From a halophilic archaeon SHRA6 (lineage in GTDB: Archaea; Halobacteriota; Halobacteria; Halobacteriales; Haloferacaceae), in assembly GCA_005239175.1 (NCBI GenBank), contig ML241294.1:879275-943274 (forward strand): a DNA stretch of 64,000 nt. The letters run 5' to 3'. Shown here piece by piece: positions 1 to 64,000 of the stretch. Under the pieces are notes generated by a model that did no database searches, was not told the origin of the DNA, and was given only the letters and a program-made list of their open reading frames with translations. A program made the translations under genes and the position numbers. The first letter of the stretch is position 1. Every line of letters begins with the position of its first letter.

Positions 1-1
1 T

Positions 2-421
2 CTAATCCACGACTTCCCGGCGACGGGCGACAAAACCTACCTCCTACAAGAGTATTTGCCCGACGCCCGCGACTATCGGGCGATGGTGATCGACGGGGAG
101 TACATGGGGGCCGTCGAACGACGGTTGCCGGAGGGCGATCGCGCCAAAGGACGCTGGAAGCACAACGTTCACCGCGGTGCAGCGGCCGAGGGCGTCTCGT
201 TGCCCGACGAACAGCGACAGATCGCAGAACAGACAGCACAGGCGCTCGGAATCGGGTATCTGGGTGTTGATCTGCTTGTAACCGACGATCGAACCCTCGT
301 CGGTGAAACGAACGCGCGGCCGACGATCGACGCGGCAACAAAGTACGAGCCGGGCTTTTACGATCGACTCGCAGGGCTCATCAAACGGACTGCACAGACA
401 CAAAAAACCGAACCCCGGTGA
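2..421 (+). CDS. RimK-like ATP-grasp protein, 3' part only
   Basis: The reading frame is open from the left edge and ends at the TGA at 419-421, so only the C-terminal ~139 residues are present. The visible part contains 'LQEYLPDARDYRAMVIDGEY', 'GRWKHNVHRG' and the metal/ATP-binding end 'VGETNARPTIDA', which are typical of the second half of an ATP-grasp domain in RimK-like ligases. Such enzymes join a carboxylate to an amine or thiol at the cost of ATP; the substrate cannot be read from this fragment. The gene is convergent with the Hsp20 gene, leaving only 2 bases between their stop codons. The true start lies outside the window. Confidence 0.85.
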   Translation, partial: LIHDFPATGDKTYLLQEYLPDARDYRAMVIDGEYMGAVERRLPEGDRAKGRWKHNVHRGAAAEGVSLPDEQRQIAEQTAQALGIGYLGVDLLVTDDRTLVGETNARPTIDAATKYEPGFYDRLAGLIKRTAQTQKTEPR

Positions 422-423
422 AC

Positions 424-795
424 TTACCGAACGTCGATCGATGCGGAGTCGTCGGCCTTCTCAAAGGAGACCTCAAGAACGCCGTTGTTGAACGTCGCAG
501 TCGCGGAGTGTTCGTCGACGCGAACCGGGAGCCGAACGCGCTCGTCGTATTCGCGACGATCGTTGGCAGCGCTGATGGTGAGCGTCTCGCCGTCGCACTG
601 GAGGTTCAACTCCGATTTTTCGATGCCAGGGAGATCAGCGACGAGTCGGACGTGGTCGGTTTCGTCGTACACGTCGACGTGCGTCTCGGACGCAAAGCCC
701 GATCGGTCGTCGTAGCCGCCGGTCATCCCGTGCATCATCCGCTCGATCTCGTCGAAAATGTCGCCGAACGGATCGTCGCGGTCGTCTCTACTCAT
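424..795 (-). CDS. Hsp20/alpha-crystallin small heat shock protein
   Basis: A 123-residue protein with the alpha-crystallin core at about residues 37-115: 'HVDVYDETDHVRLVADLPGI', then 'LTISA' and the closing strand 'ATFNNGVLEVSFEK'. Family members are ATP-independent holdases that bind unfolding proteins in the cytoplasm and assemble into oligomers; the short tail 'ASIDV' supplies an I-x-V type element used for oligomer contacts. I chose the ATG at 795 because 'MSRDDRDDPFGDIFDEIERM' is the usual haloarchaeal N-terminus and a TATA-like box lies about 26 bases upstream. The frame stays open upstream to 1368, but that extension overlaps gap and is not plausible. Confidence 0.92.
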   Translation of the reverse strand: MSRDDRDDPFGDIFDEIERMMHGMTGGYDDRSGFASETHVDVYDETDHVRLVADLPGIEKSELNLQCDGETLTISAANDRREYDERVRLPVRVDEHSATATFNNGVLEVSFEKADDSASIDVR

Positions 796-815
796 GGATC
801 CTGATAGGAACCTCG

Positions 816-825
816 CTATCAAAAG
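816..825 (-). promoter_or_regulatory. TATA-like box of the Hsp20 gene
   Basis: On the minus strand this reads CTTTTGATAG and is centred about 26 bases before the ATG at 795. That is the spacing expected for a leaderless haloarchaeal transcript. Confidence 0.45.
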
Positions 826-905
826 CGTTCTGTCCGTGGGGCAATTCCGCCGTATTACCTTCCGAGACCTATGCTCATGATAAACTATCGACAACGTGAC
901 TGCCG

Positions 906-914
906 ATTTTAAGT
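906..914 (+). promoter_or_regulatory. TATA-like box of gap
   Basis: TTTTAAGT is centred about 27 bases upstream of the ATG at 938. This favours 938 over the in-frame GTG at 896 and suggests a leaderless mRNA. Confidence 0.5.
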
Positions 915-937
915 ATCTGGGGATCGCTTTTTCGGAT

Positions 938-1996
938 ATGAGTAAATCGTACCTCAACGCAGGCGAAGCTGTCGCCGAGGAGGATGTCGTTCGCATCGGT
1001 CTCAACGGCTTCGGGCGGATCGGTCGCAGCGTGTTCCGTGCGGTACTAGAGAGTCCGCACATCGAGCTTGCAGGGATCAACGACGTCATGGATCCCGAAG
1101 ACATGCGGTATCTCGCAAAGTACGATACCATCATGGGGCGGCTCGACGGGCTCGAGCTCACCGACGGCGCGCTGACGATCGGCGACACCTCGACCCCGGT
1201 GTACAACATCCAGAGCCCGGCTGAACTCCCGTGGGACGATCTCGATGTCGACGTTGCCTTCGAGTGTACCGGAATCTTCCGAACGAAAGACGACGCGAGC
1301 GCCCACCTCGATGCAGGCGCAGACACAGTCATCATCTCCGCGCCGCCGAAGGGTGACAAGCCGGTCAAACAGCTCGTCTACGGAGTCAACCACGAAGAGT
1401 ACGACGGCGAAGACGTGATCTCGAACGCCTCCTGTACCACCAACAGCGTGACGCCCGTGGCAAAGGTGCTCGACGAGGAGTTCGGCATCCGATCGGGAAC
1501 GCTCACCACCGTCCACGCCTACACCGGTTCGCAGAACCTCATCGACAGCCCGAAGGCCAAACAGCGCCGGGGTCGCGCAGCCGCCGAGAACATCGTCCCG
1601 ACGACGACCGGCGCAGCCCAGGCGGCAACCAAGATCCTCCCGCAACTGGAAGGCAAACTCGACGGAATGGCGATCCGGGTGCCGATCCCGAACGGCTCGC
1701 TCACTGAACTCGTCGTCGATCTCGAATCGAGCGTCACGGTTGAGGACGTCAACGACGCGTTCCGCGCGGCCGCCGATTCAGGGCCACTCGCCGGCGTGCT
1801 CGGCTACACGGACGATGAGGTCGTCTCCTCAGACATCGTCGGCCTGCCGTTTTCCTCGTACGCGGATCTGAACTCGACGGACGTCGTCGGCGACGACGGC
1901 GACGGCCTCGTGAAGATCCTGACGTGGTACGACAACGAGTACGGCTTCTCGAGCCGAATGCTCGACATGGCCGAGTACGTCACGAACGAAGCGTAA
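938..1996 (+). CDS. gap: Glyceraldehyde-3-phosphate dehydrogenase, bacterial type (class I)
   Basis: A 352-residue cytoplasmic enzyme that oxidises glyceraldehyde 3-phosphate to 1,3-bisphosphoglycerate with NAD(P). Visible are the Rossmann start 'RIGLNGFGRIGRSVFR', the catalytic block 'SNASCTTNSVTP' with the nucleophile at Cys166, 'TVHAYTGSQNL', and the C-terminal 'WYDNEYGFSSRM'. These identify the bacterial-type form rather than the archaeal (gapII) form. Haloarchaea that carry both use the bacterial type for sugar breakdown. The ATG at 938 gives the usual haloarchaeal N-terminus 'MSKSYL'. pgk follows 66 bases downstream and encodes the next glycolytic step, so the two probably share transcripts. 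Confidence 0.96.
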   Translation: MSKSYLNAGEAVAEEDVVRIGLNGFGRIGRSVFRAVLESPHIELAGINDVMDPEDMRYLAKYDTIMGRLDGLELTDGALTIGDTSTPVYNIQSPAELPWDDLDVDVAFECTGIFRTKDDASAHLDAGADTVIISAPPKGDKPVKQLVYGVNHEEYDGEDVISNASCTTNSVTPVAKVLDEEFGIRSGTLTTVHAYTGSQNLIDSPKAKQRRGRAAAENIVPTTTGAAQAATKILPQLEGKLDGMAIRVPIPNGSLTELVVDLESSVTVEDVNDAFRAAADSGPLAGVLGYTDDEVVSSDIVGLPFSSYADLNSTDVVGDDGDGLVKILTWYDNEYGFSSRMLDMAEYVTNEA

Positions 1997-2062
1997 GGCC
2001 CGATCGCGCACACGACCACATCGATTTTTGCTCGCATCCACCAACAGAGAGCCAGAGACACC

Positions 2063-3280
2063 ATGACTACGTTCAACACCATCGACGACCTCGACGACGC
2101 ACAGCGCGTCCTCGTCCGGCTCGATCTCAACTCGCCGGTCGAAGACGGGACCGCCCAGGACAACCGCCGGTTCGATCGCCACGCCGAAACCGTCCGCGAA
2201 CTTGCCGAGGCGGGCCACCGCGTCGTGTGCATGGCCCATCAGGGTCGGCCGGGACGCGACAGCTTCATTTCGCTGTCGAGTCACGCCGAGGTGCTCGCCA
2301 GCCACATCGATCGCGACGTGGCGTTCGTCGAGGGCATCTATAGCGAGACGGCCCTCGAGGCGATCCGATCGCTCGAGGCGGGGGACGTACTTCTGCTGGA
2401 GAACACCCGGATGGCCGACGAGGAACTCCCCGAAGAAGCCCCCGAAGTGAAAGCCGAAACCGACTTTGTCCAGACACTCGCGGGTGAGTTCGACGCGTAC
2501 ATCAACGACGCGTACTCGGCGGCACACCGCAAACACGCCTCGCTGGTCGGCTTCCCGCTCGTCCTGCCCGCGTACGCAGGCCGTGTGATGGAGTCGGAGT
2601 ACGAGGCCAATACCGCGATCGCCGAACGCGAATTCGACGGCCAGGTGACGATGGTCATCGGCGGGACAAAAGCCACCGACGTCATCGGCGTGATGAACGC
2701 GATCGGCGATCGCATCGACACCTTCTGCATGGGTGGGATCGCCGGGGAGCTGTTCCTGCGTGCAGACGGCGCGAACGTCGGCTACGACATCGACGATGCC
2801 GATCTCTACGACAGCCAGTGGGACGAGAACGCAGACACCATCAGCGAGCTCTTGGCCGATCGCGGCGACCAGATCGAACTCGCGGTTGACCTCGCGTACG
2901 CCGACGAGGAGGACGAGCGCGCAGAGATCGACGTGGACGCAATTGCGGAGAAGACGGAGTCATTCCTCGATATCGGCTCCGATAGCGTCGCGGCCTACGA
3001 GCCGATCATCCGAGACTCGGATGCGGTGTTCGTCAAGGGGGCCCTCGGCGTCTTCGAAGACGAGCGATTCTCGGTCGGAACGGTCGGCGTACTCGAGGCG
3101 ATCGCCGACACTGACTGCTTTTCGGTCGTCGGGGGTGGCGACACTTCCCGAGCGATCGAGATGTACGGAATGGAAGAATCGGACTTCTCGCACGTCTCGA
3201 TCGCCGGCGGGGCCTACATCCGCGCGCTGACCGGCGAGCCGCTGCCGGCGATCGAGCTGTTGATCGACGCAGCCGAATAA
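2063..3280 (+). CDS. pgk: Phosphoglycerate kinase
   Basis: A 405-residue kinase that transfers phosphate from 1,3-bisphosphoglycerate to ADP. The N-terminal substrate-binding half begins 'RVLVRLDLNSPVEDG' with 'MAHQGRPG', 'LLLENTRM' and 'FDAYINDAYSAAHRKHAS'. The C-terminal nucleotide half carries 'FVKGALGVFE' and the glycine-rich 'VVGGGDTSRAI'. Length and domain order are normal for an archaeal PGK. It follows gap in the same direction and completes the substrate-level phosphorylation pair. It has no obvious promoter of its own close to the ATG, consistent with co-transcription. Confidence 0.96.
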   Translation: MTTFNTIDDLDDAQRVLVRLDLNSPVEDGTAQDNRRFDRHAETVRELAEAGHRVVCMAHQGRPGRDSFISLSSHAEVLASHIDRDVAFVEGIYSETALEAIRSLEAGDVLLLENTRMADEELPEEAPEVKAETDFVQTLAGEFDAYINDAYSAAHRKHASLVGFPLVLPAYAGRVMESEYEANTAIAEREFDGQVTMVIGGTKATDVIGVMNAIGDRIDTFCMGGIAGELFLRADGANVGYDIDDADLYDSQWDENADTISELLADRGDQIELAVDLAYADEEDERAEIDVDAIAEKTESFLDIGSDSVAAYEPIIRDSDAVFVKGALGVFEDERFSVGTVGVLEAIADTDCFSVVGGGDTSRAIEMYGMEESDFSHVSIAGGAYIRALTGEPLPAIELLIDAAE

Positions 3281-3301
3281 CAGTACAGGTCAGTCCATAC
3301 T

Positions 3302-3544
3302 GTTTATTATAGCGAAGCATCGCTCAACAATGCGATCACAGCGCAGATCGGCGATCGCGCAGTCCCGATCGGCCCGCTCGAACTACAGATCGCGTACAAG
3401 CTGTACCTCGCTGCGCAGAAGGATCTCGAAGACGCCGTTCACCGCTATATGCTGTTCGAAAAAAGCCGTAGTATACCTCGCCTCGAACAGTGGGTAACAC
3501 GACTCGATGTCGAGGACGAATATGAGCGACTCAAACAAGCGTGA
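3302..3544 (+). pseudogene. Remnant of a haloarchaeal nucleotidyltransferase-like gene (C-terminal part only)
   Basis: An open frame with no usable start encodes about 80 residues ending at the TGA at 3542-3544. Its 'VPIGPLELQIAYKLYL' and 'KDLEDAVHRYMLFEKS' resemble the C-terminal part of haloarchaeal proteins often annotated as nucleotidyltransferase or antitoxin-like. The frame runs back into the PGK stop region without an ATG, so the N-terminal domain is missing. The end overlaps the start of the next small gene, as expected for an originally coupled two-gene unit. The family name is a recollection and uncertain; the truncation is seen directly. Confidence 0.55.
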
Positions 3545-3785
3545 GCATCTTGCGGCGAAGCACGAACGCAACCGCGAGCAGCGCATCAAGCGTATCAAAC
3601 GTTGGGTCGAATATCTCAGATCCGAGCCGGCGGAAAAATGGGGACCACAACAGAACGCAGTCGTCGACGGGCAGCTCGAGGCAGCCCAGCACGTACAAAC
3701 CTCAGTATCCCATCAGCAACACGTTACAGATGTGGCGATCGAGATCCGTGAGGCGAACAAGAAGTCCGACACTGATGCCGAATAG
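3522..3785 (+). CDS. Small charged hypothetical protein
   Basis: An 87-residue, highly charged, mostly helical protein beginning 'MSDSNKREHLAAKHERNREQ' and containing 'VEYLRSEPAEKWGPQQNAVV'. The ATG at 3522 lies within the last codons of the upstream remnant, indicating former translational coupling. I recall haloarchaeal gene pairs in which a nucleotidyltransferase-like gene precedes a small protein of this appearance, so it may be the surviving half of a toxin-antitoxin-like pair. No catalytic motif is visible. Function unknown. Confidence 0.6.
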   Translation: MSDSNKREHLAAKHERNREQRIKRIKRWVEYLRSEPAEKWGPQQNAVVDGQLEAAQHVQTSVSHQQHVTDVAIEIREANKKSDTDAE

Positions 3786-3855
3786 TGGGTACGTTCGGTA
3801 GAGAGTTCGTCCAGTGGGAGACCGAGTGATGTCTGGGGCCGTGGAGATCACAAAT

Positions 3856-4032
3856 TCACGCGTACAACCCAGCAGCAACGAGCAGCCGAAAACTGAGGGT
3901 CCACAGCAACTGGAGTAAGGGCCCAGCGGCGATCGCAATCCACGCCTGCGTCTCATCATTGGTCCGAGCCGCCACGGCGTAGGCAATCATCAACGCGAAC
4001 ACGAACCACAGAAACGTCCCGATATCATACAT
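3856..4032 (-). CDS. Small two-TM membrane protein
   Basis: A 58-residue ORF starting 'MYDIGTFLWFVFALMIAYAV' with a second hydrophobic stretch around 'AIAAGPLLQLLWTLSF'. This gives two predicted membrane helices joined by a short polar loop containing 'ARTNDETQAW'. The composition is clearly protein-like and it fills an otherwise empty space. No family is recognised. It may sit in the cytoplasmic membrane as a small accessory subunit. Confidence 0.6.
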   Translation of the reverse strand: MYDIGTFLWFVFALMIAYAVAARTNDETQAWIAIAAGPLLQLLWTLSFRLLVAAGLYA

Positions 4033-4183
4033 GAATATCTCGGGTATTGAGATATCTGTCGTATCGGCTTTGTCATCGCAATTCTTTGCAAGAGAAGGAT
4101 TGCTGTGGCCCTATCTCCTGTTCCTATCGGGAAGAGCTGCTTACCGTTGCAGAAAGGTTCGGGCCGGATTTGTGTCTTTAATT

Positions 4184-4894
4184 CTAAAACTCGTTCCCCA
4201 ATAGTTTCTCACTTATCCTATGTTCCATTTCTAATCCGTATAGCTTCTTATGAAGCAGGTTGACAGACTCCCATGCCTGATGAATTTCTGACTCAACATC
4301 CCGGTCCGCCAGTTCTTCTTCACTAACTGAATTGTGGACAAGGTCGCTTCGTTTCTTGTATGTATTCCGAATAGTATCCCATTCTCCACTATCAATTACT
4401 CCTGTGATGAATAACAGCCATCCACGTTCCCACTGAGATTTATTCTCAATATCATCACTAACGCGGTTACTCCGTCGTCCGTCATCAACGACAGAATCAA
4501 GAATTAACTCTGCTGAGAGGCCCTCCATCAGGACCCCCGCATGGCTATAGTACGTAGTGAGCTCGGACCTGATTGTTAACCAGTGAAGCTTTTTTGGGGT
4601 GACCTCGGCTTCTTCGGGCAAGTCAACATCTCGGGGTGATGCTGCGGCCATTCGCTGCAGGCTTCTTCGCATATCATCGAATCGTAATACTTGGCGGTCG
4701 ATAGTCGTTATCGACTCAGAAATGTAGTGGAGAACGTCCGGGAGACCTGCGCCAAATGGTTCGTTGCTCCCGAATTCCTCAGTCGTCAACACATCAGCAA
4801 CGGTCTCCATATGGGACTCGTGTGTATGAGATAGATAATTTGCTAACAATTGTAACTCCGGTTCTGAAATCCCGTTGTCCTCAAAGTCAGCCAT
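4184..4894 (-). CDS. Unknown protein with a HEPN-like motif
   Basis: A 236-residue, helix-rich, acidic protein of lower GC than its surroundings, suggesting horizontal acquisition. The C-terminal half contains 'KKRSDLVHNS', which fits the R-x4-H signature of HEPN domains (often RNases in defence or toxin systems); 'SELTTYYSHAGVLMEGLSAE' would form an earlier helix of such a bundle. Residues 1-100 show no known motif. The start 'MADFEDNGISEPELQ' at 4894 is the natural one. The neighbour on the other strand is another low-GC unknown. The HEPN assignment rests on one motif and is tentative. Confidence 0.75.
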   Translation of the reverse strand: MADFEDNGISEPELQLLANYLSHTHESHMETVADVLTTEEFGSNEPFGAGLPDVLHYISESITTIDRQVLRFDDMRRSLQRMAAASPRDVDLPEEAEVTPKKLHWLTIRSELTTYYSHAGVLMEGLSAELILDSVVDDGRRSNRVSDDIENKSQWERGWLLFITGVIDSGEWDTIRNTYKKRSDLVHNSVSEEELADRDVESEIHQAWESVNLLHKKLYGLEMEHRISEKLLGNEF

Positions 4895-4958
4895 ATTACC
4901 CTCTTCAAAGAGTTGCTGCTATTAAGTATCCCCACTGACAACAGGTCAGTTGGATTGT

Positions 4959-5315
4959 ATGCCAGGGGAAGAAATTTGTACCATTATCAATGCTCACGTC
5001 GAAAACTGTGGTCAACCACCTCAATTCGACAGTGATGACTTCGACTATGTTAGCTACTTTGAGAATGCCCACGGTGACCAGTCCCTTTTTCTATACGATT
5101 CTGATGAGAGTGAGATAGTGGTCTATTTGGCAGATGCAGGCTGGGAGAACCCCCAAATCCTCCCAGCTAGATTATTAGTTGAGAATACATCACCGTCAGA
5201 TGACGTCGATATTGGGGTGCGGCCAGATTCCAGCGAGAAACTCTGGCTCAAAGCATGCAAATCTGCAGTTAAACCACGGGTTGAATATGCCCTCCAAGCG
5301 GGAGACGATGGCTGA
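4959..5315 (+). CDS. Acidic hypothetical protein
   Basis: A 118-residue acidic protein starting 'MPGEEICTIINAHVENCGQP'; a TTG nine bases upstream would add three residues but the ATG is preferred. It contains 'YDSDESEIVVYLADAGWENP' and ends 'ALQAGDDG'. No TM segment, signal peptide or known motif is seen. It is divergent from the HEPN-like gene with only about 65 bases between them, and both have relatively AT-rich sequence, so they may have arrived together. Function unknown. Confidence 0.6.
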   Translation: MPGEEICTIINAHVENCGQPPQFDSDDFDYVSYFENAHGDQSLFLYDSDESEIVVYLADAGWENPQILPARLLVENTSPSDDVDIGVRPDSSEKLWLKACKSAVKPRVEYALQAGDDG

Positions 5316-5368
5316 ATAGTATGCTATAAGGGCAGTATCTGCGAATTACAGTCTGCGCCGCAGGCGCA

Positions 5369-5440
5369 AGCCTAGGCCGGGATTTGAACCCGGGCTCTCG
5401 TCCTTACCAAGGACGCGCTTTACCGCTAAGCTACCCAGGC
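5369..5440 (-). tRNA. tRNA-Thr (GGT)
   Basis: On the minus strand a complete cloverleaf is visible. The acceptor arms GCCTGGG/CCTAGGC pair with one G-T. The anticodon stem CGTCC/GGACG encloses loop TTGGTAA (anticodon GGT, reading ACC/ACU). The T arm is CCCGG-GTTCAAA-TCCCGG-like. The discriminator base is T. No intron. No duplicated 3' end was noticed next to it. Confidence 0.95.
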
Positions 5441-5573
5441 AAGCAATGATTCGTTTGGCGGTTGTCTCTTTAGGCGTTTCGATTCCGATCGTCCGATGTC
5501 CCGATCGCGTCACGCGGTTTCCGTGCCACAAAATCCCACGCCTTCACCGATCGCTAGCGATCGCTGTCTGTCC

Positions 5574-6239
5574 CTACCCGTCTGTTGCCGACGAGGGCAC
5601 ACGCGTATCAGTCAGCGAGGCCAGCCGATCGGTCGTCACGTTCGTCACCGTCTCGCCGGCGGGCGGCAGGGAGTCTCCGTCGTATCCACGGGCCAGTTCA
5701 GAAACGAACGATCGAAGCTCTTGGGGGGCCTCGCCACCGGCGGCGGTCGAGCCGGCGATCACCGCCAACTCGAACACGTCGGCTTCGAGGTTTCGATCGA
5801 GGCGATCGACATCGGCGCCGGGGTCGCGGCGGCGCGTCTGATCGCGGCCGAACGAGCGGACGGTTTCGACTGCCGCCGTGGCTGCGTCGGTTCGGGCGAG
5901 TAAGTAAAATCCTCGCGAGACGAGCACGTCGGCCGCGAGGATCTCCATGTCGGGGGTGAGGTTCTCCGCGTCAGTCCCCTCGGGGAGCCACGGCTCGTCG
6001 TGGGCGAGCGTGCGAGTGAGCCGAAGGCCCTCGTAGATGAGTTGTACGCCAGCGGCCTGCTCTGTGAGCCCGCGTGCGTCGACTGACGGATCCATCGCTC
6101 GCGCGCTCGCAAGCGTGAGAACACCGGGTGTCATCGACGTCTCGGTAAGTCGAGCCTCGAGGATTTCGCGTAGACGCGGAGGCTCGATGTCGGCGATCGC
6201 CTCCGTGGCGGCCGCCCGCGTCGCAACGGCGTCGTCCAT
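5574..6239 (-). CDS. Helical haloarchaeal protein, polyprenyl-synthetase-like in appearance
   Basis: A 221-residue, alanine-rich helical protein of a family conserved in haloarchaea (I recall DUF7114). Segments such as 'AAGVQLIYEGLRLTRTLAHD' and 'DMEILAADVLVSRGFYLLAR' resemble helices of class II isoprenoid synthases, but the two Asp-rich DDxxD metal sites are not evident, so catalysis cannot be claimed. It is divergent from the crotonase gene, about 60 bases away. The start 'MDDAVATRAAATEAIADIEP' at 6239 suits the family. It could be a non-catalytic partner of a prenyl synthase; that is inference. Confidence 0.75.
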   Translation of the reverse strand: MDDAVATRAAATEAIADIEPPRLREILEARLTETSMTPGVLTLASARAMDPSVDARGLTEQAAGVQLIYEGLRLTRTLAHDEPWLPEGTDAENLTPDMEILAADVLVSRGFYLLARTDAATAAVETVRSFGRDQTRRRDPGADVDRLDRNLEADVFELAVIAGSTAAGGEAPQELRSFVSELARGYDGDSLPPAGETVTNVTTDRLASLTDTRVPSSATDG

Positions 6240-6298
6240 TAGCCGAATATTCGACTGGCAACGGCAAAGACCTTTGGAAACTCCCCCTAGCTGGGCAT

Positions 6299-6994
6299 AT
6301 GATCCGATCGAAACGCGCCGACGGCTACCGAATCCTCACCCTCGATCGTCCCGATCGCAGAAACGCGCTGACACCCCAGGGACTGACCCAGCTGGAAGCG
6401 GCGATCCGCGACGCGACAGCGCCTGTACTCTACCTTCACGGGGGCGGCTCAGCGTTCTGTGCCGGCGCGGATCTCGACAGCGTGGCCGCGCTCTCCGATC
6501 CCGAAGCGTTCGCCGCACACGGCCAGCGGGTCGCCAACGCAATCGCGGAGACCGACGCGATCGTCGTCGCCGGAATCGACGGCCCCGCACGCGGCGGTGG
6601 CGTCGAACTCGCCGTGGCCTGTGATCTTCGAATCGCGACACCGCAGGCGACGTTCGCCGAACCAGGCGTTCGCTTCGGGCTGTTCGGCGCCTGGGGCGGC
6701 ACCCTCCGGTTACCACACATCGTTGGAGAAGGGAACGCGCTGGACATTGCGCTGTCAGGGCGGACGATCGACGCCGAGGAGGCCCGCCAGATGGGACTGA
6801 TCTCGCGGCTCGTCGACGACCCTGAGCGTGTTGCCAAAGAGCTCACCGCAAACAAGCCAGACGCGCTCGCGCACGTCAAACATCGCATCCGCGATCGAGC
6901 CGAGTCGTCGACACAGCTCGAAGCGGAGACAACGGCGTTTGCGGCGCTGTACGATCGCTACGGAGAGGCGATTGCTGCCGATCGGTCTAACTGA
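6299..6994 (+). CDS. Enoyl-CoA hydratase/isomerase (crotonase) family protein
   Basis: A 231-residue cytoplasmic protein of the crotonase fold. It has the typical 'ILTLDRPDRRNALT', the first oxyanion segment 'GSAFCAGADLDSVAAL', the second 'ARGGGVELAVACDLRIA', and the catalytic-region Glu in 'ATFAEPGVRFGLFGAWGG'. The C-terminal helices are short, so it is slightly smaller than the ~255-residue hydratases. Likely acts on an acyl-CoA ester in fatty acid or branched-chain breakdown, but crotonases vary widely in reaction. No acyl-CoA partner genes lie beside it. The ATG at 6299 is the first and only good start. Confidence 0.9.
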   Translation: MIRSKRADGYRILTLDRPDRRNALTPQGLTQLEAAIRDATAPVLYLHGGGSAFCAGADLDSVAALSDPEAFAAHGQRVANAIAETDAIVVAGIDGPARGGGVELAVACDLRIATPQATFAEPGVRFGLFGAWGGTLRLPHIVGEGNALDIALSGRTIDAEEARQMGLISRLVDDPERVAKELTANKPDALAHVKHRIRDRAESSTQLEAETTAFAALYDRYGEAIAADRSN

Positions 6995-7054
6995 TAACTG
7001 CTGTTACTGCCGATCGGTCTGAGCAACAGTACAAATGCGTCGTGTTCTGACCGC

Positions 7055-7888
7055 TTACAACAGAACCGGATCGGGTGCCGGCGGCATGGCCCGTTTGTGT
7101 TCGCTTTCGGCGACGAGCGACTCGACGCGATCGATTTGTTCGGCAGTGACGTCAAGGGCCTCGATCGTCGCACTCGTCGACAGCGGGCCGTCGATGTGGA
7201 GTGCGAGGATCGCATCCAGCGTGTCGTAGTCGAGCCCGAGTTCGTCCTCGTCGGTCTGGTCGACCCACATCCCCGCGGTCGGCGTCTGCATCACGAGGTC
7301 GCGATCGACGCCGATGTGAGCAGCGAGCTGTCTGACCTGCTGTTTGTAGAGCCCCCCGATCGGGTTGCAGTCGACCGCCTGGTCGCCGTACTTGGTGAAG
7401 TAGCCGGTCATCGCCTCCGATCGGTTGCCCGTTCCGAGGACGATCCGGTTCTCGTGGTTCGCGATGAAGTAGTTCAACACCGCCCGCGTCCGGACGTAGA
7501 CGTTGCCGGCGGCCATGCGATCGTCGGCAGCGTCCGGATACGCCTCGAAGAACTGCTCGGCGATCGGCTGGATCTCGATGACGTCGTACTCGATGCCCAG
7601 GTCGGTCGCGACCCGCTCGGCGTCGCTCATTGTCTCTGGGTCGTTGACCTCACTCGGCATCACGAGCCCGTGAAGGCCGTCAGTGCCAAGCGCTTCCACC
7701 GCGAGATGGGCAGTGGTCGTCGAATCGATGCCGCCTGAGAGTCCCAATGTCGCGCCGTCGGCCCCCGCAGCGTCGACGGTCTCACGAATGAATGAGACGA
7801 GGTGGTCTTCGACCCGATCGAGTTCATCATCCGAAAGCGTGAGATCAATCGGCGGTTCCTCCCGCAACAGAACGCTTTCCTCAGCCAT
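7055..7888 (-). CDS. nadE: NH3-dependent NAD+ synthetase
   Basis: A 277-residue enzyme that amidates deamido-NAD+ to NAD+ using ammonia and ATP, the last step of NAD synthesis. The PP-loop 'LGLSGGIDSTTTAHLAVEAL' binds ATP; 'GTGNRSEAMTGYFTKYGDQA' and 'YKQQVRQLAAHIG' are typical NadE segments. There is no N-terminal glutaminase domain, so it is the ammonia-dependent short form. The ATG at 7888 has a TATA-like GTATTAGAG about 27 bases upstream. The gene is convergent with the crotonase gene. Confidence 0.95.
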   Translation of the reverse strand: MAEESVLLREEPPIDLTLSDDELDRVEDHLVSFIRETVDAAGADGATLGLSGGIDSTTTAHLAVEALGTDGLHGLVMPSEVNDPETMSDAERVATDLGIEYDVIEIQPIAEQFFEAYPDAADDRMAAGNVYVRTRAVLNYFIANHENRIVLGTGNRSEAMTGYFTKYGDQAVDCNPIGGLYKQQVRQLAAHIGVDRDLVMQTPTAGMWVDQTDEDELGLDYDTLDAILALHIDGPLSTSATIEALDVTAEQIDRVESLVAESEHKRAMPPAPDPVLL

Positions 7889-8080
7889 ACCAGTGATATG
7901 GCGTGCAGGCTCTAATACCCGTTCGTTTTCGCAAATTTGTGGACACTTGTGTGATTTAGTGTGAGTTTGTGGTCGATCGTGCAGGGCTAGCGACCAATTG
8001 CGGTGAACGCAGGCAGTGGACGCTCACACTGCAGGGGCGATCGACGCATATAAATTGAAAAACACGGTACGTTTAGGTGC

Positions 8081-8151
8081 GCGCCGTTGGTCCAGTGGTA
8101 GGACAGAGCCTTCCCAAGGCTCTAGCCCGGGTTCAATTCCCGGACGGCGCA
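8081..8151 (+). tRNA. tRNA-Gly (CCC)
   Basis: The acceptor arms GCGCCGT/ACGGCGC pair perfectly. The anticodon stem GAGCC/GGCTC holds loop TTCCCAA (anticodon CCC, codon GGG). The T arm contains GGTTCAATTCC. Discriminator A. The last 22 bases recur downstream at 8221-8242 and, less exactly, at 8340-8361. Confidence 0.96.
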
Positions 8152-8361
8152 TTTTCTGAGCGGAGTGAAGAAAATCGCTGGACGGAATTGAATCAGCGAG
8201 CGAACGCAGTGAGCGATCGTGGTTCAATTCCCGGACGGCGCATACCTGCGACGAACGAACGTGAGGAGCGGTATCAACATTGGAATTGAACCCCGTGAGT
8301 CGCAGCCGGCGCAGCGAAGCAAGCAGGATCGTCTCATTTGGTTCAACCCCCAGACGGCGCA
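8130..8361 (+). repeat. Serial copies of the tRNA-Gly 3' end (attachment-site-like)
   Basis: The T-arm to discriminator segment of tRNA-Gly occurs at 8130-8151 (inside the gene), identically over 22 bases at 8221-8242, and with three mismatches at 8340-8361. Each spacer also carries GGAATTGAA followed by (T/C)C and a GAG-type tail. tRNA 3' ends are standard targets of haloarchaeal integrases, which leave a copy at each junction. No integrase gene lies in between, so these look like scars of past integrations or a tandem-duplicated site. Confidence 0.8.
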
Positions 8362-8501
8362 CGTTCCTCCAAGCGGTTTCTTGCGTTTTCTGGCCAAACG
8401 AGACGAAACCGATCCCAACGCATGCAACCTCGACGAGCGTCCGATCGCGCTCGTTCTGACGCTAGTGCGGCCTTGCAGAGGTCTTTGTATCTGCTACCGG
8501 T

Positions 8502-10724
8502 TCAGTGGTGCTCAACGGATGTGACCTGACGAGAGGAGCCGACGGACGCCTGCGGGAGATTCAATACGACGCGGGTTCCACGCGGCGAGTTCTCTTCCAG
8601 CGACACCTCTCCCCCGAACAGTGACACGGTCCAGTACACGATCCACAGCCCCAGCCCGGTCCCGTGCTGCAGCGGCGTTTCCTCACCCGATTCGATCGTC
8701 TGCTGTTCGTGCTCTGGAATCCCCGGCCCGTTATCCGCAACCACGATTTCGATCCAATCACCGGTTCTCTCGCCACTCGATGGTCGGGCGGCGATCGTGA
8801 CTTCCGGGGTGGACTGGTCGTTATGGATGATCGCATTATCCAGCAGCTCTGTGAGTGCCGTTTTTAAGCGATTATCCGCCCGGGCGTGGACAGAATCGTG
8901 TTCCGCTATGGTCAGTGTTGCGTCGGGATACGTCTCTGAAATATCGTTGACGACCTCAGTCACTAGCTGCGTGATGTTGCAGATAGCCTCAGTGGGTAGT
9001 TCATCGTCGAACAGCGAGTTTACCCTCCGGGCTTGCTCACTCACTCTCGATAGTGCAGCCGTCCGTTCTTCGATCGCGCTTGCGTGTGTTTCGAGCGCTT
9101 CGTCGTCGAGCGCGTTCTGGAGCATTTCCGCGTTGCCTCCGATGACGTTCGTTCCGTTCCGGAGGTCGTGGCGCAACACGCGATTGAGCACCTCGAGTTG
9201 CTGTTTGCGTAGCCACCGGTTCGTCACGTCGGACGCGATCGCGACGAAGTGCGTGATTTCACCGACGTCGTTCGTTATCGGTGAGATCATCTGATCAACG
9301 TAGTACAGCTCTCCGTTCTTGCGGCGATTAATGAGTTGGGCCTCCCACTGCTCACCCGAGAGAATCGTTCGCCACATCCGCTCGTAGAACTCATCATCCT
9401 GCTTGCCCGAGTTGAGGATACTCGGCGTTTGACCGACCGCTTCCGCACGTGTATAGCCCGTCCGCTCTTCGAACACTGGGTTCACGTACTGGATCGTGCC
9501 CTCTCTGTCGGTAATGAAGACTGCGTGCCCGACGTTCTCGACTGCTTTCCTGAACAGCTGTAAGTCTTGCTCGCGTTCTTTGCGTTCGGAGACATCTTCT
9601 TGGAACCCAATGTAGTTCGTGACGGCACCGGTATCGTCTCTCACCGGCGCGATACTGACGCGGTTCCAGAACTGGCTGCCGTCCTTCCGATAGTTCCGCA
9701 GTTCCACGGACACTGGCTCCGCCTCGTCAATCGCCTTCCGCATTTCGGCAACGGGCTCTTTTCGCGTCCGCTCACCTTGGAGAAACCGACAGTTACGGCC
9801 GACTGCTTCTGATTCTGGGTACCCGGTTACTGCTTCGAATCCCTTGTTCACGTAGACCATCGGGTTGTCCGCTTGATCGGGGTCAGAAATGGAGATTCCG
9901 ACGGGCGCTTCGTCCATCGCCTGCGACTTCAATTCGAGTTCTCGTTCGTACGCTTTCCGTTCGGTTACATCCCGGACAGAGAAGATGATCGGTGATCGTG
10001 TCGTGTCCTCAAGCTTCGCCGCTGACACCTCCAACTGCCGGCTTTCTCCGTCTTTTGTCTGACACGTGAGATCGTCGGTCGAGCCTTCGCCGGCATCCTG
10101 TACGTCCTGAAGGAAGGACTGAAGACGCTCGCGATCGTCAGCGTGGATTATCTCAACGAGGGATACCGAAAGCAGTTCGTCGCGCGTGTACCCCACGAGG
10201 TCACTCGCCGCTGGATTACACTCAGTGATCTCATGATCGGAACCACCAACGACAAACAGCGCGTCGTTCGTCGAATTGAACAGCCGCTGAAACCGAGTTC
10301 GGATTTCCTCATAGCGGTCTGATAACTCAACCGACTGTTCGCGCCGGGCCAACAAATTCCCCACTCGACGGAACAGGGTCAGCCGGTCCACGGGTGCGGA
10401 CATCACTTCGTCAATGAGTGGTGGCCCGTCACCGCTCTGCTCGGACGGCAGTGGGACCCTGCCCCTCGACCCTTCCTGCTGAATCAAAAGTACGGGTGTG
10501 AAGGTTGGATGGGCCGCTTTTTTGTGCGCCTGCAATGGCTCACGATACGTTGGCACCATCCGCTCACCGAGGAGGTAACAATCGGCGGGTTGGAGGGTGT
10601 CACCACTGGTGACGTCGTATCGCTTGTCGAGAAACTCTTCGAGGGCTTCCCGATCGCTGTCTCCGTGCACCAGGAGTTGTATCGTGTGTCGTCCTCCGTC
10701 TTGGCTGTCCGACCGGTCAGTCAT
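8502..10724 (-). CDS. LOV/PAS-domain sensor histidine kinase
   Basis: A 740-residue cytoplasmic kinase with no TM helices. Residues ~15-130 look like a degenerate receiver-type domain. PAS1 is at ~145-255, PAS2 at ~265-380 and PAS3 at ~390-500, followed by HisKA with phosphoacceptor His519 ('VLNRVLRHDLRNG') and an ATPase domain with 'NGPGI' and 'GTGLGLW'. PAS2 has the LOV flavin signature 'GRNCRFLQ' with photoactive Cys312, plus 'NYRKDGSQFWN' and 'NYIGFQEDVS', so it probably binds a flavin and senses blue light. Its ATG overlaps the stop of the upstream KaiC-like gene by four bases (ATGA), implying translational coupling. No response regulator is adjacent. Confidence 0.93.
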   Translation of the reverse strand: MTDRSDSQDGGRHTIQLLVHGDSDREALEEFLDKRYDVTSGDTLQPADCYLLGERMVPTYREPLQAHKKAAHPTFTPVLLIQQEGSRGRVPLPSEQSGDGPPLIDEVMSAPVDRLTLFRRVGNLLARREQSVELSDRYEEIRTRFQRLFNSTNDALFVVGGSDHEITECNPAASDLVGYTRDELLSVSLVEIIHADDRERLQSFLQDVQDAGEGSTDDLTCQTKDGESRQLEVSAAKLEDTTRSPIIFSVRDVTERKAYERELELKSQAMDEAPVGISISDPDQADNPMVYVNKGFEAVTGYPESEAVGRNCRFLQGERTRKEPVAEMRKAIDEAEPVSVELRNYRKDGSQFWNRVSIAPVRDDTGAVTNYIGFQEDVSERKEREQDLQLFRKAVENVGHAVFITDREGTIQYVNPVFEERTGYTRAEAVGQTPSILNSGKQDDEFYERMWRTILSGEQWEAQLINRRKNGELYYVDQMISPITNDVGEITHFVAIASDVTNRWLRKQQLEVLNRVLRHDLRNGTNVIGGNAEMLQNALDDEALETHASAIEERTAALSRVSEQARRVNSLFDDELPTEAICNITQLVTEVVNDISETYPDATLTIAEHDSVHARADNRLKTALTELLDNAIIHNDQSTPEVTIAARPSSGERTGDWIEIVVADNGPGIPEHEQQTIESGEETPLQHGTGLGLWIVYWTVSLFGGEVSLEENSPRGTRVVLNLPQASVGSSRQVTSVEHH

Positions 10725-12238
10725 GGCTGATCAGTCGTGTGGTGGTGTCCGTCCTGGATGCGAGGTGCTGAAGTGCCCTGCATGATCCCTCGAACGTTTT
10801 TGAACGGCCCCTCGATGACCAGTCCCTCGCCGGACACAATGGAGAACCGGTGGAATCGGTTATCGAAATCTCCGAGTCGCTTCTTGATCACGCCGATCGC
10901 TCGATCGAGTTCGCCGTCGACCTCCACGTAAGTGAGAAACACAATATTGTCCGCGATATAGCTCGTGTTCGTACTGGTGGCTTTCGGGATGCCGGTAAGG
11001 CGATCTGCTTTGTCGGTGACGATGACTGCAATACCACGGTTTTTGAGTACTCGAGTGAGACCGTGAAGGCGGCGAGCGAGCCGTTGATCGTCGCCCTGGA
11101 GAGTGATCTTGTAGCCAGATAAGCCGTCGATAAACACGGCGTCCGGCGCGTACTCTTCGGCCTGGTTAAGCACGTGCTGACCAAATTCCTCGGCCGAACG
11201 CACGAGCGGTTCGGTCTCCGTCAGCTGGAGGGAGCCTTGTGCCTGCATCTCGGTGATCGGGAGTCCGAGCGCCTCCGAACGATGCACGAACTGATCGATC
11301 GACTCTTCGAAGAGGTATCCGAGTGCCACCCCACCGTCTTCGACGATACCCGAGAGTATCTGTGCGCCGGTGGCCGACTTTCCGATGCCGGTTGGGCCGC
11401 TGATGAACGAGACGGTCCCCCGTTCGATCCCGCCACCGAGGAGATCATCAAGCGCATCATGTCCGGTCGAGATGAGTTCTGGATCGAACGTTCGCTTGTC
11501 GTGTTCTGGAATGATTTGTGGGTAGACTTCCATCCCATCCTTGCGAATCTCGAGGCCGTGGGTGCCGTCCACCTGTCCGAGGCTCCGATGTTTCGGAATT
11601 TCGATCCGGCGCTCGTGCTCGTCGAGATATAGGTTGATGACGCCGTCACTGAGCGATTCGAAATCGTCGTGTCTGTTATCGGACGTACTCCCTCTGTTGA
11701 ACGTTCGCGTGACGACTGTCGTCACCTGCCGATCTCGCAGAAACCGGATGAGCGACTGGAGCCGCTTGCGGTACTGGTATTGGTCTTGTTCGACGTACTG
11801 TAGTTGTGTGATCGGATCGATGAGAATCCGGGTTGGGTCGACGTCTTCGATTATTTGTTTGATATCCTGTGTGAACCGCTCGGATTTGACCTCGGTTGCC
11901 TCGACTAGGTTGTAGGTCTTATCCTCGGCGAAAAAATCCGTTCCGGGCCCGATGTCGAGAAACTCGGCACCCTGGATGTCGATACCCAACTGCGCTGCGT
12001 TGACGAGGATGTCTTGTCTGGACTCCTCGCCGTGGATGTAGACGACCGTCTCGTCGGCATCCAGTCCCGTCTGTAGAAAGTGCTGTCCGAGAAGCGATTT
12101 CCCCGTCCCTGAAACGCCCTGGATGAGATATGTCCGCCCCCGAACGTACCCGCCGTTGAGGAGCTCATCCAACTCAGGGATACCTGATGCGACCACCTCG
12201 ATCTCCGCGGTCGGTGTGTCACGGGAGCCATCAGCCAT
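10721..12238 (-). CDS. Double-domain KaiC-like RecA-superfamily ATPase
   Basis: A 505-residue protein with two KaiC/RecA domains. CI has Walker A 'GVSGTGKS' (41-48) and catalytic Glu pair E71/E72. CII has 'GPTGIGKS' (281-288) and E311/E312. Both active sites therefore look intact. In the C-terminal segment that corresponds to the autophosphorylation sites of cyanobacterial KaiC (Ser-Thr), this protein reads 'NTSYIADNI', i.e. Ser426-Tyr427. No kaiA or kaiB is nearby. It is first in an operon with a LOV histidine kinase, suggesting light- or redox-dependent signalling rather than a standard clock. Haloarchaeal KaiC relatives are more often single-domain. Confidence 0.92.
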   Translation of the reverse strand: MADGSRDTPTAEIEVVASGIPELDELLNGGYVRGRTYLIQGVSGTGKSLLGQHFLQTGLDADETVVYIHGEESRQDILVNAAQLGIDIQGAEFLDIGPGTDFFAEDKTYNLVEATEVKSERFTQDIKQIIEDVDPTRILIDPITQLQYVEQDQYQYRKRLQSLIRFLRDRQVTTVVTRTFNRGSTSDNRHDDFESLSDGVINLYLDEHERRIEIPKHRSLGQVDGTHGLEIRKDGMEVYPQIIPEHDKRTFDPELISTGHDALDDLLGGGIERGTVSFISGPTGIGKSATGAQILSGIVEDGGVALGYLFEESIDQFVHRSEALGLPITEMQAQGSLQLTETEPLVRSAEEFGQHVLNQAEEYAPDAVFIDGLSGYKITLQGDDQRLARRLHGLTRVLKNRGIAVIVTDKADRLTGIPKATSTNTSYIADNIVFLTYVEVDGELDRAIGVIKKRLGDFDNRFHRFSIVSGEGLVIEGPFKNVRGIMQGTSAPRIQDGHHHTTDQP

Positions 12239-12643
12239 AGTAGACCATTAGTTAATACACAGGATCGAGAGTAATAAGAATAATTCCTTGGGCAGTTGAT
12301 AGTTGTCCACGACGGATCGATTCTGGTAGGGAGACAGCGTGACTACATATCGCTGGCAGTCCCAATGAGGCGTCCACTGACGACAACTCCCTATCAAATA
12401 TCACCGAAATATAACGCAGACCGCAAGGCACGCTCGATCCGAATCGCATTGGCTACAATATGAATTGCTACTTTGACAGTCAAGAGCAGACACGTTGATC
12501 GGCTTCCAATAGCGATCGGAGGGCTCGAATAGACACGTTGATCGAGTTCCAGTAGCGATCGGAAGAGTGGTGTCGTATCGGCCCACTCAAGACAGCAGGC
12601 GTACCGATCCGATCGCAACGACCACCAATCATCAACAGCCGAC
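12239..12643 (-). other. Intergenic region with a two-copy direct repeat
   Basis: About 400 bases between two minus-strand genes. A ~33-base element (AGACACGTTGATCG... to ...AGCGATCGGA) occurs at 12488-12520 and again at 12531-12563 with a few substitutions. The AT-rich stretch at 12252-12290 next to the KaiC-like gene start probably holds its promoter. No gene is seen. Confidence 0.6.
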
Positions 12644-14299
12644 CTATCGATCGACTTCACCCATGATCGTATCCAGACTGCCAAGCGTAGCGATCAGATC
12701 CGGCACGTGTTCGCCAACAGCCATTGCGGGGAGCGCCTGCAGATTCGAAAACGACGGGCCGCGAATCTTGAACCGGGCCGGTTTCTCGCTGCCATCTGCC
12801 CGAATGTAGATACCCAACTCGCCTTTGGCTGCCTCGACAGCCCAGTACCCCTCAGCGTCATCAGCTGGGCGGATCGTCCGCGGGACGTTTGACTGGACCG
12901 TTCGCTCGTCGTCGGGCCACTCGGCGAGGAGGTCGACACACTGTTCGACAATTTTGGCTGACTCTTCGACTTCCTGGATGCGAACCAACAGCCGCGAGTA
13001 GTTGTCCCCGTGGGGCTCAGTTATCACGTCCCAGTCGAGATGATCGTAGTAGCCATAGGGGTCGTCGCGTCGCAGGTCGTAATCAATACCTGAGCCACGG
13101 GCCACCGGGCCAGTACAGCCGTAGTCTTTGGCCGTCTCGGCCGGAAGGACGCCGGTGTCGACGGTCCGCGCCTGGATGATCTCGTTGTTGGTGAGGAGAT
13201 TGTGGATATCAGTGAGGCGCTCGGGGAGCCCATCGAGATACGAACGGACGTGATCGAGGAACGCCTCGCGTGGCTCCGGCAGGTCCCAGGCGACACCGCC
13301 GAGTCGGAAGTAATTGAACATCAGTCGCTGCCCCGTGAGGTCTTCGAGGATGTTCTGGACACGCTCGCGCTCGTTGATCGCGTACATGAACGTGGCCGTG
13401 AAGTCTCCCGAGATATCGAGCGCATAGGCCCCGATCGCCAGCATGTGCGCCAGTATGCGGCTGAGTTCCGCAGACAGTGTCCGAATGACCTGTGCGTACG
13501 CAGGCACCTCAATATCGGCGAGTGCCTCGGCGGCACGGGCGTACGCCCATTCGTTGCAGAGCCCCCCGCCGCTCCAGTCCCATCGATCGGGGTATGGCAT
13601 GATCTGGTGACGGTAGGTGCAGGTTTGCGCCATCTGCTCCTCGCAGCGATGGATGTAGCCGATATCAGGCTCGACAGCCGCGACCTGTTCGCCCTCAAGG
13701 GTGAGCTTGAGATGCATCACGCCGTGTGTGGCCGGATGGTGTGGACCGATGTTGATGAACATCGTGTCCGCTCGCCCCTCGCTTGCCAGTTCGTGAGCTG
13801 AGCCGTCTTGCTCCCGAAGCGGAACAATCTGGGGCTGGGTTTGGTCGTAGTCCAGCGAGAGTGGATGCCCCTGCCACGTCTCGGGCAGCAGAATGCGCCG
13901 CAAATCGGGATGGTCTTCGTAGTTAATGCCGACCAGATCGAAGGCTTCCCGTTCGTGCCACGCGGCAGTCTGAAACACCTCGGACCCGGAGGTCGATCGC
14001 GGGCGCTCGCTGTCTGTCGGGACGACGATACTCGCCTCCTGTGTCGGATCATCGTAGGATCGCAGGTGATAGATCGTCTCATACCGGTCGGCGTACTGCT
14101 GGGCGGTCACACAGGAGAGATGGTCCAGCCCAGATTCATTTTTGAGCGTGCTAAGGACAGCCGGCACATCCCGTGGGGAGATTCGGGCTGCTGGCGCGTT
14201 GCGGTGTGTCTCTTGTCCGATGAGTGTGTCTGCGATCGGGGCGAGGATGTCAGCCAGCGCTGAGTCCGCTGGCACGTGGCTACCGACTTCGCTCGACAT
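12644..14299 (-). CDS. nuoCD: NADH dehydrogenase-like complex I subunit, NuoC-NuoD fusion (stand-alone copy)
   Basis: A 551-residue fusion. The N-terminal ~180 residues are NuoC-like ('FQTAAWHEREAFDLVGINYE', 'LRRILLPETWQGHPL'). The rest is NuoD ('INIGPHHPATHGVMHLKL', 'EPDIGYIHRCEEQMA', 'GPVARGSGIDYDLRRDDPYG', ending 'DTIMGEVDR'). NuoCD sits in the peripheral arm at the quinone site, anchored on the membrane part of complex I. None of nuoA, B, H-N is next to it, unlike the usual haloarchaeal nuo operon. A divergent DmsR-type regulator gene lies 81 bases away. The ATG at 14299 gives 'MSSEVGSHVPADSALADILA'; the longer frame to 14341 would overlap the regulator's promoter. Confidence 0.92.
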   Translation of the reverse strand: MSSEVGSHVPADSALADILAPIADTLIGQETHRNAPAARISPRDVPAVLSTLKNESGLDHLSCVTAQQYADRYETIYHLRSYDDPTQEASIVVPTDSERPRSTSGSEVFQTAAWHEREAFDLVGINYEDHPDLRRILLPETWQGHPLSLDYDQTQPQIVPLREQDGSAHELASEGRADTMFINIGPHHPATHGVMHLKLTLEGEQVAAVEPDIGYIHRCEEQMAQTCTYRHQIMPYPDRWDWSGGGLCNEWAYARAAEALADIEVPAYAQVIRTLSAELSRILAHMLAIGAYALDISGDFTATFMYAINERERVQNILEDLTGQRLMFNYFRLGGVAWDLPEPREAFLDHVRSYLDGLPERLTDIHNLLTNNEIIQARTVDTGVLPAETAKDYGCTGPVARGSGIDYDLRRDDPYGYYDHLDWDVITEPHGDNYSRLLVRIQEVEESAKIVEQCVDLLAEWPDDERTVQSNVPRTIRPADDAEGYWAVEAAKGELGIYIRADGSEKPARFKIRGPSFSNLQALPAMAVGEHVPDLIATLGSLDTIMGEVDR

Positions 14300-14350
14300 G
14301 CATGTAGATGAGCCGCCAGTTACCCAACAATTCTGCCTCACTGCTCTGGT

Positions 14351-14360
14351 TATTTATATA
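14351..14360 (+). promoter_or_regulatory. TATA-like box of the DmsR-type regulator
   Basis: TATTTATATA is centred about 26 bases before the ATG at 14381, consistent with a leaderless transcript. It lies in the short divergent region shared with nuoCD. Confidence 0.6.
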
Positions 14361-14380
14361 CGCCGGCGCACACTGCGGCT

Positions 14381-15046
14381 ATGAAATACCTGCAACTCAC
14401 ACTTCGATTTGCAGCCGATGCAAGGCACCCAATGCATCAGTTCATCGATGAGTCTGACGCAGTCGATCGGGACGTGTTGGTCCACGGCAATACGATTGGG
14501 GAACTCGACACCTTCCTGTTCTACATTGTCGGTGATCGGGAGCCATACGCTGCGGCCCTGGAGGCTGCCGAGATGATTACCGATTTTCAGATTACGGCCA
14601 TTGACGATCGGAGCTTCTACTGTTTTTTCACGCAGCGACGCAACGCCGTCGACGAAGCCATGTTCGACTCGTTCAACCGAACCGGCGTCATCATTGTGCC
14701 GCCGATCGAATTCCGCCCCGATGGAGTCGCAGACCTCACTGTCGTGGGCGACGCCGCCAGCGTTCAACAAACACTTGCAGAGATCCCCGACGAGGTGGCG
14801 GTAGACATCCAGCAAGTCGGCGAATACGACTGGCGACAGGCGCTGTTCGATCCAGGGCTGACACACCGACAAAAAGAAGCCGTGAACGCTGCCGTTGCGG
14901 CAGGGTACTACGCAGTTCCGCGTGAGAGCGACGTCGAGACGATCGCTGACACCCTCGATTGTGCGGCGAGCACAGCGGCCGAACACCTGCGAAAAGCTGA
15001 GCAGGCGGTGATGACCGAGTTCTGTGCGCTTCACCACTACGAGTGA
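14381..15046 (+). CDS. bat/DmsR-type helix-turn-helix regulator
   Basis: A 221-residue cytoplasmic transcription factor. The N-terminal ~150 residues form the ligand/effector part typical of the haloarchaeal DmsR branch ('MHQFIDESDAVDRDVLVHGN', 'TFLFYIVGDREPY'). The C-terminal HTH-10 domain begins 'LTHRQKEAVNAAVAAGYYAV' and continues 'ADTLDCAASTAAEHLRKAEQ'. DmsR in Halobacterium controls anaerobic respiration genes. Its divergent position next to nuoCD suggests it controls that gene and itself. The inducing signal is unknown. Confidence 0.9.
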   Translation: MKYLQLTLRFAADARHPMHQFIDESDAVDRDVLVHGNTIGELDTFLFYIVGDREPYAAALEAAEMITDFQITAIDDRSFYCFFTQRRNAVDEAMFDSFNRTGVIIVPPIEFRPDGVADLTVVGDAASVQQTLAEIPDEVAVDIQQVGEYDWRQALFDPGLTHRQKEAVNAAVAAGYYAVPRESDVETIADTLDCAASTAAEHLRKAEQAVMTEFCALHHYE

Positions 15047-15111
15047 ACACTCCAGACGGGCCGTTTCCCGATAAACGACCCTGTGGATCGAGCGTTCAGA
15101 GTGGCGATCGA

Positions 15112-16362
15112 TTATCGACCACGACCGCGAGATGGGAAGCTCTCCATCGCCGCTTCGGCAGCCTCGAGGGTGCAGTAGAACGCGACGAAGCTGATCGCGA
15201 ATTTGCCGTCGTTCGCGGTTTCGACGGTGACGCCCCCGTTGAGGTCCTCGAACGACTGGACTTCGAACTCTTGGCCGCTCTTGACCAGCGCGTAGAGCTC
15301 ACAGTACTCCGTGTCGAAGCTGGCGGTCATCGGCTCGAACATCTCGCCGGCTTTGCTCGTGAACGATCCCGAGGTGTAGGTGACAGCGTCGTCACCACTG
15401 CCCTCAAGCACAAAGTCGTAGCTGACACACTCGCCGGTATCGGGGTCAGTTTCCACGCAGGCGAACTCGTACTTCGCGAGTTGGCCGCCGTCGGAACAGT
15501 CGAGGCACTCCTCACAGACCTCACTGATGAGCGCTTCGAGCTCTGCGCCCAGGTCAGCTGGGTCTTCGACAGCGACGAAGTCGTCGGGACTGCTGGCAAT
15601 CTCGTCCCGCAGGTAGGTGTCGAACCCGGCGACGTCTCCACCGACGCCAACGGCGATGATACGGCGTCCGGCGTCCTTGATGGCCGTCGCGACGGCAGTG
15701 GTTTCCGCCAGTTCGCCAGGCTCGCCAGCGAGCCCGTTCTCGGTTGGGGATCCGCCGGTGTACTCGAAGGTCCCGTAGATGAAGGTCGTGTCATCTGCGG
15801 GTGGCGCTGCGCCATCGCCGACTATACCATTCTGGTAGTTCGGCCCACCGTCTGTGACGAGGATGACGATTTCTTTCCCGTCGCGGCCTTCCGCTCCGAG
15901 GATGGCGTTGGAGAAGTCTAGCGCGCCAGGCATGTGCGTCGCGTTCTCGTTTGGCGGGGCGTTCGCGGGTATGCCGGCCTTCAGAGCCGAGACGTTACTG
16001 TCGGTCGCAAAGTCGAGAAGGTTGTCCGTGCCGTACTCGAACGCGTTCGGCGCGTCACCGAACGTGACAAGCCCGAGTTGGACATCGTCGGGCACGACCT
16101 CGAGGAAGCTTTCGACGCCACCCTGAATGTCGTCCCAGGTGCCGGCGCTCTGGATCGATCCCGAATAATCGAGCGCGACGACGATGTCGACGCTGCCCCC
16201 ACATGTTTCGATGATGGTCTCCTCAGCGGCAGCAACTCCCGTGGCCGCACGGAGTCCGGTTCCGCCGATCGCCAATACGCCGGCTGCGCCGGCTGCGCGG
16301 AGGACGGTACGTCGTGAGAGAGCGGTCGTCCGGATCAGTTGCTTGTTACTGTTAGTTGTCAT
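15112..16362 (-). CDS. Secreted von Willebrand factor A domain protein (Tat substrate)
   Basis: A 416-residue protein with a twin-arginine signal at ~15-47 ('SRRTVLRAAGAAGVLAIGG', ending 'GVAAAEE'). A VWA domain spans ~58-275. Its MIDAS motif is 'DYSGS', with 'TFGD' and 'VTDGGPN' supplying further metal ligands and turns. The region after ~280 is Cys-rich ('CEECLDCSDGG') and then beta-rich. VWA domains bind proteins through a divalent cation, so an adhesion or surface-complex role outside the cell is likely. It has no TM anchor at the C-terminus. It is a single gene with no clear operon partner. Confidence 0.88.
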   Translation of the reverse strand: MTTNSNKQLIRTTALSRRTVLRAAGAAGVLAIGGTGLRAATGVAAAEETIIETCGGSVDIVVALDYSGSIQSAGTWDDIQGGVESFLEVVPDDVQLGLVTFGDAPNAFEYGTDNLLDFATDSNVSALKAGIPANAPPNENATHMPGALDFSNAILGAEGRDGKEIVILVTDGGPNYQNGIVGDGAAPPADDTTFIYGTFEYTGGSPTENGLAGEPGELAETTAVATAIKDAGRRIIAVGVGGDVAGFDTYLRDEIASSPDDFVAVEDPADLGAELEALISEVCEECLDCSDGGQLAKYEFACVETDPDTGECVSYDFVLEGSGDDAVTYTSGSFTSKAGEMFEPMTASFDTEYCELYALVKSGQEFEVQSFEDLNGGVTVETANDGKFAISFVAFYCTLEAAEAAMESFPSRGRGR

Positions 16363-16730
16363 TATTTGTTGATTACTAACCGACGCTGACAGCAGTTCAA
16401 AGCGAAGTCAGTTGCTGGGGTACGATACCGGTGGCTGTTCAACGCAAGATAGCTGGCAAACGAGAGGCCAGTAAATACATACATGTAGCACTTGTGATGA
16501 TATAGGTATGAGTCGACCACCGGGTTCGTTCAGTAGTATCCAAAGTGGTGGGTAAAACCGTCGTCCGCGGTGGTGGTAGGGAATTACTACCGCGCTGTAT
16601 TCGCCAGATAGCGGCGAATCGGCGAGCGGGCGGAGTGAGCGATCGAGTTTGAATCGCTAAAGAATGAGTTTCCTCAGATAAGACGACACGCAACAAAACT
16701 CCAGTAACCGTTACGCAAGTCCACTACCGC
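16363..16730 (-). other. Intergenic region, no gene seen
   Basis: About 370 bases separating two minus-strand genes. It includes the upstream region of the VWA gene and a GC-rich stretch at 16610-16650 rich in GCGAGCG/GGAGTGAGCG, similar to sequence found after the tRNA-Gly gene. No convincing ORF or RNA gene. Confidence 0.4.
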
Positions 16731-17834
16731 TCAATCACCACGGACGGGATCGCGTGGAACTTCCGAGTCCGTCTGGGTAGATTCGTGGAGCGCGCGATCG
16801 ATCGAGAGAGGGCCGCCGCCGGTGACAAGCAGCGCCGAGACGAGCCCAAACAGTGAAATGTGCGCCAACACGGGATCGTCAGGCAGGCCGAACAGGGTCG
16901 TGACAAAAAGCAGGAAGGCAACGCCGGCAGCCGCACGGGTGAACGCCCCCACGATGAGCAACACGCCGACGAGCGCTTCCGTGAGGCCGGCACCAAGGAC
17001 CCACAGCTCCGGGGGAACTGGAACGACGGCAGTGAGATCATACTTTGCGACGACCGCAAGTGCCTCACCCGGACGCATCAGCTTCTGGGCGACACCAAGA
17101 TAGATGAACGAGATCCCAACGCCGATCCGAATGACCGTCGGGACGTACGCCGTGAGATGTTTCGTCCGTTCAACGAACGGGAGCGCGACCTGACGATAGA
17201 ACGGGTCGATCCGCGAGTACAACGTCCGGTCGTCGGCCGCCATAGATGCGACGACGTGATCCGCACTCGGACGGCCGCCCCCGACAAGCGCGATCGCGAG
17301 AAAGCCGGGCACGTACTCGAACGCGAGCATGAGCGCCGGCTGGACGGTGAACGCGACGAGATACGAGACGAGCCCGATCGCTGCGACGAGTCGAGTGCCG
17401 AATCCAAACAACAACAGAAAGCCGATCGTGATCCCGAACAGTCGGACGAATACCGGGGCAGGGGGCTGGACGGCTGGTGAAAAGAAGTACCCCGAGAAGC
17501 CAGCACCGACTAACGGCAGGCCGATCGAGAGCCGAAGCAGCCACGGTAACAGTTCCTCGTAGGATCCAAGGGTTCGCCGGAAAACCTTGATATCGGTCCG
17601 AAGCGGCCGAAGCCGAAGGTACACGATACCAACGGCAGTGACGGCAAGCCCACCGGCTCCGATGACGGCGAGGTTGAACGGAGTTGTCAGGGCAACAATG
17701 AGAAATTCGAGGACGTCGATCGGATCGCCGCCGGGAGTCACATATTCGACGTGTGCGGTCGCCGAGCCAACTGCGCCGATGAGCACCGAAACGAGCCCAG
17801 CGATCGCAGCGACACTACGGACGGAAAAGCGCAT
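16731..17834 (-). CDS. DoxX-family membrane protein
   Basis: A 367-residue integral membrane protein with about nine hydrophobic segments. An N-terminal signal-like helix ('IAGLVSVLIGAVGSATAHVE') is followed by a TM bundle. The C-terminal third carries DoxX-like features ('VIRIGVGISFIYLGVAQKLM', 'WVLGAGLTEALVGVLLIVGA', 'AHISLFGLVSALLV'). DoxX-type proteins act with quinone-linked or redox membrane systems; the exact substrate here is unknown. The ATG at 17834 ('MRFSVRSVAAIAG') is preferred over the frame extending upstream to 17903 because it places the signal-like helix at the N-terminus. Confidence 0.82.
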   Translation of the reverse strand: MRFSVRSVAAIAGLVSVLIGAVGSATAHVEYVTPGGDPIDVLEFLIVALTTPFNLAVIGAGGLAVTAVGIVYLRLRPLRTDIKVFRRTLGSYEELLPWLLRLSIGLPLVGAGFSGYFFSPAVQPPAPVFVRLFGITIGFLLLFGFGTRLVAAIGLVSYLVAFTVQPALMLAFEYVPGFLAIALVGGGRPSADHVVASMAADDRTLYSRIDPFYRQVALPFVERTKHLTAYVPTVIRIGVGISFIYLGVAQKLMRPGEALAVVAKYDLTAVVPVPPELWVLGAGLTEALVGVLLIVGAFTRAAAGVAFLLFVTTLFGLPDDPVLAHISLFGLVSALLVTGGGPLSIDRALHESTQTDSEVPRDPVRGD

Positions 17835-18359
17835 ACTGAAAGGTGGGTATACGGCCGTATAAGCGTTCGTTTGCGCGGTATTAGGCCAACAGAATTTGGT
17901 CACATTCGCGCCAGCGGACTCAGCGAGTGGCGGTGGCTGAGAGAGTCCCCGAGAAGGCAGGAACCGGCGCCCACGGCCGTCAGATCATGTATCGACAGGG
18001 CCGATGATCGAGCGAAAGTAGTAGGTCTCAACTGTTCGATCTGTGGACTCAACAGTCATGATTGCAGACCGTACGCCACCGTCTGTCCCAGCACTGGTTG
18101 GAATCTATCGGGGATGCGCCGCAGCGAGCCATTCACTGTGCTGTCAGAGTGGTTGGAAAATGGGGCACAAAACGGAGTAGTGGACGCCCTTTTTCGATAT
18201 CCCAGAAGTCACTGTTGTACGGGCAGTCTGTGAGGTCACCGACAGGCGAGAGGTGGCTCTCTGGACGCAATAAATACAGGTCACGGGTGGAACGTCGTTC
18301 GCGATCGAGTACAAGGGCCACTCAATCGGGAGCGAGCCTATTCAGCGAGAGTGCGTGGT
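17835..18359 (+). other. Intergenic region, no gene seen
   Basis: About 525 bases with several overlapping open frames on the plus strand, none with protein-like composition. It contains the upstream region of the DoxX-type gene. It may hold decayed sequence, but I recognise no family. Confidence 0.35.
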
Positions 18360-18704
18360 TCACGGCCAGCCAGGGGGGAGTTCGTCGGCGTGATTTTCGA
18401 TCAACTCAAGCAGTGGTTCGATCTCGTCGAACCGGGGGCCTTTCGAGATTTCGCCAGTGTCTCGATCCCACTCGATGTATCCTGCGTCTACTAGCTTCGG
18501 CAGATGATTGTGGGTGAGCTGAATTTCGAGCGTTTCCGGTTCTTTGGTTCCGCGTGCCATCACATCGCTCACTGTGTGGATAGTTCCTCGTTTAACCAAT
18601 AGGAGTATCAGACGACGGTGTCGCGTAGACATGATATCGAGCATCCGGTCCACTCGTGGATTCAAGAGGACGCTCCCAGTACCCTCCCTGCGCATGTATG
18701 ACAT
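18360..18704 (-). CDS. Small winged-helix regulator (DUF7344-type)
   Basis: A 114-residue protein with the haloarchaeal ArsR-like pattern 'LDIMSTRHRRLILLLVKRGT', 'LEIQLTHNHLPKLVDAGYIE' and 'GPRFDEIEPLLELIENHADE'. It probably binds DNA in the cytoplasm as a dimer. I prefer ATG 18704 ('MSYMRREGTGSVLLNP'), with 18695 as an alternative; the frame also extends to an ATG at 18731. No partner gene is adjacent, and the target is unknown. Confidence 0.75.
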   Translation of the reverse strand: MSYMRREGTGSVLLNPRVDRMLDIMSTRHRRLILLLVKRGTIHTVSDVMARGTKEPETLEIQLTHNHLPKLVDAGYIEWDRDTGEISKGPRFDEIEPLLELIENHADELPPGWP

Positions 18705-19176
18705 ACAACAGTAAAGGGAGTATACCAGCATAAATCATCGTAAGACGACAGTAAGACAACATGAATGTGTCTGTCCGGGGGCGTAAGGCGATAGTCCACA
18801 GAACTATCAGATAAATATCCAGTAAATCATGTATGATCTGCTCCGTACCGTGGGCAAAAAAAAATATCCCTCCTTGGCCGGATTTTGACGGTATATCCGC
18901 GCAGTGTATCGTGCATCCGTCTCGAAAGTGTCGAGTATAAATCAATTAATCAGACAGTGTCGAACGCGTATGCGCACAGTTGACTGATCAGTACGTGTGT
19001 CTGACGCCGTCCAGCGAACGTATGCGACGTGATATTCAGGGGTAGTAAACACAGCATACCCAGAGCGCAGACGTGTATAACCAGTGACTGTGTTGATACT
19101 GATTCTCAAACTTGAATGGCTGTTTGAGCTATAGTTGTAGCTTTACCAAGTCTATGCGTAGACAAATACAAAACTG
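18705..19176 (+). other. AT-rich intergenic region
   Basis: About 470 bases of mixed AT-rich sequence between divergent genes. It includes an ACTGATCAGT palindrome near 18984 and probable promoters for both flanking genes. No convincing gene. The AT content is well above the window average. Confidence 0.35.
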
Positions 19177-19362
19177 ATGAGCCGCTTTCAGTACATATAC
19201 CCGTTCAGTTTAGCCGGCATAAGTACGGCTCTGGGCTGGTTTCTATACTATCCGTTGGAGGTAGCCTCCGGACTGCTACTGGTGGTGATTGGACTCTTGA
19301 TCATTCTCACGACAGTCGGAAGCACGATCCGGGAACACCGATCGTTTGAACTTTCAAGATAA
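19177..19362 (+). CDS. Small two-TM membrane protein
   Basis: A 61-residue protein, 'MSRFQYIYPFSLAGISTALG' followed by 'SGLLLVVIGLLIILTTVG', giving two membrane helices and a basic C-terminal tail ('STIREHRSFELSR'). The composition is protein-like. No family recognised. Several small two-TM peptides occur in this part of the window (also 21830-22033), often near winged-helix regulators. Confidence 0.55.
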   Translation: MSRFQYIYPFSLAGISTALGWFLYYPLEVASGLLLVVIGLLIILTTVGSTIREHRSFELSR

Positions 19363-19572
19363 TCTCTCTCGCTGATTTGTCGTGTCGGACACAGTCTTTG
19401 CCGTAGTTGGCAAAATGACCCAACTCTGTCTACGAATGCAACCAAAGAGACTGTAGAACGGTGCTGTTAGGCGTTCTGAATCAGATAAAGACGAGCACAT
19501 TGCCGACAACGGATACATCGGCCTTGTCAATTCCCCAGGGATCAGCTGTGGTTCGTCTCGGGCTTTGAAATA

Positions 19573-19650
19573 ATCACGCTAGTCGAGCTCTTCTTTCCAT
19601 CACGCTAGTCGAACTCTTCTTTCCATCACGCTAGTCGAACTCTTCTTTCC
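19573..19650 (+). repeat. 26-bp tandem repeat, three copies
   Basis: Units at 19573-19598, 19599-19624 and 19625-19650; copies 2 and 3 are identical and copy 1 differs by one base. The unit holds, on the minus strand, the last codons ('KEEFD') and the stop of the zinc-ribbon gene, so the array is an amplified gene 3' end. Slippage or unequal exchange is the likely origin. Confidence 0.9.
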
Positions 19651-19843
19651 AGCCGATCCAATTGACCTGATAAGACCCACAGTCGGGGCACCTAGATCGT
19701 TGCAGTGCCAGTCGGGTGTTGCATTTTTCGCATTCATATGGTTTCTCCTCTTCATTCGGGGATAGAAGACGGTCTTCTATCCACGCGATGACCCTTGGCA
19801 TTACGAGAAAATAATTCATGAATAAGATAGTTATCCGCGTCAT
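19631..19843 (-). CDS. Small zinc-ribbon protein
   Basis: A 70-residue protein. The N-terminal part ('MTRITILFMNYFLVMPRVIA') is hydrophobic. The C-terminal part is a zinc ribbon with two CxxC knuckles, 'CEKCNTRLALQRSRCPDC', followed by 'GSYQVNWIGWKEEFD'. Such short haloarchaeal zinc fingers are usually of unknown function and may bind nucleic acid or protein. The frame can be extended to a TTG at 19930, but the ATG at 19843 (or 19819) is more likely. The last codons lie in a 26-bp tandem repeat. Confidence 0.7.
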   Translation of the reverse strand: MTRITILFMNYFLVMPRVIAWIEDRLLSPNEEEKPYECEKCNTRLALQRSRCPDCGSYQVNWIGWKEEFD

Positions 19844-20096
19844 ACTGTGATCGAAGTCTCGATCGATCGAGATTACCGGGACATTTCTGTTGTCATCCTT
19901 GATTTTGCGATCTACGATCTCACTGTTCAACAGATTGGCTCAAGCCATCACTCCACGATGGGTGCAACGAAGCAAACCAAAAATATCTGACAGTGCGCGG
20001 ATCACGCGCGTGACTCAGCGTTGTTACCAGACCCCCCAGGAAATATTAAGTTTATAACTACATTCTCGAGTGGCGTTATATAGCTGCAGTGATAGA

Positions 20097-20606
20097 ATGA
20101 CAGGCATTCAGCGACGAAAACTGATAACAATCGGAACAGGCGCGATTTTGGCTCTCGGTGGAGTTGGGACCGCAGCAGCAAGAGGAGGACCGCCGAGTGA
20201 GGGAGATACGATCGTCGATGTGGCAATAGCAGCCGACGATTTTGATATTCTCGTTGCCGCGGTGCAGGAGGCCGGACTCGTCGATGCCCTCAGTGGAAAC
20301 AAGCAGCTGACGGTGTTCGCGCCGACCGACAAGGCGTTCAAAGATCTAGCCGACGAGCTGGGAACCAACGTCGAGGGTCTGCTTAAACTCGATAGTTTAG
20401 CGGACATCCTCCTCTACCACGTCACAAATGGACGGAGGAACGCAAACTCAGTCGTCAACGCTCCACAGATCAAGATGCTGAACGGCGAGACGGTCGCCGT
20501 CGATGGAACCGAGTTGAACGATGGCCAGGCCGAGATTGTGGACACTGATATCAAAGCGTCGAACGGCGTGATCCACGTCATCGACGGAGTGCTCTTACCG
20601 GAATAG
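20097..20606 (+). CDS. Secreted fasciclin (FAS1) domain protein
   Basis: A 169-residue protein with a twin-arginine-type signal at 1-28 ('MTGIQRRKLITIGTGAILAL', ending 'GTAAARG'). A single FAS1 domain of about 130 residues follows, with the H1 motif 'KQLTVFAPTDKAFKDL', then 'ILLYHV' and the H2-type end 'ASNGVIHVIDGVLLPE'. FAS1 domains mediate adhesion between surface proteins or cells. The protein has no C-terminal anchor. ATG 20097 places the signal correctly; the frame extends to 20070 but adds no plausible N-terminus. AT-rich promoter-like sequence lies at 20040-20060. Confidence 0.9.
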   Translation: MTGIQRRKLITIGTGAILALGGVGTAAARGGPPSEGDTIVDVAIAADDFDILVAAVQEAGLVDALSGNKQLTVFAPTDKAFKDLADELGTNVEGLLKLDSLADILLYHVTNGRRNANSVVNAPQIKMLNGETVAVDGTELNDGQAEIVDTDIKASNGVIHVIDGVLLPE

Positions 20607-20792
20607 CCCGATCGATCCCTCCAAATTCCCCCCTTTTATACTGCGAGCTACGCGCTGTGTATCGCCGATCAGCGTAGCGGACTCCCGAGAGTGTGATTAG
20701 CGATCGGCGGCGTTCTCATATCGCCGTCGTCCTGTCGGTGTCCGCAGACCCTCATCTAACCGATCGGGCGTGTAACTTGCTCGTTGGCCGTA

Positions 20793-21383
20793 TCAGCCGC
20801 GCGTGGTCATTGTTCTGACTACCTGGAACAGCGCCAGTCCGAGCAGTGCAACGCTGGTCATAGCAGCCAATGCCATCGGTGACAACGTCGCGATCGGGCC
20901 GATCCCGGTCATGCCGGAGAGGATCCCCATCGTAATGAGTGCGGCGGCACCGAGTTCGATGCGCGCGAAGGTAACGTCGTGATTCGAGCCGAAGTACGAA
21001 TCCAGATACGTACTCTTCTCACCGAATCGAACGCTGTTCGCTTCAGCGTCGAACTCGATAACGCCGAGATCGTCCATCCGTGGGAGATGACACTGATACA
21101 GCCCAGTGTAAACGCGTTTGTACTGGTCCGAAGACAGCTCCTCAGGATCGACACCGTACTCCTCGGCGGCGACTGCCGCAGAGAGTTCTTTGACCGACAT
21201 CTCTCGCCCTCCCGCACGCAGACACGTGAGGACGATACGCCGCCGTTTGTTCCGGAGGATATCGAACGCCTCCGATTTCGTCAGTTCCGGTGAGTCCTCG
21301 TGGCCCCCACCGTTCGTGTCGTCATCATGTCGTGCATTTGATTGTCCGTCGCGCCAGTTTCGCGGAACTCCTAACCCCCTCAT
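20793..21383 (-). CDS. Membrane-anchored DUF7344-type winged-helix regulator
   Basis: A 196-residue protein. Residues ~35-125 are a winged helix ('AFDILRNKRRRIVLTCLRAG', 'YKRVYTGLYQCHLPRMDDLG', 'VIEFDAEANSVRFGE'). Two C-terminal TM helices follow ('IELGAAALITMGILSGM', 'LAAMTSVALLGLALFQVV'). This domain order recurs in the gene at 22066-22677. Members probably bind DNA while anchored in the membrane, so they may relay an envelope signal. The ATG at 21383 is the first in frame. Target unknown. Confidence 0.85.
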   Translation of the reverse strand: MRGLGVPRNWRDGQSNARHDDDTNGGGHEDSPELTKSEAFDILRNKRRRIVLTCLRAGGREMSVKELSAAVAAEEYGVDPEELSSDQYKRVYTGLYQCHLPRMDDLGVIEFDAEANSVRFGEKSTYLDSYFGSNHDVTFARIELGAAALITMGILSGMTGIGPIATLSPMALAAMTSVALLGLALFQVVRTMTTRG

Positions 21384-21829
21384 GTTCCGTAAATAACGGA
21401 ATGGCTACATTGTTAATACAGTACTACCAGCACCGTTAACCAGTCTTTAACACGCTATCTGAGGTCTGTGCGGGCGTATCCGAATCGTCGTCGCCTTCGG
21501 GGTGGTGAGGCTCGTCTTGGCGATCGGTCATTAGTCCTCTGGTATCCCAATCCTGAGCAGCAATACAGAACTTGTTACTAATTGACGGCTCCGTGTCAGT
21601 CGAACTATCATGACACATCCGATGGGTAGATGCCGACACGTTGTGGCCAGCGGGGTCGTCGACCCCCGCGATCGTTCCGCTCAGGACGGGAGAGACGAAC
21701 CCCATGCTCTAATGAAAAAACCGGAATCGATGGGCGCAGGAGTGACGCAATGACCTCGGCCGTCATCCCACAGATGGTGCGTGGGCCCTCCCTCGATCGA
21801 CCTGTCCGTCTACGGCCAGCGCTTCGGAC

Positions 21830-22033
21830 ATGAACCGGTCACCGTACGGCGAGGACCGATGGATGCTATGGTATGCGATTCCAGGGATCGTACTCGCAAG
21901 TCTCCTTTCATTGCAAGCACTTGGCGCCGTCCAGTATACCGACTCAACGGTGGTTGCGATGACTACAATGGGTGCAGCGATACTACTTCTCGTGGCGATC
22001 GTCCACTATACTGCGGTGTATTATGACAGGTGA
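21830..22033 (+). CDS. Small two-TM membrane protein
   Basis: A 67-residue protein beginning 'MNRSPYGEDRWMLWYAIPGI' with TM helices around 'VLASLLSLQALGAV' and 'MGAAILLLVAIVHYTAVYY'. It lies between two membrane-anchored winged-helix genes and converges on the second. It could be a partner in that regulatory group, but this is inference from position only. Confidence 0.6.
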   Translation: MNRSPYGEDRWMLWYAIPGIVLASLLSLQALGAVQYTDSTVVAMTTMGAAILLLVAIVHYTAVYYDR

Positions 22034-22065
22034 GTAAATCACGCGGTCGATCGACAGTGGCGGAC

Positions 22066-22677
22066 CTATCCGAGGGATCCGTACGTATCGAGCAGTGCCA
22101 GCGCAAAAAGGCCGATCGCCCCGACAGCGACCCACAGCGGAACCCCGAGACCGCCGATCGAGGCGATATCAAGCACTGATAAAAGCGGGACACCCGAGAA
22201 CGCGAGCGCAGACCCCGCAATGAGCCGGGAGGTGTCCGGTTCGTCGGTCAAGTCGAGATACGGTTCAAGCTGTGTTGCACACGCAGATAGCTGCACCGTC
22301 CCGCGGTTTTTGTCATACTCGAGAACCCCGACGTCGTCCATCATCGGCAGGTGGTTCTGATAGAGTCCAACGTACACGCGCTTTCGTTCGTAAGACGAGA
22401 TCTGCTGAACAGTGGTGTCATTCTCTACGGCTGCAATGTGTTCGGCCATCTCCCCAACGGTCGCGGCCCCCTCGTGCGCAATCAGATACGTGAGAACGAT
22501 TCTCCGCCGACTGTTGTACAGCACTTCGAATATCTCATCCTTGGAGAGCTCGTCGGAGCGATTCGACGTCCTGTCGAACGTGTCACGTAGTTCGTCCAGT
22601 GAATCAGCGCGCTCGAGCGCTTCTCGAAGATTATTGCGGCTGTTCCCCTCCCATGGTGATTCTAGTTGTCCGCTCAT
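22066..22677 (-). CDS. Membrane-anchored DUF7344-type winged-helix regulator
   Basis: A 203-residue protein with winged helix at ~50-140 ('IFEVLYNSRRRIVLTYLIAH', 'YERKRVYVGLYQNHLPMMDD', 'VGVLEYDKNRGTVQLS') and two TM helices near the C-terminus ('LSVLDIASIGGLGVPL', 'WVAVGAIGLFALALLD'). It is paralogous to the product of 20793-21383. The ATG at 22677 ('MSGQLESPWEGNSRNN') is preferred to an in-frame start at 22716. Two such regulators within 2 kb suggest a local duplication. Confidence 0.85.
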   Translation of the reverse strand: MSGQLESPWEGNSRNNLREALERADSLDELRDTFDRTSNRSDELSKDEIFEVLYNSRRRIVLTYLIAHEGAATVGEMAEHIAAVENDTTVQQISSYERKRVYVGLYQNHLPMMDDVGVLEYDKNRGTVQLSACATQLEPYLDLTDEPDTSRLIAGSALAFSGVPLLSVLDIASIGGLGVPLWVAVGAIGLFALALLDTYGSLG

Positions 22678-23033
22678 TGTCAGTAGCCTCGGTGGACGAT
22701 AGCAGGCTACATTCATAGTTATGTGAATTTTAACACCATCGACAGGTAGACCAATACGGTGTTAAACACCGATTAACGGGCGTCTTGTGGCTGTTCGTCC
22801 CTGAGCCACGACAGCGATCTACGTGACCCTTGTATGTGATGGCCTGGGGACGAATGGATGTGGATTGGCGATCGGGCCAGACGAGAGCTTTGCGGCCGCA
22901 CAGTCGTGAATACGTGCTAATTGGGCACAGTCGGTTCATAGAAGGGTCAACGGGAGTGAGCGCCGTATAACGGCGTATCATCGGCGTATAATATTGTTTA
23001 CTAACCTATCTCTCCGTCTCAGTGGAAATACAC
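22678..23033 (+). other. Divergent intergenic region
   Basis: About 355 bases between divergent genes. The part before the lipoprotein gene is AT-rich (CGTATAATATTGTTTACTAA at 22985-23004) and probably holds its promoter. No gene seen. Confidence 0.4.
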
Positions 23034-24275
23034 ATGCAAGAGAATATCAACCGGCGACGGTTCGTCACGCTGACCGGAGCTGCGAGCGTCGTCGGTCTGG
23101 CCGGCTGTGTCGGCGGTGGCGAAGAATCGGACCAGCCGTCGAACAGTGACGGAAATGGAGAACAGTCATCGGACGATGACGGCGAACAAGAGCCCGAAGA
23201 AGAGCCCGAAGCGTTCGACTTTCCACCTGGAGCGAAAGAGAACGGCATTGTGATGGAAACGGTCCTAGCGGGCAGTCGTCAGTTCGTCGACAAACAGGAT
23301 CGGTATCGGACCACACAGACGTACGAGCTTGACTATTCGAACGCGCCCACAGACGAGATATCGATCACGTACGACGCCGACGAGCAACTCGTCCACGAAC
23401 AAGAGACGCGGAACGGTGTCGAAATCAACCGATGGGTAACGCCCGAGCGAACCGTCGCACAGTCGGTCGATCCCGATGCCGATCGAACTAATCGGTGGCA
23501 GACCCAGACCCCCGAAGCAACCGTCTCTGCCGGGAATACGTTCAATCGGTATCCCTTCGAAGAAACCATCATTCCATCGCTGCTGCAGAGTGCGTCCTTC
23601 GAGTTCGAGGAGATCGTCACTGAGTCAGAACAGGCGTATGCGCGGTACACTGGCGAAATTAACCGCGCTGAGACACCCGAGCTTCGCCAGCCAGATAGCG
23701 CTCGTGTCGACTACCGGCTCGAATCGATTTCCCGAGGGAGCGTCTCGATGCTTCTCGCCGAAAGCGGTGCGGTTCGGTCCGTCGAATACGAGTTTGCTGG
23801 CGAGGGAAACCGACTGACATACGACGGTCCCGAGGAAATGGAGATCGAGGTGACCGGCGAACTGGACTTCGAATTCGACGAAGAGCTCGAAGCGCTGACC
23901 GCGCCCGAGTGGGTCGAAACGCCTGACTCGGATACGACCCGGAGGTTTGAGACAAAGGAAACGAACATCGGTGGAACCTACATATTTGCTTCGGGACAAC
24001 CACTCCCCGGCTCGGTGAAACAAGAGTACACGGAGTTTTACATCACGGCGCAGTTTGGTTCCGAGCGGTATATCGCTCGGTACCGGCCACGAAGGGGGTT
24101 CGAAGTGAGAGACCGCGTAGTCGCCTGGCGTGACAACAACGGCCTCCACTTAGACTGGACATCGTTCTCTGGACAAGATGCCTTCTTAGAGGCCGATCGA
24201 ATCGAGCTGAGCATCTACCTGTACGCGCCGTCGAAAGGCCGATCGCTGATCTATCACGATGAATACACGCCGTAG
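23034..24275 (+). CDS. Putative Tat lipoprotein, function unknown
   Basis: A 413-residue protein with a twin-arginine signal and lipobox: 'NINRRRFVTLTGAASVVGLA' followed immediately by 'GC'. It would be exported folded and anchored outside the membrane through a lipidated Cys near residue 26. An acidic Ser/Asp/Glu linker follows ('DDDGEQEPEEEPEA'), then a beta-rich domain of about 340 residues that resembles haloarchaeal secreted proteins of unknown function. No catalytic motif is seen. ATG 23034 is preferred to the GTG at 23022 because it starts directly before the RR motif. Confidence 0.85.
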   Translation: MQENINRRRFVTLTGAASVVGLAGCVGGGEESDQPSNSDGNGEQSSDDDGEQEPEEEPEAFDFPPGAKENGIVMETVLAGSRQFVDKQDRYRTTQTYELDYSNAPTDEISITYDADEQLVHEQETRNGVEINRWVTPERTVAQSVDPDADRTNRWQTQTPEATVSAGNTFNRYPFEETIIPSLLQSASFEFEEIVTESEQAYARYTGEINRAETPELRQPDSARVDYRLESISRGSVSMLLAESGAVRSVEYEFAGEGNRLTYDGPEEMEIEVTGELDFEFDEELEALTAPEWVETPDSDTTRRFETKETNIGGTYIFASGQPLPGSVKQEYTEFYITAQFGSERYIARYRPRRGFEVRDRVVAWRDNNGLHLDWTSFSGQDAFLEADRIELSIYLYAPSKGRSLIYHDEYTP

Positions 24276-25006
24276 CCCGCTCTTTTTGTAATTGATTTGG
24301 TTTGGTTTTCGATACGTCCCGCAGCACGATCGATTCGACAAACCGTCAGCAGCCGGCTCGTGTCAATGGTGACGATCATGACGCATTTTCAATCAGTGAT
24401 CCGGGCAGATCCTGTTGGCCCTGCGCGTAGCGCTCGCACTATTCGGATCATCTCTCCTGGACTGCCGTCTCGATCTCCTCGGCTAGGAGATGTGCTGCGC
24501 CGGGGCCAACAGACGATGCGACACCTATACCCTGCAAGTATGTCAGCTGCGGTAAGGACCGCAACTGCGGAAGTGCTGACCGCTGTATATTGGTGTGCAT
24601 CACATCAGCTCTCGAGCCAGCGCCACTAGAGCGTACACACGGTGCAGCCAGTCGTTTTGGTTCACTCATCGGAGTCGTTTTTTATCTCTTCGCCGGCGAT
24701 GAGCATCCCCGTCGGCTGTGCAGTGCGACATCGTCTCGGACGAAGAATGACACAGATACTGAGTGTTATTCACCACCTTGTTCGTGCAGTCGGGGAAGTA
24801 GAACGCGGATAATCGCACTCCTTGCGGGAGACGGCCGAAGAATGTCGTCTGTGCGAAAATTCGGTAGTAGGCGCCGTTTTCAGGTTACAGGCTCCGGCTA
24901 CCCGAGTTACACAAGAGTCGTAACAAAGCCATAATGGGCGATATTCCAGGCTGATGGTAGTCATTGACAGAACAACCGTCGGGTCGAGCTGCGGAGGAGT
25001 GACCCG
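24276..25006 (+). other. Long intergenic region upstream of the pilus operon
   Basis: About 730 bases with no protein-like ORF. It starts with a T-rich stretch after the lipoprotein gene (possible terminator) and ends at a GGAGGAG ribosome-binding-like sequence before a 13-codon mini-ORF. The promoter of the pilus operon should lie here, but no single TATA-like box stands out. Confidence 0.4.
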
Positions 25007-25048
25007 ATGAATGAACCGAAGGCACTGACCAGGAGGGGAAAAACATGA
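25007..25048 (+). CDS. 13-codon leader ORF overlapping pilB
   Basis: A 13-codon frame (MNEPKALTRRGKT) preceded at 7-10 bases by GGAGGAGTGA. Its TGA overlaps the pilB ATG in the arrangement ACATGA, so translation of the two would be coupled. The upstream frame is closed by a stop at 24965, so this is not the tail of a longer gene. It may be a regulatory leader peptide or a chance ORF; the paired ribosome-binding-like sequences favour real translation. Confidence 0.35.
   Translation: MNEPKALTRRGKT
25031..25038 (+). promoter_or_regulatory. Shine-Dalgarno site of pilB
   Basis: AGGAGGGG lies 6 bases before the ATG at 25045. This is unusually strong for this genome, where many genes look leaderless, and it fixes the pilB start. 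Confidence 0.7.
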
Positions 25049-27873
25049 GCGGGGATACAGTCGAGTCAGGATCGATCGAGAGCACGTTACCGCTCGATGC
25101 TGAGACCTCCGAAGAGCGAGCCGTTCGCGGCGAGTACACGTGGAAAGACTTCATGCGCGAGCATGAATACGGTGAGCAGGTTGAACTGCTCTACCGGGAC
25201 ATCGACTCGAAAAACGCGTGGAACGATGTGCTTCCGTTTTTCAACGGGAGCCGTCGGGGCGTCCCTGGCAGAGACGACTGGGACCGCATCGAGTTCGATC
25301 CAGCAACGTATCTCGGGTGTCCACCGCACGTGTTTGAAGCGCGTTTGCGTGCGGCTGCGAACGCGGGTGGACAACTCGATCGTGCGTTCAGACACTGGAT
25401 CGACGAAACACCCGTTACAAAGGGCGAGTACACGTGGGAACACTTCAAATGGGAGTACTACTACGAAAACGGCCGGCCGCCGCGGACCCGAAACGGCGAG
25501 GTGGAGCCATTCGAGCCAGCGCAGTACCTTGGATTCGATCCAAGCGACCTGCGATCGGTGCTCGAGACGGGAGAAAACAGCGCTGAAAAGCTGCTCGAGC
25601 TCGAAGATCGGCGGACAGTAAACGTTAATCCACAGCTAGATGAAGACGAGTTCTTCTCAACGGCAGACGGTCAGACGACGGTCGTAAACCGCTATGACCT
25701 GGAGAAGGCCGTCTCGATGGAGAAGAAGCGACATTTCATCGAGGAAGAACGGTACTGGATTAACAAGCCATACGCGTGCGTCGTTATCTTCCACTCGACA
25801 AAAGAGAACGAGAAGAAATACTACGTGATCGAGCCGTATCTCAACGAAATTGAGACGGATCTCGTCGAGTTCTTCTCTGGAAAACTCCGGACGAGCATCA
25901 AATACTCCGACGAGGACATGGTCGCGCAAGGAACTGACGAACAGCGTCGAGACGTTCTCGAATCGGAAACCGAGTGGTTGATTGATCGAAACAATCTCCG
26001 CGCGCCCACCGAAGAGCCAGACTCGTCGAAGCGATCGCACAAAGCCCGCAAAGAGCTGAACATCGAGCCGTTACTCGAACGGCTCGATCGGATGGACGCG
26101 CCGTGGCTTCCCGATCGCATCCGTGCAGTCTTGGGTACTGATGAAACGCCAGATCCACCGAGCGAGGAGCCCAAGACGATCACCAAAATCCTGGCCCGGC
26201 CGGAGCCTGCGGTGCTTGCGGAGGATTCGGGGACACTGACTGAGTACCAGATTGAAAAACTCCTCTACGTAATCCGACGTGATTTCATCGGTTACGAGCG
26301 GATCGATCCGATCAAACACGACATCAACGTCGAAGACATCTCCTGTGACGGGTACAACTCGCCGGTTTTCGTCTATCATACCGACTACGAAAACCTGATC
26401 ACGAACATTCGACACGGCAAAGAGCGGTTGGATAACTTCGTGATAAAGCTCGCCCAACGCTCCGGAAAGGGGATTTCGAAACGGCAACCACAGGTCGATG
26501 CGACCCTGCCCGACGGATCGCGTGCACAGTTGACGCTCGGAAAGGAGGTCTCCGATCACGGGACCAACTACACGATCCGACAGTTCAACGACGTCCCATT
26601 CACGCCGGTCGATCTCATCAACTGGAAGACGTTTAGCCTCGACGAGATGGCCTTCCTGTGGCTCTGTATCGAGAGTAAGAAATCGCTCATCTTCGCCGGC
26701 GGAACCGCCTCGGGGAAGACGACCAGCCTGAACGCAGTGTCGCTTTTCATCCCGTCGAACGCGAAGATCGTTTCCATCGAGGATACGCGGGAGGTTGAGC
26801 TTCCGCAACGTAACTGGGTTGCAAGCGTGACGCGTCCCTCGTTCAGCCAGGACAACGCCGGTGACGTCGACGAGTTCGATCTGCTCGAAGCGGCACTCCG
26901 GCAGCGCCCAGACTACATCGTCATGGGCGAGGTCCGCGGCGAAGAAGGCCGAACGCTGTTTCAGGTGATGTCGACCGGTCATACGACGTACACGACCTTC
27001 CACGCCGATACCGTGGACGAGGTGCTCAAGCGGTTTACGACGGATCCGATCAACGTCTCGAAGACGTTGTTTACCGCGCTGGATCTCGTGTCGGTACAGA
27101 CACAGACCAAGGTGCAGGGCAAGAAGGTTCGCCGGAACAAGACGATCACCGAGATCAACTCGTACGATTCAGAAAACCACGAGATCAGCGTCCAGGACAT
27201 CTACCAGTGGCAGCCCGAAGACGACGAGTTCAGACAACACGGGAACTCGAAAAAGCTCGAAGAGATCGCCTTCGATCGTGGCTGGTCGATGACAGAGCTC
27301 GAAGCCGAACGGTTCGAGCGCCGGACCATCCTCTCGTACCTGATCAAAAACGGGCTCAACAGCTACACGGAGGTCGCAGCGACGCTGCAGGCGTACATCA
27401 ACGACTCCGAGACGATTCTGACACTGATCGCCAACGGAGACCTCGAAGCAAGTCTCGAGGATCTCCGCGAAATGGAATCAGTGCTGATCGATGTCGATCC
27501 CGAAAAGGAGGCGTTGGTCCCGCGTCCAGAGCCCAGCGAGGACGTTCTTGCCGAGGCAGAGCAGGTTCTTGAGACCGCCGAGAGCCGCATCTTCGAACAG
27601 TACCGGGGGCAGTCTTCGGGGAGTCTACTGGACGCACTCTCGAAGGCCGAACCCGAAGCAGACGTCACCGTATCCGAACAGTCCGACAGACAAATTCTGG
27701 CGTCTGTGAGCGACGAATCAGTCGGAACCCCGCCGGCGGAACCAGCGGTTGGTACCAATGGTGACTCGATCGACGCTGAGTCAGAACCAATCACAGAGCC
27801 ATCCGAAGTAGTCGATTCCGACACGGACGTCGGAGCGACTGGAACAGAAGCCGAACAACCAGAGGAGAAATAA
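25045..27873 (+). CDS. pilB: Type IV pilus assembly ATPase (PilB/GspE family)
   Basis: A 942-residue cytoplasmic secretion ATPase that powers pilus polymerisation at the inner face of the membrane. The N-terminal ~190 residues contain two copies of a unit starting 'GEYTW' (near residues 30 and 131). The ATPase core has Walker A 'GGTASGKTTS' at ~551, Asp box 'SIEDTREVELP', Walker B region 'DYIVMGEVRGEE' at ~621 and His box 'TGHTTYTTFHAD' at ~645. A long acidic tail follows. It is longer than bacterial PilB (~570), as is usual for haloarchaeal PilB3-like proteins. The P1-like gene follows after 3 bases and pilC after that. Confidence 0.95.
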   Translation: MSGDTVESGSIESTLPLDAETSEERAVRGEYTWKDFMREHEYGEQVELLYRDIDSKNAWNDVLPFFNGSRRGVPGRDDWDRIEFDPATYLGCPPHVFEARLRAAANAGGQLDRAFRHWIDETPVTKGEYTWEHFKWEYYYENGRPPRTRNGEVEPFEPAQYLGFDPSDLRSVLETGENSAEKLLELEDRRTVNVNPQLDEDEFFSTADGQTTVVNRYDLEKAVSMEKKRHFIEEERYWINKPYACVVIFHSTKENEKKYYVIEPYLNEIETDLVEFFSGKLRTSIKYSDEDMVAQGTDEQRRDVLESETEWLIDRNNLRAPTEEPDSSKRSHKARKELNIEPLLERLDRMDAPWLPDRIRAVLGTDETPDPPSEEPKTITKILARPEPAVLAEDSGTLTEYQIEKLLYVIRRDFIGYERIDPIKHDINVEDISCDGYNSPVFVYHTDYENLITNIRHGKERLDNFVIKLAQRSGKGISKRQPQVDATLPDGSRAQLTLGKEVSDHGTNYTIRQFNDVPFTPVDLINWKTFSLDEMAFLWLCIESKKSLIFAGGTASGKTTSLNAVSLFIPSNAKIVSIEDTREVELPQRNWVASVTRPSFSQDNAGDVDEFDLLEAALRQRPDYIVMGEVRGEEGRTLFQVMSTGHTTYTTFHADTVDEVLKRFTTDPINVSKTLFTALDLVSVQTQTKVQGKKVRRNKTITEINSYDSENHEISVQDIYQWQPEDDEFRQHGNSKKLEEIAFDRGWSMTELEAERFERRTILSYLIKNGLNSYTEVAATLQAYINDSETILTLIANGDLEASLEDLREMESVLIDVDPEKEALVPRPEPSEDVLAEAEQVLETAESRIFEQYRGQSSGSLLDALSKAEPEADVTVSEQSDRQILASVSDESVGTPPAEPAVGTNGDSIDAESEPITEPSEVVDSDTDVGATGTEAEQPEEK

Positions 27874-27876
27874 CCC

Positions 27877-28200
27877 ATGGAATACGCATACGCGACGCTA
27901 CTACTGAACGAGTCGAACCAAGAGATCAACGAAAAAAACCTGACTGCGGTGCTGGAAGCGTCAGGAAATACAGTCGAGGCATCCCGGATAAAAGCGCTTG
28001 TTGCCGCGCTCGAGGGAGTCGACCTCAACGACATTGCCGACGATATCGACAGCGACGGGGGCGATCCCACAGCGCTGACCGATCCTCACAGCAACGGGGA
28101 CGCAGCGACCGCAAAAGAGACCGACGTCGATACGCCGCCGGATGAAGACAGCGATGAGTTCGAGTTCGAACCGAGCAACGAGGCGGCCACGGAGAGCTGA
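27877..28200 (+). CDS. Ribosomal stalk P1/L12-like protein inside the pilus operon
   Basis: A 107-residue acidic protein whose first ~55 residues match the archaeal P1 (L12) dimerisation domain: 'MEYAYATLLLNES', 'INEKNLTAVLEASG', 'VEASRIKALVAALEGVDLND'. An acidic linker follows, as in true P1, but the chain ends 'EFEPSNEAATES' and lacks the C-terminal GLG-LFG motif that recruits translation factors. It sits 3 bases after pilB and 4 bases before pilC, so it is co-translated with pilus genes. It cannot be the normal stalk protein as it stands. It may be a dimerising adaptor for the pilus machinery; that role is inference. Confidence 0.85.
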   Translation: MEYAYATLLLNESNQEINEKNLTAVLEASGNTVEASRIKALVAALEGVDLNDIADDIDSDGGDPTALTDPHSNGDAATAKETDVDTPPDEDSDEFEFEPSNEAATES

Positions 28201-28204
28201 TGAA

Positions 28205-30241
28205 ATGAGCACGAAGCGCGTTACCGCCCCCGACAAAAACCGACAATCGCACGTCGATAGCCTTGCGGACGCGTTTGAGCCGGTGTACGATTTGTTGTTC
28301 GACGAGGGAAGCTCGTTCGTCATCGACTTAGAGCGGAAACTCGCCGAGGCTCGAATGAGCGACTCCGTCGAAGCGTACCTCTCGCGGGCGCTCGCGCTCG
28401 GTCTCGTAAGCGGCCTCCTGTTGTGGCTGATCGGTGTAGCCGGTAGCGCGGCGGTGATATGGACCGGAACCATAGAAGTCGGAGCGCTGACCGGAATGCG
28501 GATTCCGAACGAGACGATCCTGAACGTGATCCAGACGATACGGGTTCCACTGTTGATCATTTCGACTGGACTTGTACTCGGGGGGATTGGATTCTCCACG
28601 GTGTTTGGTGCCTACATTGCGCTTCCCTACAGTCGAGCGTCGAACCGGGAGCGCGAAATCAACACACTGCTTCCCGATGCCGTGTCGTTCATGTACGCCC
28701 TTTCGCTCGGTGGGATGAGCCAAGTAGAGATTATCGAAACGATGGCAGAGGCCCAGGACACCTACGGCGAGGTCTCCCAGGAGTTCCGAACTATCCTCCA
28801 GGAGACGCGCTATTTCGATACGGACTACCGATCGGCGATACAGAAGCGTTCGGCACAGACGCCGAGCGCCGAGTTGAGCCAGTTTTTCACTGATATGCTG
28901 TCGATCATCGACAGCGGTGGGAGTATGACCGAGTTTCTCGACGACAAGAAGGACATCCACTTCCGGACAGCCAAAGAGGGACAAGAACAGGACCTCGAGA
29001 CGCTTGAGCTGTTCAGCGAAATGTACATCACGCTCTCGTTGTTCCCCTTGCTTTTGATTGTGATTCTTGTCATTTTAGATATGATCGGCGGCGGACAGAC
29101 GATCCTGCTGTACGCGACGGTCTACGCACTGATTCCAGGACTGGGGATCGCATTTTTGGTCATTGTTTCGACAGTCCGAACGGACGAACCCGGTGACGGC
29201 TACCTCGATTACGGCAAAAGTGAACGACGGTTCGAAGACGGACGAGAATCAGGAGCCCTGGGATTAGGGCTGATCAACCAGTTCAAGGGGTCGTACTACA
29301 TCTTCGATCGAATCGCAAAAAGCGAGGGGACGAACGAGGCGATCGAGGTTATCAAACGGCCGCACGTCTTCCTCCGTAAGCATCCGTTTTACACGCTGGC
29401 AGTGACCGTTCCGGCAGCACTCGCATTCGTGGTCGTCGCCGCGGCCACGGGCTCGGTCCCAATCTCGTGGAATGGAGTCGTCGACCGGCCCGTCTGGTCG
29501 ACGATCGTCTACGTGTATGCGCCGCTGTTTATGATCTGTATTCCGCTTTCGGCCTTCTGGGAGTGGAACGTCCGGCGGCGTCGGGCTGTGCTCAATGGCC
29601 TCTCGGAGAACCTCCGAAAGCTGGCGAGCGCGAATGCGACCGGGCTCACGCTACTGGAGTCGATCAAAGTGGTCGCCGATACGACACCGGGGAAGCTCGG
29701 TGAAGAGTTCGATACCATGTACGCGAAGAGTCAGTACGGGATGCATCTCAAGGAGTCGCTAGTGGTATTTAATAACAAGTACCACATCCCGCGGCTGGCG
29801 CGAACGGTGAAACTCATCGGCAAGGCCCAGGAGATCTCGAGTCAGATTTCCTCAGTGCTATCGACGGCCGCGAAGGCGACCGAGACCCAAGAGGACATCG
29901 AGCGCGAACGGCGACAGCGCGCGATGATGCAGGTCGCGATCATTATCATGACGTACCTCACGCTGCTTGGGGTGATGGCACTGCTGAAGGCCCAGTTCGT
30001 CGACGTCATGGCCGAAGTCACAGCCCAGACGGCCGGCACCTCGAACGCCGCAGGACAAAGCTTCGGTTCGACGATGGATCTCAGCCTCCTGACGCTGCTG
30101 TTTTTCCACGCGTTGGCCATCCAGGCGGTTCTCTCGGGGCTGGTCTGTGGCTACATCCGGAACGCGAACCTGGTCTCGGGCGTCAAATACGTCGTGATGC
30201 TTTTGGCCGTCTCACTGGGTGTGTGGATGGTGATCGCATGA
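28205..30241 (+). CDS. pilC: Type IV pilus membrane platform protein (PilC/TadC family)
   Basis: A 678-residue polytopic protein with two T2SSF-type halves, each containing a helical cytoplasmic domain and TM helices ('ALGLVSGLLLWLIGVAGSAA', 'MYITLSLFPLLLIVILVILD', 'VAIIIMTYLTLLGVMALLKA'). It forms the inner-membrane platform on which PilB acts. I place the start at ATG 28205 ('MSTKRVTAPDKNRQSH'), four bases after the P1-like stop; the frame extends to 28142 but would overlap that gene. The stop overlaps the next gene's ATG (ATGA). Confidence 0.94.
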   Translation: MSTKRVTAPDKNRQSHVDSLADAFEPVYDLLFDEGSSFVIDLERKLAEARMSDSVEAYLSRALALGLVSGLLLWLIGVAGSAAVIWTGTIEVGALTGMRIPNETILNVIQTIRVPLLIISTGLVLGGIGFSTVFGAYIALPYSRASNREREINTLLPDAVSFMYALSLGGMSQVEIIETMAEAQDTYGEVSQEFRTILQETRYFDTDYRSAIQKRSAQTPSAELSQFFTDMLSIIDSGGSMTEFLDDKKDIHFRTAKEGQEQDLETLELFSEMYITLSLFPLLLIVILVILDMIGGGQTILLYATVYALIPGLGIAFLVIVSTVRTDEPGDGYLDYGKSERRFEDGRESGALGLGLINQFKGSYYIFDRIAKSEGTNEAIEVIKRPHVFLRKHPFYTLAVTVPAALAFVVVAAATGSVPISWNGVVDRPVWSTIVYVYAPLFMICIPLSAFWEWNVRRRRAVLNGLSENLRKLASANATGLTLLESIKVVADTTPGKLGEEFDTMYAKSQYGMHLKESLVVFNNKYHIPRLARTVKLIGKAQEISSQISSVLSTAAKATETQEDIERERRQRAMMQVAIIIMTYLTLLGVMALLKAQFVDVMAEVTAQTAGTSNAAGQSFGSTMDLSLLTLLFFHALAIQAVLSGLVCGYIRNANLVSGVKYVVMLLAVSLGVWMVIA

Positions 30242-30750
30242 GCGAGCCACGACGATCGATGGAGCAAACCGAACGCGGACAGACGCTTCCAGATTTCGCC
30301 GTCGGCATCGCCATCTTTCTGCTTACGGTCACATTCATCGCCGTATTCGTCCCACAGCTTACACTTCCGTTCGAGGATCAAGAACAGCCAGTCGTTGCCG
30401 AGCGGATCACGAACGATGTAACCAAGAACCTGCTCGCGGATCCGCAAGCACCCTCGAAACTGAACGAGAGCCGAACGATCGCGTTCTTCGAGGAGGAACT
30501 GGCGGCTGACCAACTCGGGATCGACCAACGCTATTCGGTAAACATCACGCTCAGGGATCTCCCGAGTGACGACCCCGACTCGGCGGTGCTCTGTACAGAC
30601 GAAGCCGATGAGTCGATTACCAACTGCGGCGACGGGACGGAACTCGCCGCCGGACCGCCGGTACCCGAAGACGATCGGTCAGTCAGCACTGCCAAAACGG
30701 GCGTGTTCACCGGTGAAACCAGCGCTGTACTCGAAGTCAGGGTGTGGTAA
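30238..30750 (+). CDS. Pilin-like protein 1 of the pilus operon (DUF7287-type)
   Basis: A 170-residue protein with a short basic leader, then 'RGQTLPDFAVGIAIFLLTVT', the pattern of an archaeal prepilin: a cleavage site for the PibD peptidase just before a hydrophobic helix that packs in the filament. The rest is a polar extracellular domain. The ATG at 30238 overlaps the pilC stop. It is the first of five consecutive pilin-like genes and probably encodes a minor pilin or an assembly initiator. Confidence 0.88.
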   Translation: MSEPRRSMEQTERGQTLPDFAVGIAIFLLTVTFIAVFVPQLTLPFEDQEQPVVAERITNDVTKNLLADPQAPSKLNESRTIAFFEEELAADQLGIDQRYSVNITLRDLPSDDPDSAVLCTDEADESITNCGDGTELAAGPPVPEDDRSVSTAKTGVFTGETSAVLEVRVW

Positions 30751-30751
30751 T

Positions 30752-31357
30752 ATGTCTGATCGTGGCCAAACATTCACACTGGAAGCGTTCGTGGCAGCAA
30801 TCCTGCTTGTAGCGACTGTCGGCTTCGCGCTGCAGGCCGTTGCGGTCTCTTCGAACACCGCGAGCGCTGGCGAGACAGAGCTCAAAAGCCAGCATGGAGG
30901 CCTCGCCGAGGGCATCCTCAACGAGGCCGCCTCGAACGGCTCACTCCGGACGACGGTCCTGTACTGGAATGAGTCCACCGAAGCGTTCTACAACGCCGAC
31001 AGCGACGGCTATTACACGTCGCAACTTCCCCCGACACCGGATGGCACCGCGTTCGGAGACGCCCTAGAGCGGACGTTCGGGGATCGGCAGGTTCGATACA
31101 ACGTCAACCTGCACTATCAGGATTCGGCTGGCGATCGCCAGACCCAGAAGCTGATCGAATCCGGAACTCCCAACGACGATGCCGTCCGCGTCGTCGAGAC
31201 AGTAACCCTGTACGACGACACCGTACTCGTCGACGAGAACGAGGATCCGACGGAGACGTCGCTTGCGGACGCCGAGGAAAGCTTCTACGCCCCGAACGTT
31301 TCGGAGGAGGGTCCGTTGTACAACGTGATCCGAGTGGAGGTGGTTCTATGGAGCTAA
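30752..31357 (+). CDS. Pilin-like protein 2 (DUF7288-type)
   Basis: A 201-residue protein, 'MSDRGQTFTLEAFVAAILLV' followed by 'ATVGFALQAVAV'. The N-terminal hydrophobic helix follows an R-G-Q prepilin-type cut site. The extracellular part is acidic with 'NESTEAFYNADSDGYY'. The start is the ATG two bases after the previous stop. The 3' end overlaps the next gene by ten bases. Likely a minor pilin. Confidence 0.88.
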   Translation: MSDRGQTFTLEAFVAAILLVATVGFALQAVAVSSNTASAGETELKSQHGGLAEGILNEAASNGSLRTTVLYWNESTEAFYNADSDGYYTSQLPPTPDGTAFGDALERTFGDRQVRYNVNLHYQDSAGDRQTQKLIESGTPNDDAVRVVETVTLYDDTVLVDENEDPTETSLADAEESFYAPNVSEEGPLYNVIRVEVVLWS

Positions 31358-32310
31358 CAGCGCCGAATGACAATCGAGGACAGATACTGCTCGTCTCCGC
31401 GATCGGCCTCGCAATTTTGCTCACTGCACTGGCATTAACGCTGAATACGGCCGTATTTGCGGGCATTCACGCCGCGGAGGCCGATGACAGCCGTAACGCC
31501 GAACGTGGCGCGATTCAGTATCAACACAGCGCAGAGCGGGCAGTAGCGGGGCTCATCGTCGAGATCAATCAGGAAAACGAGACATACGAGAGCCTAGAGA
31601 GTGAACTCGCTGCGGCGATCGCTGACTGGGATAGCCTCTCGCGATCGGAATACGCACGCGACGGACAAACGACGAACAGCTCGCTGGAGCGTGTGAAATA
31701 CGAAACTCGAGTCGTACAGGACGAATCGGGCGATTTCAGCGATCACGCGGGGAATACGACGTGGATCGTCGCCGACAACGTTTCGGAGGTCCGTGGGTTC
31801 GAGATGGAGGTAGACGAAGAGGCACTCGTCGAGACAAGCGACTGTACTGGTTCAGACGCGTGTTTCAGTCTGCTAGTCGAGGGGGCCGACGGAGAGTCCT
31901 GGCGGCTCTACGTGTATGATGACGGAGGCGTGCATATCACCGTTGAATCGTCGTCGGGAGACACCGAAACGTACGAGTCAACCGATTCGTCAGCAAAACT
32001 CAACATCACTGAGGGGGCCTTTGACGTCAATGGATCCGATGAAGCGTTCACGACGTTTCTCGACGACGAACTGGAGGGACCGTACACGCTGACATACACG
32101 AACGCGGGCAACGTCAGCGGAACCTACGAGCTTACCGTCGACGGAAAGATCGTCGATGACACGATCGAGGCCGACGATCGATACAGCGTAGATGAGACAC
32201 CGAAGATACACGCGAAGATCGTCGCCGCCGACGTTGCGCTCCGGTACCGATCCGCGGACCTGACCTACGAATCCGAGGTCGAAGTTGTTCCGGGTGAGAC
32301 ACATGAATGA
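31348..32310 (+). CDS. Pilin-like protein 3 (DUF7261-type)
   Basis: A 320-residue protein with 'NRGQILLVSAIGLAILLTAL' at the N-terminus, a prepilin-type helix, and a long beta-rich exterior domain containing 'AERAVAGLIVEINQENETYE' and repeated Thr/Ser/Asp-rich strands. It is the largest of the five pilin-like products. It overlaps both neighbours, showing tight coupling. Probably a minor pilin or tip component. Confidence 0.88.
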   Translation: MELTAPNDNRGQILLVSAIGLAILLTALALTLNTAVFAGIHAAEADDSRNAERGAIQYQHSAERAVAGLIVEINQENETYESLESELAAAIADWDSLSRSEYARDGQTTNSSLERVKYETRVVQDESGDFSDHAGNTTWIVADNVSEVRGFEMEVDEEALVETSDCTGSDACFSLLVEGADGESWRLYVYDDGGVHITVESSSGDTETYESTDSSAKLNITEGAFDVNGSDEAFTTFLDDELEGPYTLTYTNAGNVSGTYELTVDGKIVDDTIEADDRYSVDETPKIHAKIVAADVALRYRSADLTYESEVEVVPGETHE

Positions 32311-32782
32311 CCGCGGCGTCTCTTCGGTCGTGAGCTACGTCCTCGTTTTGGGGATTGTGGCGCTGTTGACGTCGACGCTCGTCACCGGGTTCGCACCGTT
32401 CGTCACCAGCCAACAGGATGATTCGGTCCGCGACACGTTCGAAGTGTTGGGCAATGACATCGCCGGAGATGTTAACAGCGCGGATCGGCTTGTAGCGGAA
32501 GCCGGAGAGAACGGAACGGTCGAACTCAGGACGCGACTGCCCGATCGGGTTGGCGGAACCACCTACGAAATCGAGTTCCACAACAAAACCAGCGAGCGCG
32601 ACGCCGCCGGGTACCACTACGATATCGAACTTCGAAGTGACGAGTCGGAGACGACTGCCACGGTGCCCGTCCGGTCAGATCGGCCGGTCGAGACAGAGCC
32701 GGCGGTCCTCACGGGTGGAAACGTGGAAATCAGACTCGGTGACGACGGTGACAAGACAACGTTGGTGATCGAGAATGCATAA
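32303..32782 (+). CDS. Pilin-like protein 4 (DUF7266-type)
   Basis: A 159-residue protein starting 'MNDRGVSSVVSYVLVLGIVA', where G-V-S after a charged leader matches the archaeal prepilin cut site, then 'LLTSTLVTGFAPFVTSQQDD'. ATG 32303 overlaps the previous gene's end by eight bases; the longer frame from 32285 would add an unlikely leader. The exterior part is beta-rich ('GTTYEIEFHNKT'). Confidence 0.88.
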   Translation: MNDRGVSSVVSYVLVLGIVALLTSTLVTGFAPFVTSQQDDSVRDTFEVLGNDIAGDVNSADRLVAEAGENGTVELRTRLPDRVGGTTYEIEFHNKTSERDAAGYHYDIELRSDESETTATVPVRSDRPVETEPAVLTGGNVEIRLGDDGDKTTLVIENA

Positions 32783-33530
32783 TGACAGTCGAGGCCAAAG
32801 CGAACTCCTTGGCTTTCTGTTGATTTTCGTGGTCGTGGTGCTCACCATCGCACTGGTGAGTGCAACCGGGTTCGTCGGTCTCAACAACGCCCAGGACTAT
32901 CAGCGGACCACCAACACCGAGGGGGCCTTCACCGTCCTGGCGAGCAACATCGAGGACGTGACACAACTGGGCGCGCCCAGCCGTTCGACTGAGATCAGCA
33001 TAACTGACGCGTCGCTGTCGATCAACGAGGAGCGTTCGAGTCTCAACATCTCGCATGACGGCGAGGCGCTCGACCTCGGCAATGACGGACAGACTGGGTC
33101 GATCGTCTATGATTCGGGGACGGACACGACACTGACATACCGGAGCGGCGCGCTGATCCGCGAGGACAGCGGGAGTCCGGTGCTGTTTCGAGAGCCGGAT
33201 TTCGTCATCACTGACGAGGAAGTGATCCTTCCGATTGTCCAGCTGTCCGCAGCGGGAACGAGCGAGGTCGGCGGGACGTCGGACGTCAATGTCCAGTCGA
33301 TCGGTAATGGGACTGACCTGGTCGCCGAGAGCGAGCCCGTCGACACCAATGTCACACTCGTGGTCGAAACGCCGCACGTTCGTGTCTGGGAACGGTACTT
33401 CGAACAGTTTGAAGCCGACGGACCTGTCACCGACATCAATCCCAATTACGAGGAGAACACGGTTACGGTCGAAATCGAAACCGATCGACTCACCGTAACG
33501 GTCGATCGGGTCGACACGACGTTCCGGTGA
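32775..33530 (+). CDS. Pilin-like protein 5 (DUF7289-type)
   Basis: A 251-residue protein: 'MHNDSRGQSELLGFLLIFVV' and 'LTIALVSATGFVGLNNAQDY' form a prepilin-type leader and helix. The exterior domain contains 'HVRVWERYFEQFEADG', a region that also appears in diverged form ('CHGWKQFFESETEG') in the product of 35828-37627, suggesting common descent. It is the last gene of the pilB operon and overlaps the previous one by eight bases. Confidence 0.88.
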   Translation: MHNDSRGQSELLGFLLIFVVVVLTIALVSATGFVGLNNAQDYQRTTNTEGAFTVLASNIEDVTQLGAPSRSTEISITDASLSINEERSSLNISHDGEALDLGNDGQTGSIVYDSGTDTTLTYRSGALIREDSGSPVLFREPDFVITDEEVILPIVQLSAAGTSEVGGTSDVNVQSIGNGTDLVAESEPVDTNVTLVVETPHVRVWERYFEQFEADGPVTDINPNYEENTVTVEIETDRLTVTVDRVDTTFR

Positions 33531-33935
33531 TCCGGTCACTCTACTTTTCAAAATCCAGCTCTTCGCGGACGTGATTCGTGTCTGTTGAATAGTGACGCTG
33601 CCGAGGTACTCCAGCCGTGGCGATCGTTTCTTGGTCGCGTGAGGGGAATCCAGAAGCGATCGACGGCACCCATGGAGCGATCGACGGCCCTCACAGAGTA
33701 ATCGACGGCACTCACGGAGTGACCGACAACTCCCACGGAGTGACCGACAACTCCCACGAGACGATCGACTGTGGGTTAGCAACACTGAGGGCGGTGCTGC
33801 AGTGGCGGTTGCGCTGCCTGCGATCGTGGGGTGAGATCCAGTCAGACTCCGAAACCCATCAACGCGCAGCAGCGCTGTTCAACAAGCAGCTTCGTTGAAA
33901 ACCCAGCACCCGAACTGTCGCCTTTTGTCCGGACG
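33531..33935 (+). other. Intergenic region with 21-bp tandem repeats
   Basis: About 400 bases after the pilB operon. The core is a tandem array (33656-33770). Around it, TGTTGAATAGTGACGCTGC near 33577 and, inverted, a similar sequence near 33870-33893 resemble each other loosely, so the block might be a decayed miniature element. No gene is supported. Confidence 0.35.
33656..33770 (+). repeat. 21-bp tandem repeat, about 5.5 copies
   Basis: Units start at 33656, 33677, 33698, 33719 and 33740, with a partial one at 33761. The consensus is G-(C/T)-GATCGACGG-C-CTCAC-GA; the last copies have drifted to GTGACCGACAACTCCCACGG. The length is a multiple of three, so frames stay open through it, but the predicted peptide is simple (ID-G-H) and does not look functional. 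Confidence 0.85.
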
Positions 33936-34562
33936 TTATGCGATTTTTCGCGTGACGTCGACGGTAACGTCGCTGGTCAGATCGAGTTCGATCGATTCCG
34001 GCAGGGCCCGTCCGCCCCGGAACTTTGGGATGGAGAGGCTGTTTGTGAGGTGGCCGCCCCGGAGCTCCGTCGAGAGATCGAAAATGATGTCCGCGAGGTA
34101 CTCGGTCCGATCGCGCTGATCGGGGACGCGACGGCCCTCCAGACAGTGAAGCAGCGTGAGGCTCCCGGTCTCGGCGGTTCGGGTCTTCAGCTCGTTGAGG
34201 AAGGTTCGGTAGGCGTCTATCTCCGTCTCCTCGAACAGTTGGATTGGATCGATGATCAGCGTCCCCGCCTCCGGGAGCGTCTCGATCGCCGTGGTTGCTT
34301 CCTCGAGTGGGGCCTCGGCCGAGATTCGATGGACGCTGATATCGTCGGTTGGCGTTCCCGTCCGCTCGAGACCGTCGATGATGTCCGCTTCGGTCCGCTC
34401 GGTCGTGAGGTACACCGATGGCCGGATCGCAGCCATCTCGTAGAGAAACAGCTCGGATTGACTGACCGGCGACGCCAAAAACGCGAGCACGCTGCCCTGC
34501 GGAAGGCCGCCATCGAGTTCGCGATCCAGGACTTCGATCCCGGTCGAGAGGACCGTGGTCAT
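33936..34562 (-). CDS. RecA/KaiC-fold protein with a degenerate P-loop (DUF7125-type)
   Basis: A 208-residue cytoplasmic protein with the RecA/RAD55-like layout 'LSTGIEVLDRELDGGLPQGS', but where Walker A should stand it reads 'FLASPVSQSELFLYE', lacking the G-x4-GK-S/T residues. A Walker B-like 'GTLIIDPIQLFEE' is kept. It is therefore probably a non-hydrolysing regulator. It lies on the opposite strand between the pilus operon and the pilin genes; related proteins are often found near haloarchaeal pilus or archaellum genes, so a role in controlling them is plausible but inferred. Confidence 0.8.
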   Translation of the reverse strand: MTTVLSTGIEVLDRELDGGLPQGSVLAFLASPVSQSELFLYEMAAIRPSVYLTTERTEADIIDGLERTGTPTDDISVHRISAEAPLEEATTAIETLPEAGTLIIDPIQLFEETEIDAYRTFLNELKTRTAETGSLTLLHCLEGRRVPDQRDRTEYLADIIFDLSTELRGGHLTNSLSIPKFRGGRALPESIELDLTSDVTVDVTRKIA

Positions 34563-34918
34563 TGGTGAGGTCCCCCGTTGGGTCGATCGGTTCGGCGTTG
34601 AGCAGTTCCAGTACGCGGTGTGCGCAGATGGGCGCTGGAGTGTTGGTAGTAAATCACCATCGATGTGCGAAAAAACGGCAACAAATGGCGTAGTAATGGA
34701 GCGCCTGTAGCGCGAGGCAGGTCGGTAACGGACGTTTTATTCTGGTAAGTGGGTGGCTGTCCCGTCGTATAATCTCGATTACAAATGCCCCCCGGGGTCT
34801 TGGAGAGGATGACACCAGCCGGGAAGGTCGCACACGATGCAGATCCAATGTGGATGCGATGTAGATGTGTTGTCAGGCGTCGACGAGTCCGGGGGTGTAA
34901 GAAAAAGAAACGGAAACC
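34563..34918 (+). other. Upstream region of the pilin genes
   Basis: About 355 bases between the RecA-like gene start and the first pilin ATG. It includes TA-rich CGTATAATC at 34766-34774, a GGGGG tract at 34778-34797, and GGGGGTG shortly before the ATG region. It probably holds promoters for both directions and a long 5' leader for the pilins. No gene seen. Confidence 0.4.
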
Positions 34919-35329
34919 ATGAAACTGAATAAGTTGAAACAACTGTTCGCAGAAGAACGAGCTGTCTCGCCTGTCGTGGGCGTGGCGCTCTTGATCGCTA
35001 TCACAGTAATCCTGGCCGCCGTCATTGGCGGTGTCGTCCTCGGGATCGGCCCCACTGGTGCAGACGCACCGCAAGCGCAGCTGACTGCTGATTTCGGTGA
35101 GAATAATACCACCATATCGCACAACGGTGGAGATGAGATTTCAGGAGACGAGGTCGTCGTCCGTAATGAAAGCGGCGAAATCAATAAACTCGGTGAACTC
35201 GCCGATGGTAAGAATCTCTCCGCGGGTGAGAGTACCGATATTGGTGATGGTAACGAGACCGTGGTGACTATCGTCTGGCAAGACCCCAACAGCAACAGTG
35301 AATCTGTGATCGCAGAATTCGAAGAGTAA
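34919..35329 (+). CDS. pilA: Type IV pilin, PilA-type
   Basis: A 136-residue prepilin. After a basic leader ('MKLNKLKQLFAEERA') comes the canonical haloarchaeal pilin helix 'VSPVVGVALLIAITVILAAV', which PibD would expose by cleaving before VSPVVG. The mature head domain is acidic and ends 'IVWQDPNSNSESVIAEFEE'. Such proteins polymerise into surface filaments for adhesion. A second pilin gene with the same layout follows 23 bases downstream. Confidence 0.92.
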   Translation: MKLNKLKQLFAEERAVSPVVGVALLIAITVILAAVIGGVVLGIGPTGADAPQAQLTADFGENNTTISHNGGDEISGDEVVVRNESGEINKLGELADGKNLSAGESTDIGDGNETVVTIVWQDPNSNSESVIAEFEE

Positions 35330-35352
35330 CCCCCCAACAAACTAGGAGACAT

Positions 35353-35754
35353 ATGAACCAAATTACAGTCGTATCGGACGATCGGGCGGTGTCGCCAGTC
35401 GTTGGCACGGCGCTGTTGATCGGGATCACGGTAATCCTCGCGTCCGTCATCGGCTCTGTCGTCCTCGGGATCGGGGTCGGCCCGGCCCAGACGCCGCAGG
35501 TGACGCTCTCGTTCGAAGTACCCGACGGTAGCGACGAAATCGTGTTGCGACACGAGGGGGGACCACCCCTCAATTCCGACGAGATTGTCGTGGTTGATCA
35601 AGACGGCAACGAACTGGCCGGACTCGACAAAGACCTGACTACCGGTGGGCAGCAAACGATCGTCGACGATTCGAGCGATGTCGAACGCATTAGCGTCGTC
35701 TGGCAAGATCCAGACGGTGACACAGAAAGCGTGCTGGCGACGTTCAGGCCCTGA
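35353..35754 (+). CDS. pilA: Type IV pilin, second PilA-type gene
   Basis: A 133-residue prepilin, 'MNQITVVSDDRAVSPVVGTA' continuing 'LLIGITVILASVIGSVVLGI'. Its head domain ends 'VVWQDPDGDTESVLATFRP', clearly paralogous to the first pilin. Both probably build the same or alternative filaments using the upstream pilB-pilC machinery. Divergence is mainly in the head region, as expected for surface-exposed residues. Confidence 0.92.
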   Translation: MNQITVVSDDRAVSPVVGTALLIGITVILASVIGSVVLGIGVGPAQTPQVTLSFEVPDGSDEIVLRHEGGPPLNSDEIVVVDQDGNELAGLDKDLTTGGQQTIVDDSSDVERISVVWQDPDGDTESVLATFRP

Positions 35755-35827
35755 CAGAACACACAATTGATCGATACACAACCCCGAAATATCGGATTTT
35801 TAATACGAAAGCTCAGCCCGTAAACCC

Positions 35828-37627
35828 ATGGAAGACGAGACAGTTGAAACGAACGATCGGCGTATTGGTCTGCGCGACGACGAGCGTGGCGCTTCGGAAG
35901 TAATTGGCGTCGTGCTACTGATCGGTATCGTCCTCCTGGGTATGGCTACGATCCTGCTGCTCGCCGGGCCGCAGCTGAGCGCAGAGCAACAAGGCGCCGA
36001 GGTGCGCCAGGCAGAACAGTCGCTGACGGAGTTTGATTCGCAGGCGGCACGCGTTGCACGTGGCAGCACCGGCGCACAGCGGACCGATCTCGGACTGCGG
36101 GGCAATAGCGGAACGCTCGATGTGGAAAACGAGACGGGACACATCACCGTCGTGTATGACGACTACTTCGATCCCGCGAACAACACCGAGGTGATGAATA
36201 CGTCGATGGGCACGATGGTCTACCGGCAGGGCGACACGACGGTCGGATACCAGGGCGGTGGCGTCTGGCGAAGTGACGGAAACAACTCGGTGATGGTCTC
36301 CCCGCCGGAGATCAGCTATCGGGATGGCACGTTGACGATGCCGGTCACCAAGACAACGCGCACGGGCAGCGTGCACAGCGATGTGTTTGTTGCCCGTGGA
36401 GGGACCACCGAACGGTTCCCGACGGAGAACAAGACCAACAAGATCACCGGTGACAAAGCAATAATCATCACCATAGAGAGTGAGTACTGTCACGGCTGGA
36501 AGCAGTTCTTCGAAAGCGAAACCGAGGGGATCGTCGACGCCAATTGTGAGGAGAATACGGTCCAGGTCATTTTCATCGCGTTGCCGAAGGACTTCTCTCC
36601 GGAGGCCGGTGTGATCGCGACCTCTGGCCCCGGTGAGATCAGTCTGGAAGGTACTGGCGCCTACGTCGACAGCTACAACTCACCGGGATACGATGGCGGC
36701 GATTCGAACGGCGTCGTCGAGGCGGCCGGCGATGTCAAAATGTCCGGAGATTCGCAGATCGACGGTGACGTCAGATCGGGGCGAAATATAACCATTGGCT
36801 CCTCAAGTGCCCAGATCAACGGGAACGCCAACTGGACGAAGAGCTTTGACCCGTTCGACAATGAGTCGATCACCGGAAATGATTACGAGATCGACGGTAT
36901 TACCGAGCTCCTGCCGATCAATCGGCTGGTAGACAACAAGACCGACCAGTTGAGAACCAACAACGACAACAATGTCGCCGGAGAAGACGACGACCTGATC
37001 CAAGACGAGACGCTCGAAATCGATGGCGATGAGGCGACCCTCGAGGCAGGAGAGTATTATCTCGACACGCTCGAACTCAACGGTGAAACGCTGTATCTCG
37101 ATACGACAGACGGAGATATCACGATCGCCGTCGAACGGTGGGTGAAACTCAGCAGGGAAGGAGGCGACTCCAGCGAGATCGTCGTCAAAGGTGACGGGGA
37201 TGTTCGGCTCTTTGTCGCGAGCAAAGAGAAGACCAGCGTCGATAACGTCCAGGGAGCCGGCGGCGCAGGGTTCAGTGAGGGCCACTTTGTCGTCGAGAAG
37301 TCGGGGATAACTGGCGTCGACAAGGATTCAACACGCGTCCAGGTGTTTGGTCCCAATAACTTTGTGGGAGTGATCGGCGGTGGCAGCGATACCGAAGTGA
37401 CTGCTGCGATAATCGCTCCGGCAGGGAGATTCGGCCCTGGCAAATTCTATGTGAAAAAGGGCGAGCTGTTCGGGGCGGTCGCAACCGGTGAACTAACACT
37501 CGGCCAGGATGGCAAGGTGCACTTCGATCGAGCACTGATGGACGAGGAGATACCACTCGCGCCGAACGTGCCACGGATCGAATATCTGTACCTCACTGAG
37601 GACGAGATTGAGGTCGGCGGAGGGTAG
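35828..37627 (+). CDS. Large pilin-anchored adhesin-like protein (DUF7289/DUF7305-type)
   Basis: A 599-residue protein. A charged leader is followed by 'ERGASEVIGVVLLIGIVLLG', a prepilin-type cut site and helix. Residues ~50-265 are similar to the DUF7289 pilin-like protein upstream. From ~270 to 590 the sequence is Gly/Asp/Asn-rich with short strands ('SGPGEISLEGTGAYVDSYNS', 'VEAAGDVKMSGDSQIDGDV', 'GFSEGHFVVEKSG'), suggesting a right-handed beta-helix. It could ride on the pilus as a tip adhesin. The ATG at 35828 is preceded by an AT-rich promoter region at 35790-35815. Confidence 0.88.
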   Translation: MEDETVETNDRRIGLRDDERGASEVIGVVLLIGIVLLGMATILLLAGPQLSAEQQGAEVRQAEQSLTEFDSQAARVARGSTGAQRTDLGLRGNSGTLDVENETGHITVVYDDYFDPANNTEVMNTSMGTMVYRQGDTTVGYQGGGVWRSDGNNSVMVSPPEISYRDGTLTMPVTKTTRTGSVHSDVFVARGGTTERFPTENKTNKITGDKAIIITIESEYCHGWKQFFESETEGIVDANCEENTVQVIFIALPKDFSPEAGVIATSGPGEISLEGTGAYVDSYNSPGYDGGDSNGVVEAAGDVKMSGDSQIDGDVRSGRNITIGSSSAQINGNANWTKSFDPFDNESITGNDYEIDGITELLPINRLVDNKTDQLRTNNDNNVAGEDDDLIQDETLEIDGDEATLEAGEYYLDTLELNGETLYLDTTDGDITIAVERWVKLSREGGDSSEIVVKGDGDVRLFVASKEKTSVDNVQGAGGAGFSEGHFVVEKSGITGVDKDSTRVQVFGPNNFVGVIGGGSDTEVTAAIIAPAGRFGPGKFYVKKGELFGAVATGELTLGQDGKVHFDRALMDEEIPLAPNVPRIEYLYLTEDEIEVGGG

Positions 37628-38078
37628 TCGGTACCAACCCCACAGCGGTCGCCACCGATCGGTTCTTGGAACGAAAGCGTTCTATGACGCATCTCCCCGA
37701 GTGGCTCACTGAGTCGAAGTGAGACGGGATCAACCGTGGCGTGTCACTCACTGCGACCGAAGCAAACTAGCTGTGTTTGTTGGTACAAATCCGTCACACA
37801 GAGTTCAACCGGATCTGTCGATCGCACAGTCGATCACTCGCGGTACGTTTTCGACAACCAACGGCACTCCAATCCAGCGTCGAGATTTTGAGCAGTGAAA
37901 ATACACGTGAATTATCGGGATGAGAGTAAACTAACTCTTGGATGATTCTCACAGCCACACGGACGAGTGACAGATATTTGTTCTATATAGAACTATATTT
38001 CTAAATAATTGTCCACAGAAGACCGGTTAATAGTTATAATATGGATTTTTATGGCTCCAGTCCGTACTGTTGCATGTA
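37628..38078 (+). other. Intergenic region, no gene seen
   Basis: About 450 bases. The last 130 are very AT-rich (AGAACTATATTTCTAAATAA, GTTATAATATGG) and should hold the promoter of the next gene. Nothing else is recognised. Confidence 0.4.
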
Positions 38079-38411
38079 ATGAACGCACGTAACTACGAGA
38101 TCACAGACTCGATCGCTGGCTTCGAAGAGGGCGACATCTTAGATGTCACCGCACGGTTCGGTGACTGGCACAGCTACGCGCTGAAACTCGAACCCGCCAC
38201 CGGAAGCCGCCGGACAGTTGTCGTGACGCAGTCCGAAGCGGGCTTCAGCGAGGAAGAAATCCTCTGTCCGACTGCCCGTATCGGTGACTGGCACGAGTAC
38301 GATCTGAAATTCGAGCCCGGTCGATCCCAAGAGACGGAGACGACGGGCCGGGTCACACTCACCATGGATCAACTCGAAGCAGTCGCCAAGCCGATCGAAT
38401 CGAGCGCGTAA
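38079..38411 (+). CDS. Small protein with an internal 27-residue repeat
   Basis: A 110-residue protein in which a unit starting 'AGFEEGDILDVTARFGDWHS' recurs as 'AGFSEEEILCPTARIGDWHE', each followed by 'YALKLEP' or 'YDLKFEP'. Conserved Gly-Asp-Trp-His may form a small beta fold or metal site. It has no signal or TM segment. The start at ATG 38079 is three codons inside a longer frame. The family is not recognised, and function is unknown. Confidence 0.65.
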   Translation: MNARNYEITDSIAGFEEGDILDVTARFGDWHSYALKLEPATGSRRTVVVTQSEAGFSEEEILCPTARIGDWHEYDLKFEPGRSQETETTGRVTLTMDQLEAVAKPIESSA

Positions 38412-38462
38412 CTCATTGTATCAGAGAACCCGCCGGCAAATCAGCAGAGAGTACGGATAAAA

Positions 38463-38478
38463 GGCTCTGTTGAAATCC
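38463..38478 (+). repeat. Left terminal inverted repeat
   Basis: GGCTCTGTTGAAATCC, perfectly matched in inverse orientation at 40485-40500. Confidence 0.85.
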
Positions 38479-38575
38479 GTAGTAGGTGATAGAAAACCTC
38501 TGCGGCATACAGAGGGTAGAGTCAACATGGTGGCTCCGTTATTTTCTGCCTGAGCCGTGAATCTACTCTGGAAAG

Positions 38576-39526
38576 TCAATCAAATACACGTTGGTGGCAG
38601 AAGGCACAACGTGTGAGCAGGTTTGAGAGTGAATTTGATTTCTCAAACGTTTCGAACACTTCCTTTCGCTGGACGTGGTGGACATGTAGTTCCGCGCCGT
38701 GTATTATTTTAGCAGCCTCATCCTTGACACCACAAAAAACACACTTGTGACTATCGCGCTTCCGTACTTTACGGCGGATTCGGTGCCAGTTCTCACCATA
38801 ATAGCTGCCAACGCCTCCCTTCCAGCCCGGATGATTTTCGCCTGTCTGATTCTCTGAGAACCACTTCGCACGACAGTGACGATCGCAGAAGTTGTGATCG
38901 TAGGCGACGACTTCAGACGGTATTCGTTCGTTGCTATCGCCACAATAGTCACAGGTGAATTCAATCTTGCCTGAGTCTCTGCCGATATCGTCACCATGCT
39001 CACTAAAGTAGTCCCACCGACAGTCGTCATTACAGAAGTGGCGATCGAACTGCTCTCGTTGCCAGCGCGGACGGGAGACACTGTTACTACACCAAGAGCA
39101 CTCCACGAGTTCCTGCGTGTTTTGTGGGTGATTCTCGCCAGTCAAATATTCGCTCATCCACTCCCCTTTACACTCCGGGTTACAGAAGTTCCTCTCACCA
39201 ATTTCAGAGGGCTTTCGTCGTCGTACTTTCCCGCAGTTGTCACAAGTGAACTCTTCTTTTCCGCCGTCCCAGTTGGGGTGGTCTTCGCCAGCAACGTGTT
39301 CACTTTGCCATTCAGCTTTACATTCGATTGAGCAGAATCGACGTGTATCTGCTTGATTCTGGGGGTAGGTACCCGTTTCACCACAGTTTTCGCAAGTGAT
39401 TTCAGCTCTCTCTGCCGTTTGCCACTCCTTTCTACATTCAATTGAACAGAATCGGCGCCTTTCGTCTTTGCTTGGAGGATATGTCTCGGTCTTGCCGCAC
39501 TGCTCACATGTGACCGGCACGGGCAT
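38576..39526 (-). CDS. HNH endonuclease with five treble-clef zinc fingers
   Basis: A 316-residue protein. Residues 1-~225 hold five successive zinc fingers of the type C-x2-C ... F-C-x3-C ('CEQCGKTETYPPSKDERRRF', 'CENCGETGTY', 'CDNCGKVRRRKPSEIGERNF', 'CSWCSNSVSRP', 'CDYCGDSNERIPSE'). The C-terminal ~70 residues form an HNH nuclease with 'CVFCG', 'ELHVHHVQRKEVFETF', 'NLLTRCAFCHQRVF'. Such enzymes cut DNA at specific sites, often as homing or phage nucleases; the fingers would give specificity. It lies inside an inverted-repeat-bounded segment of lower GC than the surroundings. Confidence 0.9.
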   Translation of the reverse strand: MPVPVTCEQCGKTETYPPSKDERRRFCSIECRKEWQTAERAEITCENCGETGTYPQNQADTRRFCSIECKAEWQSEHVAGEDHPNWDGGKEEFTCDNCGKVRRRKPSEIGERNFCNPECKGEWMSEYLTGENHPQNTQELVECSWCSNSVSRPRWQREQFDRHFCNDDCRWDYFSEHGDDIGRDSGKIEFTCDYCGDSNERIPSEVVAYDHNFCDRHCRAKWFSENQTGENHPGWKGGVGSYYGENWHRIRRKVRKRDSHKCVFCGVKDEAAKIIHGAELHVHHVQRKEVFETFEKSNSLSNLLTRCAFCHQRVFD

Positions 39527-39746
39527 ACAATATAGTCATCACATCTACATTTAGAATTTTTGATGGATGGAATTGCGGACAGCTTAGGACATCTACGTGC
39601 TCGATTTTACCGACCCATCATACAAGATGTGCGCTTTGTATTCAGCAGCGCCCACGAGATCTTCTCAGTTTCTGTCAGTAGTGAGGTGCGAGATACAAAG
39701 AGCCCAGGCAGCAAAACATAGGTAGTTTCCCTATGGTGTTGTGAGC

Positions 39747-40277
39747 ATGGCGTGGTATTTGATTTCGGATTTACATCTCGGACACGATAACATCATCAAG
39801 CATTGCGATCGGCCGTTCGAGGACGTAGATGAGATGAATGAAACGTTGATTGACAACTGGAATAGCGTCGTTGAAGATGACCAAGACATCGTCGTATTCC
39901 TCGGTGACTTAGGTCGCTTTGCAGACGAAGCCGAATTACGGAGCTGGTTGGATGAATTGAACGGCAGGGTCATCTTCATCGAGGGAAATCACGATTCCCC
40001 CGACCGCTACGTTGATAATCTCAACACGCACCAGTACTACATCATGTCCTATGATTCGTGGTCGTTTTGTTGTGTTCATGACCCTGCCGACGTTCCACAA
40101 TCATGGGACGGATGGGTGCTCCACGGTCACCACCACGACGACGAGAGGTACCCGTTTATTGATCCGGACCGTCAACGAGCGAATCTCTCCGTCGAAGTCA
40201 TCGAATACGAACCCCTCCATATTGACGAGTTCCTTGGATATCTTGAACGCGATAAACAAATACGCAGATTAATTTGA
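39747..40277 (+). CDS. Calcineurin-like metallophosphoesterase
   Basis: A 176-residue cytoplasmic enzyme with the dinuclear-metal motifs in order: 'SDLHLGH' at ~7, 'VVFLGDLGRF' at ~50, 'IEGNHDSPDR' at ~80, 'FCCVHDPADV' and 'VLHGHHHDDE'. Small members of this type are common in phages and mobile elements and hydrolyse phosphomono- or diesters; the substrate is unknown. ATG 39747 ('MAWYLISDLHLGH') is preferred to the GTG at 39741. It shares the IS6-like bounded segment with the HNH gene, divergently oriented. Confidence 0.88.
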   Translation: MAWYLISDLHLGHDNIIKHCDRPFEDVDEMNETLIDNWNSVVEDDQDIVVFLGDLGRFADEAELRSWLDELNGRVIFIEGNHDSPDRYVDNLNTHQYYIMSYDSWSFCCVHDPADVPQSWDGWVLHGHHHDDERYPFIDPDRQRANLSVEVIEYEPLHIDEFLGYLERDKQIRRLI

Positions 40278-40601
40278 TGCTTCTATTATCTTCCTCAGCC
40301 ATATTTGCTGCAGTCGTGCCCTCTATTCAGCATGCGGTTTCTGACAGGGTCCGGTAGACTACTAACCCCAGCGGTACAGCATTCATTTGTATTTACTGAT
40401 CACAACGAATCCAATCAAGCCACTGTCAAGTGGAGGACTCGCGCTCTGTATACGGCATAGCCTCCTTAAATTATCAGTCGCTGAGGATTTCAACAGAGCC
40501 GTTAAAACGTACGTTCGCACCTCCACTAGACATCCGTAAGAGAGGTACCCAAAAAGACACACACAGCGCACTCTCGTCCGATGCAGTAGTAAGCGTCGGT
40601 G
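40278..40601. other. Region between phosphoesterase and Rieske gene
   Basis: About 320 bases. It includes the subterminal and terminal parts of the right element end (40430-40500) and the 3' flank of the Rieske gene. No gene seen. Confidence 0.4.
40485..40500 (-). repeat. Right terminal inverted repeat
   Basis: On the minus strand it reads GGCTCTGTTGAAATCC, identical to the left end at 38463-38478. Confidence 0.85.
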
Positions 40602-42359
40602 TCAGTCGTCGATATCTTCGTGGATGGCCTCGCCGTCGAAGAGTCGCTCCGCAATCGTGACCGTTTGCTCGCGCTCGCGGCGAGTGGGGAAGTGAGCGGC
40701 CATATACCGTGCCGGCGCGATCAGCGCCAGTCGTCGTTCCCGGTCGCTTTCGGCCAACTCGAACTGTCGGAAGCCGGCTTCGACGTTCTGCAGGGTGTGG
40801 AAGTTGGCGTCCTCTCGTAACAGGCCCTCGCCCAGTGTCTGTTTGAGTGCTGTGGGATCGCCGTCGGCGTCGAAGTGCCCGGCAACGATCCGTGCCGCCT
40901 CGTCGACGCCGCCCTGTTCGTCGAGGACCGCCAGCAGGCGGTTCCGGAGTTCAGACGGGGTGCCGTCCGCGCCTGTCCCGGGGGTGGGGATGGTCGCCGG
41001 CGGCTGATTCAGGAACCGATCGAGATACACCGACATCGCACCCTGCCAGCAGGCCTCGTAGATGTCCGGGGCGTCGGTGCGACGGGCGAGGTTGTCGACG
41101 GCGTTGGCAAACGAGAACGTGTGGTGGACCGTGTTCCAGTCGCTGAATTCGTTCCCGGTGCCGAAGTGGGCGACCCGACGGAGTGCGGCGACCGCGATCG
41201 CGTGTGCGAGTTGCTCGGTACTCGCGCCGGCGGCGACGGCATCCCGCAGAGCGTCATCGATTTCGTGTGGGTCGCTCGACAGCAGCGTGTCGATGAAGTC
41301 GTTGGGGCGGTCCCACTCCTTGCCGGTCCCGGCGGCGACCATTTCGGGTAGGTCCTCGGCAGCGTCGAAACACAGCCCGGCCACGTCGATCGGCCGGGTC
41401 CACGTGCTGGTTTCTTCGCCCCGTGAGGCGTCCGCAATGGCGTCGACCACGGTGGCGAGGACGGGTTCCCGGCGGTCCCAGCCAACGTGGTCCAGCGTCT
41501 CGACGGCTTTGTTGAGGAAATCGATCGTGTGGCTGTTGTTCATATAGATATGGTCGGTGGCAGCGGCGACCAGGACTTCGACGAGGTCCTCGCGGTCGAG
41601 AACGGCCGCCGCGGTGCGAAGACAGCGCTCGGCACCCGTACTGTCGCGAACATCGCAGGTGTCGCGGAACCACGATTTGAGCCGCGGCTTCGAGAGGTCG
41701 TCGTTGCCAAGCGCGTACTGTTCGAACCGGGGTGGTTCGCCGTTGCAGTTGTCCGCGACCTCGGTGACACCAACGATCATCGCCCGCAGTTTCTCATCGT
41801 GGGCGAGGGCATCGTAGAGGTTCGCCATCGCGCCGAGCGTCGTCATTCCCCGCCCCCAGCCGTCGGCGCGGTACTGCGTTCCGAAATCGACTGCGGTCTC
41901 CAGTGGTGTCGTGAACCCGTCGCCGTAGTGGTCAAGGTGGATGACGGCCTTCGCGGCGACCAACGAGAGGTTTTCCGCTAGGCCGTCGGCCAGTCTGTTG
42001 CGCCAGTGGGTCTCCGGGGGCACGTCGGGGTCGGGATCCGGGTCGATGTAGACGGTCCCGTCCTGAACCTGGGTGGGGAACGTCTGGACATCGTCGGCCC
42101 AGATGTCCAGCGTGTCACCCTGTGCGAGTTCGAACCGCGCGTGGTGCCAGTCACAGGTCAGCAGGCCGTCTTCGACGCTGCCTTTCGAGAGCGGGAATCC
42201 CATATGCGGACAGCGGTTATCAACTGCGTACACCTCGCCCTCGTGGTGAAAAAGTGCGACCGGGCGGCCACCTGCCATCGTGACTGTCCGTCCGTCATCG
42301 CGGAGACTGTCGATGTCGGCGACCGCGGTCATATCGTGGTCCGTGGGGTCAGATGACAT
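40602..42359 (-). CDS. Rieske [2Fe-2S] protein with a large helical C-terminal domain
   Basis: A 585-residue cytoplasmic protein (no signal, no TM). Residues ~10-110 are a Rieske ferredoxin domain with ligands in 'NRCPHMGFPLS' (Cys, His) and 'LLTCDWHHARFEL' (Cys, His). The remaining ~470 residues are helix-rich with repeated His/Asn-containing segments ('IHLDHYGDGF', 'TDHIYMNNSHTIDFLNKAVE', 'VHHTFSFANAVDNLARRTDA'), the pattern of a haloarchaeal family of unknown activity. It may be an oxidoreductase that receives electrons through the Rieske centre. The ATG at 42359 is clear. Confidence 0.88.
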   Translation of the reverse strand: MSSDPTDHDMTAVADIDSLRDDGRTVTMAGGRPVALFHHEGEVYAVDNRCPHMGFPLSKGSVEDGLLTCDWHHARFELAQGDTLDIWADDVQTFPTQVQDGTVYIDPDPDPDVPPETHWRNRLADGLAENLSLVAAKAVIHLDHYGDGFTTPLETAVDFGTQYRADGWGRGMTTLGAMANLYDALAHDEKLRAMIVGVTEVADNCNGEPPRFEQYALGNDDLSKPRLKSWFRDTCDVRDSTGAERCLRTAAAVLDREDLVEVLVAAATDHIYMNNSHTIDFLNKAVETLDHVGWDRREPVLATVVDAIADASRGEETSTWTRPIDVAGLCFDAAEDLPEMVAAGTGKEWDRPNDFIDTLLSSDPHEIDDALRDAVAAGASTEQLAHAIAVAALRRVAHFGTGNEFSDWNTVHHTFSFANAVDNLARRTDAPDIYEACWQGAMSVYLDRFLNQPPATIPTPGTGADGTPSELRNRLLAVLDEQGGVDEAARIVAGHFDADGDPTALKQTLGEGLLREDANFHTLQNVEAGFRQFELAESDRERRLALIAPARYMAAHFPTRREREQTVTIAERLFDGEAIHEDIDD

Positions 42360-42572
42360 ACCTAGTGATCCGAGAGCGAGACAAATATGTGTTCGGCCGC
42401 GACTGCGTTCGACTCTTCACGTCGGGTTAACGGGCTGCGAGTCTGCCGTGTTGCAGTAGTCTCTGTCAGCGAAGTCACTCCTCATTCTGATGGGTTGCGA
42501 AGAGACGAATCTCAGTCGGCGTGATCGTGCATGACGTTCGATGTTACCCCTCTTCGTGTTCGCAGACCCAGC

Positions 42573-42737
42573 GGTAATTGTTCCCGCCGGTTGGTTCCAC
42601 GTTCCATACCCAATCATCGCATCAAGCCGATCGTGATCGATGGCGATCGTCGATGGGGAACGAAACTCAACCGTCCGGCCGAGCGAATCTCCACACGCTA
42701 ACCCGAGAAGGACTCCACGAGCTTGATCCGAATGCAT
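42573..42737 (-). pseudogene. N-terminal remnant of ADP-ribosylglycohydrolase
   Basis: The first 55 codons match the start of haloarchaeal ADP-ribosylglycohydrolase (DraG-type): 'ARGVLLGLACGDSLGRTVEF' and 'GYGTWNQPAGTIT'. The next expected residues are the metal-binding DD of the active site. Instead the reading changes to an unrelated sequence and the rest of the ~300-residue enzyme is absent. It is a truncated gene with no function expected. Confidence 0.7.
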
Positions 42738-42740
42738 GTG

Positions 42741-42866
42741 TTATCTACAGTTTGCTTCTGCGAAAAGTATAGGGAAACAATCACTCATTGAATGTTGTTC
42801 CTGTCCGAATGTGTCCCGATATTTTGCCCACGTCTGGTACATCTCTACCCGTTCTTTCTCCGCCAT
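42741..42866 (-). CDS. Possible 41-residue peptide downstream of the ArsR-type gene
   Basis: A short ORF 'MAEKERVEMYQTWAKYRDTF' ending 'AEANCR', starting 21 bases after the stop of the ArsR-type regulator and in the same direction. It is charged and helical, so it may be a real small partner, but it is too short to judge. Confidence 0.3.
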   Translation of the reverse strand: MAEKERVEMYQTWAKYRDTFGQEQHSMSDCFPILFAEANCR

Positions 42867-42887
42867 TGAGTTCCCCTCGTTTGGATG

Positions 42888-43298
42888 TCAATCACTCGAA
42901 CTGTCGTACATCGCTTCGAATTCTTTTTCACCGCGGATTAATTCGTCTACGCCACGTGTGAGCGTCACCTTGCCGAACACTGTCGCGCGGTAGTACGTGT
43001 GCAAGCCATCTTGTCCTCGGTCAGTGTGTTGCCGTTTTTCAACGAGTCCCACATCAACGAGTTTGTTGAGGTGGTAGTGGAGAGTACTATCGTCTATATC
43101 GATCGCCGCTTCCAGTTCTTTGGGGCTCATGTCTCCGCTGTGAACAAGTCGGTAGAGGATCTCGTATCGAGTGCGGTGGCCGATCGCTGCATGCATCGCT
43201 AGATACTCATCCAGGCTGAGAACGCTATTCTCAGGCAGCAAGTCTTCAGGGTCCTCTGGAGCACCTGGTTCGACTGTCTGCGTGGGATTCGTCGCCAT
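42888..43298 (-). CDS. ArsR-type helix-turn-helix regulator
   Basis: A 136-residue cytoplasmic protein. The HTH is at ~40-105 ('HAAIGHRTRYEILYRLVHSG', 'MSPKELEAAIDIDDSTLHYH', 'LNKLVDVGLVEKRQHTDRGQ') and is followed by a short C-terminal helix. I use ATG 43298 ('MATNPTQTVEPGAPEDPEDL'); ATG 43334 and 43355 are in frame upstream. It is divergent from 43397-44017 with a short shared promoter region, so it probably controls that gene and itself. Confidence 0.85.
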   Translation of the reverse strand: MATNPTQTVEPGAPEDPEDLLPENSVLSLDEYLAMHAAIGHRTRYEILYRLVHSGDMSPKELEAAIDIDDSTLHYHLNKLVDVGLVEKRQHTDRGQDGLHTYYRATVFGKVTLTRGVDELIRGEKEFEAMYDSSSD

Positions 43299-43396
43299 CT
43301 TGCTTCGTGATACGGCCTGAAGACTCTTAGACATTCTCAAGCCGAACTCTCTCAAAAACTCTGGTTTTTAAATACTAATCGGGGTCATAATTCCTC

Positions 43397-44017
43397 ATGA
43401 CTGTGGAGATCACACGCGATTTAATTATCGAACGGTCGGGTCACGTGACGTACGACCGGTTCCTCTTTTATTTGATGGGGCCATACAAATCATTCAATCT
43501 CAACTACGTTCTCAGCGAGCAAGAGCAGCAAGAAATCGACGTGGAAGACCTTCCTGGGCCGCTTCGTCGATTATTCCAAAGCAAAGAAGAGATTGATGCG
43601 GCACAGGCACTCTTGCGACGGGTACAAGGAGCGCTTCGCGTGAATCCCGGAGTGAACGCGTTTCTCGCTCTTGATGTTGACGTGGATGCTGATGATGTTG
43701 ATGCTGCAACTCAGAGTATCGAATACACGCGGTGTAGCAACGCGACGGCGTTCATCCTGCCGTTTCTCGGGCATAATTTCGGTGTCGGAGAAGAAGCTGG
43801 AAGTATTCTAGAAGCGCTTTCTGAAACCCACGGCGACCGGTTAATCTTTATTCACGAGGATGACGTTACGAGTGCGATGATACGATCGGCGCAGATGCGA
43901 TGGGACTTGCGGGTAGAAACATACGAGAATGAGTCAGAGCTCGTTTCGAAGCTTCGAATGTTCGCCGGCGGTATCATGCATCAAGAACGCCGGGGAGATC
44001 TCGCTCCGTTAGATTGA
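43397..44017 (+). CDS. Haloarchaeal protein of DUF7509 type, possible nucleotide-binding fold
   Basis: A 206-residue protein starting 'MTVEITRDLIIERSGHVTYD'. The segment 'AFILPFLGHNFGVGEEAGSI' followed by 'DRLIFIHEDDVTSAMIRSAQ' looks like the glycine loop, Glu and later Ser region of the TIR/nucleoside deoxyribosyltransferase superfamily, and 'RFLFYLMGPYKSFNLNYVLS' near the N-terminus is a further conserved piece. I recall DUF7509 for this family. It is paired with a divergent ArsR-type gene. If it is TIR-like it could degrade a nucleotide or sense one; this is inference. Confidence 0.75.
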   Translation: MTVEITRDLIIERSGHVTYDRFLFYLMGPYKSFNLNYVLSEQEQQEIDVEDLPGPLRRLFQSKEEIDAAQALLRRVQGALRVNPGVNAFLALDVDVDADDVDAATQSIEYTRCSNATAFILPFLGHNFGVGEEAGSILEALSETHGDRLIFIHEDDVTSAMIRSAQMRWDLRVETYENESELVSKLRMFAGGIMHQERRGDLAPLD

Positions 44018-44320
44018 GTTTACGCAGAATTGCGAGGGAAGGAATTCAAGTTTCATTCGCACGAACTCGTCGCTTTCATATTGGCTGTCCTGCCTGGAAG
44101 CAGGTCCTGACGCGAGGCCAACTCCGGATAATTTCCCGTCGATTTTGCCGATCGCCAGACAGCGATCGGTTTTCTCATTGAGAATTATTGCCCGTGAGAA
44201 AGCCGGAATCGCCAGACAGCGACGGGTCCGATACCTCGTTTGAGTCGTATTGCCTTCGAACGTAGGTCTCTACTTCTGGTTAGTCACGGTAGAAAATCAG
44301 CAGAATGCAACGGGGTGGAG
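44018..44320 (+). other. Intergenic region with a short direct repeat
   Basis: About 300 bases. ATCGCCAGACAGCGA occurs at 44151-44165 and again at 44208-44222. No gene seen. It lies upstream of tRNA-Glu's 3' end. Confidence 0.45.
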
Positions 44321-44395
44321 TGCTCCGATGGGGATTTGAACCCCAGTCATTGCCGTGAGAGGGCAATATGATTGGCCGGACTACACCATCGGAGC
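44321..44395 (-). tRNA. tRNA-Glu (CTC)
   Basis: The minus strand gives acceptor arms GCTCCGA/TCGGAGC, anticodon stem TTGCC/GGCAA with loop CTCTCAC (anticodon CTC, codon GAG), T-arm GGGGTTCAAATCCCC, and discriminator A. The gene is intact. No duplicate of its 3' end was noticed nearby. Confidence 0.95.
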
Positions 44396-44608
44396 GCATT
44401 CGATCGTAGCCCACAATACAGTAAAACAGTTGCGTTTCGATCGACCCGTGCGTCAGTTCCGCACAGTAACACGCCGAGTTGGTGAAACGAGTTCGGACGC
44501 CGACAGCGTGGACGAACAGTGGTGTGGTCAGTCACGTAAACGATCGGACACGCGTCGACACCCAGCCGCAGGGAATGCGACCGGGGCCAGCGTAACTCGA
44601 GGAACCGC

Positions 44609-45670
44609 TCAGTCGGCGGTGACAGCCGTTCCCTTGTCAACGAGGCCGAGCACGTCGTCGAAGAACCCAAGCGAGTCGTGTGGGCCAGGGTTGGCTTCGG
44701 GGTGGTACTGCCGGGTGATGATGCCGTGTTCCTCACTGGCGAGCCCCTCGGCGGTTTCGTCGTTGACGTTGATCTGGGTCACGTCCAGATCTCCAGGATC
44801 CGAAACCGTATAGCCGTGATTTTGGGTCGTCATGACGACCTGCCCGGATTCGACGTCCATGACCGGCTGGTTCACACCGCGGTGACCGAAGGCCATCTTT
44901 TCAGTGTCGCCGTCGAACGCACGGGCGACAATCTGCTGGCCGAGACAGATGCCGGCGATCGGCAACTCGCCGGTGAACGTCTCAACAAGCGACTGCGCTT
45001 GCGGGAAGTTCGCCGGATCGCCCGGGCCGTTCGAGATGAAGAGCACGTCCGGGTCGACCGCACGCACGTCTTCGGCGCTTGCGTCGTACGGTAGGACGTG
45101 GACGTCAGCACCGCGCTCGTTCAACGAGCTGATGATCGACCCCTTCGCGCCGCAGTCGATAAGCGCAACGTCGTACTCACCGCCACCGGGATGGACCGTG
45201 TGCTCAACGGTGGTGACGCGCTTGCCGATGTCGACGTGTTCGCTCATTCCCTTGCACTCGGCAAGTTCGGCTTTCGCTGCCTCAGGTGTCGCGTCGGGAC
45301 CGGCAGCGATGCCGCATTTCATCGCCCCGTCTTCGCGGATCGCCGTCACGAGCTCACGGGTGTCGAGGTGGTCGATCGCAGGCACGCCGGCCTCGGTCAA
45401 CCACTCGGCGACATCGTCGGTGAACTCCTTGGCAACCGCCGCACGTGGGTGGACTCGGTCAGATTCGAATCGCTCCGATCGCACGCCGTAGTTGCCGATC
45501 AACGGGTACGAGAACGTGAGTACCTGCTCCTCGTAGGAAGGATCGGTGAGGCTCTCTTCGTACCCCGTGTACGCGGTTGTAAACACCAGTTCGCCGCGGG
45601 TGCGCCCCGGCGCACGGCAGCGGGCTTGCACCACACTCCCGTCGGCCAGCGCGAGGTAGGCGTCCGACAT
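44609..45670 (-). CDS. carA: Carbamoyl-phosphate synthase small (glutaminase) subunit
   Basis: A 353-residue subunit that hydrolyses glutamine and passes ammonia to CarB for carbamoyl phosphate, used in arginine and pyrimidine synthesis. The N-terminal half has 'GELVFTTAYTGYEESLTDPS' and 'QVLTFSYPLIGNYGV'. The class I amidotransferase domain carries the nucleophile in 'PIAGICLGQQIVARAF' and the His-Glu pair in 'YHPEANPGP'. carB is not adjacent in this window. The gene is divergent from an Lrp-type regulator across a palindrome, suggesting amino-acid-responsive control. Confidence 0.96.
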   Translation of the reverse strand: MSDAYLALADGSVVQARCRAPGRTRGELVFTTAYTGYEESLTDPSYEEQVLTFSYPLIGNYGVRSERFESDRVHPRAAVAKEFTDDVAEWLTEAGVPAIDHLDTRELVTAIREDGAMKCGIAAGPDATPEAAKAELAECKGMSEHVDIGKRVTTVEHTVHPGGGEYDVALIDCGAKGSIISSLNERGADVHVLPYDASAEDVRAVDPDVLFISNGPGDPANFPQAQSLVETFTGELPIAGICLGQQIVARAFDGDTEKMAFGHRGVNQPVMDVESGQVVMTTQNHGYTVSDPGDLDVTQINVNDETAEGLASEEHGIITRQYHPEANPGPHDSLGFFDDVLGLVDKGTAVTAD

Positions 45671-45720
45671 TACGAGTTACGTATGGTTGGTCGGCAATAA
45701 GTGCGTCGTTCGAAGTTGAG

Positions 45721-45735
45721 TTACGAAATTCGTAA
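45721..45735. promoter_or_regulatory. Perfect palindrome between carA and the Lrp gene
   Basis: TTACGAA-A-TTCGTAA, two 7-bp arms around one base. A related TTACGAGTTACGTA lies next to the carA start at 45671-45684. It is placed 50 bases from the carA ATG and 30 from the regulator ATG, as expected for an operator bound by the Lrp-type protein. Confidence 0.65.
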
Positions 45736-45766
45736 TTGGTAAGTCACCGCAGTGTCGACGTGGCGT

Positions 45767-46180
45767 ATGGACGACCTCGATCGCCAGATCCTCGACATCC
45801 TGCGGCGCGACGCCCGCACGCCGTACACCGAAATCGCCGCACGGGTCGGGACATCAGAAGGAACCGTCAGGAACCGCGTCGATCGGCTCACAAACGAGGG
45901 AATCATCGAGCGGTTTACCGTTACGACCCAGACAGGCAACGTGAAAGCGATGATCGAGGTCTCCGTCGAAATGAACGTCAACACGAGTAAGATTAGCGAG
46001 CAGATGGCCGAGTGGGAGGAGGTTGACTTCGTCTGGCAGGTCTCCGGCGAGGAAGACATCGTCCTCGTTGTAGACTGCGTTGACACCCGTGCGGTGAACG
46101 AGCTGATCACGCAGGCTCGCGAGCTCGACGAGGTCAAACGAACGAAGACCCGACTCATTCTCGACGAACGGATCGGGTAG
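45767..46180 (+). CDS. Lrp/AsnC-family transcriptional regulator
   Basis: A 137-residue cytoplasmic regulator. The N-terminal HTH is 'MDDLDRQILDILRRDARTPY' and 'IAARVGTSEGTVRNRVDRLT'. The C-terminal RAM domain contains 'VDFVWQVSGEEDIVLVVDCV' for ligand binding and dimerisation. ATG 45767 starts exactly at the HTH; the frame extends to 45752. It is divergent from carA with a palindrome between, so it probably regulates carA and itself in response to an amino acid. Confidence 0.92.
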   Translation: MDDLDRQILDILRRDARTPYTEIAARVGTSEGTVRNRVDRLTNEGIIERFTVTTQTGNVKAMIEVSVEMNVNTSKISEQMAEWEEVDFVWQVSGEEDIVLVVDCVDTRAVNELITQARELDEVKRTKTRLILDERIG

Positions 46181-46298
46181 TTTTTGAGTTGATAACAACG
46201 GTTTGTTGAGGCGATCGACCGACTGTTGAGGCGATTGACCGACCGATGTTCCGCGCGCGATCGAACCCTTATTGACCCCGCTGGTCGTTCATGCGTGC

Positions 46299-46871
46299 AT
46301 GAGCACCGACGAAGCCGCGAGCGATCGCGGCGAAGTCCACAAGAACGCCCGCCAGGATGTCATCGCCGTCGATCCCGACGACAACGAAGAGGGGCTCGTC
46401 AACCGTCTCGACGCCCACACCGGCGATGGAGTCAGGCATCGAGCGTTTACGTGTCTCGTATTCGACCATGATGGGCGGATTCTGCTCGCCCAGCGATCGC
46501 CCGACAAGCGCCTGTGGGACACCCACTGGGACGGGACTGTCGCCTCTCATCCAGTTGAGGGGCAGTCACAAAAAGACGCCACCGAACAGCGTCTCGAAGA
46601 GGAGCTTGGAATCACCCCCGACCAGTACAACGACCTGCGCATCACCGATAAGTTCGAGTACAAACGCTACTATCCGAACGAAGGCGTCGAGTGGGAGGTC
46701 TGTGCGGTCCTGAAGGTGACACTCGACGACACCTCACTTGACCCAGACGAGGCAGAGATCGGCGGGATGCTGTGGGCCGACTACGAGCACCTCCACACGC
46801 ACCCGAAGCTGTACCGCCAGCTGCGGCTGTGTCCATGGTTCGAGATTGCGATGCGCCGAGATTTTGAGTAG
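46299..46871 (+). CDS. idi: Isopentenyl-diphosphate delta-isomerase type 1
   Basis: A 190-residue Nudix-fold enzyme that interconverts IPP and DMAPP, feeding the synthesis of archaeal isoprenoid lipids and carotenoids. Visible are 'RHRAFTCLVFDHDGRILLAQ', 'LWDTHWDGTVASHPVEGQ', the Nudix helix 'DATEQRLEEELGI', and 'YYPNEGVEWEVCAVLKV'. ATG 46299 is preferred because a TATA-like CTTATT lies about 27 bases upstream; an in-frame start at 46272 is less likely. Confidence 0.95.
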   Translation: MSTDEAASDRGEVHKNARQDVIAVDPDDNEEGLVNRLDAHTGDGVRHRAFTCLVFDHDGRILLAQRSPDKRLWDTHWDGTVASHPVEGQSQKDATEQRLEEELGITPDQYNDLRITDKFEYKRYYPNEGVEWEVCAVLKVTLDDTSLDPDEAEIGGMLWADYEHLHTHPKLYRQLRLCPWFEIAMRRDFE

Positions 46872-46896
46872 TCGCCGGCGTCAAGAATTGAATCGG

Positions 46897-47814
46897 CTAC
46901 CGATCGGTCCCGGTCTGTGGACCGCCGCGAATAAACTCGATGAGCTCGTTGGCCACCCGCACCGGCTCTTCGTGTAGCACCCAGTGTGTCGCCATATTGA
47001 GCATGCACACATGGCCGTCCTCACAGAGATCGATGCTTTCCCACGCCATCGACTGTTTGAGGAACTCGTCTTGTGCGCCCCAGATGACGAGCGTCGGCAC
47101 CGCAACCATCGGGTCTGCAACACTGGGGCGATGGCGGACGATCGCACGATACCAGTTAATCATCGACGTGAATGCATCGGGTTGGGACCACGCCTCGCGG
47201 TAGCGCTCGAAGTCCTCCACGGTAAAGGTCCCCGGCTGGCTCGTCGATCGCATCGATCGGACGATCCCACGGTAGTTTCCAAGTTGCGACAGCGTCTCGG
47301 GCACGACCGGCAGCTGAAACGCGAGGAAATACCAGCTTTTCAGCCGCTGTTCCCAGCTTCGGCCGAGGGTCCGCTCCATCACGGTCGGGTGCGGGACGTT
47401 GACCGCACAGAGCTTCGAGACACGGTCAGGATAGTGGAGCCCAACCCACCACGCGACCGCAGCCCCCCAGTCGTGGCCAGCGATTACCGCAGTGTCGCGA
47501 CCGGCGGCATCGATAAGCCCGACGACGTCGGCGGCCAGTTCGTCGATGTGATACGAGTCGATCCCTGGTGGCTTGTCGCTTCGATTGTAGCCGCGTTGGT
47601 CGGGAACAACGACCCGGTAGCCTTCGTTGACGAGTGGGCGAATCTGGTTGTGCCAGCCATACCAAAATTCCGGGAAGCCGTGAAGCAACACGACGAGCGG
47701 CCCGGATTCTGGGCCGGCCTGTACGGTGTGTAGCTCGATTCCGTTGGTCTCGACGAACACCGACTCCCCGGGCACGTCGGACGGAATCGCCGCCGATCGC
47801 GAAGACTCAGACAT
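46897..47814 (-). CDS. Alpha/beta hydrolase, epoxide hydrolase-like
   Basis: A 305-residue cytoplasmic enzyme. The oxyanion motif 'LLHGFPEFWYGWHNQ', the nucleophile motif 'GHDWGAAVAWWVGL' (Asp in place of Ser), the acid region 'LVIWGAQDEFL', and 'HWVLHEEP' with the catalytic His are those of epoxide hydrolases and haloalkane dehalogenases. Substrate unknown. ATG 47814 ('MSESSRSAAIPSDVPG') is preferred to the upstream in-frame 47841. It is convergent with idi. Confidence 0.9.
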   Translation of the reverse strand: MSESSRSAAIPSDVPGESVFVETNGIELHTVQAGPESGPLVVLLHGFPEFWYGWHNQIRPLVNEGYRVVVPDQRGYNRSDKPPGIDSYHIDELAADVVGLIDAAGRDTAVIAGHDWGAAVAWWVGLHYPDRVSKLCAVNVPHPTVMERTLGRSWEQRLKSWYFLAFQLPVVPETLSQLGNYRGIVRSMRSTSQPGTFTVEDFERYREAWSQPDAFTSMINWYRAIVRHRPSVADPMVAVPTLVIWGAQDEFLKQSMAWESIDLCEDGHVCMLNMATHWVLHEEPVRVANELIEFIRGGPQTGTDR

Positions 47815-47893
47815 AGCTATACATATATCGCAGACCGGCAAATAGCTGCCTCCAGAAGCGACCCCGACGAAGCGTCGAGAAGGCGATCGCGGG

Positions 47894-48205
47894 CTACGTT
47901 GCGGCGGTCATCGACCAGACGGCAACCAGCCCGAGGATCACGGCGGGGATAAGCGGCAAGACGAGGAATGTCGCCACGAAGCCGAGCCCGAAGCCCGGCA
48001 ACATGGTCGGAAACAGGTAGATCGCGCCAGGGATCACGAGGAAACAGCTCACGACCGCGGCGACGAGGATCCACCCCTGTGCGCCAAAGCCGGTTGGCTC
48101 GGGCTCCGATTGGCGATCGCCATCTGTGTCGCCGCTCACGGCGTCGTCGGGGCGGTGAACGTACCCCCCGTCGGATGTCGTCTCGCGGTCGTCGTTAGCG
48201 CTCAC
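47894..48205 (-). CDS. Small membrane protein
   Basis: A 103-residue protein with a polar, acidic N-terminus ('MSANDDRETTSDGGYVHRPD') and two TM helices ('WILVAAVVSCFLVIPGAIYL', 'GFVATFLVLPLIPAVILGLV'). The start is a GTG at 48205, inside the last codons of the oxidoreductase gene, so the two are co-translated. Family not recognised. Confidence 0.78.
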   Translation of the reverse strand: MSANDDRETTSDGGYVHRPDDAVSGDTDGDRQSEPEPTGFGAQGWILVAAVVSCFLVIPGAIYLFPTMLPGFGLGFVATFLVLPLIPAVILGLVAVWSMTAAT

Positions 48206-49235
48206 TGTCTGGAATTACCACTACCTTGCCAAAGCCCTCACGGTTTTCCAACAGCTCGTGACCGCGGGCAGTTTCGCTCATCGGCAGTGTCTCCCGAATT
48301 CGTGGAGAGAAGGTCCCGTCCCAGACGAGCGAGAGCACGTCATCAAACTGGCCGGGCGTCGCCATCGTCGAGCCGATCACCGACAGCTGGTTGCCGAAGA
48401 TTCGGTGTAGCCCTGCACCGGGGTTCGGGCCGGTCGTCGCGCCGCAGGTGACAATCCGCCCGCCTTTCGCCAGCGATCGCAGCGAGTCAGGGTAGGTCGC
48501 TTCGCCGACGTGGTCGACAACCATGTCGACGCCGCGGCGACCCGTCCGAGAGCGAATCTCGTCGGCAAAGTCGTCGGCCGTGTAGTCGATGACGTGATCC
48601 GCACCGCAGTCTTCGGCGTGTCGGCGCTTTTCGGCGGTCGAGGCTGTCGCATACACGGTCGCGCCGGCGTGGGCAGCGATCTGCACCGCGGCGTGGCCGA
48701 CGCCGCCAGACGCGCCCACCACGAGCACCGATTCGCCTGCTGAGAGATCGCCGCGATCGATGAGCATCCGCCAGGCGGTGCCGAAAACGAGCGGGACAGC
48801 AGCGGCAGTCTCGAAGTCGACATCGGCTGGAACGGCGACGAGGTTGTCTTCGGCGACGACAGCGTACTCGGCATGAACGCCGGGGAGATGTTCACCGATG
48901 ATCTGGTAGCGAACACACAGCGTCGAGTCTCCGTTTCGACAGAACTCACAGGTCCCACAGGAGACACCCGAGATCACCGTAACGCGATCGCCCGGCTCGA
49001 ACCGTGAGACGTTCTCCCCGACGCGATCGACGATTCCCGCCGCGTCACTGCCGGGCGTGTGCGGCATCTCGAGATCGAGGCCGGGCAGTCCCCGGCGAGT
49101 CCAGACGTCGAGGTGGTTGAGCGATCCGGCTTTGACGTCGACGCGAACCTCGTCTGGTCCAGGCGTCGGAGTCGGGGTTTCGTTGTACGCGATCACGTCG
49201 TGATCGCCGTGTCCGTCGAACTGAACGGCCATCAT
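48195..49235 (-). CDS. Zinc-type alcohol dehydrogenase/quinone reductase family protein
   Basis: A 346-residue MDR-family oxidoreductase. The catalytic half has 'DVWTRRGLPGLDLEMPHTPG' and a structural-zinc cysteine cluster 'CGTCEFCRNGDSTLC'. The cofactor half has Rossmann 'VLVVGASGGVGHAAVQIAA' and then 'DMVVDHVGEATYPDSL'. It uses NAD(P)H; the substrate is not evident. The start at 49235 ('MMAVQFDGHGDHDVIAY') is chosen by the usual MDR N-terminus. It overlaps the small membrane protein gene by 11 bases. Confidence 0.92.
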   Translation of the reverse strand: MMAVQFDGHGDHDVIAYNETPTPTPGPDEVRVDVKAGSLNHLDVWTRRGLPGLDLEMPHTPGSDAAGIVDRVGENVSRFEPGDRVTVISGVSCGTCEFCRNGDSTLCVRYQIIGEHLPGVHAEYAVVAEDNLVAVPADVDFETAAAVPLVFGTAWRMLIDRGDLSAGESVLVVGASGGVGHAAVQIAAHAGATVYATASTAEKRRHAEDCGADHVIDYTADDFADEIRSRTGRRGVDMVVDHVGEATYPDSLRSLAKGGRIVTCGATTGPNPGAGLHRIFGNQLSVIGSTMATPGQFDDVLSLVWDGTFSPRIRETLPMSETARGHELLENREGFGKVVVIPDSER

Positions 49236-49330
49236 GGTTATAGAGTACGATCTGCGGCACCCGACAAAACAGTACGGGAGCCAGCCGTCGCTCCCGATCG
49301 GTTTTGTATCCCGCGCGTGTATCACACCGC

Positions 49331-50008
49331 ATGAGCGATCACACAGAGCACCGCGATGAGGGTGATGAACACGATTATGGGGTAGACCATCACAACGGAC
49401 ACGAGCACGGCGAACACGACCATCACAACGGACACGAGCACGGCGAACACGACCATCACAACGGACAGGACGACCACAGCCATGAGCACCACGACGACCA
49501 CAGCCACGAGCACCACCATCACGACGTTTCAGACGTCGGGATCGCCGTCGTCACCGTTTCGTCATCGCGGAGTCTCGATGACGACCCCGCCGGGGATATA
49601 CTCGCCACCGAACTCGAGGCGGCGGGACACACGGTGGTTACCCGTGAGCTGGTGCGCGACAGCTTCGACGGAATTCAGTCTGCGATCGGGAACCTCTCGA
49701 ACCGCGGGGATGTCGGGGCGATCGTGACGACCGGCGGCACGGGCGTAACGCCGGACGATGTGACGATCGAGGCCGTTTCGGACTTTTTTGAAAAGGAACT
49801 GCCTGGATTCGGTGAGCTGTTTCGATCGCTCTCGCGTGAGGAGATCGGCACGCGAGTTGTCGGAACGAGAGCAACCGCAGGAGTAACCACGAATGGGACG
49901 GTGGTCTTTTCACTTCCGGGCAGCGAAAACGCCGCACAACTTGGGGTCGAGTCGCTGATTATCCCGGAGATTGGCCACCTTGTCGGCCTTGCAAGTCGCG
50001 AAGAGTAA
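49331..50008 (+). CDS. MogA/MoaB-family molybdenum cofactor protein with a His-rich N-terminus
   Basis: A 225-residue protein. Residues 1-65 contain about 25 histidines in short repeats ('DHHNGHEHGEHDHHNGHEHG', 'DHSHEHHDDHSHEHHHHD'). Residues 67-225 are a MogA/MoaB domain ('VGIAVVTVSSSRSLDDDPAG', 'VGAIVTTGGTGVTPDDVTIE', 'VVFSLPGSENAAQLGV'), which in other organisms adenylylates molybdopterin before metal insertion. The His-rich part would bind Ni, Zn, Cu or Co and could store or deliver metal. The DNA behind it holds a 33-bp tandem repeat. ATG 49331 starts right at the His-rich region. Confidence 0.93.
   Translation: MSDHTEHRDEGDEHDYGVDHHNGHEHGEHDHHNGHEHGEHDHHNGQDDHSHEHHDDHSHEHHHHDVSDVGIAVVTVSSSRSLDDDPAGDILATELEAAGHTVVTRELVRDSFDGIQSAIGNLSNRGDVGAIVTTGGTGVTPDDVTIEAVSDFFEKELPGFGELFRSLSREEIGTRVVGTRATAGVTTNGTVVFSLPGSENAAQLGVESLIIPEIGHLVGLASREE
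49398..49470 (+). repeat. 33-bp coding repeat of the His-rich tail
   Basis: The sequence CACAACGGACACGAGCACGG and the following GCGAACACGACCAT are repeated in tandem, giving the peptide unit HHNGHEHGEHD twice and part of a third. It is a coding microsatellite-like stretch that can expand or contract in frame. Confidence 0.7.
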
Positions 50009-50044
50009 CAAAAGGAAGCCTGCAACGGTTGTCGATTCGCGGTG

Positions 50045-50051
50045 TTTTAAC
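50045..50051 (+). promoter_or_regulatory. TATA-like box of ilvD
   Basis: TTTTAAC is centred about 27 bases before the ATG at 50075, consistent with a leaderless mRNA. Confidence 0.5.
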
Positions 50052-50074
50052 CCCATCGCGCGTAACCGATCGGT

Positions 50075-51820
50075 ATGAGCAAACAGGAGCCGCAGCCTGA
50101 CGCCGACCGGTTCGCCGGCCGCAAGGAGGCAAATCTACGGAGCAAAGACGTGACCGAAGGGGCCGAACGCGCGCCGCATCGGGCGATGTTCCGGGCAATG
50201 GGATTCGACGACGAGGACCTCTCTTCGCCGCTTGTCGGCGTGGCGAACCCGGCCGCAGACATCACACCGTGTAACGTTCATCTCGACGACGTGGCCGACG
50301 CCGCGATCGCCGGCACTGACGCGGCGGGGGGCATGCCGATCGAGTTCGGGACGATCACGATCTCGGATGCGATCTCGATGGGCACCGAGGGAATGAAAGC
50401 GTCGCTCATCTCCAGAGAGGTGATCGCTGACTCCGTCGAGCTCGTCTCCTTCGGCGAGCGGATGGACGGACTCGTCACCGTTGCCGGCTGTGACAAGAAC
50501 CTGCCCGGCATGATGATGGCCGCGATCCGAACTGATCTCCCGTCGGTGTTTCTGTACGGCGGCTCAATCATGCCCGGACACCACGATGGCCGCGATGTGA
50601 CGATCGTCCAGGTGTTCGAAGGCGTCGGCGCGTACGGACAGGGCGATATGGACGACGAGGAACTCGACCAGCTCGAACGCACCGCCTGTCCTGGCGCGGG
50701 CTCCTGTGGCGGGATGTTCACCGCAAACACGATGGCGTCGATCTCGGAGGCGCTCGGGCTCGCGCCGCTCGGCAGCGCCTCTGCGCCCGCAGAGGTCGAC
50801 GAGCGCTACGAAGTCGCCGAACGGGCCGGCGAACTCGTCCTCGAGTGCATCGAGAAGGATCGCCGCCCGTCGGATATCCTCTCACGGGAGTCCTTCGAGA
50901 ACGCGATCGCCGTCCAGACCGCGATCGGCGGCTCGACGAATGGCGTCTTGCACCTGCTCGCGCTCGCCGCCGAGGCGGGCGTCGACCTCTCGATCGAGGA
51001 CTTCGACGAGATCTCCAGACGAACCCCGAAGATCGCGGATATGCAACCCGGCGGCCAGAGCGTCATGAACGACCTCCACGAGCTCGGCGGCGTGCCGGTC
51101 GTCATCCGGCGGCTGCTGGAGGCGGGACTCATCCACGGCGACGCGATGACTGTCACTGGCCGGACGATCGCCGAGGAGCTCGAAACCCTCGATCTTCCAG
51201 ACGACGCAGAGATTGAAGCGGACTTCCTCTACACTGTCGAGGAGCCAAAACAGGCCGAGGGCGCGATCAAGATCCTCACCGGGAACCTCGCCCCAGGCGG
51301 CGCAGTGCTGAAAGTCACCGGTGACGACGCGTTCCACCACGTCGGTCCCGCGCGGATCTTCGAACACGAAGAGGACGCGATGGCGTACGTCCAACGTGGC
51401 GACATCGAATCCGGCGACGTGATCGTCATCCGCAACGAAGGCCCGAAAGGCGGTCCGGGAATGCGTGAGATGCTCGGCGTTACCGCGGCGGTTGTCGGCG
51501 CAGGTCACGAAGACGATGTGGCATTGCTCACCGACGGACGGTTCTCCGGTGGGACCCGCGGGCCGATGATCGGCCACATCGCACCCGAGGCCGCAATCGG
51601 CGGGCCGATTGGCCTCCTCGAAGACGGCGACGAGGTGACTGTCGACATTCCGAGCCGCGAGCTCTCTGTCGACCTGAGTGACGCAGAACTCGACGCTCGG
51701 CGTGAGGAGTGGGAGCCGCCAGCGCCGCAGTACAGCGGCGGTATTCTCGCGAAATACGCCCGAGACTTCGGTTCAGCGGCCGACGGCGCAATCACGAACC
51801 CAGGGCTCAAAAACGAGTAG
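50075..51820 (+). CDS. ilvD: Dihydroxy-acid dehydratase
   Basis: A 581-residue Fe-S enzyme of branched-chain amino acid synthesis, converting dihydroxy acids to 2-keto acids for valine and isoleucine. Visible are '[20 protein letters not shown]', '[20 protein letters not shown]', '[14 protein letters not shown]', '[18 protein letters not shown]' with cluster cysteines, and '[20 protein letters not shown]'. Length and order are normal. No other ilv or leu gene is adjacent; the regulator at 51869 follows after 48 bases. Confidence 0.97.
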
Positions 51821-51837
51821 CTGTCCGAGGGAGCTAC

Positions 51838-51846
51838 GTTTTTATC
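51838..51846 (+). promoter_or_regulatory. TATA-like box of the bat-type gene
   Basis: GTTTTTATC is centred about 27 bases upstream of the ATG at 51869. It lets the regulator be transcribed independently of ilvD. Confidence 0.5.
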
Positions 51847-51868
51847 TGCCGGCGCGTTTAGTAGGGTA

Positions 51869-52528
51869 ATGAGTGTCCGTGTCGAGTTTAGCGTCCCTGC
51901 CAGCGCCTGCGCGCTCGGTCGATCGCTTGGTGACAATCCCGAGCTGTCGATAGAACTCGATCGGATCGTCCCGACCGACTCGACGATCATGCCCTTCTTT
52001 TGGCTCTGGGGTCCTGATGTCGAGTCGTTCTGTGCGGCCGCCCGCGAAGAGCCGGCGATCGAGACGCTTACCATCATTGATGAGGTCGACAACGGAGCGC
52101 TGTTCCGTGCGCGGTGGGATCCCGACGCGGTTGGAACGCTCCGATCGATCACTGACACCGACGGTGTGCTTCTGGACGCGCGTGCAGACACAACGGGCTG
52201 GGCTTTCGAGGTCCGGTTTGCAGACAGCGAACAGACGAGCCGATTTCGGGAGCTGTGTGCGAAACGCGACGTCCCGATTCAGGTGACCCGCGTGCGTACC
52301 GGCGCAGAACGACCGACACACGATGGCTATCGGTTGACCGACGAACAATCAGAAGCGCTCGCGGCAGCGTATCGGCTGGGCTTTTTCACAGAGCCCCGAT
52401 CGGCAACACTGGAAGAGCTTGCGGACGAACTCGGCATCTCACCACGTGCGGTCGCCGGCCGGCTTCGGCGCGGACAAGCAACACTGCTCGAAGAAACTGG
52501 ACTCGCTGAAGTTGCGGCTGTGCAGTGA
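51869..52528 (+). CDS. bat-type helix-turn-helix regulator
   Basis: A 219-residue transcription factor. Residues 1-~150 form the GAF-like effector region of bacterio-opsin-activator proteins ('FSVPASACALGRSLGDNPEL', 'ETLTIIDEVDNGALFRARWD'). The C-terminal HTH-10 is 'LTDEQSEALAAAYRLGFFTE' followed by 'LEELADELGISPRAVAGRLR'. It is a paralogue of the regulator at 14381-15046. Targets are unknown; its own TATA-like box suggests independent expression. Confidence 0.9.
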   Translation: MSVRVEFSVPASACALGRSLGDNPELSIELDRIVPTDSTIMPFFWLWGPDVESFCAAAREEPAIETLTIIDEVDNGALFRARWDPDAVGTLRSITDTDGVLLDARADTTGWAFEVRFADSEQTSRFRELCAKRDVPIQVTRVRTGAERPTHDGYRLTDEQSEALAAAYRLGFFTEPRSATLEELADELGISPRAVAGRLRRGQATLLEETGLAEVAAVQ

Positions 52529-52598
52529 GACGAAAAATGCGGTAGAAATCGCACCGGTTCCAAATCGATTCTCTTGTGGGGGGGTGCCTGCGACGACG

Positions 52599-52650
52599 AC
52601 AGGAGGGTGATCCTCACAGAGGTGCCCGAGGTTCGCTGTCACCCTCCTGT
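52599..52650. terminator. 12-bp inverted repeat between convergent genes
   Basis: ACAGGAGGGTGA (52599-52610) and its exact complement TCACCCTCCTGT (52639-52650) enclose 28 bases. It lies between the bat-type gene and the 3' end of the lut gene, so it could form an RNA hairpin that ends both transcripts. No T-run follows, so termination is not certain. Confidence 0.5.
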
Positions 52651-52747
52651 GTCAGCTATACCTATGGCTCCGTTCTGATTGGGCCTATCCGTTCAGCGCT
52701 GAATCCGTTTATATAGTATCGGGCGTTGCCGCCGATCGAGACGGCAG

Positions 52748-54958
52748 TCAGTCAGCCGGATCAATCACCATCACGGGGTGTTCGCTCTCTCGAGTCAGCA
52801 GATCGGACAGCTGTTCGACACAGGAGGTTCCACTGGCAACAACCCGCCGATTGCGCGCCGGGTCACGCTCAAACTGCTCGCGGAGCCGATCGCCGACGTC
52901 CATGCTCAGCTCGTAGTACTGGCGTTTGTATCCGAAGCTGCCGGCCATGCCACAGCACTCAACGTCGCTTTCGAGCACGTCGTATCCAAGTTCCGAAAGC
53001 ACCGCGGTTGTATACACCTCGAGCCCGAGCGTTCGCTGTTGGCAGTGGGCGTGATATGCGATCGCCTCGCCACCCGACCGTAACTGATCTGGATCCGCGC
53101 CGTTTTCGAGCAGTCCGTAGATGTACTCGAACAGCTCGTAGCTGTTCGAAGACAGCCGCTCGTAGGACGGCGCAGGCAGCAGCCGCTCGTACTCGCGGGT
53201 AAACATCGCCAGATCCGACGGTTCAATGACCACAACGTCCCGACCGGCGTCGATCGGCTCTGCCAGCGCCGCAAACACCTCGCTTGCGCGGCGATCGGCC
53301 GTCGACACCATTCCCTGCGACAGCGGGGCGCGGCCGCTTTCTGGGACCGATGGAATCGTCACGTGGACGTCGAGCGCTTCGAGCACGCGGACGGCTGCCT
53401 TCCCGCGATCGACGGCGACGTGGTTCGTGTACACGTCTGCGTACAGGACAACTTCTCTGTCGGCGTCGGCAAGTGATACCTGACAGCCGCCGCGGCTGGC
53501 AAACCATCCCCGAAGCGTCTCCCGTTCGAATGAGGGAAGCTCACGCCGGCTATCGATACCGACGAGCCGCTCCATCGCCGATCGAACGGGACTGAGTGAC
53601 GCGATCGCATTCGATAGCGGTGCGGTCGCACTCCCAAGTTTCGCGAGCGTTCCATAGTTACCGAAGAGGCGTTTCTGGAGGTCAATTCCGCTTGGCTCCT
53701 CATCAGGGACGAGCTCCTCGTAGAGGAACTCAAAGCGGCTCGGATCCCCCCCACGGTTGAGCCGATCGCGGACAACGGTGTTGATCCACGGAATGTCGAT
53801 CCCCACCGGACACTGGTTCACACACCGCGAACAGCCAGTACAGAGATCGTTGAACGTGGCCGCCGAGTCGTAGCCGTGGACACCAGCTTCCCAGCCGGTC
53901 GCGATGCCGCCGGAGTACGTCTCCCCGCCGAAGGCGTGCCCGCCGACACTCTGGAAGTTCGCACATGAGTTCGCACACGCCGAACACCGGATACAGTACA
54001 GCGTCTCTCGCAGGTCGTCGTCTTCGCGCATGGCCATCCGGCCGTTGTCGATCAACACGAGGTGGAACGCACGGTCGTCGTCGCGATCGGCGAACGCCAC
54101 GTCCGGCTCGTCAACATCGACAACCGGTGAATCGACCGGCGGGGTGAGAAGCGAAATGTACGAGGTGATATCCTGGCCGGTCCCCGATCGACCGATCAGC
54201 TCGATGAACGGCGAGAGGTCTTCGACGGACGGGACGATCTTTTCGACCCCAGCGACGGCAACGTGCGTGTCGGGGACAACAGCTGTTTTTCGGGCATTAC
54301 CCTCGCTCGTGACAAGCATAATTGTGCCCGAGTCGGCAGTAATGAAGTTCGCGCCGGTCATCCCAACGTCAGCCTCGCGAATTTGTTCACCGAGCTTCTC
54401 GCGGGCGAACATGGTGAGTTCTTCAGCAGTTTCGAGCGGCTCGTCGGGATCGAACAGCTCGTTGAACAGGCGGGCGATCTCCTCGCGGGACTTGTGGATC
54501 GCGGGCGCGACAATGTGTGAGGGCGCTTCGTCGGCCAGTTGCAGCACCCACTCGCCGAGATCGGTCTCGACGACATCGACGCCGTCGGCTTCGAGCGCCT
54601 CGTTAACCTCGAGTTCCTCGCTCGTCATCGATTTGGATTTGACGAGTCGATCAGCCTCGGCCTCGCTGGCGACCTCGCGAATGTAGCGGTTGGCATCTGC
54701 CGCGTCGCTCGCGAGGTAGACCGTCCCGCCGTTGGCCTCGACGCGCGCGGTGACTTCGTCAATAAGTTCAGGCAGCCGCTCAATCGCGTCCGCTTTAATC
54801 TCGCGCGCGCGGTGTTTCAGTCCCTCGTAGTCCTCAAGATCAGCGACGGAGTCGTAACGACCCTGGTTGAATCCGAGCGTGTTCTCCTCGACGGCTGCGC
54901 CCTCGGTTCGAAGCAGGTGACGGATGCGATCGGCCGTCGCCTCGCGGGCGTCACTCAT
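52748..54958 (-). CDS. Lactate-oxidation-type fusion: LUD domain, two [4Fe-4S] motifs, CCG domain (LutB/LutA-like)
   Basis: A 736-residue cytoplasmic protein. Residues ~60-300 are a LUD domain ('GANFITADSGTIMLVTSEGN'). Ferredoxin clusters follow at ~322-333 ('CIRCSACANSC') and ~373-384 ('CTGCSRCVNQCPVGIDIPW'). The C-terminal ~250 residues have the CCG pattern ('YHAHCQQRTLGLE', 'VECCGMAGSFG', 'SGTSCVEQLS'). In bacteria LutA and LutB are separate; here they are fused. With LutC this forms an Fe-S complex that oxidises lactate to pyruvate. The ATG overlaps the upstream LutC-type gene by four bases. Two lactate permease genes are close by. Confidence 0.9.
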   Translation of the reverse strand: MSDAREATADRIRHLLRTEGAAVEENTLGFNQGRYDSVADLEDYEGLKHRAREIKADAIERLPELIDEVTARVEANGGTVYLASDAADANRYIREVASEAEADRLVKSKSMTSEELEVNEALEADGVDVVETDLGEWVLQLADEAPSHIVAPAIHKSREEIARLFNELFDPDEPLETAEELTMFAREKLGEQIREADVGMTGANFITADSGTIMLVTSEGNARKTAVVPDTHVAVAGVEKIVPSVEDLSPFIELIGRSGTGQDITSYISLLTPPVDSPVVDVDEPDVAFADRDDDRAFHLVLIDNGRMAMREDDDLRETLYCIRCSACANSCANFQSVGGHAFGGETYSGGIATGWEAGVHGYDSAATFNDLCTGCSRCVNQCPVGIDIPWINTVVRDRLNRGGDPSRFEFLYEELVPDEEPSGIDLQKRLFGNYGTLAKLGSATAPLSNAIASLSPVRSAMERLVGIDSRRELPSFERETLRGWFASRGGCQVSLADADREVVLYADVYTNHVAVDRGKAAVRVLEALDVHVTIPSVPESGRAPLSQGMVSTADRRASEVFAALAEPIDAGRDVVVIEPSDLAMFTREYERLLPAPSYERLSSNSYELFEYIYGLLENGADPDQLRSGGEAIAYHAHCQQRTLGLEVYTTAVLSELGYDVLESDVECCGMAGSFGYKRQYYELSMDVGDRLREQFERDPARNRRVVASGTSCVEQLSDLLTRESEHPVMVIDPAD

Positions 54959-55473
54959 TGGCTGCCCTCCGTGTCTGTGGAGAGAATAACCACGTGAACC
55001 TCCTTCGGGCCGTGTGCACCCCGCACGAGTGCACCCATGTCGGCGGTCGCGCTCGGTCCCGTTGCGATAATCGCACTCTCGCCGTCACGCAGCCGCGGTC
55101 CAAGCCGATCGATCGCGCCGGCCATACTGTCGACGATGTCGCTCTCGCGAACCACCGGCACGTGGAGATCAGTGAACAGACTCACCTGCTCGGAACCATC
55201 GGGCCGGCTGGGAAGCACGACACTGCCGTACGCGCTGATTCCCATCGAGGCGGCGGTAACGGTCGTCTGTGCGGCCTCTAGGGTCCGCGGCGTTGGCTCG
55301 GTATCGACGACATCGGGGACGGACACGTCAGCGAACGGAAGCGGCGTTCCGACACACGGTGGCTCGACGATCGTTTCGATCGTCTCCGTGAATCCGGCTG
55401 GGTCGGTCCGCGTGACGGCCACGTCGAGATCCTCGAGCGATCGAGTGAACCGATCGATAGGTGATGCACTCAT
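54955..55473 (-). CDS. LutC-type LUD domain protein
   Basis: A 172-residue protein of the LutC/YkgG family, with 'ASMGISAYGSVVLPSRPDGS', 'PVVRESDIVDSMAGAIDRLG' and 'SAIIATGPSATADMGALVRG'. In Bacillus-type lactate oxidation LutC is the third component of LutABC. It is first in the operon and overlaps the Fe-S fusion gene by ATGA, giving a two-gene lutC-lutAB order. A TATA-like box lies 26 bases upstream of its ATG. Confidence 0.9.
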   Translation of the reverse strand: MSASPIDRFTRSLEDLDVAVTRTDPAGFTETIETIVEPPCVGTPLPFADVSVPDVVDTEPTPRTLEAAQTTVTAASMGISAYGSVVLPSRPDGSEQVSLFTDLHVPVVRESDIVDSMAGAIDRLGPRLRDGESAIIATGPSATADMGALVRGAHGPKEVHVVILSTDTEGSQ

Positions 55474-56117
55474 ACCTTGATCCTTCGCTGGGACGGATTT
55501 TACTGTTCTGTTGGTTCACACATTTTATTCATTTGTATTTAGGGAGGAAAAAAAAGAAGTCGAACTCCCAGCTCAGATCACAACCAAATCCGCGGACGGT
55601 GCGAGGTGACGAGTCAATCGGCCGAATGATAACGACTGAGCCTGTCGCACGAGTGACTACCGTTGTGTGCACTGGCCAGTACCGTTGTGTGTATAGCCAA
55701 TAGTTTTGACTGTAGTGGCATCTGGAACGCAAAACCAGATAGTGTAGAAGTACAAATATCAATATCCTATAATATTCTATTAAATTTTGAAGCAAAATAT
55801 CGCATTATTTCACCACCGTACTCAAAATTAATGGCCAGAACTATAATATATTTTATCTTTTTGAGGCAGCGAAAGAACAACTACGATGCGAGTGACAAAA
55901 TCAGCAAGACGATCGGCCCATTCAGAAACACCGTAAGTCGCGTTTTTTGGACTTTTAGAGGATCTGCCTCTCGTTCTCTGAATTTACGAGAGGGTGAGTA
56001 ACGATAATTATAAATACCAGTCGTTTCATGCCATAGCCATGCCAGCACAGACATGGTATGGCACGGCACTGCACGACAGAAGAACACCCATCGGTCGATC
56101 GAACGGGGGTGAACACT
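55474..56117. other. Divergent control region between lut genes and lctP
   Basis: About 640 bases, much of it AT-rich (55740-56020). It holds a direct repeat TACCGTTGTGTG (55669-55680 and 55681-55694 region), the lut promoter, a TATA-like TATAAATA near 56010 for the permease, and long A/T tracts near 55545-55560. No gene seen. It is the likely site for co-regulation of lactate uptake and oxidation. Confidence 0.45.
55495..55503 (-). promoter_or_regulatory. TATA-like box of the lut operon
   Basis: On the minus strand AGTAAAATC is centred about 26 bases before the ATG at 55473, typical of a leaderless start. Confidence 0.5.
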
Positions 56118-57908
56118 GTGGCTAGTCCGGTTGAGCTGCTCGCTGCAGCGGCTCCGTTGGTCCTCGCAGGGGTGCTCCTCGTCGGGTTCCTGTGGCCGGC
56201 CACGCGGGCGATGCCGATCGCTTGGCTGACGGCCGTGGTGATCGGGTTTACCGTCTGGGGAATGCCGGTCGAGTGGATCCTCGCTGCATCGATCGCAGGA
56301 GCGATGACGGCAGTACAGATCCTGTGGATCGTCTTTGGGGCGCTGTTGTTGTTGTATACGCTGACGCAAGCCGGCGCGTTCGATCGAATTAATCAGGGAT
56401 TCGCCCGGATCAGCGACGATCGGCGGGTACAGGTGATCTTACTCGGCTTTTTCCTCGCAGCGTTCATCGAGGGAGCCGCCGGGTTCGGCACGCCCGCAGC
56501 GGTCGTCGCCCCGCTGCTTTTGGCACTCGGATTCCCCGCGCTCGCGGCGGTTATCGCCGCGTTGATCGGTCACGTCCTCGCGGTCACGTACGGCGCGGTC
56601 GGAACCCCGATTATCATCGGGATCGAAAATCCGCTTGCCGCCTCCGAGGCAACCAACGAGGCGATCACCGCTGCGGGATACACCGTGCAGGGATACTCTG
56701 TTGAAGTAGCGGTGTGGGCAGCAACGTATCACGCGATCGCTGGCTTCGTGCTGCCGCTTTTCGCGGTCGGGATGATCGTGTACTTCTTCGGCGATCCAGA
56801 CGAGCGGAGCCTCAAACCGGCCTGGGAGGTCGCCCCGCTTGCGCTGTTTTCCGGCATTTCGTTTGTGGTTCCCTACTGGCTGTCCGCACAGATCAGCGCG
56901 GAGTTCCCGTCGCTCATCGGTGCAATGGTCGGCGGCGCGATTGTCGTGACCACGCTCAAAGCTGGATACCTCGTCCCCGACGAAGAGTGGGACTTCCCGC
57001 CGCGATCGGAGTGGCCGAGCCACTGGGTCGGGACGATCGAACCCGGTGAGGCCGACTCGGGCGTCCCCCGACGAGCCGGCGATGCAGCCGTTGCCGATGG
57101 CGGCACTGCGACCACGGATGTCCACGACATCTCGTTGCTCCGAGCGTGGACGCCGTACGTGCTTCTCGTTGCGTTACTCGTAATCACTCGCGTCGTTGAA
57201 CCGCTGCCGGGCTTCCTGCAGGGAGAACCACTTGAGATCGGCGGGACCGTGATAACCGCCCATCAGTTCATTTTCACCACAACGTGGAACGAGATTCTCG
57301 GAACGTCGCTGGACGGCGGAATCAGCTGGGTGTACGTCCCCGGCTTCTGGCTCGTCGTCTGTGCGATCGTGGCAATTCCGCTGTACGGAATGAACGGCTC
57401 ACAGGTCAAGGCTGCATGGGCTGAGGCTGCCCAGAAGCTCATCTCGCCGTTCATTGCGCTCGTGTTTGTGATCCCGATGGTCCAGATTATGCTCCAGTCA
57501 GGTGCACACGCCGCCGGCGTCGAGAGCATGATCTTCGTGTTGGCACAGGCGACTGCCGACCTCGTCGGGCCGGCGTATCCGTTCATTTCAGCGTTGATCG
57601 GCGCGCTCGGCGCGGCGATGGCCGGCTCGAACACCGTCTCGAACATCACTTTCGGTGGCTTCCAGTTCGAGGCCGCCACACAGCTCGGATTACCGACACA
57701 GCTCATGGTCGGCGCACAGGCTGTCGGTGGGGCGATCGGTAATCTCGTTGCGATCCACAACGTCGTCGCGGCGGTCGCAACTGTCGGGCTTGTCGGTCAG
57801 GAAGGGCGAGTTATCCGGTTGAACCTCATCCCGCTTTGTTACTACGCGACAGCAGTCGGGGTGTTGGCACTGCTGTTTAGCTACGTGTTCTTCCCGGGAC
57901 TGTTCTGA
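56118..57908 (+). CDS. lctP: L-lactate permease (LctP family), first copy
   Basis: A 596-residue polytopic transporter, about 12-14 TM helices, importing lactate (and probably glycolate) with protons. Conserved pieces are '[20 protein letters not shown]', '[20 protein letters not shown]', '[20 protein letters not shown]', '[20 protein letters not shown]' and '[11 protein letters not shown]'. I choose GTG 56118 because the N-terminus ('[20 protein letters not shown]') then aligns with the second permease and GGGGGTGA lies seven bases upstream; an ATG at 56058 would add an unlikely tail. It stands opposite the lut operon. Confidence 0.94.
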
Positions 57909-58001
57909 ACCTAGCAGGTGTCGACCGGTCGGCCCGCATTCGGCGATCGGTGCGGCACCGTCTATCAAGAGTTACGAACAGTGGCCTGATCGGTGAGGCG
58001 G

Positions 58002-58577
58002 TCACCCAAGCGTGGGTGTAAACCGATCGCCGCCAAGAAGCTGCCAGATCTGTCCGCGCTCCTCGGGCGGGTCAACGCCGGGGAGTTCTTTCAGCGCTGG
58101 CTGGATGGCGTTCCACCAGCCGTCTGGCGTTTCGAACGCCGCCGGGTGATCAGGGTACACGTGTTCAATAAAATCAGATTTTTTCGCGCTTGGATTGTCC
58201 GCGAGGTAGTCGTAGGCTGCCCGGAGCGCCCGGCGACGTTTACGAAGGGTTTCGCCGGTTCCGGGGAGGTCGACGCTGTCGATCGCGTTCTCGACAGGCG
58301 ATCGCTCGGGCTGGCGGCCGCTCGGGGCTGCTTCGATCGGGATCCACCAGACCCGGCCTCGTGCACCCACCTTCCGTGTGGCGAGCACGCCCTCGTCGAC
58401 GAGCACATTGAGCTTGTTGTGAGCGGTTCGACGCGAGCAATCAAGGACATCCATCACGTCGCTTGCGGTGACTGGCCGGGCCACATCCTCGCGCGAATCG
58501 AAGGCCTCGAGGGCGGCCTCCGGCGGGATCCGGCCGACATACTGCCCGTTCGCGTTTCGCTCGCGATCCTCGGTCAT
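58002..58577 (-). CDS. HTH regulator of the lactate module
   Basis: A 191-residue cytoplasmic protein with an N-terminal winged helix: 'PVTASDVMDVLDCSRRTAHN' and 'KLNVLVDEGVLATRKVGARG', followed by a helical C-terminal part ('KRRRALRAAYDYLADNPSAK', 'FIEHVYPDHPAAFETPDGWW'). It lies between the two lactate permeases, divergent from the second by about 95 bases, so it probably controls one or both. The ATG at 58577 is clear. The effector may be lactate, by position only. Confidence 0.85.
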   Translation of the reverse strand: MTEDRERNANGQYVGRIPPEAALEAFDSREDVARPVTASDVMDVLDCSRRTAHNKLNVLVDEGVLATRKVGARGRVWWIPIEAAPSGRQPERSPVENAIDSVDLPGTGETLRKRRRALRAAYDYLADNPSAKKSDFIEHVYPDHPAAFETPDGWWNAIQPALKELPGVDPPEERGQIWQLLGGDRFTPTLG

Positions 58578-58671
58578 GTCTCAATGATCGATGTCCGACT
58601 GCAAAAAACCCGCCACCAGCCAAGAGTATCAACAACTGTTATGATGGATCACCGCACAGGGTGAAGTATCC

Positions 58672-60450
58672 GTGACAGCACCGACCACCGTTGCCCTTGC
58701 GGCACTCCCACTCGTACTCGTCGGTGTGCTGCTCGTTGGCCTGCTGTGGCCAGCAACGCGGGTTATGCCGATCGCATGGCTTTCGGCGCTTGTGGTCGGA
58801 TACACCGTCTGGGAGGTGCCGCCGGTGTGGCTCGCGGCGGCAACGATCGAGGGCGTGATCACCGCGCTCCAGATCCTGTTCATCGTGTTCGGTGCGCTCG
58901 TGTTACTGTACACAATGCTTCGGGCAGGGGCATTCGACGCGCTCAATCGTGGCTTTACACGCATCAGCGACGATCGACGGGTACAGGTGATCTTACTCGG
59001 CTTTTTCCTCGCGGCGTTTATTGAAGGGGCGGCCGGGTTCGGCACGCCCGCAGCGGTCGTCGCCCCGCTGCTTTTAGGACTGGGCTTTCCCGCACTCGCG
59101 GCCGTCATCGCTGCACTGGTCGGCCACGTCGTTGCCGTCACCTACGGTGCGGTTGGAACGCCCATCATCGTGGGGATTCGAGAACCACTCGAAGCCGTCG
59201 CGCGAACCAACCTCTCGATTACCAGCGAGGGATTAACCGCCGCGGAGTTTTCTGTCAACGTCGCCCAGTGGGCGGCGACGTACCACCTCATTGCAGGTGT
59301 TGGGATCCCATTCATCGCTGTCGGCATGGTCGTCTACTTCTTCGGCGACCCTGACGAACGGAGTCTGGCACCGGCGATCGAGGTCGCGCCGCTTTGTCTG
59401 TTTGCCGGGGTCGCGTTTGTCGTTCCCTACTGGCTGTCCGCACAGGTCAGCGCAGAACTGCCGGCGCTCGTTGGGTCGATCGTCGGGGCAACGATCGTAC
59501 TCGTGACGCTGCAGGCGGGGTATTTTCTGCCCGACACCGAGTGGGAGTTCCCGCCGCGATCGGAGTGGCCGAGTCACTGGACCGGTTCGATCGAACGGGG
59601 CGACGTTGAGGGGGCGCTGGCGGTCGAGCATGAGATGACGATCCGCCGTGCGTGGTCGCCGTACCTGATCGTAATCGGCCTGCTTGTGCTCACGCGGATG
59701 GTCGATCCGGTCGGCGCGTTGATGCAAGGCGAAACGGTCTCGGTAATCGGCTACGAGTTTACGCCCCACATTGGGGCGATCAGCGGTGCTTTTGGGACGA
59801 TTTCGGTCGGGCTGTTTGGGATCGAGTGGAAGACGATCCTCGGGACTGAACTCACCAACGGCATCAACCTTTTTTATATACCCGGGACGTGGCTGCTCGT
59901 GAGCGCGATCGCAGCGATTCCGCTGTTTGGGATGTCGACGGAGACGGCAAAGCGGGCCTGGATCGAGGCCGCGGGTCGCCTCGCTACCCCGCTCGTCGCG
60001 TTGACGTTTGTCCTTGCGATGGTTCAAGTGATGCTCCAGTCGGGTGCCCACGATCCGAATGTCGAGAGCATGATTGTCGTCCTCGCGACCGCGACCGCCG
60101 ATCTGCTCGGCCCGGCGTACCCGGCTGTCGCAGCGTTGATCGGCGCGCTCGGCGCAGCGCTCGTTGGCTCAAACACCGTGAGCAACGCAACATTCGGCCC
60201 GTTTCAGTTCGTCGCCGCCGAAAATCTCGATCTCTCACGAGAGTTGATCGTTGGCGCACAGGCCGTCGGCGGGGCGATCGGCAACCTCGTGGCGATCCAT
60301 AACGTCGTCGCCGCGCTCGCAACGGTTGGGCTCGTCGGCCAGGAGGGCCGGGTTGTTCGATTGAATCTCGTGGCGGTGGCGTACTATACGATCGTTGTCG
60401 GCGTACTCACGATGGTGTTCGTCTATGTGGTGTTCCCGGAGACGTTTTGA
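58672..60450 (+). CDS. lctP: L-lactate permease (LctP family), second copy
   Basis: A 592-residue paralogue of the product of 56118-57908 with the same order of motifs ('[20 protein letters not shown]', '[20 protein letters not shown]', '[20 protein letters not shown]', 'GALGAALVGSNTVSNATFGP'). The start is a GTG at 58672 preceded by AGGGTGA, the same arrangement as in the first copy. Some stretches of the two genes are identical in DNA over 30-44 bases while others differ, pointing to duplication with later gene conversion. It may differ in affinity or regulation. Confidence 0.94.
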   Translation: MTAPTTVALAALPLVLVGVLLVGLLWPATRVMPIAWLSALVVGYTVWEVPPVWLAAATIEGVITALQILFIVFGALVLLYTMLRAGAFDALNRGFTRISDDRRVQVILLGFFLAAFIEGAAGFGTPAAVVAPLLLGLGFPALAAVIAALVGHVVAVTYGAVGTPIIVGIREPLEAVARTNLSITSEGLTAAEFSVNVAQWAATYHLIAGVGIPFIAVGMVVYFFGDPDERSLAPAIEVAPLCLFAGVAFVVPYWLSAQVSAELPALVGSIVGATIVLVTLQAGYFLPDTEWEFPPRSEWPSHWTGSIERGDVEGALAVEHEMTIRRAWSPYLIVIGLLVLTRMVDPVGALMQGETVSVIGYEFTPHIGAISGAFGTISVGLFGIEWKTILGTELTNGINLFYIPGTWLLVSAIAAIPLFGMSTETAKRAWIEAAGRLATPLVALTFVLAMVQVMLQSGAHDPNVESMIVVLATATADLLGPAYPAVAALIGALGAALVGSNTVSNATFGPFQFVAAENLDLSRELIVGAQAVGGAIGNLVAIHNVVAALATVGLVGQEGRVVRLNLVAVAYYTIVVGVLTMVFVYVVFPETF

Positions 60451-60453
60451 GGT

Positions 60454-60635
60454 CGGTGGGTGCTTTACCAGCGGTAAGTGGATTTGTGGACGGTGGGTGC
60501 ACGAACAGCCGTAAGTGGATTTACAGACGATGGGTGCACGAACAGCCGTAAGTGAATTTACAGACGATGGGTGCACGAACAGCCGTAAGTGGATTTGTGG
60601 ACTGTGGGTGCACGACCAAGCGTAAGTGTAACATA
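60454..60635 (+). repeat. 37-bp tandem repeat, about five copies
   Basis: Units start at 60454, 60491, 60528, 60565 and 60602 (last partial). Consensus: CGATGGGTGCACGAACAGCC then GTAAGTGGATTTACAGA. Copies 2 and 3 are nearly identical, and the outer ones more diverged. There are no unique spacers, so it is not a CRISPR array. It lies between lctP and the IF-1A gene, ending about 35 bases before the IF-1A promoter. Confidence 0.92.
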
Positions 60636-60669
60636 TCGGTGTGGTGGGTGGTATCACGAGTTCCAAGGC

Positions 60670-60677
60670 GTTTTACC
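60670..60677 (+). promoter_or_regulatory. TATA-like box of the IF-1A gene
   Basis: GTTTTACC is centred about 27 bases before the ATG at 60700, fitting a leaderless transcript that starts at or near the AUG. Confidence 0.5.
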
Positions 60678-60699
60678 CTGTCAAATCCTTAGTTATGTC

Positions 60700-60984
60700 A
60701 TGAGCGAAGAATCCGGGCGTCGGAACCTCCGAATGCCCAATGGGGACGAGCTATTTGCGGTCGTAACCGAACACAACGGCGGAAACCACGTCCGTGTCCG
60801 CTGTGAGGACGGGCAAAACCGTATGGGCCGGATCCCCGGCCGAATGAAGTATCGAACGTGGATCAACGAAGGCGACGTCGTCCTCGTTGAACCGTGGGAC
60901 TGGCAGGACGAGAAAGCCAACATCGAGTGGCGCTACTCCGGGCAGGACGCCGACCAGCTCCGCCGGGAAGGCCACATCGACTGA
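60700..60984 (+). CDS. eif1A: Translation initiation factor aIF-1A
   Basis: A 94-residue OB-fold protein: '[20 protein letters not shown]', '[20 protein letters not shown]', '[20 protein letters not shown]'. It binds the ribosomal A site during initiation and helps position the initiator tRNA. The ATG at 60700 gives the usual short haloarchaeal N-terminus '[15 protein letters not shown]'; the longer frame from 60589 runs through the repeat array and is not real. Confidence 0.96.
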
Positions 60985-61051
60985 GTTGTTTTGGACAGCC
61001 ATGGACGCTAAACGGCCGAGGGCACTCCCTTCGCGTCGCGATCGCCGGTAG

Positions 61052-61870
61052 ATGCTTCTTTTCGCACAGATTGCGTTCCTCGGGGCCGTTACCGTCTGTG
61101 CAATCGTCCTGTTGACGATCAGCTGTTTCGGGACAGCGCCACTGTCTCGTCTTCGGGCGTCACCCCGTTCGCTGCTGGTGAGTCGAGCCCGGGCGATCGC
61201 ACCGTACGCCGCGTTTGCAGTGGTCGTGTTCGGTGCGAACAACGCGTTTCGGTGGACGATCAGAGATGTGGCTGCAGACAGTGGAATCAGAGCGACCGCG
61301 CTGATATACGCGATCGAGGGGAACCTGGTGGCGTGGATACAAGGCGCGCTGCCGGAGCTGTCGATGTATGTATTCGCTGTGGTGTACGTGATTGGCTATC
61401 CGATCGTCGTCTTATTTCCGATCGTCGGCTACTTTCTCGCGTCCGTTGGGCACCTCAAAACCCTGCTTGTCGCCTACACGCTCAACAGCGCGATCGGCAC
61501 GGTCATGTACGCGAGTGTCCACGCTTACGGGCCGCGGAACCACAGCCCCGAACTGGTCCGCAGCGTCCTCTTGGAGATCTATCCGGATATCACGACGCTC
61601 ACGTCGCAGGTCAACGCCGAAACCAACGTCTTTCCCTCTTTGCACGTCTCGATGTCCGTCACCGCGCTGTTGCTTGCGATCGAAACGCGAGAGCCGTATC
61701 CGCGCTGGACCGCAGTTGCGGCAGTGCTGACGGGGACGATCGCACTCGCAACGATGGCGCTCGGGATTCACTGGGCGGTGGATGTTGTCGGGGGGATCGC
61801 CCTCGCGGTCGGCAGCGTCGCGATCGCGCGTGTTAGCGTGGCAGCGGTCGAACGCCGAAGATCACACTAG
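61052..61870 (+). CDS. PAP2-family membrane phosphatase
   Basis: A 272-residue protein with about six to seven TM helices ('YAAFAVVVFGANNAFRW', 'VFAVVYVIGYPIVVLF'). PAP2 active-site motifs are 'NVFPSLHVSMSVTALLLAI' and 'ALGIHWAVDVVGG', with catalytic His in each. It would dephosphorylate a lipid or isoprenoid phosphate, such as polyprenyl-phosphate, at the membrane. Start at ATG 61052, 67 bases after the IF-1A stop. No operon partner is clear. Confidence 0.88.
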   Translation: MLLFAQIAFLGAVTVCAIVLLTISCFGTAPLSRLRASPRSLLVSRARAIAPYAAFAVVVFGANNAFRWTIRDVAADSGIRATALIYAIEGNLVAWIQGALPELSMYVFAVVYVIGYPIVVLFPIVGYFLASVGHLKTLLVAYTLNSAIGTVMYASVHAYGPRNHSPELVRSVLLEIYPDITTLTSQVNAETNVFPSLHVSMSVTALLLAIETREPYPRWTAVAAVLTGTIALATMALGIHWAVDVVGGIALAVGSVAIARVSVAAVERRRSH

Positions 61871-62805
61871 CGGGCACCCAAACACGATTGGGTACTCGTC
61901 AAACCCGAACAAAGGCGATCGGAACGTGAATCTGCTGTCGACACTGCGCGAGTCCACAAACGTCGGCCTTTGGGACCGGTTGCTTGATGGGCGCGAGGCT
62001 GGTCCAAGGATTGGCGATCGTGTCAGCAACTCATATTGTATTCTGGTCGGCGGTATCGCTGCTCAAGTTTCAGCTTCGGAGCTGGGTAAAATAGGCACGG
62101 TCAGGCTGTGGTCATTGGTGTCAGAGGCCCATCGAATAGCTCGGCGAGCACGCGGTCGCGATCGCTGGTCAGCAGGGTCTGTTTCAGAGGCTAATAACAT
62201 AAGATATCTAGTAGTTATAGTATTATATAAGAAATAGTATCTAACATATTTTTGGTTTTGTGCTGTTCATGTATGTTTTATATAGTTGTAGCAGGTCGCT
62301 GGAGGGAGATCAAACCGTTGGCCAGAGCGAAACTGCGTCGTTGGCGAGAGAGATCGCAGTATTCAGTCGCGGTTTCCCTGAACCCTCGCAAAAACTGTGC
62401 CACGGACGGGGTTATTGTCGTACAGTCCCTGCGTGTAGCAGATTGTACCTATACATGACCAACGACGGTGTACTGCCGATTTTTACTAATATCTTGAATC
62501 ACCGTCCCATCAAACACGATTTGACGTAGTGTCTGGCCAGTCGCTGGCTGCAGATCAATTAATATATAAAATAATTAATAATTTGCTGAGCGCTGCCATC
62601 ACAAATATATAAGAAAATAATATACTAGTGAAATATGACATTTAAGCAAAGAGAGTTAGTGTCAAAAGCAGCCGCGGTGTTGCGTCTCGATCTCCGAGCG
62701 TCACCATGTTTGTCACCGTCACGAAACGCTCCGACGGGGGCGATCGGAATCACCCACAACAGGGAGAACAACCGCCGGTAAGCCAGGTCACTGATTCGAT
62801 AGTGT
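61871..62805. other. AT-rich intergenic region, no gene recognised
   Basis: About 935 bases. It contains similar AT-rich strings at 62223-62247 (TATATAAGAAATAGTATCTA) and 62605-62630 (a TATATAAGAAAATAATATACTA-like string), and a related GTCGCTGG...GATCAA motif twice (near 62294 and 62536). No convincing ORF. It may be a decayed element or control region; GC is well below the surroundings. Confidence 0.4.
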
Positions 62806-63210
62806 TCACTCGACCGGGACAACGGTCACCGGAACTGACGACTCGAGCGCAACCGACTGAGTGACGCTCCCGAAGAGCGCTTTGCCGGCCGGTGAGCGTT
62901 TTCGTCCGCACATCACGACCTCGTCCACGCCTAAGTCGTCCGACATATCCACGATCGACGCCGCAACCGGAACGTACAGCTCCCGCTGTTCGACCGCAAT
63001 GCCAGCCGCAGAGAGGATGTCCGTTGCTTCAATCACACCTGGGCTCTCCTCGTCAAAGCTGTCTTCGCCTGCATTGCTCGGATCGTCATGATAGGCGTGA
63101 GCAACCGTCACGGTTAGCTCGTCGGTCTCGCCGGGAAGCCCCAAGACGTACCGAGCCTGAGAAGCTGCCCGATCGGTGTTGTCGTCTACCGGGAGTAGTA
63201 TCTCGTACAT
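62806..63210 (-). CDS. Universal stress protein (UspA family)
   Basis: A 134-residue cytoplasmic protein: 'MYEILLPVDDNTDRAASQAR' at the N-terminus, 'LTVTVAHAYHDDPSNAGEDS', and the ATP-binding type end 'VDEVVMCGRKRSPAGKALFG' plus 'SVTQSVALESSVPVTVVPVE'. The G-x2-G-x9-G(S/T) nucleotide loop pattern is present. Usp proteins bind ATP or act in stress protection. ATG 63210 is chosen because a TATA-like box lies 28 bases upstream; the longer frame to 63312 is not needed. Confidence 0.93.
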   Translation of the reverse strand: MYEILLPVDDNTDRAASQARYVLGLPGETDELTVTVAHAYHDDPSNAGEDSFDEESPGVIEATDILSAAGIAVEQRELYVPVAASIVDMSDDLGVDEVVMCGRKRSPAGKALFGSVTQSVALESSVPVTVVPVE

Positions 63211-63235
63211 CGCATGAGAGATACTAGCGTGTGTC

Positions 63236-63243
63236 GATAAATA
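63236..63243 (-). promoter_or_regulatory. TATA-like box of the Usp gene
   Basis: On the minus strand TATTTATC is centred about 28 bases before the ATG at 63210. Confidence 0.5.
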
Positions 63244-63432
63244 CGTTCCCCCGGACGGCAGTCGGATACGTCGACCGTCCACGGCCGATGAGGCGACCGC
63301 ACAGTATGACACAAACGGTCCTGAGGGAGTAGTCGTCGAAGTCGCACCGAGGAAAACACTGACCGAGCGTACTCGAAATTCCGTGTCGAGAGACCGTAAC
63401 AGCTACTATCGGGACGATAAAACTCAGTGAGT

Positions 63433-64000
63433 ATGCACGCAGTTCGCATAGCCGGTGCTGGTTCGACAGCGTTCGGTGCATCTCCTGGACGGACCGGGCG
63501 CGACCTCTTTGGAGAGGCAGCCCGTATCGCCATCAAAGACTCCGGCGTCCCGAGAGCGGACATTGACCGACTCTGTTACGGGAACTTCGTCGGGACGGTC
63601 ACCGAATCTCAAGGTCATCAAGCACCACTGATGACTGAGGCCGCGGGGGTGACTGCACCGGCAACGCGGTACGAGAGCGCGTGTGCGTCGGGCGGCGTCG
63701 CGCTGAAGAGCGCGGTGGAGGCAGTCCGGTCGGGAGCGATCGACGTCGCCCTCGTCGGCGGGATGGAGCGGATGCACAACGTCACGACCGAACAGGCGAC
63801 CGAGGGCCTGGCGATGGCGGCAGACCACCTCTACGAGAGTCGTGCTGGCGTGACGTTCCCCGGTGCGTACGCGCTCATGGCGCGCGCGTACTTCGAAGAA
63901 TTCGGCGGGACGCGAGCGGACCTCGCCGCGGTTGCGGTGAAGAATCACCGAAACGCCATCGGAAACGAGAACGCCCAGTTCCAGCGGGCGATATCCACGA
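63433..64000 (+). CDS. Thiolase / acetyl-CoA acetyltransferase, 5' part
   Basis: The frame starts at ATG 63433 ('MHAVRIAGAGSTAFGASPGR') and stays open to the right edge (about 189 codons). It contains 'TRYESACASGGVALKSAVEA' with the active-site Cys of thiolases, 'VALVGGMERMHNVTTEQATE' and 'GVTFPGAYALMARAYFEEFG'. Haloarchaeal thiolases of this type are SCP-x-like and often form operons with an OB-fold (DUF35) partner; the downstream gene is outside the window. It would condense or cleave acyl-CoA. The C-terminal domain is missing here. Confidence 0.92.
   Translation, partial: MHAVRIAGAGSTAFGASPGRTGRDLFGEAARIAIKDSGVPRADIDRLCYGNFVGTVTESQGHQAPLMTEAAGVTAPATRYESACASGGVALKSAVEAVRSGAIDVALVGGMERMHNVTTEQATEGLAMAADHLYESRAGVTFPGAYALMARAYFEEFGGTRADLAAVAVKNHRNAIGNENAQFQRAIST

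Follow-up and report, generated by a model that had tools for sequence, protein, structure and literature searches.

The pilB-P1L-pilC locus

The window, a stretch of 64,000 nucleotides from the halophilic archaeon SHRA6, contains a type IV pilus operon in which a small gene, referred to here as P1L (P1-like gene between pilB and pilC), separates the genes of the assembly ATPase and of the membrane platform. The P1L reading frame starts with an ATG codon and encodes a protein of 107 amino acids. It begins 3 nt after the TAA stop codon of pilB (27871-27873) and ends 4 nt before the ATG codon of pilC at position 28205, which bears out the slot in the pilus operon that an earlier note on this DNA had described. 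The genes of the locus are the following:

25045..27873, forward strand: pilB, type IV pilus assembly ATPase with T2SSE and PilB3_C domains, 942 aa (PF00437, 2.3e-30; PF23989, 4.3e-8)
27877..28200, forward strand: P1L, dimerisation domain of the aP1 type over residues 1 to ~57, followed by a variable acidic tail without GLG-LFG (PF00428, TIGR03685, 3a1y_A, AF2/Foldseek)
28205..30241, forward strand: pilC, T2SSF/TadC-type membrane platform of the P1-associated branch, 678 aa (PF00482, 5.5e-26)
30238..30750, forward strand: DUF7287 gene, putatively pilin-like, overlapping the pilC stop codon (PF23958, 1.7e-31)
30749..31357, forward strand: DUF7288 gene (PF23959, 9e-57)
31348..32310, forward strand: gene with a weak DUF7261 match (PF23922, 0.0012, below cut-off)
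32285..32782, forward strand: DUF7266 gene with a pilin-like N-terminus (PF23928, 7.9e-25; PF07790 Pilin_N, 0.019)
32775..33530, forward strand: DUF7289 gene (PF23960, 1.4e-50)
33936..34562, reverse strand: DUF7125 gene, KaiC/ArlH-like with a degenerate Walker A motif (PF23442, 2.1e-58; PF06745 KaiC, 4.1e-10)
34919..35329, forward strand: type IV pilin (PF07790 Pilin_N, 8.4e-20)
35353..35754, forward strand: type IV pilin (PF07790 Pilin_N, 1e-18)
35828..37627, forward strand: large pilin-like protein with DUF7289 and DUF7305 domains (PF23960, 2.7e-32; PF23981, 1.9e-26)

The census of archaeal type IV pili describes a PilB4 type represented by HVO_1160 (PMC4858521), and from this census the window operon is assigned, by ourselves, to the PilB4/PilC4 type. 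In common with operons of this type it has a euryarchaeal pilB-pilC pair, PilB being extended, and is followed by pilin-like genes of its own, but it differs in that pilB and pilC, which elsewhere overlap or abut, are separated by P1L and in that an extra DUF7125 gene is linked to them. The text of the census (PMC4858521) makes no mention of a ribosomal protein or of L12, and searches of the main text of open-licence papers found no account of a pilus operon with a P1-like gene. The set of a secretion ATPase, a TadC-like platform and a KaiC-like protein (PilB, PilC and DUF7125) is also reminiscent of the ArlI-ArlJ-ArlH motor of the archaellum, from which it is distinguished by the addition of P1L and by a DUF7125 protein that is only distantly ArlH-like. 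To our knowledge P1L has no counterpart in the archaellum.

P1L carries a stalk dimerisation domain without the factor-binding motif

The earlier note had likened the first ~55 residues of P1L to the dimerisation domain of archaeal P1 (aP1/L12p), a stalk protein of the ribosome, and profile searches confirm this. The PF00428 profile matches P1L with E=1.2e-9 and 39 bits, above its gathering score of 28.1, and P1 from P. horikoshii (PDB 3a1y_A) is matched with E=1.2e-13. The archaeal P1 model TIGR03685 scores 75 bits (E=5e-21), which falls short of its equivalog cut-off of 100 bits. Judged by these sequence scores the homology to archaeal P1 is far above chance, and a direct count over residues 1-49 gives 35 of 49 identical residues (71%) between P1L and the P1 of its own genome. 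That canonical P1 (G000:C2:167056-167352) is located directly downstream of uL10 and ends in SGEGLGSLFG, so P1L is not the only P1 gene of the genome. Of the two outcomes that the earlier note had named as refuting it, a profile search without a significant match and a genome lacking any other P1 gene, neither came about. The remaining ~50 residues of the window P1L are acidic and lack the GLG-LFG motif, as had been claimed, and a search for this motif in all 12 P1L copies found none.

AF2 models of three P1L sequences place helices at residues 2-12, 19-28, 35-46 and 50-59, matching the N-terminal four-helix domain of aP1, with pLDDT values of 69-82 by block over residues 1-50 and about 50-60 in the tail. 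The sole significant PDB match of a Foldseek search with the model is again 3a1y (E=3.5e-4). The predicted fold is of moderate confidence and is called mainly from sequence. A column comparison with 61 canonical P1s indicates that residues 1-29 and 36-49 are largely kept and helices 1-3 conserved, while residues 31-35 and those from 50 onward, which include helix 4, have diverged; the helix-3 hydrophobics (V/I38, V/L/I41, V42 and L45) are retained in most P1L copies. In P1/P2 proteins the dimer interface is formed by helices 1, 2 and 4, and helix 3 faces the spine region of P0 (PMC4379515), which would imply that P1L has retained the spine-facing helix and the larger part of the dimer core, but not helix 4. 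Since helix 4 is the most diverged and forms part of the interface in P1/P2, the dimerisation of P1L could be altered. The N-terminal domain is under purifying selection according to its dN/dS ratios (NG86), which range from 0 to 0.28 in six pairs, with dS saturated for the pair of the window and L198.

The tail is acidic in most copies and highly variable in length and charge. The G029 copy is a bare domain of 62 amino acids with no tail at all and the G257 tail is neutral with 8 acidic and 8 basic residues, so the constant element of P1L is the domain and not the tail. The acidic linker of the earlier note is therefore present in the window P1L but not essential, and the acidic tail as a conserved functional element is ruled out by the same two copies. 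At locus L165 (4087-7835) the PilB tail contains about 11 copies of PTSEAMDE and the P1L tail a repeated PAMED, so that both neighbours expand repeats.

A tree of P1 N-terminal domains, built to date the duplication, groups 9 of the 11 P1L rows, whereas the long rows L164 and L209 fall elsewhere and most forks are unresolved. A single origin of P1L is not provable from this gene tree because it comprises only 57 columns.

Occurrence of the insertion in haloarchaea

Within the family 170 genomes were surveyed and within the order 392, together 468 distinct species genomes; pilB-P1L-pilC is found in 12 of them (2.6%), distributed over four families. Besides the window genome, its own family contributes G066, G039, G041 and G029; family f4 contributes G403, G405, G423, G443 and G401, and families f12 and f14 one genome each, G306 and G257. 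G170 and G171, reached via L026 (Halomicroarcula rubra) and L050 (Halomicroarcula sp. SYNS111), are apparently identical to G443 and G423. The sister species G001 does not have the P1L insertion. In each of the 11 genomes where the region read includes both genes, 2-6 nt separate the pilB stop codon from the start of P1L, as against the P1-negative operons, in nearly all of whose 77 loci pilB and pilC overlap or nearly abut.

The G257 copy, from an incomplete MAG, was predicted from PilC identity alone: among the PilCs beyond the cases already established, that of its locus L209 matched best (64% identity), and P1L was then found before pilC. A contig of a Halococcaceae MAG (L015) carries DUF7125 and pilB and breaks off after the first 36 nt of a P1L gene whose start and upstream residues are those of the G257 case, for which it provides the other half. 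General haloarchaeal pili do not need P1L, since only 2.6% of the sampled genomes have it. The same insertion in 12 genomes of four families, which the earlier note had proposed to look for and which is tied to a single pilB-pilC subtype, makes it appear that one kind of pilus machine has taken on a part of the ribosome.

P1L follows one PilC lineage and perhaps the C-terminal part of PilB

All 11 P1-positive rows of an 82-row PilC tree lie on one side of a single branch (SH-aLRT 93). Mapped on this tree the presence of P1L requires 1 change, compared to 10.5 in shuffles, and none of 500 shuffles is as good. The P1-negative PilCs group by family, as vertical inheritance would give. In a PilC search of the 392 genomes, two strong matches per genome are nearly confined to the P1-positive genomes, which makes the P1L operon a second, accessory pilB-pilC system; the other pilB-pilC pair of the window genome, on contig C3, is ordinary, overlapping and separate from the P1L operon. 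G344, G415 and G455 have two PilCs without P1L, which represent other duplications. By sequence P1L is co-inherited with the pilus core, both in its restriction to one PilC branch and in the prediction of the G257 case from PilC similarity. Together with DUF7125, pilB-P1L-pilC makes up a distinct, horizontally patchy subtype of haloarchaeal type IV pili.

In a PilB tree of 41 rows the P1-positive rows and the P1-negative L005 are set off from all others by a 97% branch. L005 (5932-10721) is a chimera. Its PilB is of the P1-positive lineage as far as about residue 480 and of the P1-negative lineage from about residue 640; its PilC is wholly of the P1-negative lineage and the P1L gene is missing. 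L005 is a single MAG contig and may be a natural or an assembly chimera. Taken at face value, it suggests that P1L accompanies PilC and the C-terminal half of PilB rather than PilB as a whole.

The PilB C-termini also differ in composition. P1-positive PilBs have 0-1 aromatic residues (F/W/Y) among the last 50, compared to a mean of 2.5 in P1-negative ones (p=2.5e-6, uncorrected for phylogeny), and the window PilB, which has an N-terminal extension, ends in an acidic tail without the aromatic motif of most P1-negative PilBs. The P1-negative PilB C-termini (L005-L084) have long acidic tails with short aromatic motifs, such as DFGQFVPKAG, WGFG and repeated SIF/SLF, that differ by family and are possible docking motifs. 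That P1L tails supply the aromatic motif which P1-positive PilBs lack is true of some copies only (EFEFEP, LDTLF, LDALF, RFIFE) and stays a lead.

The DUF7125 companion gene

A DUF7125 gene is linked to the P1L operon in 12 of 12 P1-positive genomes, downstream of the pilB-P1L-pilC cluster proper or divergently upstream of it. None was found within about 6 kb of 77 P1-negative pilB loci (0/77), some of which are incomplete. A stand-alone DUF7125 gene is present in all 15 genomes examined, P1-negative ones included; the four P1-negative genomes checked have one stand-alone copy each, and the P1-positive genomes have at least one further DUF7125 gene, beside the P1L operon. The Walker A motif of the window protein is degenerate (ASPVSQSE), its matches to ArlH/FlaH and KaiC are weak, and its AF2 model is of low confidence (pLDDT 49).

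P1L as a proposed accessory subunit of a pilus motor

The reading that we favour, with a probability of roughly 0.55, is that one subtype of haloarchaeal type IV pilus motor has the exapted N-terminal dimerisation domain of P1 as a dedicated accessory subunit, which would dock to the C-terminal region of PilB or to PilC and bridge the motor. The P1 domain would have been duplicated out of the ribosomal stalk and kept in the pilus operon. P1L would dimerise through its retained helices in the manner of aP1, dock with the helix-3 surface, which is the uL10-spine face in aP1, onto a helix in PilC or in the C-terminal region of PilB, and thereby bridge or stabilise a PilB-PilC(-DUF7125) motor complex in which the variable tail is of secondary importance. 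Against this docking speaks that no segment resembling the uL10 spine was found in PilB or PilC. At the level of sequence, the domain, the loss of the motif, the slot between pilB and pilC, the co-inheritance with a PilC lineage, the extra DUF7125 gene and the purifying selection are established, and a role of P1L as a PilB adaptor is compatible with these data; the interpretation of the earlier note as a whole is thus partly supported. A more tentative idea is that the stalk architecture, a P1 dimer on a helical spine, is reused in the accessory pilus motor and that canonical P1 might moonlight in trans with the housekeeping PilB-PilC. The latter is proposed because DUF7125 provides a parallel, with a stand-alone copy in each of the 15 genomes and an extra copy at the operon.

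The main rival to an accessory motor subunit, which we regard as unlikely, is that P1L has kept its binding to uL10, or pairs with canonical P1 in a heterodimer, and acts on the ribosome. It would either dilute the factor-binding tails and slow translation while the pilus operon is expressed, or tether ribosomes to the pilus assembly site for pilin synthesis. Such a role would account for the conserved core of helices 1-3, with helix-3 hydrophobics that in P1 meet the uL10/P0 spine region (PMC4379515), and a profile of the uL10 spine helix built from 4 sequences finds no mimic in any PilB or PilC (best E 0.64). However, the genes with which P1L is associated are those of one PilC lineage with its DUF7125, not translation genes; the copies of G029 and G257 are strongly diverged, and the product of a low-abundance operon would presumably have little effect on the large ribosome pool. 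It is also rather improbable that P1L mainly recruits the linked DUF7125 protein, as an ArlH/KaiC-like regulator, to PilB, by analogy with the recruitment of ArlH to ArlI in the archaellum. The invariable linkage of DUF7125, the extra copy in P1-positive genomes and the weak ArlH/FlaH and KaiC matches speak for this analogy, whereas the position of the gene outside the pilB-P1L-pilC cluster, the stand-alone copies even in P1-negative genomes and the low-confidence model speak against it.

The great variability of the P1L tail in length and charge is what might be expected of a passenger, that is a non-functional P1 duplicate which was inserted between pilB and pilC by chance and persisted; this is very improbable given that 12 deeply diverged genomes share the slot, and given the intact reading frames, the dN/dS values of 0 to 0.28 and the single PilC lineage. 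The good match of the N-terminal domain to aP1 would likewise suit a functional ribosomal stalk protein serving as a backup P1, an explanation to which we give hardly any credence. Every P1L copy is missing the factor-binding motif, which genuine second P1 copies of other haloarchaea retain, and canonical P1 is present at its usual uL10 locus and kept in the checked P1-positive genomes (in the incomplete MAG G257 it was not found).

Extraribosomal roles of ribosomal proteins are usually a matter of moonlighting by the ribosomal copy. P1L is instead a separate conserved gene, away from uL10, which comprises the stalk dimerisation domain only and is bound to a single type of pilus motor. The exaptation of a translation-stalk domain by a secretion machine can here be tested directly. 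Annotation pipelines for genomes probably label such genes '50S ribosomal protein P1' and in this way hide them. In bacteria, PilB as the pilus assembly ATPase has small accessory cofactors such as PilZ-FimX and SgmX (reviewed in PMC11656802). Their folds are unrelated to that of P1L, and the analogy is functional only.

Other P1-related genes in haloarchaea

Roughly a dozen genomes, most of them from family f7, have a second full-length P1 gene with GLG-LFG (L186, L188 and L190-L197). Many of these second genes have an 'LHEA' signature and they are located away from pilB/pilC where checked. An open reading frame at L163 (4669-5817, G164:C5) contains two tandem diverged P1-like domains, and pilus genes do not adjoin it. 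At L182/L200 (G173:C34) two opposed P1 copies are situated about 330 bp apart, one of which has an altered tail (DLGGLFGDGEEEG).
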